A stretch of 64,000 bases of DNA from positions 193,056-257,055 of the forward strand of contig JAFYXV010000002.1 in assembly GCA_017557885.1 (NCBI GenBank), read 5' to 3'. The translations under genes and the position numbers were made by a program. This document shows, piece after piece, positions 1 through 64,000 of this stretch; position 1 is the stretch's first letter; each line of letters begins with the position of its first letter. The notes beneath the pieces were generated by a model, which saw nothing but the letters and a program-made list of their open reading frames with translations, was not told where the DNA came from and did no database searches. Origin of the DNA: a bacterium (lineage in GTDB: Bacteria; Auribacterota; UBA3054).

Positions 1-848
1 TGCAGTTCCTTGAAGCCCTGCTCAATGGAACCAATGCGCAAAGCCGCTTTTTCGCTGACGTCGCCGAGGCTCTTCACGCCTTCGTCCGCAGCGTTCAGAC
101 GCTTCACAGTCTCTTCGTTAGTCTTGCCGAGCGTTTTGATGCCTTCGTCCGCGGAATCAAGGCGCTTCACGATTTCCTCGTTGAACTTGCCGATCGCCTT
201 GATGCTTTCGTCGGCGGCGTTCAAGCGTTTTGCGGTCTCCTCGTTAGTCTTGCCCAAGGTCCTTATGCCTTCATCGGCGGACGCAAGACGCTTGGCAGTG
301 GTCTCTTCAGCCTCAGCCAAAGCGCGGACTGCGTTTTCCAAACCTTGCAGACGCTCCTGCAGAGCGTTGACGCCGGCGGCGATATCGTTGACCTTGGCGC
401 CCCATTCCTCAAGTTTTTCCAGCCTCGAGTCTATGACTCTCAGCGCTTCCTCGTTTCTCACTTCCGCCTGGCGGAAATAATTGAAGCGCTCCACCGTTTC
501 CTCGAAGCGGTCCTGGAACATGTTGAGGAGCTTCACCACCGTGGCGTTGAACTCCACCTGGCGCGTGGCGTAAAGCCGCATGACGCGCATGAGAAGGCCC
601 TTTATGCGGCGGAACCTGGTGTTCTGCGGGACTGTTCTGGGGTCGTAGATCTTGGCGGCGTAGTCAAGCTGGAAATACATCTCGTTGCCGAGATGGAGAT
701 TGTCGAAATCGGCGGCCTTGGGCGTTTCCATAGCAGGCCGGCTCTCCTTAGCGTCAGGGTTTTCCAGATGGAATTTTACCCGGCGCAGAAGCTGCTCGGT
801 TTCCATCTCTTCCACCCGCATGTCAAAATCACCTTTGTAGTCAGGCAT
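1..848 (-). CDS. Coiled-coil protein of a polysaccharide locus, 3' end off the window
   Basis: The frame is open from an ATG at 848 to the window edge, giving 282 complete codons. The ATG shares its A with the TAA of the upstream glycosyltransferase (TAATG), so the two are probably translationally coupled. Residues 1-120 are a mixed region with an aromatic and basic stretch near residues 58-110. Its layout reminds me of the N-termini of SAM-methyltransferases and related proteins in O-antigen or rhamnan loci, but the catalytic part, if any, lies outside the window. From about residue 120 the chain is helical and charged. From residue 183 it becomes a 21-residue repeat (core AKRLNAADE) of four full copies and a partial fifth; 21 residues equal three heptads, so a long coiled coil is likely. 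It may set length or scaffold glycan synthesis, as coiled-coil regulators of O-antigen chain length do; this is inference. Reality of the frame is near certain, function open. Confidence 0.8.
   Translation of the reverse strand, partial: MPDYKGDFDMRVEEMETEQLLRRVKFHLENPDAKESRPAMETPKAADFDNLHLGNEMYFQLDYAAKIYDPRTVPQNTRFRRIKGLLMRVMRLYATRQVEFNATVVKLLNMFQDRFEETVERFNYFRQAEVRNEEALRVIDSRLEKLEEWGAKVNDIAAGVNALQERLQGLENAVRALAEAEETTAKRLASADEGIRTLGKTNEETAKRLNAADESIKAIGKFNEEIVKRLDSADEGIKTLGKTNEETVKRLNAADEGVKSLGDVSEKAALRIGSIEQGFKEL
3..302 (-). repeat. 63-bp in-frame tandem repeat encoding a 21-residue coiled-coil unit
   Basis: Residues 183-203, 204-224, 225-245 and 246-266 of the partial protein are four units of exactly 21 residues. 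Each contains KRL, a small-residue pair, DE and a Gly about four residues before the end. A fifth, more diverged unit starts at 267 and is cut by the window edge. At DNA level the period is 63 bases with substitutions but no indels. Confidence 0.85.
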
Positions 849-3800
849 TAAAACAACCTCCCTTTTTCAAGTATGGCGCGGTATTGCTCAAGAGCTTCCG
901 CCGTGGTCTTTTTCAGAGAGAATTTGGCGACCTGGGCGGGCGCGGCTTCCAATAAAGTTTTCCTTACGCTTTCGTCCTCGTCGAGCTTCACTACGGCCTG
1001 GGCGAGAGCGCTGATGTCTTTGGGATCGTCTATTAAAAGCGCAGCGTTTCCGGCTACTTCGGGCAAGGATGCGACGTTCGTTGTGACGGAGGGCGTGCCG
1101 CAGGCCATGGCCTCCAGAACCGGGAGACCGAAGCCCTCGTAAATGGAAGGATAGACCAAAAGACGCGCCGCGCTGTAAAGACTCGCCAGATCGTTTTCGT
1201 CAACGTAGCCTATCGGGACTATGCGGCCCTTGGAACTCTCTATCCTTTCTTTCAGTTTGTCGTTCAGCCAGCCCTGGGCGCCAGCCACGATGAGAGGAAG
1301 CGAGAGCTTTTCGCTAAGCCAGGCTTCCACGACAGTGGCAAGATTTTTTCTCGGCTCCATGCTGGCCAAGAAGAGTGCGAAGCGTTCCGGAAGCTGGTAT
1401 TTTCGCTTGACTTCCGCGATCTGGTCAATGCTTGCTCTCTTGAATTTCCGCTCGTCATAGGAGCAATAGTTCACGCCGCAGCGCTCCGCTGGCACTTTCA
1501 GTATCTTCATAAGGTCGCGCCTGGTGTGCTCGGAAATGCAGGTGAAGAAAGCCCCTTTCTTTATGGACTCTTCGATATTCTTTGTGCAGAACTCGATGGT
1601 CTCCTTCGTATGGAAATGGGGATGCGTCAGGAAGGAGAGGTCATAAATGGTGGAAAGAATAGGCCCCGTAAATTTCGGCGTGGTCCAGCCGGTGGAATGG
1701 ACAAGATCCGTTCCCGGGACCGTTGACTCAGGCGAGACAAATGCCGGCGTCACGCCGCGCCAGAGATTCAGATTTTTAGCGTCCGGACAAGTGAAATCAA
1801 AACGCGTCAAATATTCCGGATGAGTGAAAGTCGTGAAACCCGGCATGAGCGTGATCTCCATGTCATCGGCAGGAAATTCTCCCAGTCCTCTGGCGAGGTT
1901 AAGGATGTGGCGTCCGATGCCGGTTATCTGCTCGCCTATGCCGCGGCTGACGTCCAGGGCCACTCTCTTCTTGGCGGGATAAGGAACGTAAGCCGGGAAG
2001 GAGAGGTCTTTCTTCTGAATTTCCGAAAGACGCTTGGCGATCCTGGCGGCGGTGTGCGTGAAAGTCCAGTTGTCTCTTACATCTGCGGCCGCCCTTGCGC
2101 CCTTCATGCGCGCCTCTTCCTGGTTCTCAAATACATGGCGCATGAGGGCTGACAAATGGTCGCTGTCCGGATCCGCCCATTGAAATCCCTTATAGTAGGG
2201 ACATTTCGCCACGGCGGGAATTAGTTTCTTGACCTGCAGAGGATAGGCGTTGTAGCTGTTCATGAAGGTCGTTTGGGCGCTCCAGTTCGTGGCGATGACC
2301 GGCAGTCCGCAGGCCATGGCTTCAAGGATAGGCATGCCCCAGCCTTCGCCCCTGGTGGCAAGAACGAAACAGTCCGCTGAGCGGTAAAGGCTGCCGAGCT
2401 GATAATACGGCAGATATTTGTTGAAGATGAACTCGATGCGGCCGCCCTCGGGATCAAGGTTAAGATTCCTTATGATCTCCGGCACGTTGACGCTCGGGTC
2501 GGTGCAATTGGCTTTGCAGAGCAGAACCACAGGCTCTTTGGCCCTGAAGGTCCGGTTGAATGCCTTGATAAGCTCTTCCGGAGCCTTGCGCTCACCCCAT
2601 TCGAAGACTGTCAGGAATTTGAAGTCCCCGCTCAAGGGGAACTTTTTGATGAGCGGGTTGAAGTAATTGGTGTCAACACCCAAGGGCATTAAATGGATGG
2701 GAACTTTTACGCCGGAATTCCTGAAGGTTTCCACGTTGAAAAGACTGGGCACCCAGACTTCGTCCATCTTGTTGCAGTGCTCCACCCACGATTTGGGAAG
2801 TCCCGTAACTTCCAGCATCGTGAAGCCGATTCTGTAATTGCCGATGCCCTCCGTCTTCTTGGTCACGAAGGCGTCGCCCTGGCCGTACACCACGCAGGGA
2901 GAATTGGGATCGATGGCTCTGGCCTTCATAACGTTCACGTTGTAGTAGGGCGCCGCCTCCGGCTCCTCAATGGGGAAAACCGTGCCCTCTCCGTAGAGGT
3001 AGCGGTAAGAGACCGCCACGTTCTGAGCGTCAAGGTGCAGAAGCATTTCCTTGCTGCTCATGGCGTAGCCGTGGGGCCTGGAAACGGTGGAGAGCCAGTT
3101 GACACTCTGGGTATAGCGTCCCTCGCAGGTCTTGGCCCATTTCTTCTTGAAGATCCCCTGGGACTTCAGGAAAATATCGTTGTGGCTGACCTTGTTCTCC
3201 TTGGTGGAGACGTTCTCGTGGTGGACGATGGTGGCTCCTCCGCAGCAAACGGTCTTGTAACCGGCCGCCTTGGCTCTCAAACAATAATCGGTGTCCTCGA
3301 AGTAAGCGAAGAAGTCCTCGCAAAGCAGACCGACTTTGTCTATGACTTCCCTTTTTATGTAAGCGCAGGCGAAAACCACGCTCTCGACTTCGGAATTGAA
3401 GGGATACTGGTTCAGGTTCGCCTCGTTGCTGGCGACCTGTTGGCCCCAGTAGGGCCCGACCGGCATCCAGGCTCCCAAGTGCTGCAAAAGTCCGTTGGCC
3501 CTGACAAGCCTGCACCCCACCACGCCCACGTCCGGCGACTCATAAGCCGCCTCCTGCATCTTCGTGAGCCAGTCGCCCTTCTCTTCAAGGATCTCGGTGT
3601 CGTTGTTCAGAAGCAGGATGTCAGAATCCGGAGGCGTTAACTTTATAGCGACGTTGTTGCCCTTGGGAAAGCCCAAATTTGCGTTGTTGAAAACGCACTT
3701 TATATCCTTCTGACTCTTTAAATACTCGACCGTTCCGTCCGTGCTGCCGTTGTCCGCCACATAAATGGTGTAATTCGGATGGGTGGTGTAGCGCCTCAGG

Positions 3801-3868
3801 GTGTCCAAACAGCGTTTGGTGTAGGCCAATCCGTTCCACGTCAGAATTATAATCGCAACATTTCGCAT
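848..3868 (-). CDS. Three-domain glycosyltransferase (GT2-GT4-GT4)
   Basis: This 1006-residue protein joins three glycosyltransferases. Residues 1 to about 265 are a GT-A fold family 2 domain of the rhamnosyltransferase type, with the start VAIIILTWNG, the metal-binding region LLLNNDTEI and the acceptor-side motif YFEDTDYCL. About 300-620 is a GT-B family 4 domain with the E-x7-E motif EGWGMPILE near residue 507. About 637-1000 is a second GT4 domain, with EGFGLPVLEAMACG near 909. No signal peptide or membrane segment is seen, so it should act on the cytoplasmic face, adding several sugars to a lipid-linked or surface polysaccharide. An extended -10 promoter lies upstream at 3901-3909. Its stop overlaps the start of the coiled-coil gene. 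Donor and acceptor sugars cannot be read from the sequence. Confidence 0.9.
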   Translation of the reverse strand: MRNVAIIILTWNGLAYTKRCLDTLRRYTTHPNYTIYVADNGSTDGTVEYLKSQKDIKCVFNNANLGFPKGNNVAIKLTPPDSDILLLNNDTEILEEKGDWLTKMQEAAYESPDVGVVGCRLVRANGLLQHLGAWMPVGPYWGQQVASNEANLNQYPFNSEVESVVFACAYIKREVIDKVGLLCEDFFAYFEDTDYCLRAKAAGYKTVCCGGATIVHHENVSTKENKVSHNDIFLKSQGIFKKKWAKTCEGRYTQSVNWLSTVSRPHGYAMSSKEMLLHLDAQNVAVSYRYLYGEGTVFPIEEPEAAPYYNVNVMKARAIDPNSPCVVYGQGDAFVTKKTEGIGNYRIGFTMLEVTGLPKSWVEHCNKMDEVWVPSLFNVETFRNSGVKVPIHLMPLGVDTNYFNPLIKKFPLSGDFKFLTVFEWGERKAPEELIKAFNRTFRAKEPVVLLCKANCTDPSVNVPEIIRNLNLDPEGGRIEFIFNKYLPYYQLGSLYRSADCFVLATRGEGWGMPILEAMACGLPVIATNWSAQTTFMNSYNAYPLQVKKLIPAVAKCPYYKGFQWADPDSDHLSALMRHVFENQEEARMKGARAAADVRDNWTFTHTAARIAKRLSEIQKKDLSFPAYVPYPAKKRVALDVSRGIGEQITGIGRHILNLARGLGEFPADDMEITLMPGFTTFTHPEYLTRFDFTCPDAKNLNLWRGVTPAFVSPESTVPGTDLVHSTGWTTPKFTGPILSTIYDLSFLTHPHFHTKETIEFCTKNIEESIKKGAFFTCISEHTRRDLMKILKVPAERCGVNYCSYDERKFKRASIDQIAEVKRKYQLPERFALFLASMEPRKNLATVVEAWLSEKLSLPLIVAGAQGWLNDKLKERIESSKGRIVPIGYVDENDLASLYSAARLLVYPSIYEGFGLPVLEAMACGTPSVTTNVASLPEVAGNAALLIDDPKDISALAQAVVKLDEDESVRKTLLEAAPAQVAKFSLKKTTAEALEQYRAILEKGRLF

Positions 3869-3900
3869 TTTTAACTCACTATACTTATGATTATTTATTA

Positions 3901-3909
3901 ATTATAGCA
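3901..3909 (-). promoter_or_regulatory. Extended -10 promoter for the glycosyltransferase operon
   Basis: The minus strand reads TGCTATAAT, a perfect extended -10, with no good -35. Predicted start of transcription is about 26 bases before the ATG at 3868. The same nine-base element occurs before priA. Confidence 0.55.
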
Positions 3910-3927
3910 AAAATATTGACGAAACAG

Positions 3928-3965
3928 GAGAAAAAAGAAAAAAGAAAGCCCGGCTGCCGGGCTTT
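3928..3965 (-). terminator. Rho-independent terminator after xerC
   Basis: The arms AAAGCCCGGC and GCCGGGCTTT at 3945-3965 form a GC-rich hairpin. On the minus strand it is followed by a T-rich run (3928-3944), which suits a transcript leaving the recombinase gene that ends at 4017. Confidence 0.65.
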
Positions 3966-4016
3966 GTTTAAAAGGGTGCGCGCAAAGCGCTAAACATAAA
4001 AGACCAAGGTCCCCCG

Positions 4017-4841
4017 TCATCCGTGGGGATGGAACTTTTTGTGGGTCTTCTTAAGGTGGCTGTACTCCACGTGGGTGTACTTTTCCGTAGTCGTGACGGA
4101 GGAATGGCCCAGCATTTCCTGGACCACCCTCAGATCCGCGCCGTGCATGATGAGATGGGTGGCGAAACTGTGACGCAGCACGTGCGGTGAGATGTCCTTC
4201 TGAATGTCCGCCTCCAGAGCGTATTTCTTGATCCTCATCCAGAAGTTTATCCTGGTCATGGGCTTCCCCAGCCGGGAAAGGAAAACCTCCTTGCGCCGCG
4301 GCTCTTCGCAGCGCGTCGCCAAATAATCCCTGATCGCCTGGCAGGCGTAGCTGCCCACCGGCACGATCCTGGTCTTGTTGCCTTTGCCTGTGACCTGCAG
4401 GAAGCCTTCCTCCAGGTTTATATCCCCTTTTTTCAATTTGACCAGTTCGCTGACGCGCAGCCCGGTGGCGTACAAAAGCTCCAGCATGGCGCGGTCCCTG
4501 AGGCCGGAGGGCGTGTCTTTGTCCGGGGCGCCCAGAAGACGCGTGACCTCCTCCTCGGTCAGAACGTGAGGCAGGACCTTCGCCAGCTTAGGGGATTCCA
4601 CCAGCTTGGGAACGTCGTTTTTCAGGCAGCCTTCCTCCACGCCGAAGCGGTAGAACATGCGCAGACTGATGAGTTCCCTGGCCACCGTGGCCACGGCGGC
4701 GCGGTCTTCATAGCGCTCGCCAAGATAATCCGTGATGGTCTCCGGGCCGACCTCGTCCCAATTTTTCAATCCCTGCTTTTCGCAATAGGCGGCGAAGCCT
4801 ACCAAATCGCTTCGGTAGGCCTCGCAGCTATTGCGCGCCAA
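4017..4841 (-). CDS. xerC: Tyrosine recombinase, XerC/XerD type
   Basis: This is a site-specific tyrosine recombinase of the kind that resolves chromosome dimers at dif. All catalytic residues are present: Arg in ATGLRVSEL (about 126), Lys in GKGNKTRIV (about 152), HxxR in HVLRHSF, His in LGHSSVTT, and the nucleophile Tyr in EKYTHV (about 254). The first usable TTG is at 4841, but the catalytic residues sit 20-25 positions earlier than in E. coli XerD. The frame stays open upstream, encoding the expected core-binding sequence WFDEYLRVEKG. A start at the ATT at 4922, overlapping the stop of the upstream gene, would give about 301 residues, the usual family length. XerC versus XerD cannot be decided. 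It lies directly behind a secreted-protein gene and before a terminator. Chromosomal context argues against a phage integrase. Confidence 0.9.
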   Translation of the reverse strand: MARNSCEAYRSDLVGFAAYCEKQGLKNWDEVGPETITDYLGERYEDRAAVATVARELISLRMFYRFGVEEGCLKNDVPKLVESPKLAKVLPHVLTEEEVTRLLGAPDKDTPSGLRDRAMLELLYATGLRVSELVKLKKGDINLEEGFLQVTGKGNKTRIVPVGSYACQAIRDYLATRCEEPRRKEVFLSRLGKPMTRINFWMRIKKYALEADIQKDISPHVLRHSFATHLIMHGADLRVVQEMLGHSSVTTTEKYTHVEYSHLKKTHKKFHPHG

Positions 4842-4912
4842 GCCTTTCTCAACGCGCAGATACTCATCGAACCACTTGATCTGCGGTCCGAAATCGTTTT
4901 CGGGATATTTGC

Positions 4913-6178
4913 TTATTTCAATTTTCCTTTGGCGTTCTTGCCCTGCTTGACGTCCACGCTCATCGGGAAGCTTCCGGAAGCCACCCAGACTTTGCCCTTC
5001 TTGGCGGTGTCCGTAGCGGAGGTGCCGATCATGGCATAAGAGAAAGGCAGGAACATCTGGCGGGCCTTGCCGGTCTCGGAACTGGCGGTGAGGCCGGTGG
5101 AGCCAATGATGGTGGCTTTGCTGACGGCAAAAGTAACTTTCATGCGGCCGTCAGGCTTCATCTTGATGTCAAGTTTCTTGACGCCGCCCTTGGGATCGAC
5201 CACCTTATGGAGGCGCTGGTTCTTCTTAACTTTCACTTCCGTTCCGTCGCCGGGCAGGAAGAAGAGGTCGTGGCCCACGAAGAAAGCGATGTCGAAATCG
5301 GAAAGATTCGCCATCACGGAAGCATGGTCGGTCATATCGATGCTGAAGGAGATCTTCAGGGTGTCGGTCAGGGGCTTCTTGAATTTCTGGCTGAAACTGA
5401 CTTTCTGGTCGGTCAGCGTGCCGTAGCCCTTGAAATAGACCGGAGCATTGTCCGTATTGGTCAGCTGCTGGATCTCGGTGTTGTTGCCGCCGATCATCAG
5501 TTTCGACGTGAGTCTCACGGCTTCCCTGTCCACGTTCTGCTGGGGATAAGCGAGAGCCGCAGCCATATTCGGCGATTCGTTAGTCTGAACGGTGTTGGGC
5601 AGAACGGAAGTTTGCACCTGCACGGAGACTTTCTCCATGTCTCCTATCATGTAGCTGGAAGGAGGCAGGGACGAGCAGCGGCCGGTGAAGCCCACGTAGC
5701 GGTCCTTGGTTTCCTGCGTGCAGACAACGTAGTTGGCGGTGTTGTAAGGCTCCGCGTAGTCGTTCTCGATGGTGCCGTAAATGTCGGCGTCCACATAGTG
5801 GGCGACGTTCAAATTAGTGCTTTCGCGGGAAGTGATGATGTTGACCTGGTTGACCACATTGTTTTCTTCCGGAATATTCGCCACCGTGAAAATGAAGAGG
5901 TTCGAGAAGATCCCGGAGCCGTAGCCCACGAAGAGCTGGCTCTTGGGATAGACTTTTTCCGAACCCGGAACTCTCTGAGTTTCAACGGTGGTGCCGGAGG
6001 ATTTCAAACGCATGGAAGCGTCGCTGACATTGTTGTTCTGCATGTCAACTTTGTAAGACAAAGCCCCGACCTTTCCGTCGCCGTTGATCTCCACCTGGAT
6101 ATTGGTGTTTTCCAATATCGCGCCTAAGGCCATGCCGCAAAAGACGGTTATGGCGCCTATAAGGTAAACCTTACGCAT
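4913..6178 (-). CDS. Secreted protein of unknown function (421 aa)
   Basis: I do not recognise this protein. The ATG at 6178 is preferred over upstream in-frame codons because it follows a strong ribosome-binding site (AGGAGAGG) and opens a clean signal peptide (MRKVYLIGAITVFCGMALGA). The mature chain is rich in Asn, Thr, Ser and Val with alternating beta-like segments, suggesting a beta-sandwich exported or surface protein. Few cysteines are present and there is no lipobox or C-terminal membrane anchor; the tail is Lys-rich (GKNAKGKLK). A TTGCTC-18-TAAAAT promoter lies at 6228-6257, divergent from the 6397 gene. The stop overlaps the probable start of the recombinase gene, so the two are likely co-transcribed, though no functional link is obvious. 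Confidence 0.75.
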   Translation of the reverse strand: MRKVYLIGAITVFCGMALGAILENTNIQVEINGDGKVGALSYKVDMQNNNVSDASMRLKSSGTTVETQRVPGSEKVYPKSQLFVGYGSGIFSNLFIFTVANIPEENNVVNQVNIITSRESTNLNVAHYVDADIYGTIENDYAEPYNTANYVVCTQETKDRYVGFTGRCSSLPPSSYMIGDMEKVSVQVQTSVLPNTVQTNESPNMAAALAYPQQNVDREAVRLTSKLMIGGNNTEIQQLTNTDNAPVYFKGYGTLTDQKVSFSQKFKKPLTDTLKISFSIDMTDHASVMANLSDFDIAFFVGHDLFFLPGDGTEVKVKKNQRLHKVVDPKGGVKKLDIKMKPDGRMKVTFAVSKATIIGSTGLTASSETGKARQMFLPFSYAMIGTSATDTAKKGKVWVASGSFPMSVDVKQGKNAKGKLK

Positions 6179-6227
6179 AATTAATCCTCTCCTACAAGGG
6201 TTAAATGTTCGTTTAATTATTTTGTGT

Positions 6228-6257
6228 ATTTTACCATATATAGTGGAAAAAGAGCAA
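6228..6257 (-). promoter_or_regulatory. Probable promoter for the 6178 gene
   Basis: On the minus strand TTGCTC and TAAAAT are separated by 18 bases, leaving about a 45-base leader before the ribosome-binding site and the ATG at 6178. Confidence 0.4.
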
Positions 6258-6396
6258 GCCTTCCCCAAGTTCTTGTCCCTCCCGCCCCCTCGCGGACCCT
6301 CTTTGACTTGCAAAGGCCCTTTTGGTAAACTATCTATCCCTAACTTTTGTATAATATAACTGTAAGGATCATATAACCCAAGTGCGGAGACAAATA

Positions 6397-7122
6397 ATGA
6401 AAAAAATCTTTTTCTTCAGTCTTTTGGCGGTCGCCACGACCGCTGCCCTTTGCGTTTATGCCGACAGTATTACCCTCAATAACAAGAAGACCTACACCGG
6501 CGAGATCCTCGAGATGAACGAGGAAGGCGTCAAACTTAAAGACAAAGCCAAGGGCATGACCATTTTCATCAAGTGGGACAACATGTCTCTCGCCTCCATC
6601 AAGGAACACAACCCCGACCTTTACGAAGATAAAGTAAAGGAAAGGAAAGCCAAGATAGAACAGCAGAAGTTGGAAGCCGGCCTCGTGAAATATACCACGC
6701 CGGAAGGCAAAGAGATCTTTGTGACCCCGGAACGCAAGACGGAGCTGGAAAACCGCGCCAAAGGCCTCGACCTCTACCAGGGCGAGTGGCTGCCCACCAA
6801 CAAGGTCGCCGAATTGAAATACGACGCCGAGATGAAAAAGCAGGGCAAGGTGAAATTCGAAGGCAAGTGGTACAACCAGGAAGAAGTCAGGGACGTGGAG
6901 CAATTCAAGAAGAACAAAGGCCTGAGGGTCGGCATGACCGCCGACAACGTCAAATCCACCTGGGGCGAGCCCACCTCCGTAAGGAAATCCTCAGACTTCT
7001 CCTCCCGCAAGCGCGAGATGTGGGTCTATACCAACGAAGAGAAAGGCACGGAAGATCGCGTGGTCTTGGAGCAGGATTCCGTGGTCCAGATCATGGTCGG
7101 CCAGGAAATCGAAGACTTTTAA
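6397..7122 (+). CDS. Secreted protein with C-terminal BamE/SmpA-like motif
   Basis: This 241-residue exported protein starts at the ATG at 6397, after GGAGA; a GTG at 6382 is in frame but lies before that site. A signal peptide (about 1-22, ending near VYADS) is followed by a beta-rich segment of the type 'xITLNNKKTYTGEILE' seen in many PVC secreted proteins. Then comes a Lys/Glu-rich helical middle (about 65-160). The C-terminal part starts with LRVGMTADNVKSTWGEP, matching the G-M-T-x-x-x-V-x-x-x-x-G-x-P signature of the BamE/SmpA fold. The family similarity is inferred from the motif only, and the protein has no lipobox, unlike BamE. It heads a cluster with the PVC small protein and tpiA. 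A TATAAT at 6350-6355 may be its -10, but no convincing -35 is seen. Confidence 0.75.
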   Translation: MKKIFFFSLLAVATTAALCVYADSITLNNKKTYTGEILEMNEEGVKLKDKAKGMTIFIKWDNMSLASIKEHNPDLYEDKVKERKAKIEQQKLEAGLVKYTTPEGKEIFVTPERKTELENRAKGLDLYQGEWLPTNKVAELKYDAEMKKQGKVKFEGKWYNQEEVRDVEQFKKNKGLRVGMTADNVKSTWGEPTSVRKSSDFSSRKREMWVYTNEEKGTEDRVVLEQDSVVQIMVGQEIEDF

Positions 7123-7162
7123 ACCGGAAAATAATTATTAACAATAAAAAGGAGTAACAATT

Positions 7163-7315
7163 ATGTCCAGACACCCCAGTTTCGGGCGCGGCGGCATCAC
7201 CAAGAAACGCAACGTCCTCAAACGTCTTGAGCGCATCGACCTGCTCAGGAAACAGAATCGTTATAAAGAAGGCCAGACCGTTTACGGCCTGCCCAAAACC
7301 AAATTCGAACAGTAA
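7163..7315 (+). CDS. Small basic protein, PVC superphylum signature type
   Basis: A 50-residue, strongly basic protein beginning MSRHPSFGRGGITKKRNVLK, preceded by AAAAGGAG. Length, charge and the pattern RHxSxxxxGxxxxKRNVLKRxERI match the small basic protein described as a signature of the PVC superphylum (reported as conserved in Chlamydiae, Verrucomicrobia, Lentisphaerae and some Planctomycetes, with nucleic-acid or ribosome association proposed). It lies 40 bases after the BamE-like gene and 6 bases before tpiA, so it is probably co-transcribed with them. Identification rests on recall of the family, not on a search. Its presence is the best single taxonomic clue in the window. Confidence 0.85.
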   Translation: MSRHPSFGRGGITKKRNVLKRLERIDLLRKQNRYKEGQTVYGLPKTKFEQ

Positions 7316-7321
7316 GGAAAA

Positions 7322-8071
7322 ATGAGAACACCCGTTATTGCCGGCAACTGGAAAATGAACAAGACCGTTGCCGAAGCCGTTGCCCTTGCCAGCGAGATCA
7401 AAGAAAAAGTCGCCGGCGTTGAGAACGTCAAAATAATCGTCTGCCCCGTCTTCACCGCGGTCAAATCCGTGGCCGACGTCCTTAAAGGCTCCAACGTCAA
7501 AGTCGGCGCCCAGGATATGTATTGGGAAACTTCCGGCGCCTACACCGGCGAAGTGAGCGGCGAAATGCTGCTGGAAGCCGGCGCCGAATACGTCATCATC
7601 GGCCACTCTGAACGCCGCCAGTATTTCGGCGAAACGAACGAGACCGTCAACAAGAAACTCAAAAAAGCCCTCTCCATCGGCCTCAAGCCGATCGTCTGCA
7701 TCGGCGAAACTTTGGCTGACCGCGAAAGCGGCAATACCGAAGCCGTGGTCGAAAAGCAGGTTCGCGAAGGTTTCGTCGGCCTGACCACCGAAGAAATGAA
7801 GGGCACCATCATTGCTTATGAGCCCGTCTGGGCCATCGGCACCGGCAAGACCGCCACGGCCGAACAGGCCGAGGCCGTCCACGCCTTCGTCCGCAATCTC
7901 ATCTCCCAGCTCTGGGACAAGGAGACCGCGGAATCCGTCGTCATCCAGTACGGCGGCAGCATGAAGCCCGAGAACGTCGCTTCCCTTTTGGCCCAGCCGG
8001 ATATCGACGGCGGCCTCATCGGCGGCGCGGCCCTGAAGGCTGATTCCTTCGAGAAACTGGTCAAATTCTAA
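7322..8071 (+). CDS. tpiA: Triosephosphate isomerase
   Basis: Interconverts dihydroxyacetone phosphate and glyceraldehyde 3-phosphate in glycolysis, in the cytosol as a dimer. At 249 residues it has the normal family length. The substrate-binding Asn and Lys are in AGNWKMN (N9, K11), the electrophilic His is in IIGHSERR (about 95), and the catalytic Glu is in [14 protein letters not shown], which also includes the phosphate-gripping loop 6. The C-terminal phosphate-binding segments YGGS and GGLIGGAAL are intact. It follows the PVC small protein by six bases and is closed by a strong terminator. Confidence 0.98.
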
Positions 8072-8083
8072 AAAGGCCAACCC

Positions 8084-8117
8084 AAAAAGCCATGCCGCCA
8101 AAGGCATGGCTTTTTTT
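8084..8117 (+). terminator. Rho-independent terminator after tpiA
   Basis: AAAAAGCCATGCC pairs with GGCATGGCTTTTT, followed by a T run; it separates the tpiA cluster from the secreted-paralogue cluster. Confidence 0.85.
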
Positions 8118-8149
8118 ATTCCCCCACCCAAAAACAGGAGGAGAAAATT

Positions 8150-9022
8150 ATGAAAAGAGCCGTCATCTTTACCCTGGCGCTTGTCTTCGCCGTGTCTTCT
8201 TTAGCCGCTCCGAAAGAGAAAGAGAAAGAGGAAGCTTGGATCCAGCAGTGCAAAAACTTCAAGGTCTTCGGCATCTCGCTTGGCATGACGCCGGAACAGG
8301 TGCGTCTTGTCTTCCTTAAGGCCCAGAAATCCTCCCTGTATCCCTGGTCGGAAACTACGCCCTACTCTTCGCAGTTCCGCTTCGATACCGATACTAAATA
8401 CGGTCCGCTCGACCAGCCGCTCATGCGTTTTTTGGATTTCGGCTTTGCCCCCGTCATGACAAACGTTCCCCAGCGCTCCCAAATGCGTGTTGTTTATGAC
8501 AACAGTTACGAAGACTCCTATCCGATGAAAGAAGCTCACACCCCCCCTAACGGCACTGTGGAGATCCTGCCGTACATGAATTACAGAGCGACCTTCCATG
8601 ATTACATCGTCACCACGAACACTTCCTTCCTGACAGTCAAAAAACTGAAAGTGCGAGACAGAGCCGACATTAAAGTTTACTTCAACAAGAAGCACAGAGC
8701 GGTGGCCATAGGTGTCGATCTTCTGAACATGAAGGACGAAGATCAGGAAAAAGCGTTCAAATACATGAACGACAATTACAGCAAGCAGGTCAGCCTATCC
8801 GATCAATACAACTTATCATTTGAATGTCCCCAGGCTCCCAACGTTTTCATGCAGTCCTGTTGGACGAACTATTACACCGCGCCTGAAGGACTTGCTTTCA
8901 AAATCGCTCCTCCCCAGTATTTCCGCCGTTGGAAAGGATACAATTTCTACTATCACGAAACGGAGTATTTCAAAGCTCTGGAAGAAAAGAAACAAAAAGA
9001 TCCGCTTTTGCAAGTGCTTTAA
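8150..9022 (+). CDS. Secreted protein, paralogue 1, with BamE-like motif
   Basis: This 290-residue protein has a signal peptide (about 1-19, MKRAVIFTLALVFAVSSLA) and a strong ribosome-binding site (AGGAGGAG). I do not recognise the family. Near residue 40 it carries FGISLGMTPEQVRLVFLKAQ, which resembles the GMTxxQV start of the BamE/SmpA fold. The rest is rich in Tyr, Phe and Asn. It is similar over its whole length to the next gene: shared stretches include PWS-TTPYSS-FRFD, LDFGFAP, a FHDYIV-TNT block, and the ending KDPLL. Both chains carry a DLKVYF/DIKVYF segment near residue 180, typical of an edge strand. Probable periplasmic or outer-membrane-associated role; nothing more can be supported. 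Confidence 0.75.
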   Translation: MKRAVIFTLALVFAVSSLAAPKEKEKEEAWIQQCKNFKVFGISLGMTPEQVRLVFLKAQKSSLYPWSETTPYSSQFRFDTDTKYGPLDQPLMRFLDFGFAPVMTNVPQRSQMRVVYDNSYEDSYPMKEAHTPPNGTVEILPYMNYRATFHDYIVTTNTSFLTVKKLKVRDRADIKVYFNKKHRAVAIGVDLLNMKDEDQEKAFKYMNDNYSKQVSLSDQYNLSFECPQAPNVFMQSCWTNYYTAPEGLAFKIAPPQYFRRWKGYNFYYHETEYFKALEEKKQKDPLLQVL

Positions 9023-9042
9023 GTTCGCAGAAAAATACAAAC

Positions 9043-9906
9043 ATGAAGAAAAATATCATTATCGCTTTAGCGCTGCTTTTCTCGCTCTCCCTTTCCGCCG
9101 CGCCAAGAGAAAAAGAAGATGATGCCTGGATCCAAAAATGCAAGAAGCATAAAATCTTCGGCATCTCCATAGGCATGACCGCGGGGCAGGTCCGCTCCGC
9201 CTTTCTGAAGGCCCAAAAAACCACCCTTCTCCCCTGGTCCGCCACCACGCCTTACAGCTCTTATTTCCGTTTTGATATGGATACCGGTTTCGGCCCCTTG
9301 AGCGATCCCCTTGGACGCTTCCTGGACCTGGGCTTCGCCCCCATACCAACCAACACTCCCAAGAAAGCCGAAGTCCGCTTCACCTACGACAACCCTTACG
9401 GCAGATCATACCCCATGATCGAGAACCATGACCCGGGCAACGGCACGGAAGAGATACTGCCTTTTATCAACTATTCCGCCAAATTCCACGACTACATCGT
9501 TTACACCAACACGATCTTCCTGAGCAAAAAAACGCTGAAAGTCAGGACCCGCGCGGATCTGAAAGTTTATTTCAACGCCAACAACAGAGTGGTGGCCATA
9601 AACGTGCATTTGTACAACATGCGGGATGAGGACAAGGATGTGGCCTTAAAACAGCTGAACGACAAATACAGCCTCAAGATGGAGCTTAGCGATCTGGACT
9701 ACTACACCTACGAAGTCGTTCCCGCTTCCGGAGTGCTGCTGCAGTCCCATTGGAAAAGCAATTACAACTACAAGCCAACTGACAAGAACGCTCCCCCTCT
9801 CAACAGCCGCCGCTGGGAAGCCGACAACTTCTATTACCACGAGGAGGAATATTTGAAGGCGCTTGCCCAGAAGAAATTAAAGGATCCCCTTTTGGACCTT
9901 CTCTGA
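9043..9906 (+). CDS. Secreted protein, paralogue 2, with BamE-like motif
   Basis: This is the tandem paralogue of the preceding gene (287 residues). The ATG at 9043 opens the signal peptide MKKNIIIALALLFSLSLSAA; a longer upstream frame lacks one. It keeps the block FGISIGMTAGQVRSAFLKAQ and the shared landmarks of paralogue 1, with roughly half of the positions identical by eye. It begins 20 bases after paralogue 1, and its TGA overlaps the ATG of the next gene (TGATG), so all are probably one transcript. Unknown function. Confidence 0.75.
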   Translation: MKKNIIIALALLFSLSLSAAPREKEDDAWIQKCKKHKIFGISIGMTAGQVRSAFLKAQKTTLLPWSATTPYSSYFRFDMDTGFGPLSDPLGRFLDLGFAPIPTNTPKKAEVRFTYDNPYGRSYPMIENHDPGNGTEEILPFINYSAKFHDYIVYTNTIFLSKKTLKVRTRADLKVYFNANNRVVAINVHLYNMRDEDKDVALKQLNDKYSLKMELSDLDYYTYEVVPASGVLLQSHWKSNYNYKPTDKNAPPLNSRRWEADNFYYHEEEYLKALAQKKLKDPLLDLL

Positions 9907-10316
9907 TGAACAAACCGAGAATATATTTAAGCGGCCCCATTATGGACGCCGATCCCCACGGCGCCAGGGAATGGCGCGCCAAAGCCAAGGAGCTTCTCTC
10001 CGGAAATTTCGAGCTTCTCGATCCTATGCGCCGCTCCTTTGTTGACCGCGCCGTGGATTCCGCCAACGAGATCGTGCGCTTCGATCTTCAGGACGTGGAC
10101 GACGCCGACGTCATCCTCGTCAATTACTCCAAGCCCAGCATTGGAACAGCCATGGAGGTTTTCTACGCCGGGCATGTAAAAGACAAATTCATAGTGGCCT
10201 TTTCGCCTTTCTCATACAAAGACTGCAGCCCCTGGATGGTCAAATACTGCACCAAGATCCTGCCAAGTTTGGAAGAGGCCGCCCAATACATCAACACTAA
10301 CTTCGTAAAAAAATGA
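9906..10316 (+). CDS. Nucleoside 2-deoxyribosyltransferase-like protein
   Basis: A 136-residue cytosolic protein with the Rossmann-like fold of the nucleoside 2-deoxyribosyltransferase family. Landmarks are the start [13 protein letters not shown], the middle strand [12 protein letters not shown], and the [12 protein letters not shown] helix containing the Glu expected to act as nucleophile. True family members move deoxyribose between bases in nucleotide salvage; others hydrolyse nucleotides or have other N-glycosidase roles, so the substrate is open. It overlaps the secreted paralogue upstream (TGATG) and the nucleotidyltransferase downstream (ATGA). That suggests strict co-expression although the three look functionally unrelated. 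Confidence 0.8.
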
Positions 10317-11032
10317 AAGGAATCGTATTAGCCGGCGGCGCCGGCACCAGGCTTCGCCCCCTGACAACCATAACCTCTAAGCAGCTCCTGCCCGTCTATG
10401 ACAAGCCCATGGTCTATTATCCCCTGCAGACTTTATTGGACGGCGGCATAAAGGAGATCCTCTTCATCGTCGCTCCCGAAAGAGCGGCGGATTTCATGCG
10501 CCTTCTGGGTTCCGGCAAAGACTTCGGCGCGGAGTTCTCCTACAAGATCCAGGACAGGCCCGAGGGCCTCGCCCAGGCCTTCATCATCGGCAGCAACTTC
10601 ATCGGCACCGACGACGTGACCATGATCTTAGGCGACAATATCTTCGTGGGCAACGACAGTTTCCTGCACGATTCCATCAAGACCTTCAGATCCGGCGCGA
10701 GAGTTTTCGCCAAGAGAGTCCCCGATCCCGAGCGTTTCGGCGTGGTGGAATTCGACGAGAAAATGCAGGCTGTCACCATCGAGGAAAAACCCAAATTCCC
10801 CAAGAGCGACTACGCCGTGACGGGCCTCTACATCTACGACAACTCCGTCGTAGAGAGAGCCGCCAATCTCAAACCCAGCGCCCGGGGCGAACTGGAGATC
10901 ACCGATCTCAACAATATCTATCTCAAAGAGAACGCCCTGGACGTCAGCATCTACGATGGCGAATGGCTGGACACCGGAACCTTCGACTCCCTTCTGGACG
11001 CCGGCATCATGATAAGGAAAATGAGAAAATAA
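10313..11032 (+). CDS. rfbA: Glucose-1-phosphate thymidylyltransferase-type sugar nucleotidyltransferase
   Basis: Transfers a nucleotide from (d)NTP to a sugar 1-phosphate, most likely making dTDP-glucose for cell-surface sugars. At 239 residues it is the short form of the RmlA family, lacking the extra C-terminal helices of the 290-residue enzymes. The nucleotide-binding signature [20 protein letters not shown], the acidic metal site ILGDNIF, the EEKP motif and the [15 protein letters not shown] ending are all present. Its ATG overlaps the previous stop. No rfbB, C or D lies next to it. Nucleotide and sugar specificity are inferred from family resemblance. Confidence 0.85.
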
Positions 11033-11061
11033 CAGGCAAAAATTTAAAAGCAAAAGAAAAC

Positions 11062-11092
11062 AAAAAAGCCTTCCGAAGGGAAGGCTTTTTTT
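11062..11092. terminator. Bidirectional terminator between rfbA and xseA
   Basis: AAAAAAGCCTTCC and GGAAGGCTTTTTTT form a hairpin with a four-base loop, with A and T runs on both sides. It can end both converging transcripts; it touches the 3' end of xseA. Confidence 0.85.
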
Positions 11093-12419
11093 ATTGCTCA
11101 TCCAGGACTTTCGCTTTCACCGAGCCGTCGGACATCCTGACAAGGAAGCGGACTTTTTCCTTCAAAGTCTTCGCCGAGGTTATCGCTTCGCCCGCCTCGT
11201 CCTGCACCACCGCATACCCTCTTTTCATAACTGAGAGCGGCCCCAGGGCGCTGAGCATTTCCGAACAATGATCGATCCTGGTCTCGTAACCTTCAAGGAG
11301 CTTATCCGTTCCTTTCCTCAAGGAGTCGTCAAGCTCGTCGACCCGCTGCATCTTGACTTCGACGATATGCGTCGGCTCCCGCAGCGCGTAATGAGTCAGA
11401 CATTTGAGGACCTCCTTCCCTTTGTCGTCGATGGTTTCCTCCATACCGGCCTGCAGGCGGTCATAAAGGTCATCAACCGTGCATTCCCAATCTTCCCTGG
11501 TTTGGACCACCTGTTCCGCCGCGGCGCTGGGGGTTGGCGCCCTCAGGTCCGCCACCAGATCGGCAATAGTCCAGTCGGTCTCGTGCCCCACCGCGGAAAC
11601 CACCGGTATTTTGGAAGCGGCTATGGCTCTCGCCACGCCTTCGTCGTTGAAGCACCAGAGATCCTCCATGCTGCCGCCGCCCCGACCCACGATCAGAACG
11701 TCGATTGGGGTTTCGGGATGCTGCTCATTGTAAAGGTTGCAGTTTTCTATAGCCTCGATAATGGAAGCCGGAGCAGCCTCCCCCTGGACCACAGCCGGCG
11801 CGAAAACCAGCCTGCAGGGGAAGCGGCGGAACAAAACGTTCTTCACATCGCGCAAAACTGATCCGGAAGCCGAAGTGACGAAGCCCACGGTCTTCGGAAA
11901 CACAGGCAGAGGCCGCTTCCTGTCTTCGGAGGTCAGGCCTTCCTCCTCCAGTTTGCGCTTCAGCTGCTCAAACTGCAGCTGCTTGGAACCGAGTCCGCAG
12001 GGCTCCATATCCTCGCAGATTATCTTATATTGTCCACGCGGCGGATAGATATCGATTTTTCCTCTGACGATCACCAAAAGCCCGTTTTCCGGCATGAATT
12101 TTAAACGCCGGTTTGCGCCCCGGAACATGGCGGCGCCGATCTGGGTTTTTTCGTCTTTTAAAGAAAAATAAAAATGACCGGAGGAGGATTGTCTGACAAA
12201 ATCGCTTATCTCCCCCACCACATAAACGTCGAAAAAATTCTCCTCTATCAGGTTGCGAAGTTTATCCGTCAGTTCGCTGACGGTCTGGGGCTTCAAAGGA
12301 TCGTCTTCCGGCTCTGAAGAGATCTCAGGCTCTTTTTCCTCCGGATCCTGATAGGAAAGTTCCCCGGCCTCCTTGAAGAGACCGGGGAACTCGCTTTGAT
12401 ATATTTTTTTCTTCGGCAT
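11091..12419 (-). CDS. xseA: Exodeoxyribonuclease VII large subunit
   Basis: Catalytic subunit of exonuclease VII, which degrades single-stranded DNA into oligonucleotides. The 442 residues fit the family. After an acidic 45-residue lead-in, an N-terminal OB-fold is seen (VYVVGEISDFVRQSSSGHFY, about 69-88). The nuclease region follows, with KTVGFVTSASGSVLRDV, the VLIVGRGGGS motif and the AVGHETDWTIADLVADLRAPTPSAAAE block. The C-terminal helical region is coiled. The usual partner xseB is not in the window. It starts 11 bases downstream of the lipoprotein gene stop, so the two share a transcript. Confidence 0.95.
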   Translation of the reverse strand: MPKKKIYQSEFPGLFKEAGELSYQDPEEKEPEISSEPEDDPLKPQTVSELTDKLRNLIEENFFDVYVVGEISDFVRQSSSGHFYFSLKDEKTQIGAAMFRGANRRLKFMPENGLLVIVRGKIDIYPPRGQYKIICEDMEPCGLGSKQLQFEQLKRKLEEEGLTSEDRKRPLPVFPKTVGFVTSASGSVLRDVKNVLFRRFPCRLVFAPAVVQGEAAPASIIEAIENCNLYNEQHPETPIDVLIVGRGGGSMEDLWCFNDEGVARAIAASKIPVVSAVGHETDWTIADLVADLRAPTPSAAAEQVVQTREDWECTVDDLYDRLQAGMEETIDDKGKEVLKCLTHYALREPTHIVEVKMQRVDELDDSLRKGTDKLLEGYETRIDHCSEMLSALGPLSVMKRGYAVVQDEAGEAITSAKTLKEKVRFLVRMSDGSVKAKVLDEQ

Positions 12420-12430
12420 AAAGCCTGATT

Positions 12431-13642
12431 TTAGTTCACGGTCTGCATTTCGATGACCAGCTGCCCGTTGCTCTTTTTGATGGGGCTCGTTTGGGGAGCG
12501 GCGGGCTGAGCGGGAGCGGCGGGAGCCGTCTGCTGGGGAGCGGTCACCTGAACTTCCATCACCTGCTGAGACTGAGGAGTGACGGTCACTTTGTTCTCAA
12601 TGCTGAAGGTGGGGGCGGCGGGCTGGGTCGGCTGAGCGATCTGGGCAGGTTCCTCTTTCTCAACCACGACTTCCCTCTCCTGGATCTGCACGAAGCCTTC
12701 TCCGTTGAGGCTGTCCAGTTCCATCTGGGCGGCGGACAAAGCGTCCGCTTTTTCCTGGGCTTCCCTGGCGGCGGCCTTGGCGGCTCTGGCGGAGGCCTGA
12801 GCGGCTTCCTGAGCTTCCTGGGCGGCCTTTCTGGCAGCTTCCACTTTCTTCCGGGCGGCCACGCGGCTGTCGGCTTCAGGATCCTTCCGAGGAACGGCTT
12901 CAGCCTGGAACTGTTCCTCTTCCAGTTCTTTTTCAACTTCCTTCTCTATTTCAGCCGCTTCTTTTTCCGCGGCGGCAAAAGCCTCCTCGTCTCCGAAAGC
13001 GGCTTCTTTTTCAGCCTTGGCGGCCTTGGCGGCCTTGGCGGCTTTCTTTTCACGTTCGCGCGCCGCGAACTCTTCCTGGGCCTTCAGCTGGGCTTCCCTT
13101 TCTTTCTTAAGGGCCGCAGCAGTCTTGAAGGAGGCGACGGCGCTGTCAACCACCGAGGCTTTGACTTCCGCGGCCTGGCTGGTCAGCGCGGAGAAATCCA
13201 GGGAGTAGATGTTGTTGTCGTCGCAGATGAAATAACCGAAGTGCGTGACGTCGGCGGTCATCAAAGGATTATCCGTGCCGCTCTCGCGTCCCTTCCAGGC
13301 GTAAGCGACGGCGGGCTCGCCGGAGATCTCGCCCAGCCTCGGTTCGCCCAAGAGGGCGCCGCGGCCTTCCAGGCTGTCTTTCAGTTTGGAGATGATCTCG
13401 ACTTTTTCCATTCCCTTGAAAGGTTTGCGCACGTCAACGCGGAACTGGGATCTGTAGCCGTTTTCCGCCGGAGCCAGAGCCAGCACGCTGTTGGGCATGG
13501 TGTCGTCGCCGGGGACCACGTCCCAGTTTGAGGGCAGTGTGACGGAGCTGCCGTCCGGGAAATTGACGGTCCTCTGGGTGGGAGCGGAGGAGCAGGCGGC
13601 CAAAACCAAAGCCGCCAAGCTGAGGATCAAAAGATTTTTCAT
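12431..13642 (-). CDS. Lipoprotein with long Ala/Glu/Lys helical region
   Basis: The ATG at 13642 opens a lipoprotein signal with lipobox LAAC (Cys17), so the 403-residue precursor is membrane-anchored. Residues 25-170 form a compact domain (PDGSSVTLPSNWDVVPG onward) of a kind often found in bacterial lipoproteins that I cannot name. About residues 175-310 are almost purely Ala, Lys and Glu, a TolA-like long helix or coiled coil. The last 90 residues are Pro/Gln/Ala-rich and end in a short hydrophilic strand. The layout (anchor, globular head, rigid rod, flexible tip) suggests spanning or tethering in the envelope. Function unknown. Confidence 0.75.
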   Translation of the reverse strand: MKNLLILSLAALVLAACSSAPTQRTVNFPDGSSVTLPSNWDVVPGDDTMPNSVLALAPAENGYRSQFRVDVRKPFKGMEKVEIISKLKDSLEGRGALLGEPRLGEISGEPAVAYAWKGRESGTDNPLMTADVTHFGYFICDDNNIYSLDFSALTSQAAEVKASVVDSAVASFKTAAALKKEREAQLKAQEEFAAREREKKAAKAAKAAKAEKEAAFGDEEAFAAAEKEAAEIEKEVEKELEEEQFQAEAVPRKDPEADSRVAARKKVEAARKAAQEAQEAAQASARAAKAAAREAQEKADALSAAQMELDSLNGEGFVQIQEREVVVEKEEPAQIAQPTQPAAPTFSIENKVTVTPQSQQVMEVQVTAPQQTAPAAPAQPAAPQTSPIKKSNGQLVIEMQTVN

Positions 13643-13730
13643 AGTTTTACCCAATGGTTGATTACAATATCCCTTTTATTTTATCAAAAACGCCCGATTT
13701 TATGTCAACAAGAGACCGCAAGAAGAAAAC

Positions 13731-13757
13731 CTAAAAAAAGCAAAAGGCAAGCCTTTT
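13731..13757 (-). terminator. Possible weak terminator after the 13817 gene
   Basis: AAAAGGC and GCCTTTT at 13742-13757 form a short hairpin which, on the minus strand, is followed by a T run at 13733-13739. The stem is short, so confidence is low. Confidence 0.35.
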
Positions 13758-13816
13758 ACGACCCTCCTTGAAGCTGGAGCGAAAAACCGGAAGTAAAAAA
13801 CAAAAAGCGCCCTTTT

Positions 13817-15382
13817 TTATTGAACTAGGAAAACACGAAAACCGAATTCGCTGTAGTTGTTTACTGTATTGCCGTGACTACGGTAAGCAGAGCGGCACTC
13901 GTGGGCGTAACGGTCGATCCAGCTCCCGCCCCGAAGCACACGTTTAATACCATCAGTATTGCCCTTCGGGTCGGTGGCCGGATCACCGTTCCAATCTCCC
14001 CACCAATCCAGGCACCATTCACAAACGTTCCCGTGCATATCGTACAATCCCCAAGCGTTCGGCAGATACGAGCCGACTTTGGTATGAGCAAAGTATTTGC
14101 CATCATCACCTTCATCACCACCGCCATTGTGCCAGTAACGGCCAACCTCAGCCATTTCATCGCATTTTTTATCGTCTGACAGATTCTTCCCGCTGTTCAA
14201 GGCCGTGGTCGTGCCGGCCCTGCAGGCGTATTCCCACTGCGCTTCCGTGGGAAGATCGAAGTTCAAACCGGTCTTGGCGCGCAGAATTCCAAAGAAAGAT
14301 TCCTCGTCAACTTCATTGTTAGCAGGCCAGGCTGCGCCTTTATCCGTTCCGCGCAGCATATTATAGGAGACACGTTCCACAGGGCGTGAATCTCCCTGAT
14401 AATACGCCGGATTGTTTCCCATTATCAGTTCATATTGTTTTTGGGTGACTTCAAACACACCCGCGAAGAAAAGCTTGGTCAAAGTCACTTCGTGCTGGAC
14501 CTCGTTATCATTTCTTCCCAGTTCGTCCTCCGGGCTACCCATTGTGAACTTCCCTGCCTCGACCTTCCTAAGGACCAGCTTCGTGGTCTTGTACTCTTCC
14601 GTCCAGCCGCCTTCGGGAACATCGTCAAGATAGCTTATCGCAAAGCTAGCTGCATTAGTTCCTTCCGAAAGATCGATTACCATGTACAATCTGTTTGTCA
14701 CTACCGGAGGAGGATCTACAGGGGATTCCCCTGTGAATGCCGGTGAAGCGGCGTTGGGAAGAAGCTTGAATGTCGCAGTCGCTTTGCCATTGGCGTTGGC
14801 GGAAAACTTCACTTGCATATCTGCACCTTTATTCGCGTGCTTAAAGTTTTTGCCTTTCATTTCGGGAGTGAAAGTATAAGCTGCGACGCTTCCAGAGCTT
14901 TTTTCGCAGGCCTGGATGTCCAAGACTGTTGCCTTTTGTGTCTTGAAATTATCAATATCTTTCGTATCGATAGTTCCGGAAGATTTCAAAGCCGCTTTGT
15001 CGGGCTTAACGGTTTCTGTACCTATTACAAAAGCAAAATTCTCTGTAACATCCTTTTCCGTCCAGCTGAATTTACCGTTTTTCGATTTGACGGAGATATT
15101 TTGGCTGTCAGACTTCAATCCGAAACCTTTCCCCTTCCCGTCTTCGGGAATCAGCGTCGGGACAGAAAGGTAACTGCCGAGATTGTTGCAGATTGAGACG
15201 CTGGCCTCCCCTTCGGCAAGCGCTTTCATGGCGGTTTCGCTCAGCGTTCCGCTCAGCTTAAGCGTAGTTGAACCATTCACGTATTTTTGGACATTTGCAG
15301 TTTCCTGTGCAACAGCATCGGCTAATGCATCGCCCACCATAAAGAAAACCATTGCCATCAAAAAGAAGCATTTAAGACGCAT
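13817..15382 (-). CDS. Secreted protein with FGE-sulfatase (SUMF1-like) domain, probably non-catalytic
   Basis: This 521-residue protein has a signal peptide (about 1-22). Residues 25 to about 250 are an unrecognised region rich in Lys, Thr and Ser, probably beta-structured. From about 265 to the end is a formylglycine-generating-enzyme-like domain: FTMGSPEDE, EVTQKQYELIMGNNPAY, LPTEAQWEYACRAGT, LYDMHGNVCEWCLDWWGDW and RVLRGGSWIDRYAHECRSAY. In true formylglycine-generating enzymes the last block has Cys in the position just after GGS-(W/Y)-L and again five residues on. Here the first is Asp and only the second Cys remains. So oxidation of sulfatase cysteines is unlikely; a binding role, as in many relatives of this fold, is more plausible. 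No sulfatase gene is in the window. Confidence 0.85.
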   Translation of the reverse strand: MRLKCFFLMAMVFFMVGDALADAVAQETANVQKYVNGSTTLKLSGTLSETAMKALAEGEASVSICNNLGSYLSVPTLIPEDGKGKGFGLKSDSQNISVKSKNGKFSWTEKDVTENFAFVIGTETVKPDKAALKSSGTIDTKDIDNFKTQKATVLDIQACEKSSGSVAAYTFTPEMKGKNFKHANKGADMQVKFSANANGKATATFKLLPNAASPAFTGESPVDPPPVVTNRLYMVIDLSEGTNAASFAISYLDDVPEGGWTEEYKTTKLVLRKVEAGKFTMGSPEDELGRNDNEVQHEVTLTKLFFAGVFEVTQKQYELIMGNNPAYYQGDSRPVERVSYNMLRGTDKGAAWPANNEVDEESFFGILRAKTGLNFDLPTEAQWEYACRAGTTTALNSGKNLSDDKKCDEMAEVGRYWHNGGGDEGDDGKYFAHTKVGSYLPNAWGLYDMHGNVCEWCLDWWGDWNGDPATDPKGNTDGIKRVLRGGSWIDRYAHECRSAYRSHGNTVNNYSEFGFRVFLVQ

Positions 15383-15582
15383 AAGATCCCCGCATGTTGG
15401 TTAAAATTTAACTGACGAAAAAGTTTATCATATTTCCACAAGAAATGTTGCCCACAGAATGTCGAAAAATCATTATATTTAATCAGCCTTAGAGCGGGCT
15501 TCGGCCGTTCTGCAATAATTTACCTGTGTTTTGTTAAAATTAATAGAACCGTTTTTTAATTAACTATTCCCGGAGATAACAA

Positions 15583-18500
15583 ATGTCTTATCTTGAACTG
15601 CAAAGCGTGAAACGCCGGCTGCACGGCTTTCTTCCCAGAATTTCAAACAGGATCGTCAAGGCCAGAAAGGACGTGACGGAAGTATTCATTTCTCCTTGCG
15701 GTTACAAGGAAAGCAACACTCCCCCGCCGGAATCCGAGTTCACTCCCTACGAGCAGGAATCCGTCTGGGCGAAAACAAGGGAAAACCACTGCTGGTTCCG
15801 CGTCAAGTTCGAGATTCCCAAAGAATGGGATAAGGAAAACATTTACCTCAACATCAAGCCTGAAAGAGGCTGCGCCTGCCTCACCACCCAGTACACCGCC
15901 ATAAAAGGCGGCACGGCTATCCAGGGCTTGGACGGCAACCACACGAAAGTTAGACTTGAAGCCTCCGACAAGGAGTTCTACCTCTACGCCTATTCCGGCT
16001 GCCCCATCGACCACATCGTCACCTTCGGGTGCGAACTGCAGCTTATCGATCCCGAAGTCGAAGGCCTCTATTACGACCTGAAGATATTGGAAAACGTCTT
16101 GAAGTTCGCGGATGAGGAAAGCCTTCTTGTCGCCCAGGCCAAGGACGCCGTCAACGGCGTCATCAACAGACTGGACACAAGGGATTTTGCAAGCCCGGAA
16201 TTTTCCGAGACCGTCCGTGAAGCGAAACAATACCTTAAAGAAGAATTCTACGGGAAGCAGACGCCCATAGACGAAGCTGTTTACAACATCGGCCACACCC
16301 ATATCGACGTCGCCTGGCTCTGGCCTATGCGCCAGACCAGGGAAAAAGCCCAGCGCTCTTTCGCTACCGTTATCGCGCTGATGGAAAAATATCCCGAGTA
16401 CAAGTTCATGTCCTCCCAGCCGGCCTTGTATTATTTCGTCCAGCAGGACGACCCCGAGCTCTTCGAGAAGATCAAAGAGCGCGTGAAAGAGGGCCGCTGG
16501 GACATCGAAGGCGGCACCTGGCTGGAAATGGACTGCAACCTGACTTCCGGCGAGAGCCTTTGCAGGCAGCTGATCTTCGGGCAGCGCTACTTTTTTGAAA
16601 ACTTCGGGCGCCGCACGCGCTCTTTGTGGCTCCCCGACGTCTTCGGTTACGCCGCCGCGCTGCCGCAGATCCTGAAACTGTCAGACGTCGACACCTTTGT
16701 CACTAGTAAGATCAGCTGGAACGAGACCAACAGGATGCCCTGGGACATCTTCGAGTGGCAGGGCATCGACGGCACCAAGATCCTTTCTTACTTCATCACT
16801 TCCCAGGACAGCGACAAGGGCAAGCCCGCTTCCCGCTACACGACCTACACCGGCGACACGCTGCCTTCCTGGCAGTTTGGCACCTACCGCCGCTTCGTGC
16901 CCAAGGAAGCCTGCGACGCCGTCCTTAACACCTACGGCCACGGCGACGGCGGCGGCGGCCCCACAGCTGAAATGATCGAGTATGTCGCTCGCCAGGAAGA
17001 CGGCCTCACCACTCTTCCCAAAGCCAAATTCGCCACCGCCACGGAAACCCTCGAAAAGATCCACGAAAAAGCCAAGAAGTGCGAACTGCCCGTCTGGCGC
17101 GGCGAACTCTACCTGGAGTTCCACCGCGGCACCTACACATCCGTAGCGGGCGTTAAGAAAGGCAACCGCCGGGCGGAATTCAATCTTCAGACCGTCGAGA
17201 ACCTGGGCGTGCTGGTCAATCAGTTCGGTCTTGCCAAATTCTCCCAGGAAGAGCTCAAAGACATCTGGCGCTGCGTTCTCACCAACCAGTTCCACGACAT
17301 CCTGCCCGGCTCCTCCATCAACCTCGTTTACGACGTCACGCTTAAAGAACTGGCTGACTGCAACGCAGCCCTCATAGAGAAAAAGCAGAACTTCGCTGGT
17401 CTCATCGCCAATAAGGTCAAAGCCGGCAGCAAAGGCCTTCTGGTCTTCAACCCCCACGGCCTCACCCTCAGCGCCAACGTCAAATTTGACGGCGCTTCCG
17501 CGCTCGTCAAAGACATTCCCGCCCACGGCTGGAAAGTCGTTCCCGAAAACGAGGTCGTAACCAAGAATACGATCAGCGCCGCCAAGACTTCCCTGGAGAA
17601 TGACAAAGTCAAGCTCTCCTTCGACGAATACGGCCGCATAAATTCCTTCGTCGTGAAGGAAACCGGCCGCGAGCTCGTGGAAGCTGGCAAAGCCTTCAAC
17701 ACCCTCAAATTCTACGAAGACATTCCGGAAGTTTACGACAACTGGGAGATCAAGGACTACGCCACCGAAAAGGGCTGGGATCTTGGCAAGCCCCAATCCG
17801 CGGACGTCGTTGAAGACGGCTCCCGCAAGGGCATCCGCCTGACTTATTCCTTCGGCCAATCCAAGCTCACCCAGACCGTCTATCTGACGGAAGGCAGCGA
17901 GAGAGTCGATTTCGAAACGGAAGTTGACTGGCAGGAAAACGAGAAGGTCCTCAAGGCTGAGTTCCCAACCAACCTCATTTCCGACTACGCCACCTACGAC
18001 ATCCAATTCGGTTCGGCCCGCCGTCCCACGCACCGCAACACCAGCTGGGAACAGGCCAAATTCGAAGTCTGCGCCAACAAGTACATGGATCTCTCCGAAC
18101 CCGACTTCGGCCTGGCGCTTCTCAATGACTGCAAGTACGGCCACTCCTGCCTGGGCGGCAAGATGGCCATAACGCTCTTAAAAAGCTCCAACGATCCCGA
18201 CCCCGACTGCAACCGCGGCCTGAACACTTTCACCTACGCTCTCTTCCCCCACAAGGGCGGCGCCGAGAATCCTGAGATCCTTAAAGAAGCCTACGCTCTC
18301 AACGAGCCGCTTTACGCCGTTCCCACGGACAAAAAAGACGGCGCTCTCCCCGAAGAGTATTCTTTCATCAGCTCTTCCACTCCCAGCGTCGTTCCTGAGA
18401 CCGTAAAGGCCGCCGAAGACGGCCAGGGCGCGATCGTCCGCCTGCTCGAAACGAAGGGCACCCACACGGAAGCGACCATAACTTTCGGCACCGCGCCGAA

Positions 18501-18615
18501 GAGCGTCACTTTGACGAACATCCTGGAAGACAACCAGTCTGAGATACCGGTCCAAAACGGTGAGATCACTCTGACCTTCCATCCCTTCGAGATCAAGACC
18601 ATCAGAGTGAAATAA
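15583..18615 (+). CDS. Alpha-mannosidase, glycoside hydrolase family 38
   Basis: Releases alpha-linked mannose from oligosaccharides. The 1010-residue chain has no signal peptide, so it acts in the cytosol on imported glycans. An N-terminal beta region (1 to about 225) precedes the catalytic barrel starting at YNIGHTHIDVAWLW (His and Asp are zinc ligands). The nucleophile Asp is in LWLPDVFGYAAALPQI (about 352). A further metal-side His is in TNQFHDILPGSSI. The C-terminal beta domains (about 630-1010) are complete, ending in HPFEIKTIRVK. Start choice: ATG after CGGAGA. The 200-base gap upstream (15383-15582) should hold divergent promoters with the FGE-like gene, but only weak candidates are seen. 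The architecture is that of the cytosolic, broad-specificity GH38 group. Confidence 0.95.
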   Translation: MSYLELQSVKRRLHGFLPRISNRIVKARKDVTEVFISPCGYKESNTPPPESEFTPYEQESVWAKTRENHCWFRVKFEIPKEWDKENIYLNIKPERGCACLTTQYTAIKGGTAIQGLDGNHTKVRLEASDKEFYLYAYSGCPIDHIVTFGCELQLIDPEVEGLYYDLKILENVLKFADEESLLVAQAKDAVNGVINRLDTRDFASPEFSETVREAKQYLKEEFYGKQTPIDEAVYNIGHTHIDVAWLWPMRQTREKAQRSFATVIALMEKYPEYKFMSSQPALYYFVQQDDPELFEKIKERVKEGRWDIEGGTWLEMDCNLTSGESLCRQLIFGQRYFFENFGRRTRSLWLPDVFGYAAALPQILKLSDVDTFVTSKISWNETNRMPWDIFEWQGIDGTKILSYFITSQDSDKGKPASRYTTYTGDTLPSWQFGTYRRFVPKEACDAVLNTYGHGDGGGGPTAEMIEYVARQEDGLTTLPKAKFATATETLEKIHEKAKKCELPVWRGELYLEFHRGTYTSVAGVKKGNRRAEFNLQTVENLGVLVNQFGLAKFSQEELKDIWRCVLTNQFHDILPGSSINLVYDVTLKELADCNAALIEKKQNFAGLIANKVKAGSKGLLVFNPHGLTLSANVKFDGASALVKDIPAHGWKVVPENEVVTKNTISAAKTSLENDKVKLSFDEYGRINSFVVKETGRELVEAGKAFNTLKFYEDIPEVYDNWEIKDYATEKGWDLGKPQSADVVEDGSRKGIRLTYSFGQSKLTQTVYLTEGSERVDFETEVDWQENEKVLKAEFPTNLISDYATYDIQFGSARRPTHRNTSWEQAKFEVCANKYMDLSEPDFGLALLNDCKYGHSCLGGKMAITLLKSSNDPDPDCNRGLNTFTYALFPHKGGAENPEILKEAYALNEPLYAVPTDKKDGALPEEYSFISSSTPSVVPETVKAAEDGQGAIVRLLETKGTHTEATITFGTAPKSVTLTNILEDNQSEIPVQNGEITLTFHPFEIKTIRVK

Positions 18616-18632
18616 CAAAAAACAAAACCCAA

Positions 18633-18667
18633 AAAATAAGCGCGCTCAACAGAGCGCGCTTATTTTT
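18633..18667. terminator. Bidirectional terminator between the GH38 and RhuM genes
   Basis: AATAAGCGCGCTC pairs with GAGCGCGCTTATT around an AACA loop, with A-rich and T-rich flanks; it serves both converging genes. Confidence 0.85.
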
Positions 18668-19508
18668 ATATTTTGGATTTCAGCCCGGAGATCTCTTTCG
18701 AGTCAAGCTTTGTGAAAGCGAAGCATTTTTTACCCAGATCTTTTGTAGAAGCGCCTACAAGAAAAAGCTCTTTGTCGTCAATGATCAAAAAACGATCATG
18801 AAACTTTGAGCTTTCCCTGATGATCAAATCTCCATATTGTTCATTAAACTTCTTGACGTCGCTTGCGGCCAGTTCATTCCCGCGCTTGGAAGTCACGATC
18901 TTAAGGCTTACTCCTTTGCCTTTTTTCGCCATCATTTCAAGGGTCGTTAAGTCAACGTAATTATCAATAAGAAGAATGGATCTTTTGGCCGAGAGAATAT
19001 GCTTCGTTATAAAGACCTCTGCGTCGAAGACTTGCCCGTCATAAAAAACACCCTGTCTCGGAGGCTGAGAAGTCCTAACAAAGAAGTCTATATTCTTCTG
19101 AATTTTTTCAATTTGAACATCGTGTCTAAGTAATTTGTCTTCTACTTGATCTATACGTCTACTTAAACTATACCCTCTGAGAAGATGATCTCGTAAAATT
19201 TTGGTCGCCCACCTGCGAAATTGTATTCCTCGCAAAGACTTAACACGATAACCAACGGAAATAAAAACGTCAAGACTGTATAATTTTACCGGTTTGTCTG
19301 AAAAAGGAATATTCCAAAAAAGAATATTGCTTTTTTCGGTTACCTCTTCTTCTATAAAAATGTTTTTTATATGTTTAGCAATAATAGGTTGTTTCCTTTG
19401 AAACAATTCGCACATTTGCGCCTGAGAAAGCCAAACAGTCTCGTTTTCAAACCGGACATCCAGCTTTATCGTTTCATCAGGCTGATAAATAATTATCTCG
19501 TTTTCCAT
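18666..19508 (-). CDS. RhuM-like DNA-binding protein with PLD-like C-terminal domain
   Basis: This 280-residue protein has the N-terminal RhuM/ORF6N-type region (about 1-110): IIYQPDETIKLDVRFENETV, WLSQAQMCELF, and a Bro-like YRVKSLRGIQFRRWATKIL block. A short coiled linker follows (about 115-145). The C-terminal domain (about 150-280) has VFDAEVFITKHILSAKRSIL and FHDRFLIIDD, matching a phospholipase-D-like fold but with HxR in place of HxK, so catalysis is doubtful. Relatives are common as stand-alone accessory genes in gut bacteria, often near mobile or restriction genes; their role is unclear. The gene is AT-rich (20 of 60 G+C in 19141-19200, counted by hand) against GC-richer neighbours, which suggests horizontal transfer. 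Confidence 0.85.
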   Translation of the reverse strand: MENEIIIYQPDETIKLDVRFENETVWLSQAQMCELFQRKQPIIAKHIKNIFIEEEVTEKSNILFWNIPFSDKPVKLYSLDVFISVGYRVKSLRGIQFRRWATKILRDHLLRGYSLSRRIDQVEDKLLRHDVQIEKIQKNIDFFVRTSQPPRQGVFYDGQVFDAEVFITKHILSAKRSILLIDNYVDLTTLEMMAKKGKGVSLKIVTSKRGNELAASDVKKFNEQYGDLIIRESSKFHDRFLIIDDKELFLVGASTKDLGKKCFAFTKLDSKEISGLKSKI

Positions 19509-19625
19509 ATTAACGGATCATTGGGTAAACTTTGTTCAAATCTACCGCATAATACGAAAACTTTTTAATGAAAACAAGATTTTTAGTTTATTCTACATAT
19601 TTGAAAAGCGAATGTAATCTACATA

Positions 19626-19660
19626 GCAAAAAGAGACGCGCTCTCGCGCGTCTCTTTTTA
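19626..19660 (-). terminator. Terminator after the GH4 gene
   Basis: AAAAAGAGACGCG and CGCGTCTCTTTTT form a perfect 13-bp stem with a four-base loop about 25 bases beyond the stop of the GH4 gene. It is symmetrical and could also block readthrough from the other side. Confidence 0.85.
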
Positions 19661-19684
19661 CTTTTTTGGTTTTGCGTTGTTTGC

Positions 19685-21118
19685 TTATTTGAAATTCGGG
19701 AGGAATTTCTTTTCGGCCTTGTAGAGCTTAAGGAACATTTCCTTGATCTCTTTGGGCGTGCAGACCGCGGAGGTCAGAGGGTCTAAGTAAAGGGCCTGGA
19801 TGGCCTGCTCGATGCTTCTGTTGACGCAGGCCTGGGCGGCCTGTTCGAACATGTACATGTCCGCGGCGCAGATGGCGGCCATGGGAGTCGGCAGAGCGCC
19901 GTAGCGGAGGGGCTGGACGCCGTTGCGGTCGATTAGGCAGGCGACCTCGACGCAGCCGTCGTGGGGCAGGTTGCTGATAAGAGGGCCTGCGCCGTCAAGG
20001 CTCGTGTTAAGGACATTGCCGTACATTCTGAAGGGAGAATTCTTCTCGATGGCTTCCACGATCCAGGAGGCGTATTCGTGGCCGCGGGCGCCGCCGAGCT
20101 CGCGCTTTCCGGTGTACATTTCGGTTCTGATCTTGTCAGCGTCTCTGCGCCATTTGGGATAACCGTCGGCGTAAAAGCCTTCCTCGCCGTCGTAGCCAGA
20201 GCGGCAGTATTCGTCGCGGTGCTTTTTAGAGGTGCGGTAAAGGCTGATGTATTCGCTGAGGTGGCCGGAGGATTCCGTAATGAAGGCGCCGAAGTGCACC
20301 ATCATGTCTTTTCTGACGAGATCCGGGAAGTCCTCTTTGTCAACATTGGTGCCGGCCTTGAGGTCTTTGATGGCTTTCTTGATGAGCAAGGGATAGAGAT
20401 CCTTGCCGTGATGTTTGAGCTTCGTGAACCAGGCCAGGTGGTTGATGCCGGCGCATTCCCATTCCATTTCCTCGTAAGGGATGCCCGCTCTCTTGGCCAG
20501 GAGTTTCGAGGTGCCCTGAACAGAATGGCAGAGACCCACGCATTTCATTTTCGAATAGCGCAGGGTGGACAGCGTCATGATGTTCATGGGGTTGGTGTAG
20601 TTTAGGACCAGCGCGTTGGGGCAGAGCTCCTCGGCGTCATGAAGGATGTCCATCCAAACGGGCACGGTTCTTAAAGCCTTCATGAGGCCGCCGGGGCCGA
20701 TGGTGTCGCCGATGCACTGGGAAACGCCGTACTGCAAAGGAATGTCGTTGTCGAACCTGACGCACTTGACGCCGGAGACTTCGATACTGTTCACGATGTA
20801 GTCGGCGCCGGGAAGAGCTTTCCTTCTGTCGGTGTAGGCCGTGATCTTCCACTCTTTCTCCTTGCCGAATTTCTGGCAGAGAGCCTTGATGAGATGGAAC
20901 ATGATGTCAAGACGCTTGGCGTCGATATCGACCAAGGCGATCTCGCCGCCCGGCATGTCGGGCATCTGCATGAAGTCCTTGGAAAGCGAATGAGCGAAAC
21001 CGCTGCCGGCTCCCATGTGGACGATCTTGATCTTACGGTAGCCTTTGCCGGGAAGGCCGATGGTACTGACAGTGGAATTCATGTGGGCGTAGTGCCCGCC
21101 GACTTCTTTCTTTGCCAT
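19685..21118 (-). CDS. Glycoside hydrolase family 4 enzyme, probable alpha-galactosidase
   Basis: GH4 enzymes use NAD+ and a divalent metal and work by oxidation and elimination in the cytosol. This 477-residue protein has the NAD-binding start IKIVHMGAGSGFA (about 29-41), the NYTNPMN motif, the metal-binding Cys in GLCHSVQG and the metal-binding His in AGINHLAWF. The Cys-His-Ser-Val-Gln pattern is that of MelA-like alpha-galactosidases and alpha-glucuronidases rather than the 6-phospho-alpha/beta-glucosidases, and its neighbours are alpha-galactosidase-like, so alpha-galactosidase is favoured. Third and last gene of the operon; it starts 10 bases after the previous stop behind AAAGGTG. Confidence 0.88.
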   Translation of the reverse strand: MAKKEVGGHYAHMNSTVSTIGLPGKGYRKIKIVHMGAGSGFAHSLSKDFMQMPDMPGGEIALVDIDAKRLDIMFHLIKALCQKFGKEKEWKITAYTDRRKALPGADYIVNSIEVSGVKCVRFDNDIPLQYGVSQCIGDTIGPGGLMKALRTVPVWMDILHDAEELCPNALVLNYTNPMNIMTLSTLRYSKMKCVGLCHSVQGTSKLLAKRAGIPYEEMEWECAGINHLAWFTKLKHHGKDLYPLLIKKAIKDLKAGTNVDKEDFPDLVRKDMMVHFGAFITESSGHLSEYISLYRTSKKHRDEYCRSGYDGEEGFYADGYPKWRRDADKIRTEMYTGKRELGGARGHEYASWIVEAIEKNSPFRMYGNVLNTSLDGAGPLISNLPHDGCVEVACLIDRNGVQPLRYGALPTPMAAICAADMYMFEQAAQACVNRSIEQAIQALYLDPLTSAVCTPKEIKEMFLKLYKAEKKFLPNFK

Positions 21119-21128
21119 TTTTACACCT

Positions 21129-23354
21129 TTATTTTTTGGGTTTAGTTTTATTGGAGGATTTTTTTGATTTTTCGCTTGATTTGAAGGAGATCTGAACGTC
21201 CGCGCTGCCCATGATCCTCAGTTCGGCGATATGAGGGCCGGCTTTGTACAGCTCGGCCGTTCCGGAAGTCGCGTTCACCGTCGAAGAGGGCTCATAGCCG
21301 TCCGGAATGTAAATGAAAACGGTCCACAGTTCCGGCTGCTCTCTGGTTGCGATATTGAGCAGATGGCCTGCGATCCATTCCTCTTTTTCCAGTTCCACGA
21401 AGCCGCCGGAAATGTGCCTTGAAGTTCCTACTATCTGAGGAACGCCTGTTTTCTTCCTGATGACATAGGTAAGGGAGTCGCCGGTCCTCAGGGCGGGAAG
21501 TTTTATCTTTTCCTTGACGGTTCCCAAGAATTTGCCTTTCCAGAAATCGAAGACCAGATATTCAAACTTGGGATCCAAGCCAAGGTCTTTTATATCGATC
21601 TCGGCTTCGGGAAGCTTCCAGAGACCGTTGCGCTGCAGAACGGACCACTGTCCGGCCTGGCAGTCGATGTGATAAGACCAGAGCGTGCCGAAGGGCGAAG
21701 GCTGATCCTGGCCAGGGAAGATGCCGGAAAGCGAATCGTCGATGGGATTCTCTTTGCTGTCGCTGCCTGTCCAGATGTGGCTGGCGTAGGAAGGGGCGGA
21801 GAAATCGATGGGCGCGGTCTCGGCGGGATAAGTGGGCAGGTTAGGCAGAACTCTCTGGATGGAGCGGGTCAGTTTTTCATCATAGGACTGGATGGGGTCG
21901 CTGATCATGAAAAGGCCGCCGCAAAGGGAGACCGTTGAAAGCGTGGCCCTGGCCCAGTTGGATTGCGCCCTGGAGCAGATGTGGTCGGGGTCCAGCTGAT
22001 AGATGATGCGCTGCAGAGGCCAGAAGCGGGCCAGCTCGTACTGCTGAAGCAGCAGGCGCTCCCAATTGGGATTGGTGTCGGTAGAGATCCTGCTGGCGTC
22101 AACTAAGCCGATGTTTTCCGTGAAAGTGCCCCAGCAGGATAAGAGGAAGGTGTCTTTCCCGGCTTTTTCCCTGGCTGTTTCAAAAAGGCGGCGCAGTCGT
22201 TTCCTCGCCTCCTCCTGGGTGATGTAGCCTTTGCTGACAGCGTTGCCCAGGGCGTCGAAACAGGTGTGCCTTAAGGCGTCGATCTTGATGTAAACATAGC
22301 CGGACTTGACAAGATTTTCCCAAAGTGGCGCCAAAGTACTCATAAGCGATTCGTCCGTGCAGTCGTTGGCGTATGAGAGCCAGGCGGCGTACATGCGGCT
22401 GCCGTCGGGATTTTTGAAGATGACGTCCTTCGCGCCTTCCGGGGGATCGTAGGTCCTGATGTCGGTGTTCATCCAGACGCCCGGCTTCAGGCCTTTTTTA
22501 GCGATAAGGTTCGCGGTGTTGGTGATGGAATTCGGGAAACCCTCGATGGGAGTGAGCCAGGAATCGCAGAGAGTTTTTTCTTTCGTGATGCCGAACTGCT
22601 GATCCTGGAAACCGTCGTCGATCTGAAGATAATTGAGTCCGTAGGGCAGGAATTTGTTGGTGAGAACGTCAGCCACTTCCAGCATCAGTTTCTCGCTGAC
22701 GCCCTGATAATAGGCCAGCCAGGAGCACCAGCCGGCAACAGGCTCCCTTTTGGGACGGAAGTTCCAGGGCTCGTAGTAGCGATATCCCAGATGCTCCTTG
22801 TAGTAGAGCGGCCTGATGTTGACGAGCCAGGGGCCCTTTTTCAGTTCCACTTCCAACCTTGCGGTGTAATTGCCGTTCGTTCCCACTTGGAAGCGCTCGT
22901 CCAGCCATTTCCAGCGTGAATTAGTCCAGTCGATCATAAGGTCGTCCGTCAGACTGTAGATGCCGTTCACGCCGTAAATGAGAGGATGCCCTACCTGGCC
23001 CAGGACAGCCTCGTTGTCACCGGATCTTTTCGGCTTCATGCAGATGGCTTCGCCGGGAAGATCGAAAGTCAGGGTGGCTGTCATATCCTTGTCCGCCGCC
23101 AGATAGAACTGCTCGTAAAGGGGCGTGCTTATGATGCAGCCGTCAGAGGTTGAGCGGGTGACGAGCTCTTCCCCGGGCGGAACCTTGGCGGTAAGGAATA
23201 CGCGGTCGTTATAACGGAGCGTCAGAGTTCCCTTTTCCCGGTCGTAATGGGCCTTGGGATAAACCGCGGGCGGCTCTTTGCCCAATGCTTGCAAGGAAAG
23301 GGCAAGAACGATAAGCGCGAGCAGCGATCTTTTCAAGCTGAACATTCTTTTCAC
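21129..23354 (-). CDS. Exported clan GH-D (GH36-like) alpha-galactosidase
   Basis: A 741-residue glycosidase with an N-terminal signal peptide (about 1-25) and a Lys/Ser-rich tail, so exported. An N-terminal beta domain (about 26-195) leads to the barrel at PVAGWCSWLAYY (about 206). YLQIDDGFQ follows, then the nucleophile Asp in YIKIDALRH (about 357) and the acid/base Asp in RISTDTNPNW (about 425). This is the pattern of clan GH-D alpha-galactosidases and alpha-N-acetylgalactosaminidases. A C-terminal beta domain follows. It is a full-length paralogue of the upstream cytosolic gene and begins three bases after it, behind AAGAGGTG. Exact linkage and whether Gal or GalNAc is removed are not decided by the sequence. 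Confidence 0.87.
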   Translation of the reverse strand: MKRMFSLKRSLLALIVLALSLQALGKEPPAVYPKAHYDREKGTLTLRYNDRVFLTAKVPPGEELVTRSTSDGCIISTPLYEQFYLAADKDMTATLTFDLPGEAICMKPKRSGDNEAVLGQVGHPLIYGVNGIYSLTDDLMIDWTNSRWKWLDERFQVGTNGNYTARLEVELKKGPWLVNIRPLYYKEHLGYRYYEPWNFRPKREPVAGWCSWLAYYQGVSEKLMLEVADVLTNKFLPYGLNYLQIDDGFQDQQFGITKEKTLCDSWLTPIEGFPNSITNTANLIAKKGLKPGVWMNTDIRTYDPPEGAKDVIFKNPDGSRMYAAWLSYANDCTDESLMSTLAPLWENLVKSGYVYIKIDALRHTCFDALGNAVSKGYITQEEARKRLRRLFETAREKAGKDTFLLSCWGTFTENIGLVDASRISTDTNPNWERLLLQQYELARFWPLQRIIYQLDPDHICSRAQSNWARATLSTVSLCGGLFMISDPIQSYDEKLTRSIQRVLPNLPTYPAETAPIDFSAPSYASHIWTGSDSKENPIDDSLSGIFPGQDQPSPFGTLWSYHIDCQAGQWSVLQRNGLWKLPEAEIDIKDLGLDPKFEYLVFDFWKGKFLGTVKEKIKLPALRTGDSLTYVIRKKTGVPQIVGTSRHISGGFVELEKEEWIAGHLLNIATREQPELWTVFIYIPDGYEPSSTVNATSGTAELYKAGPHIAELRIMGSADVQISFKSSEKSKKSSNKTKPKK

Positions 23355-23357
23355 CTC

Positions 23358-25514
23358 TTAGAAGACCAGGCTCAGTTCGCAGTTCTTTTCCGTTGCTTTA
23401 ACGGAGACTGTGGCAATAGAGTTTTCAGCGCTTTCCACTTTCGCCTCGCAGCCCTTGGCTTTTACTTCCTTTACAGCGCTGCCATTGGGAACGTAGAAGA
23501 AATATTTTTCCTCATCGCCGACCGGGAGATCGAGCTTCAGCGTGAGGCTGCCCTTTTCTTCCTTGATGTCAGTCACGCTGACAGCGTCCATGGAAACGTG
23601 CCTGGTGCTGGCCAGGAACTGCGGACGGCCGGTCTTTTCCCTGAAGCAGAAGACCTGTCCATCGCCGTACTTCAGTTCGGGAACTTCTATTTTTCCCGTC
23701 ACTTCGCCCAGGAATTTCTGAGCCCAGAAGTCGAAGACAAGGTAAGTCTTCCTGGGATCGAGATTGACGTTTTCAAGGGGGATCTGTGAGGCCTTGAGAG
23801 GCCAGTTGGCGATGCGCTGGACGATGCACCACTTGTCATAGGGTTTCTCGATATGGTAGGACCAGAGGCAGGAGAAGGGATGCTCGTCGTTCATGGTCTT
23901 GTGGGCGCCGGCCTGGATCATGACTTCCTCGTCGGTCAGCTCGTTCCAGGTCGTGATGTCGCCCTTGAAGGCCGCGCCGTGCACTTTCGTCCAGGCGTAG
24001 GCGGGATATCTGATGTCCAATGGGCCGGTCTCGGCCGTGAAAGTCTCAAGCGTCGGCAGGCAGCGCTGGGTATTGTAGATCCTCTCCTCGTCGTAGGAGT
24101 CGATGGGGTCGGAGAGCATCATGAGTCCGCCGGTAAGGGCGACATTGGAAAGCAGCGCCTGGCCCCAGCTGGGCTTCGTCCTGACGCAGACATGGTCCGG
24201 GTCGTTCAAAAATAGGATGCGCTGGGTGTGCCACCAGCGGGCCTGCTCCGTGATCTGCATCCTGACTTTGTTCCAGTCGGGGTTGGCGTCCGTGGCCACG
24301 CGGCAGGCGTCGCCGCAGCCGGCGGTCTGGGTGAAGATGCCCCAGCAGACCAGAAGATAGAAATCGTCGCCCAGTTCCCTTCTGAAGGTCTCGTGCAGTT
24401 TTCTGAAGCGGTGCTCCGCTTCGTCGCTTGTTATAAGCCCTTCCCGCACGGCCTGGCCGAGAGCGTCGTAGAAGGAGTGGCGCAAAGCGTCGATCTTGAT
24501 ATAGGAGAAGCCGGCTTCTCTGAAGGCCCGCAAAACGGGAACGAAGTGCTTTTCGATGGTCTCGTCTTTCCAGTCAAGAGGCGTGGTGAGCCAGGCCGCC
24601 TTTATGATCGTGCCGTCCTCATGGCGCAATACGCAGTCCTTAGTGTCGGGGCCGGGATTGTATTCCCTGACGTCGGAATTCATCCAGATGGCCGGGCTGA
24701 GGCCTCTTTTGGAGATCGTCTCGGCGATGCCCTTGGCGCCTTTCGGGAAGGCTTCCGTGGGAGCCATCCAGGCTTCCGCCAAGGTGTGGTCCGGCGTTAT
24801 GCCGTAAGGGTTCTTCTGATAGCCGTCGTCGATCTGGACGTACTCCAGGCCGTAGGGCAGGAATTTCTCTTTCAGGAAGTCGCAGACGTCGGCGACGTTC
24901 TTCTCCGTCACTTCCCTGCGGTAGGCTTCCCAGGAGCACCAGCCGGCCACGGGCTTAGTGTTCGGACGGCATTCCCAGGGCTTGTAGTATTCGTAACCGA
25001 GATGCTTCCGGTAGAATTGCGGGCGGCAGTTGATGATGAAAGCCCTTGCTCCGATCATGACTTCGATGGAAACTTTCGTATTGCCGTTTTCATCTTTCTC
25101 CATCTTATCGGAGAGCCAGCGCCATTCGTTGCCGAACCAGTCGATAAGATAGTCGTCATAGATGTCGTAGAGACCGCAGCAGCCGTAGATGAGAGGGTGC
25201 CCTACCTGGCCTAGAATTGCCTTTTCCCTGTCGGCTCTCTCCGGGCTCATGCAGACCGCTTCGGGGCTCAAGGTGAAGTCGATCCTGACGGGGACCGCCT
25301 TGTCTTCCTGGACCGCCAGATAGATCTGCTGGAAAAGCGGGGAAGTGCAGATGTCGCCGTCGGAATAGAAGCGGAAGCGGTATTTCGTGCCTTCCGGCAT
25401 TTTCACTTCCACGACGCGGCGGCCGTTGTATTCGTAGTAAAGTTCTCCTGTCTCGTCGTTGTGATGACTCTGAGCGTGGACTCGCGGGGGTTCGGGACGG
25501 TTGATGCGTTTCAT
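23358..25514 (-). CDS. Cytosolic clan GH-D (GH36-like) alpha-galactosidase
   Basis: First gene of the three-glycosidase operon; 718 residues and no signal peptide (MKRINRPEPPRVHAQ). It has the same layout as its exported paralogue: PVAGWCSWEAYRREV, YVQIDDGYQ, nucleophile Asp in YIKIDALRHS (about 341) and acid/base Asp in RVATDANPDW (about 408). The two align end to end, including the ILGQVGHPLIYG block before the barrel. A TTGATA-17-TAAAAT promoter at 25546-25574 lies just upstream, interleaved with a divergent promoter. The paired location, inside and outside, suggests an alpha-galactoside is trimmed before and after uptake; no transporter is in the window. Confidence 0.87.
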   Translation of the reverse strand: MKRINRPEPPRVHAQSHHNDETGELYYEYNGRRVVEVKMPEGTKYRFRFYSDGDICTSPLFQQIYLAVQEDKAVPVRIDFTLSPEAVCMSPERADREKAILGQVGHPLIYGCCGLYDIYDDYLIDWFGNEWRWLSDKMEKDENGNTKVSIEVMIGARAFIINCRPQFYRKHLGYEYYKPWECRPNTKPVAGWCSWEAYRREVTEKNVADVCDFLKEKFLPYGLEYVQIDDGYQKNPYGITPDHTLAEAWMAPTEAFPKGAKGIAETISKRGLSPAIWMNSDVREYNPGPDTKDCVLRHEDGTIIKAAWLTTPLDWKDETIEKHFVPVLRAFREAGFSYIKIDALRHSFYDALGQAVREGLITSDEAEHRFRKLHETFRRELGDDFYLLVCWGIFTQTAGCGDACRVATDANPDWNKVRMQITEQARWWHTQRILFLNDPDHVCVRTKPSWGQALLSNVALTGGLMMLSDPIDSYDEERIYNTQRCLPTLETFTAETGPLDIRYPAYAWTKVHGAAFKGDITTWNELTDEEVMIQAGAHKTMNDEHPFSCLWSYHIEKPYDKWCIVQRIANWPLKASQIPLENVNLDPRKTYLVFDFWAQKFLGEVTGKIEVPELKYGDGQVFCFREKTGRPQFLASTRHVSMDAVSVTDIKEEKGSLTLKLDLPVGDEEKYFFYVPNGSAVKEVKAKGCEAKVESAENSIATVSVKATEKNCELSLVF

Positions 25515-25545
25515 TGATTATCCTTTTTATAGTTATATTGCGAAC

Positions 25546-25574
25546 ATTTTATCTTATTGACAAAACTGTATCAA
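25546..25574 (-). promoter_or_regulatory. Promoter of the alpha-galactosidase operon
   Basis: The minus strand has TTGATA, 17 bases, then TAAAAT (five of six at each box), about 32 bases before the start codon at 25514. It overlaps the divergent promoter at 25557-25585. Confidence 0.6.
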
Positions 25575-25585
25575 TAGATTTTAAA
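25557..25585 (+). promoter_or_regulatory. Promoter of the thioredoxin-ABC-cysK-mfd cluster
   Basis: A perfect TTGACA, 17-base spacer, then TTTAAA (four of six). It leaves a leader of about 75 bases before the ATG at 25667. Confidence 0.5.
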
Positions 25586-25666
25586 AACACCCTTTCCTTT
25601 ATTTCTTTAGGCTGACGGTTCGGCATTCTCCCCTGGGAAAGGGGGAAATGCTACAATTATAAAACT

Positions 25667-26092
25667 ATGAAAAATACATTTATAATTGTTTTGGGCGTCT
25701 TGGCGCTTCTGTGCTCCGGCTGCGCCGCTCCGTGCCCCTACTGGCGGACGAATTATTCTCTGGCCCAAAAGGAAAGCGTGGAGAAAGGCAAACCGCTTCT
25801 GGTTTTGATCACAGCCCCAGACTGTTCGACCTGCGAAAGCAACTGGTGCCGCATTTTTTCAAGAAAAGAGTTCCTGGAGAAAGTTTCCAAGGACTGCATT
25901 CCCCTGCTTTTGAACTGCCCCTACGAAAATCCCACTCTCCAGTGCTCGACATTCCGGGACATGTATGACGCCGGCCCCTCCCCCTCCCTCGTTTTGATAG
26001 AGGGCTCCGGGACAAAGATAGCCACCGTGCCCTTCCCCTACCAGGACACGGAAAAATGCCTGGAAGCCATAAGATCCCTCCTGAATAAATGA
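25667..26092 (+). CDS. Thioredoxin-like lipoprotein
   Basis: A 141-residue protein with a lipoprotein-type signal (Cys19 in LLCSGCA) and a thioredoxin-fold body. The strand LLVLITAPDC leads into a CSTC motif (Cys53 and Cys56), followed by a helix, and the conserved cis-proline loop seems to be in GPSPSLVLI. The CxxC is shifted relative to classical thioredoxin WCGPC and lacks the Trp, as in DUF255 or thioredoxin-7-type secreted proteins. It probably works in the periplasm as a thiol redox or disulfide-handling protein. The stop overlaps the ATG of the ABC ATPase (ATGA), so it heads that transcript. Confidence 0.8.
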   Translation: MKNTFIIVLGVLALLCSGCAAPCPYWRTNYSLAQKESVEKGKPLLVLITAPDCSTCESNWCRIFSRKEFLEKVSKDCIPLLLNCPYENPTLQCSTFRDMYDAGPSPSLVLIEGSGTKIATVPFPYQDTEKCLEAIRSLLNK

Positions 26093-26883
26093 ACCAAACT
26101 CCCATAATAGACCTGGAAAACCTTTGTGTCTTCAAGGCGGACACCATCCTCAACAACGTAAGCTGGAAGGTCCTGCCCGGGGAGAACTGGATCATTCTGG
26201 GAGCCAACGGCGCCGGCAAAAGCACCCTGCTGCACGCCATCACCGCTTACGACAGTTTTTCCGGCGGCACCATCAGGATCGACGGCCACACCTACGGCGA
26301 ATACAACTGGCCGGAGCTTAGGAGAAGGATCGGCATAGTGAGCGCGGAGCTGGAAAGCCGCATCCGCCCAGCGGAATCCGCCAGCGACGTAATTCTTGGC
26401 GGCCATTTCGCCTCCCTGGGGCTTTACGACGAACCCAACGATGAGCTCTGCGAAAAAGCCGACGCCATTTTAGAAAGGATCGGCTGCGCATATCTCAGGA
26501 ACCGGGGCTGGGGCTGCCTTTCCCAGGGCGAAAAAAGAAGGGTGATGATAGGAAGAGCGCTGATGGTGGATCCCATCCTTATCATCCTTGACGAGCCCTG
26601 CTCCGGGCTTGACCCCGTGGCCAGGGAACGCTTCCTGAGATTCCTGCAGAATTTCTCCTCCGAACCGGACGCCCCCTCCCTTGTCATGACCACCCACCAC
26701 GTGGAAGACATCATGGGCGTTTTCACTCATCTCCTGGCCCTGAAAAACGGACGCATCCTGCGGTCCGGAAAGATCAAGGACCTCATGCGGGACGAGATCC
26801 TCTCCGAACTCTTCGACGCCGGGATCAAAGTTGACTTTAAAGACGGTCGCTATCATTTGAACATTTTAAATATTAAGGAATAA
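26089..26883 (+). CDS. ABC transporter ATP-binding protein
   Basis: A 264-residue ATPase subunit with Walker A GANGAGKST (about 39-47), signature LSQGEKRRV (about 144), Walker B LIILDEP (about 163), and the switch His in VMTTHHVED. The arrangement, with a large helical insertion between Walker A and signature, matches the single-domain ModF/YlmA-like ATPases. No permease gene lies next to it, so the partner and substrate are unknown, and a non-transport role is possible. It starts inside the preceding stop and ends two bases before cysK. Confidence 0.9.
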   Translation: MNQTPIIDLENLCVFKADTILNNVSWKVLPGENWIILGANGAGKSTLLHAITAYDSFSGGTIRIDGHTYGEYNWPELRRRIGIVSAELESRIRPAESASDVILGGHFASLGLYDEPNDELCEKADAILERIGCAYLRNRGWGCLSQGEKRRVMIGRALMVDPILIILDEPCSGLDPVARERFLRFLQNFSSEPDAPSLVMTTHHVEDIMGVFTHLLALKNGRILRSGKIKDLMRDEILSELFDAGIKVDFKDGRYHLNILNIKE

Positions 26884-26885
26884 CC

Positions 26886-27827
26886 ATGCCTGTTTTTAAC
26901 AATGTTTTGGAAGCCATGGGCAAGACGCCCCTCATCAGGCTCAACCACCTAACCACCCTCGCCGACGCTGAGATCCTCGTCAAATTCGAAGCGCTGAACG
27001 TCGGCGGCTCCATCAAGACCAGAACGGCCTGCGCCATGATCGAGGCGGCGGAAAAAGAAGGGCTTCTCAGGCCCGACTCCATAATAGTCGAGCCGACCTC
27101 CGGCAACCAGGGCATAGGATTGGCCCTCGTCGGCGCCGTCAAGGGCTACCACGTCGTCATCATCATGCCTGATTCTGTCAGCTCCGAGCGCCGCATGCTC
27201 GTCGAGCAGTACGGCGCGGAAGTGATCCTTGTGGAGGATAAAGGCAACATCGGCGAAGCCATCGACCGCTGCACGAAAATGGCTGAGGAACTGAGCAAAG
27301 GCAATCCCAAAGTTTACATCCCCCAGCAGTTCGAAAACCCCCACAATCCCGAAGTGCAGAGGCTGGTAACCGCGCAGGAGATATTAAACGACGTTGACGG
27401 CCCGATCGACGGCTACTGCTCCGGCGTGGGCACCGGCGGCACGCTCTCCGGCATCGGCGAAGTCCTGAAGGAAGCGAACCCCAACATCCTGATCTGGGCC
27501 GTGGAGCCCCAGAACGCCGCCATTTTGGCCGGCGGCTCCATCAAAACGCACCTGCAGATGGGCATCGGCGACGGCCTCATTCCCAAGAACCTCAACACCA
27601 AGATCTACTCCTCCAGCTGCATCGTCAGCGACGAGGACGCCCTCTACACCGCCAGGCAGCTGGCCCTGAAGGAAGGTTTGCTCTGCGGCATCAGCTCCGG
27701 CTCCAACGTTTACGCAGCCCTGAAAATGGCCCGCGAACTGGGCCCCGGCAAACGCGTCGTGACAATTCTTCCGGACACGGGAGAGCGCTACTTCAGCACT
27801 CCTCTCTTCCGGCATCACCTTTCATAA
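26886..27827 (+). CDS. cysK: Cysteine synthase (O-acetylserine sulfhydrylase)
   Basis: PLP enzyme that makes cysteine from O-acetylserine and sulfide. The 313 residues fit CysK. The PLP lysine is Lys44 in GGSIKTR; the substrate loop is PTSGNQGIG, the phosphate-binding loop is GTGGTLSG, and SSGSN and PDTGERY complete the active site. The usual GSVKDR is here GSIKTR, a minor variant. It starts two bases after the ABC ATPase gene and is followed by rubredoxin. The enzyme that makes its substrate, CysE, is encoded at 61306-62184, outside this operon. Confidence 0.93.
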
Positions 27828-27840
27828 AAAGGAAAGCACC

Positions 27841-27999
27841 ATGGAATCCTACATCTGCTCCGTCTGCTCCTATGAGTATGATCCCCAAAAAGGCGATCCC
27901 GAGCACGGCATCGCTCCCGGAACGAAATTCGAAGATCTGCCGGAAGACTGGACTTGCCCCGTCTGCGGCATGGGCAAAGACGCTTTTAACAAAAAATAA
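27841..27999 (+). CDS. Rubredoxin
   Basis: A 52-residue electron carrier. Two CxxC knuckles ([11 protein letters not shown] and [10 protein letters not shown]) hold a single iron, and [20 protein letters not shown] matches the family between them. It is a short gene with ATG after AAAAGGAAAG, between cysK and mfd. It probably works in oxygen or peroxide detoxification or another thiol-linked redox step in an anaerobe, which fits the low-oxygen lifestyle suggested by other genes. No rubrerythrin or oxidoreductase partner is adjacent. Confidence 0.95.
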
Positions 28000-28002
28000 G
28001 AA

Positions 28003-31000
28003 ATGCGTTTCCCTTTTCTAAAAGGACTTCTGGAAAGTTACCAAAGGAATGGATCCGCGGGACTTTACGGCGCCAACGCCTCGCTTTCCGCGCTGATAGC
28101 CGGCACGGCGGCGCAAAAACTTTCCAGGCCTCTTTTAGTTATCACAGCCTCCTCCGCCCAAGCGGAGGAGGTTCTTCTTGACTACCGCGCCTTTTTCAAA
28201 GACGAGGCCGCGCTCTTCGGCGCCCAGAACTGGCAGAACGAAAAGGAACTGGAAAACCTTTCCGTCAGTTTGGAGAGAATGGAGTGCTATTCCGGACTTT
28301 TGAATTCCCGCCTTTCTTGCGTCATTGCCCCGATCCTCTCCCTTTTGCAGGATACCCCCGATCCGCAGGCCTTCAAGCGCCGCAGCCTCACGCTGAAATT
28401 AAACGAAGAATATCCTCCGGAAAAACTCCTCTCTGATCTTTTCGGACTCGGCTATGAAAGAGCCGACATGGTCCAATTCAGGGGGGAATTCGCCCAGCGC
28501 GGCGGACTGGTGGATATCTTCCCCCTGACGGAAGAAGATCCCCTGCGCATCGAGTATTTCGGCGACGAGATCTCTTCCATAAGACGCTTCGACGCCGCCA
28601 CCCAGCGCTCCGTGGAAGCAGACCTCAACGAACTGACCGTCTTTTCCGCCAGCGAGCGGGATATCCCCGACCCCAAATGTCAGAGCACCCTTCTGGATTT
28701 TTACCAAGTCAAGCCCCTTGTGGTCTTTTACGAATTCGCCGGCATCCTGAGGGAATGGGAAAAATGGAGCGTGGGCGAACTGGCCAAGGATTTTCTCCCC
28801 AACGCCGCCGGGCGCATGAGCCTTTTGCAAAAGAAAGCCAAAGAGTCAGGCAGCCTCTATTTCAGCGAATTCGCCACCGATCTTCCCCATCTGAAAAACG
28901 ATTCGCTGTTTGAAATAAAAAGCAAAAGCTTCTCCCTCTCCGAGCTTAAAGGCGGCGTCTTCACAGACAGGACGCGGGATCCCTTCAGCAACATCCTCCA
29001 TTGCCTTGCCAGACAATTGGAAGAGTGGCAAAACGACGGCTGGAAGATCACGATCTACTGCGCCACCGCTTCCGATTCTTCCCGCCTGAAGGAACTGCTT
29101 TATGAAGCCGGCGCCCCCAAGGATTCCTTCAAGACGGCCATAGGCTCTCTAAGCGGCGGCTTCCTGCTGCCGGAATACAAGGAAGCCGTTTTATTGGACG
29201 ACGAGATCTTCCGGAGAGTTTTGAGACGTCCCCGCCCCTCCAAGATCAAAGCCCGCCGCAGCGAACCCATCGACAATCTGGCCACCATAAAGATTGGCTC
29301 CTATGTCGTGCATTTGAATTACGGCATCGGGATCTACGAAGGCATCAAGAACATCAAAAGCAGCGAAGGCGAATCGGAAATGATCGCCATCCGCTACGCC
29401 AACGACACCATGCTCTACGTTTCCCTGGGGCAGGCGGCCCTGGTGGAGCGTTACATCACCGTGGGCAAAAGGGAGCCGGAACTGGACACCCTGGGCAGCG
29501 GGCGCTGGAGAAGCCGCTGCCGGAAAGCCGAGAAAGCCGTCCTGGACCTGGCTTCTGAGCTTCTGGAACGCCAGGCCAAGCGCAAAGCCATCCCGGGATT
29601 CGCCGCCATGAAGGACAGCGACTGGCAAATAGGCTTTGAGAAAGCTTTCCCCTATACGGAGACCCAGGACCAGAAGAAAGCCCTGGAAGAAATTAAAAAA
29701 GACATGGAAGCGCCCGCCGCCATGGACAGGCTTATCTGCGGCGACGTGGGATTTGGCAAAACGGAAGTGGCCTTGAGAGCCGCCTTCAAAGCCGTCATGT
29801 CGGGACGCCAGGTGGCCGTGCTGGTGCCCACGACGATCCTGGCCCATCAGCATCTGAAGACCTTCAGCGACCGGGTAGCCCACTATCCCGTGAAAGTCGA
29901 GGAATTGAGCCGCTTCGTTTCCCCCAAGCGCCAAAAAGAGATCGTGAAGGCTTTGGCCGCCGGGGAAATAGACATCGTGATAGGCACCCACAGGCTTCTC
30001 TCCAAGGATATCGCCATTCCCAAATTGGGGCTTGTGGTCATAGACGAGGAGCAGCGCTTCGGCGTCCGCCACAAGGAGAAATTGAAAAGGCTGAGCGCCC
30101 TCACCGACGTGATCTCCCTTTCCGCCACCCCCATTCCCAGAACTCTTTACCAATCCCTGACGGGCTTGAGGGACATGTCGGTCATCAACACGCCCCCCGT
30201 GGACAGACTTCCGGTCATTACGAACCTGATCAAGAAAAACGGCCCCCTCATCAAGGACGCCGTGCGAAGAGAGATCATGCGGGGCGGCCAGGTCTTTTAT
30301 CTTCACAACAGAGTCGAGACCATCGAAGCCGAAAGGGAAAAGCTGGAGAAGCTTTTGCCGGGAGTCCGCATCGCCGTAGGACACGGGCAAATGCCGGAGG
30401 AGGATCTGGAGGAAGTCATCCAAGCTTTCGTGGACGGAAAATACGACGTTCTCCTTTGCACCATGATCGTGGAATCCGGCATCGACATGCCGAACGTCAA
30501 CACGATAATAATAGACGACGCCCAGCGCTTCGGGCTTTCTGACCTTTACCAGCTCAGGGGCCGCGTGGGCCGCGCCGACCGCCAGGCCTACGCCTACCTC
30601 ATCGTCCCCAACCATCTGACCCTGGACAGCCAGGCCCGCCAGCGCCTGAGAGCCATCATGGAGAACACCGCCCTGGGCTCCGGCTACCAGATCGCCATGA
30701 AAGACCTGGAAATAAGAGGCGCCGGGAACATTCTCGGGGAGAAGCAGTCCGGCCATATCGCCGCCATCGGCTTCGGCCTTTACTGCAAACTCCTCAACAG
30801 AGCCATAAGCCTGATAAAGGAAGGCCATCTTCCCAAACTCGTCGAGAGCGAGGAAGAAGGGGAAGAAAGCGAAGAGGCTGCCGAACCGAAGGTCAAGAAA
30901 GCCGGCAAATTTGACTGGCGCCGGGAACTTCCGGGCATCTATCCCGTTACGGAGGACGTCACCATCCATCTGCCGCTTTCCGGCGACATCCCGGAAGAAT

Positions 31001-31347
31001 ACATCAAAAGCCCGGTCCTAAGGCTCGATCTTTTCCGCCGCCTGAGCAGCACCAGTTCCCTCAAGGACCTTGAATCTCTCAAGGAGGAAATGCGGGACCG
31101 TTTCGGCAATATTCCCAAGCAGACAGAGCTTCTTTTGGATCTGACGGAAATAAAGCTCAGGGCCCGCGCCCGGGGCATCGACTCCATAGAGTCCCCCAGC
31201 GGCACGCTCGTTGTCAGAAGGCACGGCAAGATCTACAATCCCTTCGGGAAGCTGCCGAAAGTGGATCTTAAAAACTCCGCCCAGACCGTCATGGTGATCC
31301 TCGCTTTCCTCTCGAGGATCGACGTTTTACCGGGCTTCCAGGAATAA
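28003..31347 (+). CDS. mfd: Transcription-repair coupling factor
   Basis: A 1114-residue ATP-driven translocase that removes stalled RNA polymerase and brings in UvrA. The UvrB-like N-terminal part has the characteristic RGEFAQRGGLVDIFP. The RNA-polymerase-interacting CarD-like domain follows (YVVHLNYGIGIYEG, about 435-450). The motor domains have Walker A GDVGFGKTE (about 580), DEEQ (about 681), SATPIPRTL and QLRGRVGR. The C-terminal TRCF domain ends the protein, after an acidic linker (about 950-965). No ribosome-binding site is visible; it begins four bases after the rubredoxin stop. Confidence 0.97.
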   Translation: MRFPFLKGLLESYQRNGSAGLYGANASLSALIAGTAAQKLSRPLLVITASSAQAEEVLLDYRAFFKDEAALFGAQNWQNEKELENLSVSLERMECYSGLLNSRLSCVIAPILSLLQDTPDPQAFKRRSLTLKLNEEYPPEKLLSDLFGLGYERADMVQFRGEFAQRGGLVDIFPLTEEDPLRIEYFGDEISSIRRFDAATQRSVEADLNELTVFSASERDIPDPKCQSTLLDFYQVKPLVVFYEFAGILREWEKWSVGELAKDFLPNAAGRMSLLQKKAKESGSLYFSEFATDLPHLKNDSLFEIKSKSFSLSELKGGVFTDRTRDPFSNILHCLARQLEEWQNDGWKITIYCATASDSSRLKELLYEAGAPKDSFKTAIGSLSGGFLLPEYKEAVLLDDEIFRRVLRRPRPSKIKARRSEPIDNLATIKIGSYVVHLNYGIGIYEGIKNIKSSEGESEMIAIRYANDTMLYVSLGQAALVERYITVGKREPELDTLGSGRWRSRCRKAEKAVLDLASELLERQAKRKAIPGFAAMKDSDWQIGFEKAFPYTETQDQKKALEEIKKDMEAPAAMDRLICGDVGFGKTEVALRAAFKAVMSGRQVAVLVPTTILAHQHLKTFSDRVAHYPVKVEELSRFVSPKRQKEIVKALAAGEIDIVIGTHRLLSKDIAIPKLGLVVIDEEQRFGVRHKEKLKRLSALTDVISLSATPIPRTLYQSLTGLRDMSVINTPPVDRLPVITNLIKKNGPLIKDAVRREIMRGGQVFYLHNRVETIEAEREKLEKLLPGVRIAVGHGQMPEEDLEEVIQAFVDGKYDVLLCTMIVESGIDMPNVNTIIIDDAQRFGLSDLYQLRGRVGRADRQAYAYLIVPNHLTLDSQARQRLRAIMENTALGSGYQIAMKDLEIRGAGNILGEKQSGHIAAIGFGLYCKLLNRAISLIKEGHLPKLVESEEEGEESEEAAEPKVKKAGKFDWRRELPGIYPVTEDVTIHLPLSGDIPEEYIKSPVLRLDLFRRLSSTSSLKDLESLKEEMRDRFGNIPKQTELLLDLTEIKLRARARGIDSIESPSGTLVVRRHGKIYNPFGKLPKVDLKNSAQTVMVILAFLSRIDVLPGFQE

Positions 31348-31366
31348 AAAATCAAATTTCGATAAA

Positions 31367-31407
31367 AAAAAAGATCCGCCGGAAAATTCCGGCGGATCGT
31401 TTTTTAC
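31367..31407. terminator. Bidirectional terminator between mfd and the secretin gene
   Basis: GATCCGCCGGAA pairs with TTCCGGCGGATC, with an A run on one side and a T run on the other; it ends both converging transcripts. Confidence 0.9.
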
Positions 31408-31419
31408 AAGCGAAAGGAA

Positions 31420-32856
31420 TTACTTGTTGAGGATGACTCTGTCAACGAATCTGTCAACAGCGCCCTTTTCCACTTCGGCTTTGTATTCCTTCTCAAAGGC
31501 TTCGATTTTCTCGCCGCCCTGCTGAATATCTTTGCTGATATCATAAGGCGTTACGAGAATAATGATCTCGGAGTCTCTCTTGACGTCCACTTCGTGACGG
31601 AAGACGTAACCCAGAAGCGGGATGTAGCCGAGGACGGGAACGCGCTCATCGCTCTTGGTGATGTATTCGCGCTTCAAACCGGAAACGGTGGTGGTCTGTC
31701 CGGAGACAACGCCGACCGTAGCGGAGGTCTTGCGGGTGTTGACGATGGGCAGAGCGCCGGTCGTCCAGCCGACTACGCTGTTGACTTCCGCGTCGATGTC
31801 AAGCCAGATGGATTCGGTGCCGATGACCGGGGTGATCTGAAGGATGACGCCGGACTGGACCTGCTTGTCGAGAGCCTTGTTGGGATCGCTGTTGTAGCCT
31901 TTGTAGTTGACGTTGTCAACGGATTCGATGACTGTGGTCTGACCGTTCAAAGCGACCGCTTCGGGGCTAGATAAAACCTTGGCATGGCCGTTCCTGACCA
32001 AATAGTTGATGAAGTTGGCCATGGCTTTGGGGCGCATGCCGGAGAACTTCACGTTCTGGGCGATGTATCTGGCCCAGCCTTCCGGCCCGGGGGTGTTGCC
32101 GTTGGTCTTCTGGTCCCAGTCAAGAGTCATATCTACGCTTTCGGGCAGAGCTTCTTTCCAGGCTTCCAGAGCAAGGCCGAAGTTGAAGTCGTCGCTGTTT
32201 TCGATCTCGATGATCTGGCATTCCAGCCTGATCTGCTGGGGGGCGACGTCGAAGTAAGGGAGCCACTTCTTGACCGTATTGGCGCAGGAAGGAGCATCGT
32301 TCACCATGATGCGGCCGGTCAGGTCGTCAGCCACGACTTCGCCGTGTCCGGAACCCATGGTGGCCAGGACGTATTTCTGAAGGTCTGTGGCAAGGCGGTT
32401 CTTGCAGTAGTAAACAAAACGTTCCGTGCCGCCGCCGGCGAATTTGGTGCCCTCGGCGTCCAACTGCTCGATCACAGCCTCTATGTAGGGAAGCTGGAAG
32501 GACGGAACGGTGACGATGAGAAATTCGTCGCCGTTGACGTTGTTGACGATGGATTTCGATTTGCCGTTTTCCTTTTGGATGGTACGCTCAAGGATGGATC
32601 GAATTTCGTTCACAATACCTTTGTGCTTCATCTTGTAAGCCTTGACGACATAGTCGGTGTCATCGTTGGATTCCACGACCTTGATGGCCTGGCCGACAGC
32701 GGGAGTGCTGGGTATAGCGTGGTAGTAGAGATCAGCGTCGCCGGCGGGAGCCTGCGGGGCCTGCGCCGGAGTGTTGATCTGAATGTCAGCGGCGCCGACG
32801 GAGAGGCCGAAAGCCAACACCAAGCTGGTGGTTAAAAGTAGGGATTTCTTGTTCAT
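31420..32856 (-). CDS. Secretin-family outer-membrane protein (GspD/PilQ type)
   Basis: A 478-residue protein with a signal peptide (MNKKSLLLTTSLVLAFGLSVGA). An N-domain-like region follows (about 60-210; YKMKHKGIVNEIRSIL and PYFDVAPQQIRLECQIIEIE, as in secretin N1/N3 domains). The C-terminal secretin domain (about 215-450) has VLSSPEAVALNGQ and the closing signature VPVLGYIPLLGYVFR. It would form a beta-barrel channel in the outer membrane for a type II secretion or type IV pilus-like machine. It is shorter than GspD, and no other secretion or pilus gene lies nearby. It has its own strong promoter, so it may act alone or with a machine encoded elsewhere. Confidence 0.88.
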   Translation of the reverse strand: MNKKSLLLTTSLVLAFGLSVGAADIQINTPAQAPQAPAGDADLYYHAIPSTPAVGQAIKVVESNDDTDYVVKAYKMKHKGIVNEIRSILERTIQKENGKSKSIVNNVNGDEFLIVTVPSFQLPYIEAVIEQLDAEGTKFAGGGTERFVYYCKNRLATDLQKYVLATMGSGHGEVVADDLTGRIMVNDAPSCANTVKKWLPYFDVAPQQIRLECQIIEIENSDDFNFGLALEAWKEALPESVDMTLDWDQKTNGNTPGPEGWARYIAQNVKFSGMRPKAMANFINYLVRNGHAKVLSSPEAVALNGQTTVIESVDNVNYKGYNSDPNKALDKQVQSGVILQITPVIGTESIWLDIDAEVNSVVGWTTGALPIVNTRKTSATVGVVSGQTTTVSGLKREYITKSDERVPVLGYIPLLGYVFRHEVDVKRDSEIIILVTPYDISKDIQQGGEKIEAFEKEYKAEVEKGAVDRFVDRVILNK

Positions 32857-32896
32857 AGTTCTCCTATATGTTTTGATGGTTATATTTTTGACGACT

Positions 32897-32925
32897 ATAA
32901 TATCATTATTTACATACTAAGTCAA
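32897..32925 (-). promoter_or_regulatory. Promoter of the secretin gene
   Basis: TTGACT, 17 bases, then TATTAT on the minus strand. The -35 box overlaps the TGA of the upstream Rrf2 gene. Confidence 0.7.
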
Positions 32926-33359
32926 TATGTAATTGCCCTTTCCCCAATCTCAGGCGTCAAAGCCAGATCGTAAAGCGTTTTGCTCTCCATGACTTTGGCG
33001 GCGTAATCCCTGATGTTCCTGAAAAGATCCAATACCGATTCTTCTTTCTCCAAAGGCGTGGCCTGATAGAAATACTGGCTCACCGAATCCGTGGGAGCAA
33101 TGGGCCCGTCCATGATGCGGACGATGTCCGCGGCGGTTATCTCCTTGCTGTCCTTGGCCAGCGCATAGCCGCCTTCCGCTCCCCTTCTGGTCCTGACCAG
33201 TCCGTTTGATCTCAGAATGGTCAAAAGCTGCTCCAGATATTTTTTGGGAATATCGTAGCAATTGCAGATGTCTTCTATCTTGACGAAGGCTCCTTTTTTC
33301 TGCCTGGCCATGTAGATCAAAGCCAAAAGTGTGTATTCGCTTTTTGAGGTCAGTTTCAT
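32922..33359 (-). CDS. Rrf2-family transcriptional regulator
   Basis: A 145-residue winged-helix regulator with the Rrf2 start MKLTSKSEYTLLALIYMA, the recognition helix IPKKYLEQLLTILRSNGLV and the wing RRGAEGGYALAK. Iron-sulfur members such as IscR carry three cysteines in the segment following about residue 90; here that segment (SVSQYFYQATPLEKEES) has none, so a bound cluster is unlikely. It is the last gene of the pst operon, starting four bases after pstB. It may respond to a small molecule and control this or another operon; a phosphate link is inference from position. Confidence 0.88.
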   Translation of the reverse strand: MKLTSKSEYTLLALIYMARQKKGAFVKIEDICNCYDIPKKYLEQLLTILRSNGLVRTRRGAEGGYALAKDSKEITAADIVRIMDGPIAPTDSVSQYFYQATPLEKEESVLDLFRNIRDYAAKVMESKTLYDLALTPEIGERAITY

Positions 33360-33363
33360 ATCT

Positions 33364-34176
33364 TTAACTCATGTCGCCCTTGATATAGCGCCTGGTCATT
33401 TCTTTTTCCGGGGAGTTGAAGATCTTCTCCGCCGGGCCGTGTTCTATCAGTTCGCCCAGATACATGAAGACCACATAGTCCGCAAGACGCCTGGCCTGGC
33501 GCAGAATATGCGTCACCATCACGATGGAATACTGGGAGCTCAAGGCTTTGAACTGCTCCTCTATCTGCTTAGTGGATATCGGGTCGAGTGCTGAGGTCGG
33601 TTCGTCGCCGAGGATCATCTCAGCGCCCACGGCCAGAGCCCTGGCCAGGGAAAGGCGCTGCTGCTGGCCAATACTCAAACGCGAAGCGGGGCTACCCAAA
33701 CGCTCTTTCACTTCGTCCCAAAGACCGGCCTTCACGAGACAGATCTCCACCAAATTCGCCAAAGCTTCCTTTCTGTTTTTTGAAACTTTGCTGGCAGGTT
33801 CCAGACTGAGAGCGACCGCGTTGATAGCGTCGGCGTCCATGCGGTGGATCTTGGGGCCGTAGGCTACGTTGTCAAAAATCGAGCAGGGCAGCGGGAAAGG
33901 ACGCTGGGACAGAAAGCCCATCTTCTTTCTCAGGGAGATGAGATCCGCCTTGGGGTCGTAGATGTTCTCGCCGTCGATCTCGACGCTGCCGGTCACTTTG
34001 ACGTCGTTACTTAGTTCCAGCAGCCTGTTGATGCTTCTAAGAAGCGTCGTCTTGCCGCAGCCGGAGGGACCGATGATGGCTACGATGGATTTGTCCGGGA
34101 TCTCAAGGTCTATGCCCTTTAAGGTTTCCACGCCCTCGTAATAGACGTGCAGATCTTTGATAGAGAGGTGTGACAT
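33364..34176 (-). CDS. pstB: Phosphate ABC transporter ATP-binding protein
   Basis: The ATPase that powers phosphate uptake by PstSCA. At 270 residues it shows Walker A GPSGCGKTT (about 36), the Pst-typical QRPFPLPCSIFDNVAYGPKI, signature LSIGQQQRLSLARAL, Walker B MILGDEPTSALDPIS, and His-loop VMVTHI. The gene begins four bases after pstA. Confidence 0.95.
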   Translation of the reverse strand: MSHLSIKDLHVYYEGVETLKGIDLEIPDKSIVAIIGPSGCGKTTLLRSINRLLELSNDVKVTGSVEIDGENIYDPKADLISLRKKMGFLSQRPFPLPCSIFDNVAYGPKIHRMDADAINAVALSLEPASKVSKNRKEALANLVEICLVKAGLWDEVKERLGSPASRLSIGQQQRLSLARALAVGAEMILGDEPTSALDPISTKQIEEQFKALSSQYSIVMVTHILRQARRLADYVVFMYLGELIEHGPAEKIFNSPEKEMTRRYIKGDMS

Positions 34177-34180
34177 ATCT

Positions 34181-35029
34181 TTATTTGACCGTGTATTTGC
34201 TTAAACGATTGGAAAGCGTGCGTGAGACCGCGCTTACAATAAGCACGATGAAAATAAGAACGAAGGAGGCCGCGTAAGCCTGGCGCTGGGCCAGCTGCCC
34301 CGGCATCATCAGTTTGTAGTAAATGGTGATGGGCAGACTTGCCGCGCCTTCCATGATGCTCTTGGGAAGCTTGTCGGAATAACCGGCGGTAAAGAGCACC
34401 GCGGCGGTGTCGCCGATGGCGCGCCCGAAAGCCAGCATGATGGCGGTGGCCATGCCGGGCAGAGCCTGTTTGAAAATGACTCGGCTGATCGTTTCCCATC
34501 TGGTGGCGCCCAGGCCGTAGGAAGTTTCCCTAAGCTGGACAGGCACCAGAGAGATGACGTTCATAGCCGCCCTGGTCATAATGGGAACCGAAAGCAGCGC
34601 CAGCGTCACGATGCCGCCCAATAAAGACGCTCTCTGGTGGCAGCTCATCAAAATAAGGTATCCGATAGCGCCGTAAACGATGGAGGGAATGCCCCACAGC
34701 ACGTCCAGGATGACCGTCACCGCAGTGATGATGTTTTCGGAGAGATATTCCCTCTGCAGGACCAAAGCCAGCGGAATACTGATAAGGCAAGCCAACAAAA
34801 CGCCGCCGCCCGCCAGATAAGCCGAACCTATGATGGAGTTGGCGATGCCCACGGGCTCACCCGTCACCGGGCTGAACTTCAGGGAGAAGAACATCTCCAA
34901 AGAAAGAGCGCCAAAGCCTCTCCACAAAACTATTCCGATGATTCCCAGAACGCTTATGATGGCGATGGAAAGCATGGCGATCATCAAGCCGATCCAGAAC
35001 CTTTCAACAAAACGTCTCCAAGCCAACAT
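34181..35029 (-). CDS. pstA: Phosphate ABC transporter permease
   Basis: A 282-residue inner-membrane permease of the phosphate importer, with about six hydrophobic segments. The cytoplasmic coupling (EAA) loop is RETSYGLGATRWETISRVIF, which matches PstA rather than other permeases. Its ATG overlaps the TGA of pstC (TGATG), so the two permeases are translationally coupled and probably made in equal amounts. Confidence 0.93.
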   Translation of the reverse strand: MLAWRRFVERFWIGLMIAMLSIAIISVLGIIGIVLWRGFGALSLEMFFSLKFSPVTGEPVGIANSIIGSAYLAGGGVLLACLISIPLALVLQREYLSENIITAVTVILDVLWGIPSIVYGAIGYLILMSCHQRASLLGGIVTLALLSVPIMTRAAMNVISLVPVQLRETSYGLGATRWETISRVIFKQALPGMATAIMLAFGRAIGDTAAVLFTAGYSDKLPKSIMEGAASLPITIYYKLMMPGQLAQRQAYAASFVLIFIVLIVSAVSRTLSNRLSKYTVK

Positions 35030-35931
35030 CAGTATTTCCTCCTTAAGCGGATGAGGATCAAGTGCGCTCCGAAATTAAAGAAGGCGATGACCACCATCAA
35101 AATAAGCGCGGCCGTCATCAAAGCGACGTCGTACATCTTGATGGAAAGCATTTCTCCGTACTTGTCTGCGATAAGGGCAGGAAGCGTATAGACCGCCTTG
35201 AACAAAGAGGGCTTCGGTTCGGGAATACTGCCCGCCACCATCATGACCGCCATGGTCTCGCCGAAGGCTCGGGAAACGCCCAGCATGATGGCGGCGATGA
35301 TGCCCGGCAAAGCAAGCTTCAAAACCACGTGATAGGTGGCTTCCCACCTGGTGGCGCCCAGGGCCAGCAAGGCTTCCCTGGCTTCCTGGGGAATGGCCGC
35401 CAGAACGTCCCTCACGATCGACAAAATGACCGGGATGACCATGATGGCCAGAACCAATGCGGCCGTCAATAAGCAGCGGCCGGTGGTGTTTATTCCCAGG
35501 GCGCCGCCCAGAGCTTTAACCATCGGGATGAAAGCTATGACGCCGCAGGCGCCGTAAATAACAGAAGGCACGGCCGCCAGGACGTCGATAACCGGAAGCG
35601 CCATCGCTTTCAGCTTCTTGGGGGCGAACTCATTCAGAAAGACCGCGGCCAGAACCGAGACAGGCACCGCCAGAACCATCGTAAGAAAAGTCACCGCGAT
35701 GGTTCCGATGATGAAGGGCCACAGTCCGAATTTTCCCTCGGAGGGAAGCCACTCGGAAGAGGTCAAGACCTGCCAGAAATTCCCGCCCGTAAGCAAAGGC
35801 CAGGACTTGGCGGTCAGCACTACGAAGAAAAGCACGAGCATGCCCACTGCAATAAGGACAGGCACTTTCAGAAGCCAGCCCGTAATGCAGTCTTCGCGCA
35901 CGCGGTATTTAAGAGATGAGTCGCCCAGCAT
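35029..35931 (-). CDS. pstC: Phosphate ABC transporter permease
   Basis: A 300-residue inner-membrane partner of PstA, with about six hydrophobic segments and a coupling loop EALLALGATRWEATYHVVL. The N-terminal part has the PstC-typical large periplasmic segment after the first helix (WPLLTGGNFWQVLTSSEW). It starts 11 bases after pstS. Little ribosome-binding sequence is seen, so it may be read through from pstS. Confidence 0.93.
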   Translation of the reverse strand: MLGDSSLKYRVREDCITGWLLKVPVLIAVGMLVLFFVVLTAKSWPLLTGGNFWQVLTSSEWLPSEGKFGLWPFIIGTIAVTFLTMVLAVPVSVLAAVFLNEFAPKKLKAMALPVIDVLAAVPSVIYGACGVIAFIPMVKALGGALGINTTGRCLLTAALVLAIMVIPVILSIVRDVLAAIPQEAREALLALGATRWEATYHVVLKLALPGIIAAIMLGVSRAFGETMAVMMVAGSIPEPKPSLFKAVYTLPALIADKYGEMLSIKMYDVALMTAALILMVVIAFFNFGAHLILIRLRRKY

Positions 35932-35942
35932 AAAAATTATTT

Positions 35943-36869
35943 TTACTTCTTAAGGCTATCGATAGCTTTTTCCAGATTCTCCTTATTGGGAGACATGTAA
36001 CCGACGGCGTCGTTGAATTTCTGGCCTTCGGTCATGGTCCAAAGCAAAAACTCTTTGGCAGCCGGCTTCAGTTCGCCTTTCGTCACGAAATAAAGATCCC
36101 TGGCGGGAGGAGCGGGATAGACGCCCTTCTGGATGGAAGCGATCAGGAATTCCTTGGTGGTGATCTCTTCGTCCTTATCGACCACGCCGTTCTCGTTGAC
36201 GTCCACGGGAACCGTGACCACGCCTTTCACCGGACGGCCGGTCTCAGGATCATAACCGTAGTTCAGGTTGCAGTAACCGATGCCTCTAACATCGCCTCTG
36301 ACGGCCTCGGGAACGCCCGGGTCGCTGGGGATGCCGTTGCCCTTCAGATTTTCCTGCTTCTTGCCAAGGAAAGCCGCGAAAGTCTCAGCCGCGCCGCAGG
36401 CGTCGCTTCTGGTGTAAACATTGAGAGCGCCCTCTCCGCCGAAGATCTCGGCAGTCGGATTCTCTTCCAGCCAGATCTTCTGGAATTCGGACTTCTTCAG
36501 GCCGCGCTTCAGAAGCGTCTCCGCAAAGGGAGCTTTCTCGTTGATGACGACCACGACCGTGTCTTTGGCTACCGGATAAGGCACCGCGCCTTTTTCCAAT
36601 TCTTCCGGATAAACGGCCCTTGACACCATGGCGATATCCACCAGGTCAGAGAGAACGTCGGTCATGCCTTTGCCGGCGCCGCCGCCCGAGACTTCCAGGT
36701 TGATCTCGGGATGGATCTTGGCATATTCGCTTTTCCAACGCTGAGCCATCGGGTAAAGAGCCCAGGCGCCGGAAATGGAAACTGTCGCGTTCTTATCTTC
36801 TGCGCTGCCGCAGCCGAAAAGCAGCAAAGACGCTAAAAGAAGCGTCGCTTTGATTAGGTTGTTTTTCAT
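35943..36869 (-). CDS. pstS: Phosphate-binding lipoprotein of the Pst transporter
   Basis: A 308-residue periplasmic receptor that hands phosphate to PstCA. The start at 36869 follows GGAG and gives a lipoprotein signal with lipobox LFGC (Cys20). The ligand-binding body begins with SISGAWALYPMAQRW and has the SGGGAGKGMTDVLSD loop typical of PstS and the related YRSDACGAAETFAAF segment. Near residue 235 it carries a canonical EF-hand-like calcium loop, DVNENGVVDKDE, within an insertion. First gene of pstSCAB-Rrf2 with a good promoter at 36916-36944. Confidence 0.92.
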   Translation of the reverse strand: MKNNLIKATLLLASLLLFGCGSAEDKNATVSISGAWALYPMAQRWKSEYAKIHPEINLEVSGGGAGKGMTDVLSDLVDIAMVSRAVYPEELEKGAVPYPVAKDTVVVVINEKAPFAETLLKRGLKKSEFQKIWLEENPTAEIFGGEGALNVYTRSDACGAAETFAAFLGKKQENLKGNGIPSDPGVPEAVRGDVRGIGYCNLNYGYDPETGRPVKGVVTVPVDVNENGVVDKDEEITTKEFLIASIQKGVYPAPPARDLYFVTKGELKPAAKEFLLWTMTEGQKFNDAVGYMSPNKENLEKAIDSLKK

Positions 36870-36915
36870 GATTTCTTCTCCTTTCAAAAAGTTATTTTTA
36901 TATTTTTCGCCGACT

Positions 36916-36944
36916 AGTTTACCACACTTTCACCACAATGTCAA
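36916..36944 (-). promoter_or_regulatory. Promoter of the pst operon
   Basis: The minus strand has a perfect TTGACA, a 17-base spacer and TAAACT (four of six). No clear Pho box is seen. Confidence 0.65.
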
Positions 36945-36993
36945 GTCCCAAACTAGACAAAGCCTCGAACCGCCCTCTCCCTCCCCTGATATC

Positions 36994-37021
36994 TTGCTTA
37001 TATTTCAAATTATGCTACAAT
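36994..37021 (+). promoter_or_regulatory. Promoter of the AbrB-like gene
   Basis: TTGCTT, 16 bases, TACAAT; the palindrome at 37023-37047 begins one base after the -10 box and should span the transcription start. Confidence 0.5.
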
Positions 37022-37022
37022 A

Positions 37023-37047
37023 AGTTGGAAAGTAAGAAATTCCAACT
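37023..37047. promoter_or_regulatory. Palindromic operator candidate for the AbrB-like regulator
   Basis: AGTTGGAA and TTCCAACT form a perfect inverted repeat with a nine-base spacer, immediately after the -10 box and before the ribosome-binding site. AbrB/MazE-type proteins commonly bind such sites in their own promoters; repression by this one is inferred. Confidence 0.5.
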
Positions 37048-37066
37048 AACACTACAGGAGCTTAAA

Positions 37067-37327
37067 ATGTTGACGGAATTCAGACAGAAATCACAGATAA
37101 CGATTCCCAAGGACATCGTAAACAAAATTGGCCTTTCCGAAGGCGACAAGATAGACATTTCAGAAAAGAACGGGGTGATCTACATCATCCCCGTTAGCGT
37201 CTATCCAAAAAGTTATGTTGAGGAATTGAAAAAAGAAGTGTACGGAATCAAAGAAAAGATTGCCTCCGGCAAGCAGCCGGTTTTTGACGATCTCGACGCC
37301 CTCTTCGAAAAATTAGATAAACATTAA
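37067..37327 (+). CDS. AbrB/SpoVT-type DNA-binding protein
   Basis: An 86-residue protein with the swapped-hairpin AbrB fold: MLTEFRQKSQITIPKDIVNK and GLSEGDKIDISEKNGVIYI are the two halves. A helical C-terminal tail (about 50-86) would, in antitoxins, cover a toxin. The ATG at 37067 follows CAGGAG; an upstream in-frame start has no such site. No MazF- or VapC-like toxin is adjacent, and the next gene is a radical SAM enzyme six bases downstream, so a transition-state-type regulator is more likely than a toxin-antitoxin pair. Confidence 0.85.
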   Translation: MLTEFRQKSQITIPKDIVNKIGLSEGDKIDISEKNGVIYIIPVSVYPKSYVEELKKEVYGIKEKIASGKQPVFDDLDALFEKLDKH

Positions 37328-37332
37328 TAATT

Positions 37333-38343
37333 ATGAAAATAAATTCCTGGCAGCAACAACTGAATAACAGAATAACGTCAGTAAAAGAAATTTGCAAACT
37401 TAACGGTTTAGCATACGATAAAAACATTGACGAGCCTTTTTCATCCATGCGAATGTTCGTTACGCCGTATTATGCTTCGCTGATTGAAAAAGCGGATTAC
37501 AGCGACCCCATCTTCGCCATGACCGTCCCCTCTCCCGAGGAAGCGAAAAGCGAGCAAAATTCCTGCGATCCTCTGGAAGAAGAAAAATACATGCCCGTCC
37601 CCGGTCTTATCAGACGCTATCCCGACCGGGCCGTATACACCGCGACGCTTAACTGCGCCTCCCGCTGCCGCCACTGCACCAGAAGGTGGCAGATCATAAA
37701 GGGCGCCTGCTCAGATTGGCGCGAAACTCTTCCCGCGGTCCTGGAATATTTGAAAAAAGAACCGAAGGTCGAGGAGATCATCATTTCCGGAGGCGATCCC
37801 CTTATCCTTCCCGACGACGAGATAATCGAGATCATTTCTTCCTTTAAAAAGCAGGGCGTAAAAACATTGCGGCTTGGCACCAGAATGCCCGTCACCTGCC
37901 CTATGCGCATCACCGACGAGCTCTGCCAAAAAATGAAAGCCTTCTCCCCTATCTGGATCCAGACTCATTTCAACCATCCCAAGGAAGTGACAACTGAAGC
38001 AAAGGAAGCCTTAAGCAAATTAGCCGACAGCGGTTTCCCCATCAACAATCAGACCGTGCTTTTGAAAGGCGTGAACGACGATGCCGATACGCTGGAAAAA
38101 CTCTTTCGCCTGCTCGTCCAAAACCGCGTCCGCCCCTATTATCTTTTCCAATGCGACAAGATCCCAGGCACGGAACATTTCTGGACTCCCCTTGAGACCG
38201 GACTTATGATCATGAAGGAGCTTCGGGAGCGCTTAAGCGGCATCGCCATCCCAACCTTTATCGTGGACCGCCCTGCTTTGGACGGCAAAGTCCCCCTCTC
38301 CTACGCCACCGCCAAATCAAACGAGATCGTCTTTACGGAATAA
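37333..38343 (+). CDS. KamA/EpmB-family radical SAM enzyme
   Basis: A 336-residue radical SAM protein related to lysine 2,3-aminomutase. The iron-sulfur motif is CASRCRHC (Cys pattern CxxxCxxC), followed by the SAM-binding segment IIISGGDPLIL and the PLP-region features shared with KamA. The end, with QCDKIPGTEHFWTPLETG and PTFIVDRPALDGKVPL, matches the aminomutase end. The length lies nearer EpmB (about 340) than catabolic KamA (about 416). No efp, epmA or lysine-fermentation gene is in the window, so the substrate is uncertain. It is co-transcribed with an AbrB-like regulator. Confidence 0.85.
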   Translation: MKINSWQQQLNNRITSVKEICKLNGLAYDKNIDEPFSSMRMFVTPYYASLIEKADYSDPIFAMTVPSPEEAKSEQNSCDPLEEEKYMPVPGLIRRYPDRAVYTATLNCASRCRHCTRRWQIIKGACSDWRETLPAVLEYLKKEPKVEEIIISGGDPLILPDDEIIEIISSFKKQGVKTLRLGTRMPVTCPMRITDELCQKMKAFSPIWIQTHFNHPKEVTTEAKEALSKLADSGFPINNQTVLLKGVNDDADTLEKLFRLLVQNRVRPYYLFQCDKIPGTEHFWTPLETGLMIMKELRERLSGIAIPTFIVDRPALDGKVPLSYATAKSNEIVFTE

Positions 38344-38381
38344 TTTGAGTCTTTTTTCCGATCGACCGGTTTCATTGTGCC

Positions 38382-38410
38382 TTGACTTTGAGACTAAAAG
38401 CTCATATAAT
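38382..38410 (+). promoter_or_regulatory. Strong promoter of the DUF4143 ATPase gene
   Basis: TTGACT, exactly 17 bases, TATAAT: eleven of twelve consensus positions. An imperfect inverted repeat follows within the leader. Confidence 0.75.
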
Positions 38411-38418
38411 AACTTTGT

Positions 38419-38443
38419 AAATTCGACAGTAAAAGTTGAATTT
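38419..38443. repeat. Imperfect inverted repeat in the leader of the DUF4143 ATPase gene
   Basis: AAATTCGAC and GTTGAATTT pair in eight of nine positions across a seven-base spacer, just after the -10 box. It is a possible operator. Confidence 0.35.
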
Positions 38444-38454
38444 GCAAGGTTAAT

Positions 38455-39612
38455 ATGAAAGAAAAATACTTGCCTAGAAATTGTGAAAGCTCTGTGCTTC
38501 TAGGGCTTAAAAGGAATCCGATAGTTGCTCTTATCGGGCCAAGGCAATGCGGCAAATCAACGCTTGCACGCAAACTGATCGAAAGCCATCCGAACGCACT
38601 CTATCTTGATCTTGAACGACCTTCAGATCTGGCGAAACTAAGTGATCCGGAACTGTTTCTTGAAAGTAAGAAAGATAAGCTTGTTTGTCTTGACGAAATT
38701 CAGCGAAAGCCAGATCTTTTTCCAGTATTGAGATCACTCTGCGACGACTGGGGAGGCATGGGGCATTTTCTGATGCTTGGCTCCGCTTCCCGCGACCTTT
38801 TATTGCAAAGCGCAGAAACGCTCGCCGGAAGGATCAGATACGAAACGCTAACCCCTTTCCTTTTTGACGAGCTGAGGGATAGCGATTGGGAAACCTACCT
38901 TTTAAGGGGAGGTTTCCCGCGGGCAAATTTGGCAGAAAGCGACGCGGCGTGTTTCGACTGGCTGGAATCTTTTATACAAACTTTTCTTGAACGCGACCTT
39001 TCCTTTTGGCGCGAATTCGTGCCGGAAACTATGCGCAGACTTTGGCGCATGCTGGCGCACAACAATGCGCAGATCGTTAATTATTCCAGGTTGTCTTCGT
39101 CCCTGGGCGTGTCGGACGCAACGATCAAACGCTATATTGATCTTTTGAAAGAGACTTTTATGCTTGATGTCGTTCCGCCTTATCTGAACAATCTTGGCAA
39201 ACGCCTTGTCAAATCGCCAAAAGTTTACATCTGCGACACTGGCATTGCCTGTTCCCTTTTGGGGCTATCCTCTTTTGATGACGCTTTCTCTCATCCATGT
39301 TTCGGAAGCTTGTGGGAACAGATGGTGCTTTCTAACCTCAGGGGAAACTTTCCGCATGCCGACATTGCTTTTTACAGAACTAGCAGCGGCGTGGAAATGG
39401 ATTTCATAATAAAAAATAAAAACAAGACTGTTGCAGTGGAATGCAAAGCCTCCAGTTCCCCGGTTGCGCAAAGAGGAACGTATTCGGCCTTGGATGCGAT
39501 AAAGCCCGATGCTGCTTACATAGTAGCACCAGTTAAGGAAGCTTATCCTTTGAAGGAAAAATTGTGGGTAATTCCCCTAAAAGATCTGAAGAGCATCTTC
39601 GATATGTCTTAG
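38455..39612 (+). CDS. AAA-type ATPase with DUF4143 C-terminal domain
   Basis: A 385-residue protein with Walker A GPRQCGKST (about 29-37), Walker B LVCLDEIQ and the sensor LGSASRDLL, followed by ETLAGRIRYETLTPF typical of this family. The C-terminal DUF4143 region (about 190-330) resembles a PD-(D/E)XK-like fold; GVEMDFIIKNKNKTVAVECK has the D-x(n)-ExK spacing of such nucleases. These proteins are common accessory genes of unclear role in bacteria and archaea. It stands alone with its own strong promoter. Confidence 0.9.
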   Translation: MKEKYLPRNCESSVLLGLKRNPIVALIGPRQCGKSTLARKLIESHPNALYLDLERPSDLAKLSDPELFLESKKDKLVCLDEIQRKPDLFPVLRSLCDDWGGMGHFLMLGSASRDLLLQSAETLAGRIRYETLTPFLFDELRDSDWETYLLRGGFPRANLAESDAACFDWLESFIQTFLERDLSFWREFVPETMRRLWRMLAHNNAQIVNYSRLSSSLGVSDATIKRYIDLLKETFMLDVVPPYLNNLGKRLVKSPKVYICDTGIACSLLGLSSFDDAFSHPCFGSLWEQMVLSNLRGNFPHADIAFYRTSSGVEMDFIIKNKNKTVAVECKASSSPVAQRGTYSALDAIKPDAAYIVAPVKEAYPLKEKLWVIPLKDLKSIFDMS

Positions 39613-39667
39613 TATGGTTTTTACACGGAAAGTAACAATAAACATTTCATCGATAAGGAAAATCCCT

Positions 39668-41773
39668 ATGAAAAAACGGGCTTTTGCTCTTCTGTTTTTG
39701 ATTTCCAGCCTAACCCTTTTAGCCGATCCCGGCGTCATTCGCCTAAGGGACAATACGATCGATCCCAATGATCCCGCGATCCAAAGTACTGCCGAACTCA
39801 AGTGCTGTCCCACCGCTTCCGGAAGATACCAGTACATGGTGCAGCCCAAAAAGAATTTCAATTTTACGGAATTGAAGACCGTGGAAAGCCTCGGCGTTAA
39901 GATAACCGGCTTCTTCCCGCCCAACGCTTACCTTGCGCTGGCCGCTCCAGACGAAATCAGCAATTTGAAAACGCAGTTTGAGATCATCTACATTGGCGAA
40001 TATCTGCCGGAATACAAAATAGGCAGTTGCCAGTCCGCCAAAATAGCCGCCATGGGCCAACCCTTCAAGGCGGCCATCATATTGTCGAGCAAAGAAGAAT
40101 ATCCGGAAGTCAAGGATCTTCTTTTGGAAAACGGAGCGACGGATTGCCAAATCATCCACAGCGATCCCTTCATTATGGAGGCCATGATAACAAGGGAATT
40201 GGCTCATAGGCTTGCCAAGCTTAGCGCCGTCATAGACATTGCGGAAAAAGGCGCTCTGTTGGTGAACAACGACGTTGCGAAGGGCGACAATTTGATGAAC
40301 GTGGAGAAGGTCAACAAGACCGGCTACACGGGGAAGGGCGTCAAAGTGGCCGTCGTTGACACCGGGCTTGACAGCGGCAACCCCAATAGCAATTTTCATC
40401 CTGATTTCCAAGACAAAGACGTTACTATCGTAAAGAGCAGCGGAAGCGACCTGTACTGGGGCTACGACATATCCGGGCACGGCACCCACGTGACTGGCTC
40501 CGCCGTCGGAACCGGCGCGGTGGAAAACGGCAAGTACGCCGGCACGGCCCCCGACGCTTCGCTTTATTTCATCGCCATCGGCTGCCAGGACTACAGCCTT
40601 TGCTATGTCAAGGACGAAGAGATCAAGGCCGCCTACGACGCGGGCTCCCGCATCATGAACAACAGCTGGAGCGACGCCGATTACACCGGCAGCTACAATT
40701 GGAAAACCGTCTGGTTCGACAGATTGGCGCATGATTACGACGACATGCTGATCGTCTTCTCCGCCGGCAACGCCAACGACGATATCGCAACGGAAGACAA
40801 CATAAACATCCACTCTTTCGCGGCCTGCAAAAACGTCCTGGTGGTGGCGGCTGCGGAAAGCTACAGACCTGACAGAACCGAAACTTACGGAAGCGAGCGT
40901 CTGACAGCCAACGACTTTTTCAAAGACGACAAAATGGCCTATCCCTCCGACGGCGTCCACCAGGGCATGGCTTGCTTTTCCGGCCGGGGACCCTGCAGCG
41001 ACGGGCGCATAAAGCCTGACATTGCGGCGCCGGGGACCCTGGTCTGCTCCACCGAATCGATCATGGACAGTTACAACGACTGGGAGCGCAAAAGGTACTA
41101 CACTTACATGTCCGGCACTTCCATGGCCGCGCCTTTGGCCGCGGGAGCCTGCGCCGACATCCTGCAGTACCTCAAGGAAAGCGGCGTGAAAGATCCCTCC
41201 TCCGCACTTATAAAGGCTGTCGCCTTGAACGGTGCAAGATCCATGGGCACCGGGCAATACGAAGGATACAGAGAGATCCCCAACGTTACTCCCAACAGTG
41301 TCAACGGCTACGGTCACATCGATCTAATTGAGAGCATTAATCCCGCCTGCGGGAAGCTCTTCACCATGGAGGGAACGCTAACCAATTCCGGCGATACCGT
41401 CTCCTTCCCCTGCTCGAAAAGCACCGCAGGCCCTGTCAGGGTGACGCTTTGTTGGAACGACTGTCCCGGGACCACGAGCGCCATGAGCGCGCTGGTCAAC
41501 GACCTCGACCTTACCATTTCAGATAGCAAAAACACTTACTACGCCGGCGGCGCCGCTAAGAAAAGCGACAGCGAAAACAACGTTGAGCAGATCTGGATCA
41601 AGGATTTCCCCACAGGCGAAAACATCGAAATCAGCGTAAAAGGTTATAATATTATGGAAGGGCCGCAGCGCTTCGCCGTCGCCATAAGCGGCGTGGACGA
41701 AGCGGTGCCCGAACCGACCTTCACTTTTGCAATTCTAATTTTAGCCCTGCTTCTTGGCAGAAAAACGAGATAA
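39668..41773 (+). CDS. Subtilisin-like serine protease with PEP-CTERM tail (copy 1)
   Basis: A 701-residue secreted S8 protease starting at the ATG at 39668, with signal peptide up to about residue 19 (SSLTLLADPG). A prodomain-like region of about 200 residues precedes the catalytic domain. The triad is Asp in VAVVDTGLDSG (about 230), His in GHGTHVTGSAVGTG (about 272) and Ser in GTSMAAPLAAG (about 483). A C-terminal beta-sandwich (TLCWNDCPG and ALVNDLDLTI) resembles that of the KP-43 subfamily. The end is a PEP-CTERM-type sorting signal: VPEP, hydrophobic stretch, then basic GRKTR. It is probably anchored or exported by an exosortase-like system encoded elsewhere. Tandem with a close paralogue four bases downstream. 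Confidence 0.92.
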   Translation: MKKRAFALLFLISSLTLLADPGVIRLRDNTIDPNDPAIQSTAELKCCPTASGRYQYMVQPKKNFNFTELKTVESLGVKITGFFPPNAYLALAAPDEISNLKTQFEIIYIGEYLPEYKIGSCQSAKIAAMGQPFKAAIILSSKEEYPEVKDLLLENGATDCQIIHSDPFIMEAMITRELAHRLAKLSAVIDIAEKGALLVNNDVAKGDNLMNVEKVNKTGYTGKGVKVAVVDTGLDSGNPNSNFHPDFQDKDVTIVKSSGSDLYWGYDISGHGTHVTGSAVGTGAVENGKYAGTAPDASLYFIAIGCQDYSLCYVKDEEIKAAYDAGSRIMNNSWSDADYTGSYNWKTVWFDRLAHDYDDMLIVFSAGNANDDIATEDNINIHSFAACKNVLVVAAAESYRPDRTETYGSERLTANDFFKDDKMAYPSDGVHQGMACFSGRGPCSDGRIKPDIAAPGTLVCSTESIMDSYNDWERKRYYTYMSGTSMAAPLAAGACADILQYLKESGVKDPSSALIKAVALNGARSMGTGQYEGYREIPNVTPNSVNGYGHIDLIESINPACGKLFTMEGTLTNSGDTVSFPCSKSTAGPVRVTLCWNDCPGTTSAMSALVNDLDLTISDSKNTYYAGGAAKKSDSENNVEQIWIKDFPTGENIEISVKGYNIMEGPQRFAVAISGVDEAVPEPTFTFAILILALLLGRKTR

Positions 41774-41777
41774 AAAC

Positions 41778-43901
41778 ATGAAAAAACTTATTGCCATCAT
41801 CCTTTTCAGTTCTCTGAGCCTTACTCTTCTGGCCGATCCCGGCCTTATAAGGCTCTCAAGCGCCACCATCGATCCCGCTTCCCCGAAAGTTGCGAACGCG
41901 GAAACACTCAATTCCTCCCCCACCGCCGAGGGGAAGTATCAGTTCATCGTGCAGCCGGAAAAAAATTTCAGCTCTGCGGAACTGAAAGAGATAAAAGAAC
42001 TGGGGCTTACTAAGATCGGCACCATTCCGCCGAACGCCTACATTTTCCTGGCCTCCAAAGAACAGATAAAAGAGCTTGGCGAAGTATTCCCTCTTTTGTA
42101 TTGCTCCGAATACAAGCCGGAATACAAAGTCGCCTTAATCGCCCAGAAAAAGACCGCAGAGACACCCGTTTCGGAAAAAGTTTTGATTGGTCTTGCGACG
42201 GCTGACAGTTATGACGCGGTTGCGGAATTCTTGAAAGCGAAAAATGTGACTGAGTACAAACTGCTTCACAAAGACCCGCCTGTCGTTGAAGCGAATATTC
42301 CCCTCTCCCTGGTTTCTAATCTCGCCGCCAAAAGCGAAGTCTTGAGCGTCGAAATAAAACCCGTGAAAAAATTAATGAATGACGTTGCCAGAAGCGATGA
42401 GCTGATGAACGTTGACCGCGCCAACAACTCCGGCTACACCGGGAAAGGCGTGATGGTTATAGTAACGGACACCGGATTAGACAGCGGAGACACCGCCAAC
42501 ATACACGACGACTTCCAGGATAAGAACGTGATCGGCGTCGTGGGCGAATGGAACACCACGAGGACTGACTGGAGAGATCTTAACGGTCACGGCACCCACG
42601 TGGCGGGCTCCGCAACAGGAACGGGCGCTCACTACGGCGGCGAATACGCCGGAACAGCCAGGGAAGCTGATCTCTATTTCATCTGCCTGGGCGACGCCTC
42701 CTCTTCTATTGCCGATCTTTCGGACAACGACATTGCGAACGCTTACGAAGCCGGCGGAAGAGTAATGAACAACAGCTGGGGCTCCAGTTCATACAATTAC
42801 CAGGGAGCATACACCAGCACGGCTCAATACTACGACGCCCTGGCAATACAATATCCCGATCTGCTCCTGCTCTTCGCCGCCGGTAACGAGAACGAAGAGA
42901 TCGACATCTATGATAATTTTTCCCTTTCCTACGAAGCTGTCGCCAAAAACTCCATGACGGTGGGCGCCTCGGAAAGCTACCGTCCGGAATACCCCTATAC
43001 CTACGGCATGCTCTGGGAACTGGCGAGCGACAATCCCTATTACAACGACAAGGCCGCCTATCCTTACAACGAAACTCAGCAGGGCATGGCCTACTTCTCC
43101 AGCCGCGGACCCGCCAAGGACGGCAGAGCCAAACCAGACATCGTGGCGCCCGGCACCTGGATCTATTCCGCGGAATCGCTTTATGACGATGACAACGACG
43201 GCGAAAGAAAATCCTATTACACTTTTATGTTCGGAACCTCCATGGCCACGCCCCTGACTTCCGGCGCGGCGGCCTGCGCCCTGCAGTATCTCAAAGAAAA
43301 TACCGACATCGCCTCCCCCTCCTGCGCGCTTGTCAAAGCGCTGCTCATCAACGGCGCCAGGACTATGGGCAAAGGTCAGTTCGACAGCTGCACTGAGATC
43401 CCGGAAGTCGTCCCCAACTGGGTGAACGGCTTCGGGCATGTCAATCTTAACGAAAGCTTGGATCCCTCATGCGGCAAACTCTTCGCCACAGAGGGAACAA
43501 TAAATGAGACCGGCCAATCCGTCTCCTATTTCTTCACTAAGGAAAGTGAAGGCCCTGTTTCCGCCACGCTCTGCTGGAGCGATTATCCCGGCACGGTGGG
43601 CGCAGCCTTGGCCTTGGTCAACGACCTTGACATCGTCGTGAGCGACGGAGAAACCGATTATTACTCCGGAGGAAAAACAGGACACAACGACTTTAAGAAT
43701 AACTGTGAGCGCTGTCAGGTGAACGATTTTCCCGCCGGCAGCCGCATAGAAGTAAAAGTTACTGGCTACAACGTTATGGAAGGACCCCAGAACTTCGCGC
43801 TCTGCGTTTCCGGCATAAACGATGTCGTCCCCGAACCGACCGCGATCATGACCTTCCTGCTCTCCTTGGTATTTTTGGCCTCGCGCAGACGCAAATTATG
43901 A
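41778..43901 (+). CDS. Subtilisin-like serine protease with PEP-CTERM tail (copy 2)
   Basis: A 707-residue paralogue of the previous gene, starting at the ATG at 41778 four bases after its stop. Catalytic Asp is in VTDTGLDSG (about 230), His in GHGTHVAGSATGTG (about 272) and Ser in GTSMATPLTSG (about 488). The prodomain, the DPGLIRLSSATIDP mature-side start and the NDLDIVV beta-sandwich correspond to copy 1. The C-terminus is VPEP followed by a hydrophobic stretch and the basic end SRRRKL. The pair suggests a recent duplication with maintained function, perhaps with different substrates. Confidence 0.92.
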   Translation: MKKLIAIILFSSLSLTLLADPGLIRLSSATIDPASPKVANAETLNSSPTAEGKYQFIVQPEKNFSSAELKEIKELGLTKIGTIPPNAYIFLASKEQIKELGEVFPLLYCSEYKPEYKVALIAQKKTAETPVSEKVLIGLATADSYDAVAEFLKAKNVTEYKLLHKDPPVVEANIPLSLVSNLAAKSEVLSVEIKPVKKLMNDVARSDELMNVDRANNSGYTGKGVMVIVTDTGLDSGDTANIHDDFQDKNVIGVVGEWNTTRTDWRDLNGHGTHVAGSATGTGAHYGGEYAGTAREADLYFICLGDASSSIADLSDNDIANAYEAGGRVMNNSWGSSSYNYQGAYTSTAQYYDALAIQYPDLLLLFAAGNENEEIDIYDNFSLSYEAVAKNSMTVGASESYRPEYPYTYGMLWELASDNPYYNDKAAYPYNETQQGMAYFSSRGPAKDGRAKPDIVAPGTWIYSAESLYDDDNDGERKSYYTFMFGTSMATPLTSGAAACALQYLKENTDIASPSCALVKALLINGARTMGKGQFDSCTEIPEVVPNWVNGFGHVNLNESLDPSCGKLFATEGTINETGQSVSYFFTKESEGPVSATLCWSDYPGTVGAALALVNDLDIVVSDGETDYYSGGKTGHNDFKNNCERCQVNDFPAGSRIEVKVTGYNVMEGPQNFALCVSGINDVVPEPTAIMTFLLSLVFLASRRRKL

Positions 43902-43937
43902 TCGCTTAAACCATCATATTGCTGATTTAAAATTTTA

Positions 43938-43973
43938 GGAACTTTGCTGCTTCGGCAGCAAAGTTCCTTTTTT
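43938..43973 (+). terminator. Terminator after the protease pair
   Basis: GGAACTTTGCTGC and GCAGCAAAGTTCC form a perfect 13-bp stem closed by a UUCG tetraloop and followed by six T. On the other strand it may also slow the priA transcript. Confidence 0.95.
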
Positions 43974-44001
43974 ATACATATACTCGGGTTTTTTAGAAAA
44001 C

Positions 44002-46242
44002 TCAGACTGGATCGACGTCCACCTGGCACTTGACGTTTGAGGTGCTCTTGAGGAAGTTCTTTGCCGGGCGGATCAAGGTCTCCATGGCGCGAGGGACGGA
44101 AGAAACGCGCATGTGTATCTGCCAGCGGTATTCGTTGAAGGCGAAGGCGGGATAGGCTTCCTCCACTTCCGTAAGGTAAAAATATCCCGCCATGCCGTCG
44201 GAAAGCGCCGCAATCTTCTTCCTGGCTTTATCGGCGGCGGCGTAAGCTTTTTTGCTGTCTTTGGAACGGAAGATTATCTCTATGATGTGGCTGAAGGGCG
44301 GGTAATTGAATTCCCGGCGCTCCTCCATTTCTTTTTTCACAAAGCCCTCCCAATCGCCTCCCACGGCGCATCTGAGGACCGAGGCTTCCGGCGTGTAGGA
44401 TTGGACTATGGATTTGCCGGCTTTTGCTCCCCTGCCGGAGCGGCCCACCACCTGGGTGACCAGCTGGAACGTCCTCTCTCCGGAACGGAAATCCGGGGTA
44501 TTGAGGGAAATGTCGGCGTTCAGAACGCCCACCAAAGTGACATTGTGAAAATCAAGGCCCTTGGCGATCATTTGCGTGCCGAGAAGTATGTCGAACTCGT
44601 GGGCCGCGAAATCCCCCAGGATCTTTTCGTGGGCGCCTCTTTTGGAAGTGGTGTCCCTGTCCATGCGGCCTATTTTGGCTTCCGGGAACATGGCGTGCAG
44701 AAGGTTCTCCACCCGCTGGGTCCCGTAACCAGCCGGCTTAAGGTTGACGCCGCACTCCGGGCATTTGTAGGGCGGAAGGTATTCCTCCGTATAGCCGCAG
44801 AGATGGCACTTCAGGAGATTGTCCCTTTTGTGGTAAGCCAGCGGCACGGAACAGCTGGGGCATTTCAGCGTTTCATAACACTCCGGGCAGATCAGCCTGG
44901 GAACGTAGCCCCGGCGGTTCAGGAAAAGAATCGCCTGCTCCCTTTTTTCCAGGCAGTCGGCCAAAGCGGTTTTCAGGGAGCGGGAGACCAGCCCGAATTG
45001 CGGCGCCGCCAAAACTTCCTGGTTGAGGTCCACCAGTTCCGTTTCGATGTCGGCTGAAGCGCAGACTCTTTTTTTCAAATTCAGCAGAGTGTATTTACCA
45101 AGCTGGACGTTCCTGACGCTTTCCAAAGACGGCGTGGCGGATCCCAGGACCACCGGGCAGTTCTCCAGTTTGGCGCGCATGACCGCCAGATCCCTGGCGT
45201 TGTAATATGGCGCTTCGCCGTTCTGCTTGTAGCTGCCCTCGTGCTCCTCGTCCACTATGACGCAGCCGAGATCGGAGACCGGGGAAAAAATGGCCGAGCG
45301 GGCGCCCACGACGACTCTGGCGTGGCCTTCCCTGATGCGCCACCACTGGTTGTGGCGCTCCTTGTCGCTCTGGGCGCTGTGCAAGACGGCGACCTTTGAG
45401 CCGAAGCGGCCCCGGAAACGGTCGGCGGTCTGGGGAGTCAGGGCGATCTCCGGCACCAGCACGATGGCGGTCTTGTTGGCTTTCAGGGCTTCTGCGATGA
45501 TATGGAGGTAAACTTCCGTTTTTCCGCTTCCGGTGACGCCGTGCAAAAGGAAAGCCCCGAATTCGTTTTTCTTTTCAAGAACTTTTTCCACCGCGGCCTT
45601 TTGATCCTCCGTAAGTTCGGGAGGAATATTGGGAAGCGCGGCTTCGTCGTCCCTCAGGGACCAGTGCTTTTCCAAAGCGATCTCAATTATCCCCTGCTTT
45701 TCAATGGCCCTTACTGAAGCCAGGTCGCACTCCGCCCTTTCCCTGAGTTCCTGCAGGAGCAGCGGGCTTTTCTGATCAGGGGAAGCCGCCTTCAGCATAA
45801 GGCAGCGCAAAAGGTTTCTTTTTTTCCAGAAGCGTTCGGCGACTTTCTTGTATAGCTCTTCCAATTCTTCCGGGGAACGCTTGATCTTTACCACATGCAC
45901 CAATCCGAGATCCGTGGCCCGGTGGCGGACGGGAGCCGGCAGGAAGCAGCGCAGGGCCTGGCCCAGACCGCAGAAATAATAGTCGGAGACAAAAATGGCC
46001 AGCTTCATCAAAGGCGGCGTGATCATTGCCACCTTGTCCACCAGGGAACTGATCTCCTTTAGCTCTATGCCCTTGGGTATCTCAGAATCTTCTTTAACAA
46101 TGTAGCCTACCCTTTGAGTCTTTCCCAAAGGCGCCATGACCCGCGTTCCCATCCGGGCTCCCTCTCTTAAAGATTCCGGAACGCGGTAGGTGTAGTGGGT
46201 GTCGAGGTTGGCTTCAAAGGCTATCGAGACGTATTCTGGCAT
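44002..46242 (-). CDS. priA: Primosomal helicase PriA
   Basis: Restarts stalled replication forks by loading the replicative helicase. The 746-residue protein has an N-terminal DNA-binding region with the typical THYTYRVPESL start, Walker A GVTGSGKTEVYL (about 236) and DEEH box (about 330). Its zinc-binding insertion contains repeated CxxC pairs (CPECYETLKCPSC and later CHLCGYTEEY, CPECG), and GRSGRG motif VI follows. A near-consensus extended -10 lies only seven bases before its ATG and no Shine-Dalgarno sequence is seen, suggesting a leaderless message. Confidence 0.97.
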   Translation of the reverse strand: MPEYVSIAFEANLDTHYTYRVPESLREGARMGTRVMAPLGKTQRVGYIVKEDSEIPKGIELKEISSLVDKVAMITPPLMKLAIFVSDYYFCGLGQALRCFLPAPVRHRATDLGLVHVVKIKRSPEELEELYKKVAERFWKKRNLLRCLMLKAASPDQKSPLLLQELRERAECDLASVRAIEKQGIIEIALEKHWSLRDDEAALPNIPPELTEDQKAAVEKVLEKKNEFGAFLLHGVTGSGKTEVYLHIIAEALKANKTAIVLVPEIALTPQTADRFRGRFGSKVAVLHSAQSDKERHNQWWRIREGHARVVVGARSAIFSPVSDLGCVIVDEEHEGSYKQNGEAPYYNARDLAVMRAKLENCPVVLGSATPSLESVRNVQLGKYTLLNLKKRVCASADIETELVDLNQEVLAAPQFGLVSRSLKTALADCLEKREQAILFLNRRGYVPRLICPECYETLKCPSCSVPLAYHKRDNLLKCHLCGYTEEYLPPYKCPECGVNLKPAGYGTQRVENLLHAMFPEAKIGRMDRDTTSKRGAHEKILGDFAAHEFDILLGTQMIAKGLDFHNVTLVGVLNADISLNTPDFRSGERTFQLVTQVVGRSGRGAKAGKSIVQSYTPEASVLRCAVGGDWEGFVKKEMEERREFNYPPFSHIIEIIFRSKDSKKAYAAADKARKKIAALSDGMAGYFYLTEVEEAYPAFAFNEYRWQIHMRVSSVPRAMETLIRPAKNFLKSTSNVKCQVDVDPV

Positions 46243-46248
46243 ATTTCA

Positions 46249-46257
46249 ATTATAGCA
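46249..46257 (-). promoter_or_regulatory. Extended -10 element abutting the priA start codon
   Basis: The minus strand reads TGCTATAAT ending seven bases before the ATG. Transcription would start at or one or two bases from the A of ATG. No ribosome-binding site fits between. Confidence 0.45.
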
Positions 46258-46304
46258 AAGGGGAAACAGGCGGAACGTTGTGAATACGGTAATTTTTCGT
46301 CTCT

Positions 46305-47105
46305 TTACGACCTACGGTCTGTCTCAAAAAAGGCAGGGGCGGCTTTTTCAAAATTAAAAAAGCGCTCCGAATTGGCCTCCGTCAGCTTTTCCGTTTCCTC
46401 CAGGCTTAAACCCGTCAGTTCCGCATAAGCTTCGGCCACTTCCATGACCTGCAGGGGCCTCACCAGAGGAGGCCTGACTTTGTCGGTGCCTATGTAGGGG
46501 CTGTCGGTCTCCAGAAGAACTCTTTCGTTGGGGACGCTAAGGGCCAGCTCTTTGGCTTTCCTGGCGTTGCTTCTGGTAATGGTCCCGGAAAAGCTAACGT
46601 AAGCCCCCATTTCCAAAAAGGGGCCTAACTGTTCCTTAGAGCAGGAGCAGCTGTGAAGCAAAAAAGAGACCGGCTTGGCTTGGAACTGGCGCTTCAGAAG
46701 CTCCAGGAGCTCGAAATAAGCCTTCCTGCAGTGAATGACTAGTGGTTTATCGTATTCGGCGGCAAAAGCCGCTTCCCGCTCAAACCAGGCGCTTTGCCGA
46801 GCAAGATCGCTCCCGGGCAGGAAGGCGTCAAGGCCAACCTCCCCCACCGCCAGGCATTTCGGATGTTTTACAAGGGCTTCCCTGAGGCCAAGCGGTTCCT
46901 TGTCGTCAAGGAAAAGCGGATGAACGCCTATGGCAAAATAAACGTCGCGGTTCTTTTCCGCAATGTCCCTGGCTCTTTCCCAAAAAAGCGGACTGTAGGC
47001 CGGGATGAGAAAGCGCCGGACTCCCGCTTCGCGGGCGCGGCGCAAATTGCCTTCCAGATCCCGAAAGATGCCTTCGTCCGTCAGATGGGTGTGGACGTCA
47101 AACAT
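46305..47105 (-). CDS. tatD: TatD-family metal-dependent deoxyribonuclease
   Basis: A 266-residue TIM-barrel hydrolase of the TatD family, which trims DNA 3' ends. Metal and active-site residues lie in FDVHTHL, AVGEVGLDAF, LVIHCRKA, LLHSCSCS and LETDSPYI. It overlaps the radical SAM gene by eight bases and is the last gene of the gyrB-to-tatD series. In other bacteria TatD relatives are also linked to D-Tyr-tRNA handling, but nothing here points to that. Confidence 0.92.
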   Translation of the reverse strand: MFDVHTHLTDEGIFRDLEGNLRRAREAGVRRFLIPAYSPLFWERARDIAEKNRDVYFAIGVHPLFLDDKEPLGLREALVKHPKCLAVGEVGLDAFLPGSDLARQSAWFEREAAFAAEYDKPLVIHCRKAYFELLELLKRQFQAKPVSFLLHSCSCSKEQLGPFLEMGAYVSFSGTITRSNARKAKELALSVPNERVLLETDSPYIGTDKVRPPLVRPLQVMEVAEAYAELTGLSLEETEKLTEANSERFFNFEKAAPAFFETDRRS

Positions 47106-48033
47106 AATAAAAATCCTTCCCGTCCTGGGTGCGGGAACGGATCAGCCCTTTTTCCAAAAGGATCTTCAGAAGCGCCTCGGTCTCTTTAAGAGGGTATCCC
47201 TTGGCTTCCACCAGATCCTCCAAAGACATTATCCGATGTCTTAGGGCCTCCAGAAGCTCCTCCTCATTGACGTTTTTAGTCTCTTTCAAAGGGGCGCTGT
47301 GATAGGAGGCGATGACTTCCGCCTTGGGAATGAAATAGCGGGCCCATTTTTCCATTTCCTCCCTGGGGATCGGCATGACGTCCTTGTCCGCCGGGGGCCT
47401 GACGGCGGTGTTTAATTGGACGGAATCCACATGGAGGCTGCGGGACAAAAGGGAAAGGGCTTTTATCTGGTCCTCGTTGTCGTTTATGCCTGGCGCCAGA
47501 AAGATCTCCAGGTAGATTTTGCCTTTTCCTCTGTATTCCTGACAGAAAAGCTGCAGTCCTTCCAGATATTCGGCGAAGGAAAGATCCTCGACGGGGCGGT
47601 TGATCTTTTTGAAAGTGGCTTCGTCCGCGGCGTCCAGGTTCGGCATGACGATGTCCGCATTCATGGCCGCCCGGCGGGCCGAGGGGTCCATGAAAAGCGT
47701 GCCGTTGGTGATGAGGCAGCAAGGCAGGCCGGTTATTTCCTTTATGCCTTTTATGATCTTTTCAAGGGAGAGCGCCAAAAGCGGCTCCCCGGAGCCAGCC
47801 AGCGTCACGATGTCCGCCTCGTTGCCGGCTTCCTTCCAGTCTTTCAGTTCCGAGAGGACCTCTTCCGGCGGAAAGAAATCTCTTCTTTGCTTGGTGAGTT
47901 CCGTGGTGCGCCCGCACTCGCAGTAAACGCAGTCCAGAGTGCAGGTCTTGAAGGGCAGAAGGTCGATTCCCAGGGAACGGCCCAGACGGCGCGAGGCCAC
48001 GGGCCCGAAAATGTGCTTGTAACTTGCGGCCAT
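47098..48033 (-). CDS. Radical SAM protein (COG0731-like)
   Basis: A 311-residue radical SAM enzyme. The start FGPVASRRLGRSLGIDLLP and the cluster motif CTLDCVYCECG (CxxxCxxC) match the COG0731 group, which includes relatives of wyosine synthase TYW1. These small bacterial members have no assigned substrate. A winged-helix-like tail (about 255-311; ALRHRIMSLEDLVEAKGYPL and KGLIRSR) suggests nucleic-acid binding. It sits between the uracil-DNA glycosylase and tatD genes and overlaps tatD by eight bases. Confidence 0.85.
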   Translation of the reverse strand: MAASYKHIFGPVASRRLGRSLGIDLLPFKTCTLDCVYCECGRTTELTKQRRDFFPPEEVLSELKDWKEAGNEADIVTLAGSGEPLLALSLEKIIKGIKEITGLPCCLITNGTLFMDPSARRAAMNADIVMPNLDAADEATFKKINRPVEDLSFAEYLEGLQLFCQEYRGKGKIYLEIFLAPGINDNEDQIKALSLLSRSLHVDSVQLNTAVRPPADKDVMPIPREEMEKWARYFIPKAEVIASYHSAPLKETKNVNEEELLEALRHRIMSLEDLVEAKGYPLKETEALLKILLEKGLIRSRTQDGKDFYYV

Positions 48034-48042
48034 CGGCCCTCC

Positions 48043-48879
48043 TTAATTTTTCTTAAGATATTCCACGACCTGAAGAACGTCGTTCCAGACTTTTCTTCTG
48101 ACTTCCACGGTATATTCTCTCAACACATAGGAGGGGTGGTAAGTCGGCATGACGGGAATAGTCATGCCGTCCAATCTGAGGGTGTGGAAAGAGCCGCGCA
48201 GAGCGTTGATGCCGGATCTGGTGTTCAAAAGGTAGCGCGACGCGAAGGCTCCCAAAGCGATTATTACCTTGGGCCTGATTATCTTTATCTGCCAGACCAG
48301 GGCCGGCGTGCAGCAGTCTATCTCGTTGGGCTGGGGATCGCGGTTCATGGGCGGACGGCATTTCAATACGTTGGCGATGTAAACGCTCTTTCTCGGGATC
48401 TTCATGCCTTTTTCTATGATATCCGTCAAAAGCTCACCGGCCCTGCCCACGAAAGGCTCGCCCTGAAGATCTTCGTCTTCTCCGGGCGCTTCTCCAATGA
48501 ACATCAGTTTCGTCTCGGGATCTCCGGAACCGAAGACCAGATTGTGCCGGTCTTTGAAAAGCGGGCACTGCCGGCATTCAAGCATGTATTCCCTGAGCAG
48601 CCTGAGATCCTCCGCCTTGTCCTGCCCTTTGGGAAGGAAGGGCTGACGGACTTTCTGCAGACCGTCCCCGCCCGGCGCTCCCGCGCCGGAAGGCAAGGCT
48701 GCCGCCTTGGCTTTCTCCGCCGCTTTCTTTTTTGCCTTGGTTATTTTTTCCAGATAAGCCTTCGGATCCCCGGGTTCCGGGGGCAGCGTTTCAGGCGCTA
48801 TGGCCTGCCACCTTCCCAGGGTCATCTCCTGGCGAAGATAGTCTTTCACTAGGGGAATCAAAGGCTCGCGGGGGCTCAT
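48043..48879 (-). CDS. Family 4 uracil-DNA glycosylase (with N-terminal extension)
   Basis: Removes uracil from DNA in base-excision repair. The start chosen (48879) overlaps the stop of the upstream gene as ATGA and gives 278 residues. Residues 1 to about 85 are an Ala/Lys/Pro-rich extension also seen in several PVC homologues. The catalytic part has the iron-sulfur cysteines (ECRQCPLF, NVLKCRP, IDCCTPAL), GEAPGEDEDLQGEPFVGRAG and the HPSYVLRE motif, which together mark family 4. It is followed after nine bases by the radical SAM gene. Confidence 0.92.
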   Translation of the reverse strand: MSPREPLIPLVKDYLRQEMTLGRWQAIAPETLPPEPGDPKAYLEKITKAKKKAAEKAKAAALPSGAGAPGGDGLQKVRQPFLPKGQDKAEDLRLLREYMLECRQCPLFKDRHNLVFGSGDPETKLMFIGEAPGEDEDLQGEPFVGRAGELLTDIIEKGMKIPRKSVYIANVLKCRPPMNRDPQPNEIDCCTPALVWQIKIIRPKVIIALGAFASRYLLNTRSGINALRGSFHTLRLDGMTIPVMPTYHPSYVLREYTVEVRRKVWNDVLQVVEYLKKN

Positions 48880-50042
48880 TTTTCCTCTTTGTCTTCCGTT
48901 TCGCCGCGGCGCCTGACGCCCCACAGCCTCGTGACGTCCAGGACGCCGAATTTTTTAAAGCCCAAAAGAATTATGATGGTCAGGACGACCAGGATCAGGC
49001 CGGCGTACTGGTTGCTGCGCAAGGAGAGCGCCAAGGCCGCCAATCCCAAAAGCAGGCAGAAGCCGTACAAGACCAGGACTGTCTCGGGATGCGTCAGTCC
49101 GCTGTACATGATCTTGTGATGGATGTGCTGGGCGTCGGACTGGAAGGGGTTGCCCCTTCTGGCGGTGCGGCGCAGAAAAGCCAGCGTCGTATCGAGAATT
49201 GGCAGACCCAAAGCGATCAGGGGAACCAGCAGCGCCACGCTGGTGGCGCTTATCTGCGAGCTTCTTATGGCCATGCAAGCCACCAGAAAACCCAGGAAAA
49301 GCGCGCCGCCATCACCCAGGAATATCTTGGCGGGATAGAAATTATAGCGCAAAAATCCCAGGACCGCTCCCAAAACAATGGCGCAGACCACGCTGGGGAA
49401 AATAAAAAGCGTGAACTGCTCAGGCCTGGCGTGGGTCAGTATCTGGGAATTGGTGAAGATGACCACCGCCACGATGAAGATTATTCCGCCGCACAGCCCA
49501 TCCAGGCCGTCGCTAAGGTTGATGGCATTGGTGATGCCCACCAGCCAGATAAGCGTGAAGGCCACGGCCATCCAGGGATAGAAATCCAAAGTGGGGCCGA
49601 AGGGGTTGGTGATCTTCGCGATGATGACTCCGTTGCCGATGACCAGACAGCTGGCTATTATCTGAAAAACGAACTTAGTGGCCCAATTGAGCTGCAGAAG
49701 ATCGTCCACCACGCCCAACGCTCCCACTATGAGAAGCCCGGCGAAGATGGCTATGGTCTGCGGCTGCATGAATTCCCTGGCAACTCCCGGGTGCAGGAAA
49801 GCGGCAAGGGCCGCCGTCAAAGCGAAGGAAACAATAAGAGCCACGCCGCCCAAACGCGGTATCTGGCGGCCGCCGACATGGCGCCCGCCCACCGGGCCGA
49901 AGAGTTTTTTCTTCAGAGCGAACGCCAGGACCAGCTTCGTCAAAAGCCAGGTCGAAACGAGGGCGAAGACGAACAGCGCGGCGTACAAAGCCGGCTTTAT
50001 CTCGCCCTGGGGCGTGGAAAAGAGAGCGTAAATTTTACTCAT
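48876..50042 (-). CDS. Undecaprenyl-phosphate sugar-1-phosphate transferase (WecA/TagO type)
   Basis: A 388-residue membrane enzyme that puts the first sugar phosphate on undecaprenyl phosphate. About ten hydrophobic segments are seen, with the cytoplasmic motifs of the MraY/WecA superfamily: GVVDDLLQL (Asp pair), NAINLSDGLDGLCGG, FLGDGGALFLGF and HIHHKI. The HIHH ending favours the WecA/TagO branch (GlcNAc-1-phosphate) over MraY. The C-terminal tail is highly charged. It fits the glycan-polymer theme of the window and is coupled to the glycosylase gene downstream. Confidence 0.9.
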   Translation of the reverse strand: MSKIYALFSTPQGEIKPALYAALFVFALVSTWLLTKLVLAFALKKKLFGPVGGRHVGGRQIPRLGGVALIVSFALTAALAAFLHPGVAREFMQPQTIAIFAGLLIVGALGVVDDLLQLNWATKFVFQIIASCLVIGNGVIIAKITNPFGPTLDFYPWMAVAFTLIWLVGITNAINLSDGLDGLCGGIIFIVAVVIFTNSQILTHARPEQFTLFIFPSVVCAIVLGAVLGFLRYNFYPAKIFLGDGGALFLGFLVACMAIRSSQISATSVALLVPLIALGLPILDTTLAFLRRTARRGNPFQSDAQHIHHKIMYSGLTHPETVLVLYGFCLLLGLAALALSLRSNQYAGLILVVLTIIILLGFKKFGVLDVTRLWGVRRRGETEDKEEK

Positions 50043-50043
50043 T

Positions 50044-50469
50044 TCACTTGTTGCCGCTTAAAGATTTGACGCACTCGCTGGTGTAGGCTTTGGAGACCGC
50101 CATGGTGTCCTTCATGATCCCGTCCTGGGCCCTGAGCCAGGCGTTGCCCGGCTCGCTGTGGTAGAAATCAAGCAGGGCCTGGACGGTCTCCTTGCTGAGA
50201 TGACGCTCGTAAACGGGAATGACGCGCCGCATAAGTTCGTCGGTCTTTATGGCCTGCCTCAGGCTGGGCCTTATTTCCTCCGGCATGGAAGCCACGATCG
50301 AGTTGATGGAAAAATCCAGCGTGGAGTACATGTCGGTGGCGATCATCAGCTTCACGACCAGATCGCGTTTTTCCTTGGCTTCCAAATTGACGAAGCCGGC
50401 CTTCTGGGCGAAAAGCACGGAGGCGGCTCCCAAAACGAAGAACAAAACCGTTAATAAGCTGCGGCGCAT
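50044..50469 (-). CDS. Secreted DUF2059 protein
   Basis: A 141-residue exported protein with a signal peptide (about 1-22) and a helical body. The pattern Y-x-x-x-L-S and ALLDFYHSEPGNAWL near residue 98 matches the DUF2059 family of small periplasmic proteins with unknown function. It lies between tig and the WecA/TagO gene and starts 26 bases after the tig stop, so it probably shares the transcript. Confidence 0.8.
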   Translation of the reverse strand: MRRSLLTVLFFVLGAASVLFAQKAGFVNLEAKEKRDLVVKLMIATDMYSTLDFSINSIVASMPEEIRPSLRQAIKTDELMRRVIPVYERHLSKETVQALLDFYHSEPGNAWLRAQDGIMKDTMAVSKAYTSECVKSLSGNK

Positions 50470-50495
50470 AAGGTCGCTCCTTGTGATTTTTTATT

Positions 50496-51788
50496 TCACT
50501 CCGTTATTTCCGCCTTGGAAACGACGAAGCGCAGTGTCTTCTCCTGCAGGATGTCGGTCCTGAGCTCGTCCAGTTTCCCGGACTGCTCGAACATTCTGTA
50601 AACCCAGCCGATCGGACGGCCGAACATCCTGGCGTACTGCTCAAGGCGAGGCATGACGTCGTCGGAGGTCAGGACGATCTTCTCCTTTTCGGCGATGTAG
50701 GAAATTATGAAATCGGCGTTGAGGTTGAGCTTGGCTTTCTCCTCGCACTGGGGTCTAAGCTTCTCAGCTTCTTCCTTCAGTTCTTCCTCTTTCATTCCGC
50801 CTCTTAGTTTGTTTTCCAGTTCGCGGCGCAGAATGCCGTTGGTCTGCAAAGCCACGAAATAGGGCGGCAGGGGCAGGGGGTGATTCTTCACAAGCTGTTC
50901 CCTGGCCAGTTCGCACAGACGGTTCTGTTCGATCTCAGCCTTGTTCTGGGCGAAGGCTTCCTTAACTTTCACCTTGAGCTCGTCCACGGTCTTGGTGTTG
51001 GGGTCGATCTTGGCGGCCAGCTCGTCGTTCACTTCCGGAACGATCCTCTCCCTGATGCTTTCCACGGAGACGGTGAATTCCAGTTCCTTGTCGGCGTATT
51101 CCTTCATGAAAAATTCCGGTCCGGCGTTCAGCTTGAAGCTTCTTTCCTCGCCCTTCTTCATGCCGGCGATCTCGGCGCAGAAGCCGGGAGCGGGGGTCTT
51201 GCGGTCCTGGGCGACTTCCACCCAGGAGGATTCTCTCTTGAAGACCTCTTTGTCGCCGCAATATGCTTTGTAGCTGCAGACGGCCCAGTCGCCGAACTGC
51301 GCGGGACGCTCGGTCTTGATTTCTTCGTAGGTGGCGAAGCGCTCGGCGGCGTTTTTGATCTCTTTTTCGACCTCTTCGTCCGTCACTTCCGTCTTGCGGC
51401 CCTTGAGCTTCAATCCGGTGTATTCGACGTTCTCGACCTTGGGAGCCACTTCGAATTCCACGGTGAAAGAAAAATCGCCTTCCTGGGGATAGGTCGGCTT
51501 CTCCTCCATCTTGAGCTCGGTGACCATGTTGAGGCGGTACTGCTTCACAAGGGCTTTCACCACTTTCTCGATGAGGTCGCTCATGGCTTCCTGTTCAAAA
51601 TATTCCTTGAACTTTCCCTCCACCAGCGAGCGGGGGGCCTTGCCGCGGCGGAAGCCGGGCAGCTCTATGAGTTTGCTGTTCTTCGCGAAGGCGCTTTCGT
51701 AAGCGGCTTTCAGTTCTTCGCTGCCGACGGTGGCTTTCACCACCACTTCGCAGGGGGTCTTGGTTGAGATTTCAGCTTTGATTGCCAT
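50496..51788 (-). CDS. tig: Trigger factor
   Basis: Ribosome-bound chaperone with peptidyl-prolyl isomerase activity. The 430 residues have the full three-domain layout. The ribosome-binding N-domain carries the signature PGFRRGKAP (about 44-52). A PPIase-like middle domain (about 150-240) has FGDWAVCSYKA, VAQDRKTPAPG and MKKGEERSFKL. A helical C-terminal arm follows. The gene sits directly behind gyrA (33-base gap) and before the DUF2059 gene. Confidence 0.95.
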   Translation of the reverse strand: MAIKAEISTKTPCEVVVKATVGSEELKAAYESAFAKNSKLIELPGFRRGKAPRSLVEGKFKEYFEQEAMSDLIEKVVKALVKQYRLNMVTELKMEEKPTYPQEGDFSFTVEFEVAPKVENVEYTGLKLKGRKTEVTDEEVEKEIKNAAERFATYEEIKTERPAQFGDWAVCSYKAYCGDKEVFKRESSWVEVAQDRKTPAPGFCAEIAGMKKGEERSFKLNAGPEFFMKEYADKELEFTVSVESIRERIVPEVNDELAAKIDPNTKTVDELKVKVKEAFAQNKAEIEQNRLCELAREQLVKNHPLPLPPYFVALQTNGILRRELENKLRGGMKEEELKEEAEKLRPQCEEKAKLNLNADFIISYIAEKEKIVLTSDDVMPRLEQYARMFGRPIGWVYRMFEQSGKLDELRTDILQEKTLRFVVSKAEITE

Positions 51789-51821
51789 AATTTTAATCTG
51801 ATTGTTGCGGTTATATTTAGT

Positions 51822-54350
51822 TTATTCTTTTTCCGTTTCGTTTTCCTCGGGCAAAAGTTCGCCCTGGGTCGGGCCGGACTCTTCCTCGCCCTGTTCCTCG
51901 GCTTCCTCTAAGCCGGTGGTGAAGACTCGGGCGGCGGCGACCAGAGAGTCGCCTTCGTCAAGCCTGGCGGCCATGACGCCCTGGGTGTTGCGGCCGATCT
52001 CGCGGAACTCGCCTGCCCTGGTCCTTATGAGCTGCCCGCCCTGCGTCACCATGACGATCTCGGTAGTCGCGTCAACGGTGAAGGCGGAGACCACCTTGCC
52101 GTTCCTTTCGGTGGTCTTGATGGCGATCAAGCCCTTGCCGGCGCGGCGCTGGATATGGTATTCGTGGAAGGTGGTGCGTTTGCCGTAGCCCTGCTCAGTC
52201 AGGACCAGGACGCTGGTGTTCTCGTCACTTACCACTTCCATACCGATGACATAGTCGTTGTTCTCAAGCTTGATGCCTCTGACGCCCTTGGTGTTGCGGC
52301 CCAGTTCCCTGGCGTCCTGCTCGCTGAAGCGGATGGACATGCCGTTTCTGGTGAAGAGGATCACGTCGTCGTTGCCGCCGGTCATTTTGGCGGTGCAGAT
52401 GGTGTCGTCGTCCTCTAAGTTGATGGCGATAAGTCCGCTCTTGCGCATATTGCGGAACTCGTTGAGTTTCGTCTTCTTGACGATGCCTTTTCTGGTGCAG
52501 AGGATGATGCTCTGGGTGTCGTTGAAGCCCGTCACGCGCAGGATAGCGGAGATCTTTTCTCCGCTCTCCACCTGCAGCAGGTTGACGATCGCTTTGCCGC
52601 GGGAATCTCTGGGCATCTGCGGGATCTCATAAGCCTTGAGCCAGTAAACTTTGCCGGCCGAAGTGAAGAAGAAGAGGTAATCGTGGGTGGAAGCCGTGAA
52701 GACCTGCTCCACGAAATCCTCTTCCTTCGTGCCCACGCCCCTTATGCCGGAGCCGCCTCTGTGCTGGCTCCTGAAGGCGGAGACCGGGCAGCGTTTGATA
52801 TATCCGCTGTGCGTGACCGTGATGACGGTCGTCTCGTTGGCGATCAGATCTTCCATCTTGAGATCGTCCGCGGAGCCCGCCAGCGCGGTGCGGCGTTCGT
52901 CGCTGTAGCGCTTCTTCAGGTCTTCCAATTCGTCTATGATAAGGCCTATTAGAACTTTCTCGTCGGACAGTACGCTCTTTAGGAAGGCGATCTCTTTTTC
53001 AAGCTCTTTCAATTCGTCTTCCAGCTTTCCGCGTTCCAGACCGGTCAGCTGATAGAGTCGCATGTCTAAGATGGCGACGGCCTGGGGCTCGGTGAAGCCA
53101 AGCTTGTTGATCAGACCGACTCTCGCTTCTTCCCTGTCTTTGCTGCCTCTGATCAAAGCCACGACCTTGTCGATCATGTCGAGGGCTTTCAGGAAGCCTT
53201 CCACGACGTGCGCGCGCTTTTCGGCTTTGGCCAGATCGAAGGCGGATCTTCTCGTCACCACTTCTTTCCTGTGGTTGACGAAGCTGTGCAGGCACTGCTT
53301 CAATCCCACCGTCCTGGGCTGGCCGTCTTCGATGGCGATCAATATGGCGCCGAAGGTCATCTGCAGCTGCGTGTGCTTGTATAGCTGGTTCAGAACCACG
53401 TCGGGTATCTCGCCGCGCTTCAGTTCCACCACGATGCGGATGCCTTCCTTGCTGGATTCGTCCCTAAGGTCGGAGATGCCGGTGATCTTCTTGTCGTTGA
53501 CCAGTTCGGCGATCGAGGTCACGAGGTTCGCTTTGTTGACGGTGTAGGGTATCTCGGTGATGACGATGTTGTCTTTGCCCATTTTCCCGGGCTCGACGCC
53601 CGCCGCGCCCCTGATCTTCAGTCTGCCGCGGCCCGTCTTGTACATGTTGATTATTTCGCTGTTGCCGCAGATGATGCCGCCGGTCGGGAAGTCCGGTCCG
53701 GGCAGGACGGTCATAAGTTCCTGCAGAGAGACTTCCGGATTCTTGATGAACATGATAAGCGCGTCGCAAAGTTCGCCCAGGTTGTGGGGCGGAACGTTGG
53801 TCGCCATACCGACCGCGATGCCGCTCGTGCCGTTCAAAAGAAGCTGCGGGACTTTCGTCGGCAAAACCGTCGGTTCGGGCACGGTCTCGTCAAAGTTCGG
53901 CATGAAATCGACGGTGTCCTTGTCGATGTCCGCCAGCATTTCCTCCGCCAGGGCCGTCATGCGGCACTCGGTGTAGCGGTAGGCCGCGGCGGAGTCGCCG
54001 TCGATACTGCCGAAGTTGCCTTGCCCGTCCACCAGAGGATATCTCATGCTCCAAGGCTGCGCCATACGCACTAATGTATCGTAAACAGCCGAGTCGCCGT
54101 GGGGGTGATACTTCTTCAAGACTTCGCCGACCACGCCGGCGCACTTGGAGTATTTGCGGTTGTGCAGTAAACCTTCCCGGAACATGGCGTAAAGGACGCG
54201 GCGGTGCACCGGTTTCAAACCGTCCCTGACTTCCGGCAGGGCGCGGCTGATGATCACGCTCATGGCGTAATCGATGAAGGATTTTTTCATCTCGGCCGAT
54301 ACGGATACCGGCTGGACTTTCTCAGTGCTTGTATAAAGATTCTGATCCAT
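51822..54350 (-). CDS. gyrA: DNA gyrase subunit A
   Basis: Breakage-reunion subunit of gyrase; 842 residues. The catalytic tyrosine is Tyr126 in AAYRYTECRM. The quinolone-region residues corresponding to E. coli Ser83 and Asp87 are Ser87 and Asp91 in YHPHGDSAVYDTLVRMAQ, so the sensitive-type residues are present. The GyrA-box that distinguishes gyrase from topoisomerase IV is present with a Gly-to-Ala change (QRRAGKG). The C-terminal beta-pinwheel is complete and ends in an acidic tail. It starts 15 bases after the gyrB stop. Confidence 0.97.
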   Translation of the reverse strand: MDQNLYTSTEKVQPVSVSAEMKKSFIDYAMSVIISRALPEVRDGLKPVHRRVLYAMFREGLLHNRKYSKCAGVVGEVLKKYHPHGDSAVYDTLVRMAQPWSMRYPLVDGQGNFGSIDGDSAAAYRYTECRMTALAEEMLADIDKDTVDFMPNFDETVPEPTVLPTKVPQLLLNGTSGIAVGMATNVPPHNLGELCDALIMFIKNPEVSLQELMTVLPGPDFPTGGIICGNSEIINMYKTGRGRLKIRGAAGVEPGKMGKDNIVITEIPYTVNKANLVTSIAELVNDKKITGISDLRDESSKEGIRIVVELKRGEIPDVVLNQLYKHTQLQMTFGAILIAIEDGQPRTVGLKQCLHSFVNHRKEVVTRRSAFDLAKAEKRAHVVEGFLKALDMIDKVVALIRGSKDREEARVGLINKLGFTEPQAVAILDMRLYQLTGLERGKLEDELKELEKEIAFLKSVLSDEKVLIGLIIDELEDLKKRYSDERRTALAGSADDLKMEDLIANETTVITVTHSGYIKRCPVSAFRSQHRGGSGIRGVGTKEEDFVEQVFTASTHDYLFFFTSAGKVYWLKAYEIPQMPRDSRGKAIVNLLQVESGEKISAILRVTGFNDTQSIILCTRKGIVKKTKLNEFRNMRKSGLIAINLEDDDTICTAKMTGGNDDVILFTRNGMSIRFSEQDARELGRNTKGVRGIKLENNDYVIGMEVVSDENTSVLVLTEQGYGKRTTFHEYHIQRRAGKGLIAIKTTERNGKVVSAFTVDATTEIVMVTQGGQLIRTRAGEFREIGRNTQGVMAARLDEGDSLVAAARVFTTGLEEAEEQGEEESGPTQGELLPEENETEKE

Positions 54351-54365
54351 AATTTATCGATCCTA

Positions 54366-56861
<2,496 letters not shown>

Positions 56862-56888
56862 TTATTAGTTAATTATTTATATAAAGAT

Positions 56889-56917
56889 ATTCTATCAAAT
56901 GAGCCGAAAAATGTCAA
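56889..56917 (-). promoter_or_regulatory. Consensus promoter of the gyrB operon
   Basis: TTGACA, exactly 17 bases, TAGAAT on the minus strand (eleven of twelve positions); the -10 is 37 bases before the ATG at 56852. Confidence 0.8.
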
Positions 56918-56929
56918 AACAGCCCCCTC

Positions 56930-56979
56930 AAAAAAGGCCGACCGCCTTTTAAAGCCCTCCAAGGCCCCAAAAGGCGGTC
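56930..56979 (-). terminator. Hairpin terminator after the 57077 gene
   Basis: GACCGCCTTTT and AAAAGGCGGTC are perfect 11-bp arms around an 18-base loop. On the minus strand the hairpin is followed by GGCCTTTTTT. It lies about 100 bases beyond the stop of the 57077 gene and just before the gyrB promoter. Confidence 0.6.
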
Positions 56980-57076
56980 TTACCTACGAAGCACGGCTCC
57001 CCCTACGAGTGAGAGAGCGTCAATTTTTGCTTCCGCTCTTTGCAAGCGACTGTAAATAAGTGTGTTGCATTTTAAA

Positions 57077-59197
57077 CTACCACTTTTTATTTTTGGAAAA
57101 ATCTATCCCAGCTCTCGCAGATACGCGGGAAATATCGTTCGTGCAGTCCAAATATTCCAAAGCGTCAACTATTTGATAAAAAGTCAACGAATCTAAGACG
57201 GGACGTAGCTCTTCAAGACTTGAATAAACCCTGACAGCATCGTCTCTTACCTTTACTTCTTCGTTAACAGGAGCATTTACCAGGGCATCCACGAATTCAT
57301 TAAAAGTGAATTCCCCATTTTCTGAACAATAATTCCTAAATCTCTCGTTCAGTTCTTTTTTTATGAAATCGTTGCTATCCTTAATATTCGGTATCGGATT
57401 CTTTGCGAATATAAGCCAGTTAGAAACCGACTGAGATAAATTTCCGGACTCAAGTATTTTTTTCCAAATAGGCAGCCATTTATATTGCGGAGTATTTTGA
57501 TAATACCATAGGCCAAATTTAGTGCCAGGCATAAAGTCAGATTCGCCATATTGTTTATTTAAATAATTAGCAGGATCATATCTCCAATTAGGACTTTTCA
57601 CTTTTGTCTCACTGATCAACTTATCAAGTTCCGCCACAACCTCAGTCTCACCTTTCTTCTCACACCATTTCGAGAATTTCTTAGCATAATATGGGAAATC
57701 AAAGTTAGAGGCTATACCGCTCGCTTTTATCATGTCCAATATTTTTCGAGCACAGGAAGCCGGGAATTCATCCCTTAAGATCTTTATAAGGCATGAAACT
57801 TGTCCTTGGTTTATGTTTAAGACGCTCAGCACCTGACCGCGTTCATCTTTGGATAAAATTTCAAGAGTCTTTTCAAATTCCTCTGGATCGTCCGTTATCA
57901 TCGCCAACTCAAATGCCAACTCTTTTGTTGGCCGTTTTTTGAATTTTTTTCTAAGATAGTAGGTGAACTCTTCAATATCCGACAATTCGCCAAGACGTCT
58001 TATAGTATATTCCGTGTGATAATCCAGCCCTTCCAGCATCGGCTTTGCAACTTTTCTCTTAATATCACCATAAATTGCGTAAGGATTTTCCTCGTCGGTT
58101 TCCCAAAACCATGTCCCCCATTTGCAGAATTGATCAGGAGAATGATAAAGTTGCCACTGAGCAATCAAGTAAACACAGTCCCGATCTATTTCAGATTTTA
58201 TCGGAAGATCCAACCAACGACACAACTCGGCATAACCAGGATATGCATCCGGCATATGACAGATCTTTCCGAACGGATAATAAGTTTTTAAAAACTCGCG
58301 AGCGGCATCCGGATCATTTTCCAGAATGTTTTCGCAATACATCTTTCCCAGCGGGAAGTAGTCGGTATGAATTTCAGCCGCCTCTTTCAAACCTTTTGCA
58401 AAAAGTTCATGCATCCCGCAGTGATTGGCAAATCCGGAAAGTTTTTTCCATTTCCAATCAGGAGTAAACGGGTCTTTCGAAGCATCAACTACAGGAATGT
58501 TAAAAAAAGAAGAGGAGAGATCTCCCAGGCAGTAGTCATCGTAGATAACGTAACTGGTTGAATGAAGCGGACTATAATGCGTTTTTTTCAACCAATCAAG
58601 TTTATCTGATACTATTTTTTCAATAACATTCTTGAGCCCCAAAAATTTTAGCACGTCTCCCAAACTGTAAATGTGGTAAGTATGCTTAGTGGAAGCTATT
58701 CTCTGTGGTTTTTGAGGGGAAGATCTAAAAGCATCGCCTGTCGGATAACAGCAATTTACATCCAAATTCCTAAACATCTTTGGCAATTCATCAACGAAAT
58801 CATCCAGAGTAAAGTGATTAGGTTCTTCGCAGAGCTTTTTAAAATCAGTTGCAATATTTAAAAAATGAGAATCGTCCGGCCATGTAGGATCATCGACCTG
58901 ACACAAGAAAAACAGAGGCACTTTCGCAAAATCAACCCAGTTAGTGACAGATTCCGCCAGCGTTCCATTCAAAAGGATCTCTTTCCAAATAGGCAGCCAT
59001 TCTTCCTTGGGTGAGGTTCTGTGATATTCCCAGGAAGCCTGGAGGGGATCCTTGATCTCTTTTTCCTTGGCGTATTTCTCAATGTTCTCTTTCAATTTCT
59101 GGGAAGGAGAAAGAGATGTTTCTTCCGCCATTGAAACAACAGAGAAAGCGAATGCGAGAGCTATGAGCGCGAGCAGAAAATAATTGAGCTTTTTCAT
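57077..59197 (-). CDS. Large secreted protein carrying two copies of an unrecognised module
   Basis: A 706-residue protein. The ATG at 59197 follows AAAGGAT and opens a signal peptide (about 1-24); a further upstream ATG lacks one. I do not recognise the family. About residues 32-190 and 565-700 contain the same module: an aromatic Y-x(3)-TP start, KEEWLPIWKEIL, a short loop, SVTNWVDFAK, a D/E-rich F-x-L-x-x-F-V-D-x-L helix, and a YSL-GDVLKFLGLKN end. The middle (190-565) is rich in Trp, Tyr and Cys with likely helical pairs. The next gene carries one further copy of the module. The DNA is AT-rich (17 of 60 G+C in 58561-58620, against 35 of 60 in gyrB at 54481-54540, hand counts). Probably a periplasmic or surface protein; role unknown. 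Confidence 0.8.
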   Translation of the reverse strand: MKKLNYFLLALIALAFAFSVVSMAEETSLSPSQKLKENIEKYAKEKEIKDPLQASWEYHRTSPKEEWLPIWKEILLNGTLAESVTNWVDFAKVPLFFLCQVDDPTWPDDSHFLNIATDFKKLCEEPNHFTLDDFVDELPKMFRNLDVNCCYPTGDAFRSSPQKPQRIASTKHTYHIYSLGDVLKFLGLKNVIEKIVSDKLDWLKKTHYSPLHSTSYVIYDDYCLGDLSSSFFNIPVVDASKDPFTPDWKWKKLSGFANHCGMHELFAKGLKEAAEIHTDYFPLGKMYCENILENDPDAAREFLKTYYPFGKICHMPDAYPGYAELCRWLDLPIKSEIDRDCVYLIAQWQLYHSPDQFCKWGTWFWETDEENPYAIYGDIKRKVAKPMLEGLDYHTEYTIRRLGELSDIEEFTYYLRKKFKKRPTKELAFELAMITDDPEEFEKTLEILSKDERGQVLSVLNINQGQVSCLIKILRDEFPASCARKILDMIKASGIASNFDFPYYAKKFSKWCEKKGETEVVAELDKLISETKVKSPNWRYDPANYLNKQYGESDFMPGTKFGLWYYQNTPQYKWLPIWKKILESGNLSQSVSNWLIFAKNPIPNIKDSNDFIKKELNERFRNYCSENGEFTFNEFVDALVNAPVNEEVKVRDDAVRVYSSLEELRPVLDSLTFYQIVDALEYLDCTNDISRVSARAGIDFSKNKKW

Positions 59198-59398
59198 GGG
59201 ACTATCCTTTCGTGGGAATTGTGAATAACTACCATATCTATTATACAATAACCCTTGTCAAAAAAAAAAAACGCCTATAAGTTGGCTTATATTAGATATT
59301 TATATATGCAAGCCCGCTCTTTCGCGGCTATGCCAAAATGGAGAGCTATCCATTTTGGTATGGCTTAAACAAGCGCTGTAAGCGAACGTTTCTTTCGG

Positions 59399-60157
59399 TT
59401 ATTTGGAATCAAGACGCGAGTTTGACTGATACTTTAAAAAGATTGGCAAACAGCCGTATGTTCCACAAAAGCGGCGAGCTCTGGCGAGGTCACGAGAAAC
59501 CTTTCGGTCGAATGAATCAGATTCTTCTTCAGAAGGATCCGGCGAATTGTCGAGAGATTTCATCACCCTTTCGGCGACTTTCGGAAGCTCGTTGGTCAGG
59601 TTCAGGTAAACAAGCGCGTCGGCCAAATTATAAAAGGTGATCGAATATCTGATCTCGTCCGCGGCGCGAGAGTCTGACAGTAATTTAGCCGAGGAGTTGG
59701 GCAGGAGACATTTCTCGTTGACCTCGGCATTAACAAGAGCGGAGGTAAATTTCTCAAAGGAATAATGGCCTTCTTTTTCGCAGCTGATTTTCAATTTCTC
59801 TTTCAGTTCCAGCCGAACGCTTTCATTGGTTATGCTGCTCATGTAGGTGTTGGAGAACCTTAGCCAATTTTTGACGGTATCGGAAAGGTCATCCTGGACA
59901 AGAATTTTTTCCAAAAGCGGAAGCCATTCCTCTTTCGGCGTCTTCGCGAAGTACTCTGTTTCGTCATCAACGAGCCAGCGCCTCGTTTCGTTGTTCTCTT
60001 TGCTGAACTGGTATATTTTTTCCCACAGCTGACTGAAAGGATCGTGTTTGAAGATAACTAGCGCAGACTCACTGAAATCGGTCTGCGGAAAAGCGGCAGA
60101 CACCGACAGAAACGCAAAAACAGCGAACGCGAACAAAAGATAATTATGCTTTTTCAT
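59399..60157 (-). CDS. Secreted protein with one copy of the same module
   Basis: A 252-residue exported protein starting at the ATG at 60157, with signal peptide MKKHNYLLFAFAVFAFLSVSA. After the signal it has a short DPFSQLWEKIYQF lead, then the module (about 50-200): TPKEEWLPLLEKIL, LSDTVKNWLRFSNTY, YSFEKFTSALVNAEVNEKC, and FYNLADALVYLNLTNELPKVAERV. The order matches the terminal modules of the 57077 gene closely. The last 50 residues are Ser/Asp-rich and then basic. The upstream YhcG gene ends 33 bases before it, so these may share a transcript. The 150-base gap to the next gene (59249-59398) holds TTGACA and TATAAT boxes too closely spaced to be a normal promoter. Confidence 0.78.
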   Translation of the reverse strand: MKKHNYLLFAFAVFAFLSVSAAFPQTDFSESALVIFKHDPFSQLWEKIYQFSKENNETRRWLVDDETEYFAKTPKEEWLPLLEKILVQDDLSDTVKNWLRFSNTYMSSITNESVRLELKEKLKISCEKEGHYSFEKFTSALVNAEVNEKCLLPNSSAKLLSDSRAADEIRYSITFYNLADALVYLNLTNELPKVAERVMKSLDNSPDPSEEESDSFDRKVSRDLARARRFCGTYGCLPIFLKYQSNSRLDSK

Positions 60158-60190
60158 GGAACTATTTTTCAGTTCATACATATTTACATA

Positions 60191-61243
60191 TTAAGGAGTT
60201 GCCGTGCTGTTTTGCTGTTCAAACAGTAGTTTCTGTTGTTCTATCTCTCGTCTCAGTTGTTCCTCCGTTGGGAGATATGTGAGATATTTCGCTGCAAACA
60301 TTTGATCGTTCTTTGCCAATGTTGAATAGCGAGCCACATCGCCATCAGTCTCTGAACAAAGGATAATACCAACTGTTGGGTTATCTCCCTTTGTGCGCTT
60401 CAATTCATCATATATTTGCAGATACATGTCCATCTGACCTACATCCTGATAAGAGAGACGGGTGGTTTTCAAATCTATGAGCACAAAGCTCTTCAACTGA
60501 TAGTTATAGAACACAAGGTCAATATAGTAATCATTCTGTTCTGTGCGAATATGCTGTTGCTCTGCCACAAACGCGAAGCCTTTGCCCAGTTCCAAAAGAA
60601 AGTCTTTCAAATGGTGAATGATGGCGCGCTCGAGTTCTGTCTCAGTAAAATCTGAATTGGAAGTAAGTCCTAAAAATTCTGCAACAACCGGACTTTTGAT
60701 TAACTCGCGCGGATCCTGCAGTGAAGCCGTCAGTTGATGCATCTCGGCAATTATCTCTTCTTTCTTAGGCGACTGGAGCAAGCGATAATAATACTGCGAC
60801 GCAATATTGCGGTCGAGCGTACGGACACTCCACGCTTCGCGCGATGCTTCGCGCATATACCAATATCTGGCGTCATCGTCAGTGACGCGTAAAAGTTTCC
60901 GAAAATGCGTCCAAGTAAGATTTTGAACTCGCGAGTTCAAAATCTCTATATCATTGAACATTAGGAACAACTGTCGCATACTGTACAAATTTCTTTCACT
61001 ATACGACGAGCCGTATATGGGTACAAGCTGATTGGCAAGTCCTTTTAAAAGTGTTTGGCCGTATTCAGCCCTCTTTTCTCCGTGCTGCTCTTCTTCCACT
61101 ATTCTTCGGCCTACCTGCCAATAAGTGCTAACCATCACTGTATTTATGCCATTGTAAGCAGTCTGTAAACCCTGTTCTACAATGGTGCGTACATCGGATA
61201 GCAGTTCGCCTGTGCTTCTCGGAATAATATCTTTTTTCTCCAT
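60191..61243 (-). CDS. YhcG-type PD-(D/E)XK nuclease (DUF1016)
   Basis: A 350-residue protein of the DUF1016/YhcG family. The N-terminal helical domain (about 10-170) contains VSTYWQVGRRIVEEEQHG, YGSSYSERNLYSMRQLF and WTHFRKLLRV. The C-terminal nuclease domain (about 190-330) has the DYYIDLVFYN and FVLIDLKT strands, giving the D-x(n)-D-x-K active site. These proteins occur in many bacteria, often next to restriction, mobile or defence genes, and their exact role is not settled. No restriction or toxin partner is next to it here. No Shine-Dalgarno sequence is obvious before the ATG. Confidence 0.9.
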   Translation of the reverse strand: MEKKDIIPRSTGELLSDVRTIVEQGLQTAYNGINTVMVSTYWQVGRRIVEEEQHGEKRAEYGQTLLKGLANQLVPIYGSSYSERNLYSMRQLFLMFNDIEILNSRVQNLTWTHFRKLLRVTDDDARYWYMREASREAWSVRTLDRNIASQYYYRLLQSPKKEEIIAEMHQLTASLQDPRELIKSPVVAEFLGLTSNSDFTETELERAIIHHLKDFLLELGKGFAFVAEQQHIRTEQNDYYIDLVFYNYQLKSFVLIDLKTTRLSYQDVGQMDMYLQIYDELKRTKGDNPTVGIILCSETDGDVARYSTLAKNDQMFAAKYLTYLPTEEQLRREIEQQKLLFEQQNSTATP

Positions 61244-61305
61244 AATCTTACACGTTGGGGAAAATCTTGATGGCAGCGAGTGTGCGCTGTCTATAGAATT
61301 TTACG

Positions 61306-62184
61306 TTATGAGCGGAAGGTGACGACTGCGCCGGGGGCGACGTCTGCGGTCACCCAGCTGTTGCCGCCTATTACGGCGCCTTTGCCTATTGTGATGTCGC
61401 CTAAGATGGTGGCGTTGGCGTAGATTATGACGTCGTCTTCGATGGTGGGATGGCGCTTGATGTTCCTGGCTTCCCTGGCGTTGGCGGGGAAGGATTTGGC
61501 GCCTAATGTGACGCCCTGGTAGAGCTTGACGTTTCTGCCGATTATGGTGGTCTCGCCGATGACGACGCCGGTGGCGTGGTCGATGAAGAAGCGCTCTCCT
61601 ATTTTGGCGCCCGGGTGGATGTCAACGCCGGTCCTTCTGTGGCCGTATTCCGTCATGATCCTGGGGATAAGGGGAACGCCCATGGAGTGGAGTTCGTGGG
61701 CCAGACGCTGGATGGCGATGGCCTGAAAACCGGGATAGCAGAGGATCACTTCCTCCTTGGCGAAGCAGGCGGGGTCGCCGTCGTAGGCGGCCTCGATGTC
61801 GGTCTTGATGAGGGATCTGACTCTGGGGAGAGTCAAGAGGAAAGTTTCGGCAAGGGCGGCGGCTTTTTTTACGCAGCGGGCTTTGTCGCAGTCGGGGCGT
61901 TCGTCGCCCCGGCAGACGTAGTTGATGCCTCTTAGGATCTGCTCGGTAAGTTTTTGCTTGACTTCCTCGAGGCGGCAGACCGTGACCGCGGCAAAGTTCG
62001 CTTTAGTCAGACGCTCCGAACCGAAAAAGCCGGGTAGGACGAGCGCTAAGAGCTCCTCCGTTAAGGAGGCGATGTCGTCGCTGCTCGGCAGATTCAGTCC
62101 GTCGATATGGTTTATATTGCCGTCCTCTTTGTAGCTTTCGACTAAGTTGGAGGCGGCGTCGCTGACTAATTTTTGATCGGGCAT
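61306..62184 (-). CDS. cysE: Serine O-acetyltransferase
   Basis: Makes O-acetylserine, the substrate of the CysK encoded at 26886-27827. The 292 residues include a long helical N-terminal part with a CRGDERPDCDKARC cysteine stretch (about 91-104) that is unusual. The left-handed beta-helix starts at YGHRRTGVDIHPGA and contains DHATGVVIGET, QGVTLG and the catalytic His of the RHP segment. It lies between ptsN and the YhcG gene on the minus strand, seven bases after the ptsN stop. A hexameric cytosolic enzyme is expected. Confidence 0.92.
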   Translation of the reverse strand: MPDQKLVSDAASNLVESYKEDGNINHIDGLNLPSSDDIASLTEELLALVLPGFFGSERLTKANFAAVTVCRLEEVKQKLTEQILRGINYVCRGDERPDCDKARCVKKAAALAETFLLTLPRVRSLIKTDIEAAYDGDPACFAKEEVILCYPGFQAIAIQRLAHELHSMGVPLIPRIMTEYGHRRTGVDIHPGAKIGERFFIDHATGVVIGETTIIGRNVKLYQGVTLGAKSFPANAREARNIKRHPTIEDDVIIYANATILGDITIGKGAVIGGNSWVTADVAPGAVVTFRS

Positions 62185-62191
62185 CTTGTTT

Positions 62192-62659
62192 TTAGTTCTC
62201 GAATGCCGCTATCGTGTCGATAGCTTCCTGAGGAGTCTTGACCTGGGCCAGCTTTTCTCTGACTTCGCTCTTCCCTAAGAGGCGGGAGATCCTAGCCATA
62301 GCGTGGAGATACTGGTTGTTGTCGCCGGAATCGGGGGCGATGATGAGGATCACCAGATTGACGGGCAGACCATCCAGGGCGCCGTACTCGATGGGACGGG
62401 CGGGACGGGCCAACAGGACGGAGATCTCTTCGACCTGGCTGGATTTGGCGTGCGGGAAGCCGATGCCGCGGCCGATACCGGTGTTGCCGAGGGCTTCGCG
62501 TTCCGTCACTTCCCTGGCCAGGGCTTCCGGATCAGCGATGTTGTTCACTTCCGAGAAGGTCTTGATGATCTTGGCCAGAAGGGCGTCTTTATCTTTTTCT
62601 TTGACGTCCAGAAGAATGTTTTTGGGAGTTAAGAGATTGGAGAGTTTCAGTTCGTTCAT
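62192..62659 (-). CDS. PTS EIIA-like (PtsN-type) protein
   Basis: A 155-residue EIIA domain of the fructose/nitrogen type. The phosphorylated His is in GIGFPHAKS (about 70), and the rest (PVNLVILIIAPDSGDNNQYLHAMARISRLL) fits the family. As no PTS transport gene is near, a regulatory role like PtsN is likelier than sugar uptake. It starts one base after uspA and precedes cysE. Confidence 0.9.
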   Translation of the reverse strand: MNELKLSNLLTPKNILLDVKEKDKDALLAKIIKTFSEVNNIADPEALAREVTEREALGNTGIGRGIGFPHAKSSQVEEISVLLARPARPIEYGALDGLPVNLVILIIAPDSGDNNQYLHAMARISRLLGKSEVREKLAQVKTPQEAIDTIAAFEN

Positions 62660-62660
62660 G

Positions 62661-63089
62661 TTACTTTACCACCAATACCGCGCATGCGGCATGTTCGATT
62701 AATTGCTGAGCCAATCCGCTCTGGCCTACGTCTTTGCCGTGGCCGGCGGGTTGGCCGACTATAATGAGATCTGCGCCATACCCCTGGGCGAGCCTGGGAA
62801 GGACTTCCTCCGGATATCCGGATTCCTGAAGTATGACGATCTGCGCACCGGCGCTTTTTGCTATTTCTTCCGTGTTGTACAGATAACACCAGCCGTTTTC
62901 TTCCAGTTCCACTTCCGCTTCAGCAATGCTTTTGCTGCCTCCGCGGGCAAGCTGAATGACCGTTTGGCGGTTGACTACGTTGACCGCAATGATCGTCACC
63001 TGCGGACCGGAAAAATCCAACGCCGCCTTTAGGGCAGCCTCGGATTCTTTGCTGGAGTCAACGTATAGGAGGATCGTTTTCGGTTTCAC
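62661..63089 (-). CDS. Universal stress protein (UspA family)
   Basis: A 142-residue single Usp domain. The N-terminal strand KTILLYVDSS, the nucleotide-site loops, and the C-terminal ADLIIVGQPAGHGKDV segment, close to the G-x-x-G-x(9)-G(S/T) ATP-binding pattern, are visible. It follows the V-ATPase subunit D gene by 13 bases, which suggests it is expressed with the ATPase genes. Confidence 0.88.
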   Translation of the reverse strand: MKPKTILLYVDSSKESEAALKAALDFSGPQVTIIAVNVVNRQTVIQLARGGSKSIAEAEVELEENGWCYLYNTEEIAKSAGAQIVILQESGYPEEVLPRLAQGYGADLIIVGQPAGHGKDVGQSGLAQQLIEHAACAVLVVK

Positions 63090-63102
63090 GGCGTTCCTTT
63101 AG

Positions 63103-63720
63103 TTATTTTTGCAAATTCATCTTGACTTTCTTGCGCTGGAAGAAGCTTTGGCGCTCTCCCTCCTCAAGGGATTCCGAGATGAATTTGATGGTGTCTGAGG
63201 CGTTGGGGATCGTTATGTTTTCAAGGGCGTTCACCCTGCGCTGGGTCTTCTGGACTTCCTTGGCCAGACGGGAAAGGGTGAGGGCCGCCTGGGCGTATTC
63301 CAGGAGCAGGGGCACCACTGCGGAAAAGCTTTCCACCGCGGAATCGAAGCTTCCTGAAGTGCCGAGAAGGCCTATCTCAACTTTTCCCGGAGCGCTTTCC
63401 AAGGAAAGCTCCGGCAGCATGACGCCCATCACCGTATGTTCCTTCATGTTGATCCTCAAGGGTTCCCTGAAGGCGAAGTTCGCCCTTTCAATTTCTTCGG
63501 AACCCATTTCCACATAAGCCTCGTAAAGATCTTCGTAGGCCTGCTGCAAAGCGGTGTTGAGCTTTCTTTGCAAATGCGAGATGCCGTGGATGACCTGCAT
63601 CATCTCCATGATGAGGACTTCCCTTTTGCGGTCCAACAGTTCATAGCCGTCCCTGGCGAATTTCAGTTCGCTTTGCAGCTTGAAGAGATTGGACTTGGTT
63701 GGCGGCATCTTAAGGATCAT
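63103..63720 (-). CDS. V-type ATPase subunit D
   Basis: Central-stalk subunit of a V/A-type ATPase, 205 residues. The family start PTKSNLFKLQSELKFARDGY and KREVLI are clear, and the remainder is helical coiled coil with KEVQKTQRRVNALENITIPN near 165-185, as in other D subunits. In bacterial V-ATPase operons subunit D usually follows A and B; here the upstream gene continues past the window edge. Its ATG follows GAGGAATTC. Confidence 0.93.
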   Translation of the reverse strand: MILKMPPTKSNLFKLQSELKFARDGYELLDRKREVLIMEMMQVIHGISHLQRKLNTALQQAYEDLYEAYVEMGSEEIERANFAFREPLRINMKEHTVMGVMLPELSLESAPGKVEIGLLGTSGSFDSAVESFSAVVPLLLEYAQAALTLSRLAKEVQKTQRRVNALENITIPNASDTIKFISESLEEGERQSFFQRKKVKMNLQK

Positions 63721-63737
63721 AAGAATTCCTCAGAGCT

Positions 63738-64000
63738 TTATTTCTCGGCGGACTTGGTCTCGGCAGCCTTGGTTTCAGCCGGCTTCGTCTCAGCGGGCTT
63801 GGTTTCGGCTGGCTTCGTTTCAGCGGGCTTCGTCTCAGCAGGCTTGGTCTCAGCGGGCTTGGTCTCAGCAGGCTTCGTCTCAGCGGGCTTGGTTTCAGCG
63901 GGCTTGGTTTCAGCAGGCTTCGTTTCAGCAGGCTTCGTTTCAGTAGGCTTCGTTTCAGCAGGCTTGGTCTCAGCGGGCTTGGTCTCAGCGGGCTTGGTCT
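63738..64000 (-). CDS. C-terminal tail of a protein with KPAET pentapeptide repeats (5' end off the window)
   Basis: An open frame on the minus strand runs from the window edge to a TAA at 63738 and encodes only a tail. It reads as about 17 tandem copies of a five-residue unit (KPAET, once KPTET), ending KAAETKSAEK. The rest of the protein is outside the window. Because the gene lies directly before V-ATPase subunit D, it may be V-ATPase subunit B (or another V-ATPase subunit) with a C-terminal extension; this is inference from usual gene order. The tail would be extended and unstructured. Confidence 0.65.
   Translation of the reverse strand, partial: TKPAETKPAETKPAETKPTETKPAETKPAETKPAETKPAETKPAETKPAETKPAETKPAETKPAETKPAETKPAETKAAETKSAEK
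63753..64000 (-). repeat. 15-bp tandem repeat coding for KPAET
   Basis: Seventeen near-perfect copies of a 15-base unit are visible to the window edge, with third-base and a few first-base changes (ACG/ACC Thr codons, GAA/GAG Glu codons). It continues beyond the edge, so total copy number is unknown. Confidence 0.9.

Follow-up and report, generated by a model that had tools for sequence, protein, structure and literature searches.

A family of predicted exported proteins at a recombining cysE-gyrB locus, from a single genus of uncultured rumen bacteria

Two adjacent genes in the window, the 64,000-nucleotide stretch of DNA that was analysed, appear from their sequences to belong to a new family of exported proteins with a clear domain plan, confined so far to one genus of uncultured rumen bacteria. 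They lie between cysE and gyrB and may be regarded as alleles of a diversifying locus of exported helical proteins in this genus. Allele divergence discordant with that of the flanking core genes, together with mosaic alleles, characterises the site as a recombining polymorphic locus. The fuller reading, that this is a recombining, possibly phase-variable locus of exported, outward-facing binding proteins selected for variation, is proposed here with a probability of about 0.4.

The initial annotation described two exported proteins of 706 and 252 residues, and both were recovered on the minus strand with predicted signal peptides (Table 1). Sec signal peptides, with an N-terminal K/R, a hydrophobic core and an AxA-like site, were called by a crude scorer in both proteins and in all of their relatives, and the two products are predicted to be exported. 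The same annotation had noticed one module, here termed A, twice in the large protein and once in the small one, which the comparisons bear out. Pairwise matches among the three copies had E-values of 1e-14 to 1e-25; the small protein matched the C-terminal copy at E 1.6e-25 (36% over 132 aa) and the N-terminal copy at E 1.3e-17 (BLASTP), and N-terminal A copies matched the C-terminal and small copies at E 1e-28 over 137 columns in profile-profile comparison. The motif proposed for all copies holds only in part: WLP..W..IL and NW..F are conserved in all three, but FxFxxFxxALVNAxVNE and DALxYLxxTN occur in the C-terminal and small copies only and are replaced by FTLDDFVDELPKM and DVLKFLGLKN in the N-terminal one.

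A second domain, B (~280 aa), missed in that annotation, lies between the two A copies of the large protein. It is repeated in the full-length relatives (976-1078 aa; order signal peptide-A-B-A-B), in which B1 is homologous to B2 (hhalign E 3.5e-35). Module A is half of a larger A-B unit used once or twice per protein. The 706-aa protein of the window ends shortly past its second A and lacks the last B. A frameshifted remnant of this domain was considered and dropped: the DNA from about position 57018 aligns with the pre-gyrB spacer of the other genomes, so this domain is missing and not frameshifted. The tail of the small protein, likened by eye to the start of the B domain, is possibly a remnant of it.

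Table 1. Features of the cysE-gyrB interval and its boundaries (positions in the window).
Feature	Position	Strand	Remarks
gyrB	54366..56852	-	Conserved right boundary; identity by Pfam
Large gene	57077..59197	-	706 aa from MKK ATG; open frame to 59248; signal peptide-A1-B1-A2
Module A copy 2, large protein	57080..57601	-	C-terminal end
Domain B copy 1, large protein	57602..58450	-	Predicted alpha-solenoid
Module A copy 1, large protein	58574..59113	-	N-terminal; most diverged copy
Sec signal peptide, large protein (predicted)	59123..59197	-	MKKLNYFLLALIALAFAFSVVSMA; no lipobox; sequence and crude scorer
Candidate -10 box (TATAAT), large gene	59240..59245	-	
Run of 12 T, coding strand	59260..59271	-	14 bp before TATAAT
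26-bp palindrome	59333..59358	.	CCAAAATGGA-GAGCTA-TCCATTTTGG; one exact copy in this genome
Small gene	59399..60157	-	252 aa from MKK start; signal peptide-A-short tail
Small-protein tail	59435..59488	-	RRFCGTYGCLPIFLKY; likened by eye to B-domain start FCKEYGQEEIFIQY
Module A core, small protein	59528..59977	-	
YhcG-type nuclease gene	60191..61243	-	DUF1016 + PDDEXK; not part of the A-B family
cysE, serine acetyltransferase	61306..62184	-	Conserved left boundary; identity by Pfam

Module A had been described as matching no known domain by eye, and profile searches gave the same result for A and B. No Pfam or NCBIfam family scored above its curated cut-off, in scans that also took in eight full-length members and, for Pfam, 20 module copies. 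The best Pfam models were DUF4734 for the small protein (16.8 bits vs a cut-off of 25) and Zn_ribbon_2 for the large one (15.5 vs 22.5), while NCBIfam gave nothing near the cut-off for either. No significant match to A or B was found among PHROGs, PADLOC or PDB sequences; against the last, the matches obtained with profiles of the full protein and of module A included a designed TPR (E 0.34) as well as a de novo design (E 0.18). TPR and solenoid repeat models remained below cut-off, the best being HAT (E 0.016; five of the eight members) and TPR_19 (E 0.061).

The 723-residue frame of the large gene was modelled as all-alpha (mean pLDDT 71, pTM 0.51). In the model, domain B is predicted to be a TPR/HEAT-like solenoid of stacked helix pairs, with matches of a generic HEAT/ARM/PPR type, the best of which (VIA Z 9.0 over 101 residues) is below the level meaningful for helical repeats. 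Any likeness to TPR/HEAT/ARM/PPR solenoid proteins would consist of the predicted helix pairs and of weak matches to HAT, TPR_19 and the designed TPR; all Pfam repeat models stay below their cut-offs, and the fold matches are generic. Module A, modelled from 20 alignment rows (mean pLDDT 76.8, pTM 0.74, core blocks >90), is predicted to be a compact, helical domain for which no fold match is convincing: comparisons with the PDB (Foldseek, VIA) and with viral models (Foldseek) gave a best Z of 4.4 and no E < 0.001. These model qualities do not support the claim of a new fold for A or B. The A-B proteins are putative binding proteins.

Profile searches recovered the A-B family from each of the eight genomes searched within the genus and from no genome among 376 outside it, seven of them of the same order. 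Matches in G025 and G020, outside the genus, had E-values of 0.003-0.04 and internal stop codons and were treated as chance. No relatives were found among plasmid records, phage records or viral contigs, and those in public records are contigs of metagenome-assembled genomes (MAGs) from the rumen or reticulum of sheep, yak, goat and water-buffalo; all of the genomes compared are probably MAGs. Within the genus, a second group of 636-1196 aa is always situated between argH and mazG (L127 6387-9422, L128, L129, L069, L070) and has the same A-B order as the cysE-gyrB family (hhalign E 1.6e-14 over 299 columns). The argH-mazG interval is a second conserved site in the genus with a diverging exported A-B protein. 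A member of 1277 aa is encoded in G005 (L072), and members consisting of A only (234-288 aa) are located at other sites. At L067 4000-17000, L073 and L068 the A-only members are surrounded by genes, conserved in order between species, that encode sulfatase-modifying-factor-like exported proteins, a Schlafen-AlbA protein and an AAA/DUF4143 ATPase.

The cysE-gyrB interval could be read in six of the eight genomes (G003 and G006 returned no gyrB match), and all six contain family genes, in one to four copies. G002 has the small gene only, G001 and G007 have one large gene each (1029 and 1005 aa), G005 has two large genes (976 and 1066 aa), and G004 has the small gene and three large ones (1078, 976 and 1020 aa). 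The genome of the window (G000) has the YhcG-type gene, the small gene and the truncated large gene. No recombinase gene was seen in the interval, and scanning the window for Rfam families and tRNAs returned nothing, which indicates no tRNA-anchored island.

The adjoining gene was correctly recognised as a YhcG nuclease in the initial annotation: it encodes a full member of the YhcG/DUF1016 PDDEXK nuclease family (Pfam YhcG_C E 4.9e-52), from which the A-B proteins are separate. It was also suggested there that the two genes may be a foreign islet acquired together with this nuclease, on the basis of the adjacency and of the AT-richness relative to the neighbours. The latter is real (GC 0.397 and 0.455 vs 0.55-0.58 for gyrB and cysE), and the failure to find the family outside the genus is compatible with a foreign source. 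However, low GC characterises the family throughout the genomes (0.385-0.47 at large, 0.39-0.46 at its other loci) and so does not mark recent arrival in this one. Five other species (G001, G002, G004, G005 and G007) carry orthologous genes at the corresponding cysE-gyrB position, and in all of them YhcG is absent from the locus. Since YhcG at this locus is unique to the genome of the window, joint acquisition fails as an explanation and is considered very unlikely. Between cysE and the small gene, the nuclease gene takes up a block of 1.2 kb that G002 and G004 lack, and the YhcG-like genes of the five other genomes sit away from cysE-gyrB. The window's own genome contains several YhcG-type genes or fragments (G000:C3, C4, C6, C7 and C9), of which the matches in C4 and C6 score equally and the C7 copy is broken by stops; such multiple and broken copies suggest mobility.

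An antagonistic or defensive role, with the two proteins acting as exported toxins or effectors against rivals or as part of a phage-defence island with YhcG, would accord with the match of the YhcG-type proteins to the PADLOC candidate defence set PDC-S02 (E 2e-135) and with the hot-spot-like gain and loss of genes at the locus. Such a role is nevertheless quite improbable: neither protein matches PADLOC or contains a catalytic or toxin domain, the pair is not accompanied by an immunity gene, the five other genomes lack YhcG at the locus, and signal peptides are unsuited to an intracellular defence system.

The locus also shows exchange between species, which was read directly from dS contrasts, mosaic identity and exact tracts. 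The 976-aa genes of G004 and G005 differ by a dS of 0.037, compared with 0.40 for gyrB of the same pair; for the 1029/1066-aa genes of G001 and G005 the values are 0.035 and 0.26. The longest exact tracts of the recently exchanged pairs (1564 bp, in the G001/G005 large-gene pair, 677 and 583 bp) lie inside the island genes. The 1020-aa gene of G004 is a mosaic, 100% identical to the 1029-aa gene of G001 over about 1.3 kb and 58-79% identical on either side (64% on one side). These sequence comparisons show homologous exchange between species, both of complete genes and of segments within them, with the flanks staying in place. The family offers an unusually clear record of between-species exchange at one site. 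The large gene of the window, with a dS of 1.8 or saturated against the others where gyrB has 0.15-0.49, is by the same measure an old allele.

The whole-gene dN/dS of recent family pairs (0.13-0.37) is below 1 and denotes purifying selection. For the large gene, coding constraint is seen in a dN/dS of 0.13-0.29 for recent pairs of the family. In the small gene it is 0.31-0.37, above that of gyrB (0.02-0.07) and still below 1, as would be expected if these were ordinary lineage-specific periplasmic or secreted helical proteins under weak constraint, placed in a recombination-permissive interval where the gyrB flank recombines often, with neither diversifying selection nor phase switching. This explanation is a serious one, only slightly less probable than the fuller reading; the sister loci (argH-mazG and the one beside efp) behave as plain single genes, as it would have them. 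It accounts less well for the location of the longest exact tracts inside the island genes and for the wide variation in copy number. It would further take the T-run upstream of the large gene for the U-tract of an intrinsic terminator, a point on which the promoter region bears.

The large gene has a candidate promoter region of its own, comprising the palindrome, the T-run and the -10 box listed in Table 1. The palindrome core is matched exactly at one site in each of G000, G001 and G005 and at two tandem sites in G004. All of these sites lie upstream of a large gene of the cysE-gyrB locus, as does a 3-mismatch form in G007. Genomes whose cysE-gyrB locus has no large gene have no palindrome; the lone other palindrome-like site is an unrelated 3-mismatch site in G001. 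With RNA folding energies of -13 to -14 kcal/mol (z -3.2 and -4.4), the element may be either an operator or a hairpin. The T-run is the only A/T run of at least 10 in the window. Across five genomes its length is 12, 15, 14, 14 and 18, in assemblies of separate species and in homopolymers, which are error-prone in assembly; it is absent before the 1078-aa and 976-aa genes. The hairpin that precedes the T-run in G001 (-5.4 kcal/mol, z -2.4) and the GC-rich hairpins followed by T-runs elsewhere (L146, L148, L155), which may be terminators of the upstream gene, speak for the terminator explanation, but runs of 12-18 exceed what a terminator needs and stand 1-15 bp before -10 boxes.

Distinct T-runs of at least 12, counted by pattern search, are rare: they number about 6, 4, 5, 3 and 2 in five genomes and are absent from three. 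Nineteen usable runs were analysed; they were sampled after the first one had been seen, sites of related genes are non-independent, and assemblies are unreliable in homopolymers. A -10 box (at most one mismatch, within the next 26 bp) follows 15 of the 19, compared with 24% in shuffles (P 6e-7). Signal-peptide genes, as called by the crude scorer, lie downstream of 16 of the 19, as opposed to 18 of 48 ORFs of the window (P 4e-5), an association that is moderate because the base rate of exported genes in the window is high (37%). Without the cysE-gyrB locus, which contributes five of the 19 runs, P is 1e-3. The genes at L142 and L143 are close relatives of signal-peptide proteins, beyond the 16. 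The genes behind T-runs of at least 12 are a candidate phase-variable secretome. The more far-reaching proposal that a genus-wide exported set is governed by slippage-switched poly-T promoters, with cysE-gyrB as its main variable locus, where the new all-helical A-B family would be reshuffled between rumen species, and with the locus-specific palindrome pointing to a dedicated regulator or to a site of exchange, appears unlikely.

Nearly all T-runs of at least 12 (15 places, L142-L156; G000, G001, G004, G005, G007) are located immediately ahead of a -10 box and 33-105 bp before an exported-protein gene; a Cthe_2159-type carbohydrate-binding protein and an InlB-repeat protein are among the products. 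In the genome of the window, L142 105-120 and L143 1961-1977 are near-identical copies of a T-run and exported-protein gene with 16 and 17 T, respectively; one copy is at a contig start, and the one-T difference may be an assembly artefact.

Homopolymeric promoter tracts occur in the mycoplasma vlp genes, where they are poly-A. Here, species gain, lose, swap and splice the genes and the promoter T-run looks unstable, which is why a variable-surface or secreted-recognition locus may be envisaged. In the proposed variable-locus reading, the B solenoid, flanked by A modules, would bind an outside ligand, such as a host glycan or protein, a phage or the surface of a neighbouring cell, and this partner would select for variation through allele swapping. 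Copy number changes at the fixed cysE-gyrB site, and the flanks are unchanged by exchange. Slippage in the T-run could turn expression up or down, by analogy with the poly-T promoter of Helicobacter sabA.

In H. pylori, slippage occurs in T-runs of 13-19 in the sabA promoter (PMC2715451). The likeness lies in the poly-T tract of an exported-protein promoter, of 13-19 T in sabA and 12-18 T here, and in tract lengths that differ between genomes. However, SabA, an adhesin, is an unrelated protein, its gene also has a coding CT repeat, and its slippage was measured within a population, while the present lengths are known from the assemblies of different species alone. With the mycoplasma variable surface loci (Vpma, PMC2268961) the locus shares clustered exported paralogues, gain and loss of copies, and recombination between copies; it differs in that the proteins have no lipoprotein signal, no recombinase gene was seen in the interval, and exchange takes place between species at a fixed site. 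Pathogens supply the best-known variable loci for surface and secreted proteins. The present case, if confirmed, would extend the same strategy of variation to uncultured commensals of the ruminant gut, through a family without named relatives. It would also supply a small set of genes, located behind long T-runs, with which these bacteria may vary contact with hosts, phages or rivals.

Elsewhere in the window, two tandem pairs of similar signal-peptide proteins are encoded at 8150-9906 (..SLAAPKEKE../..SLSAAPREKE..) and 39614-43901 (..LLADPGVI../..LLADPGLI..). The most AT-rich frame of at least 300 bp is at 18666-19508 (GC 0.377). A TKPAE/KPAET repeat, encoded at 63743-64000 by a 15-bp tandem repeat in 17 copies, lies at the end of a minus-strand frame that continues beyond the window.
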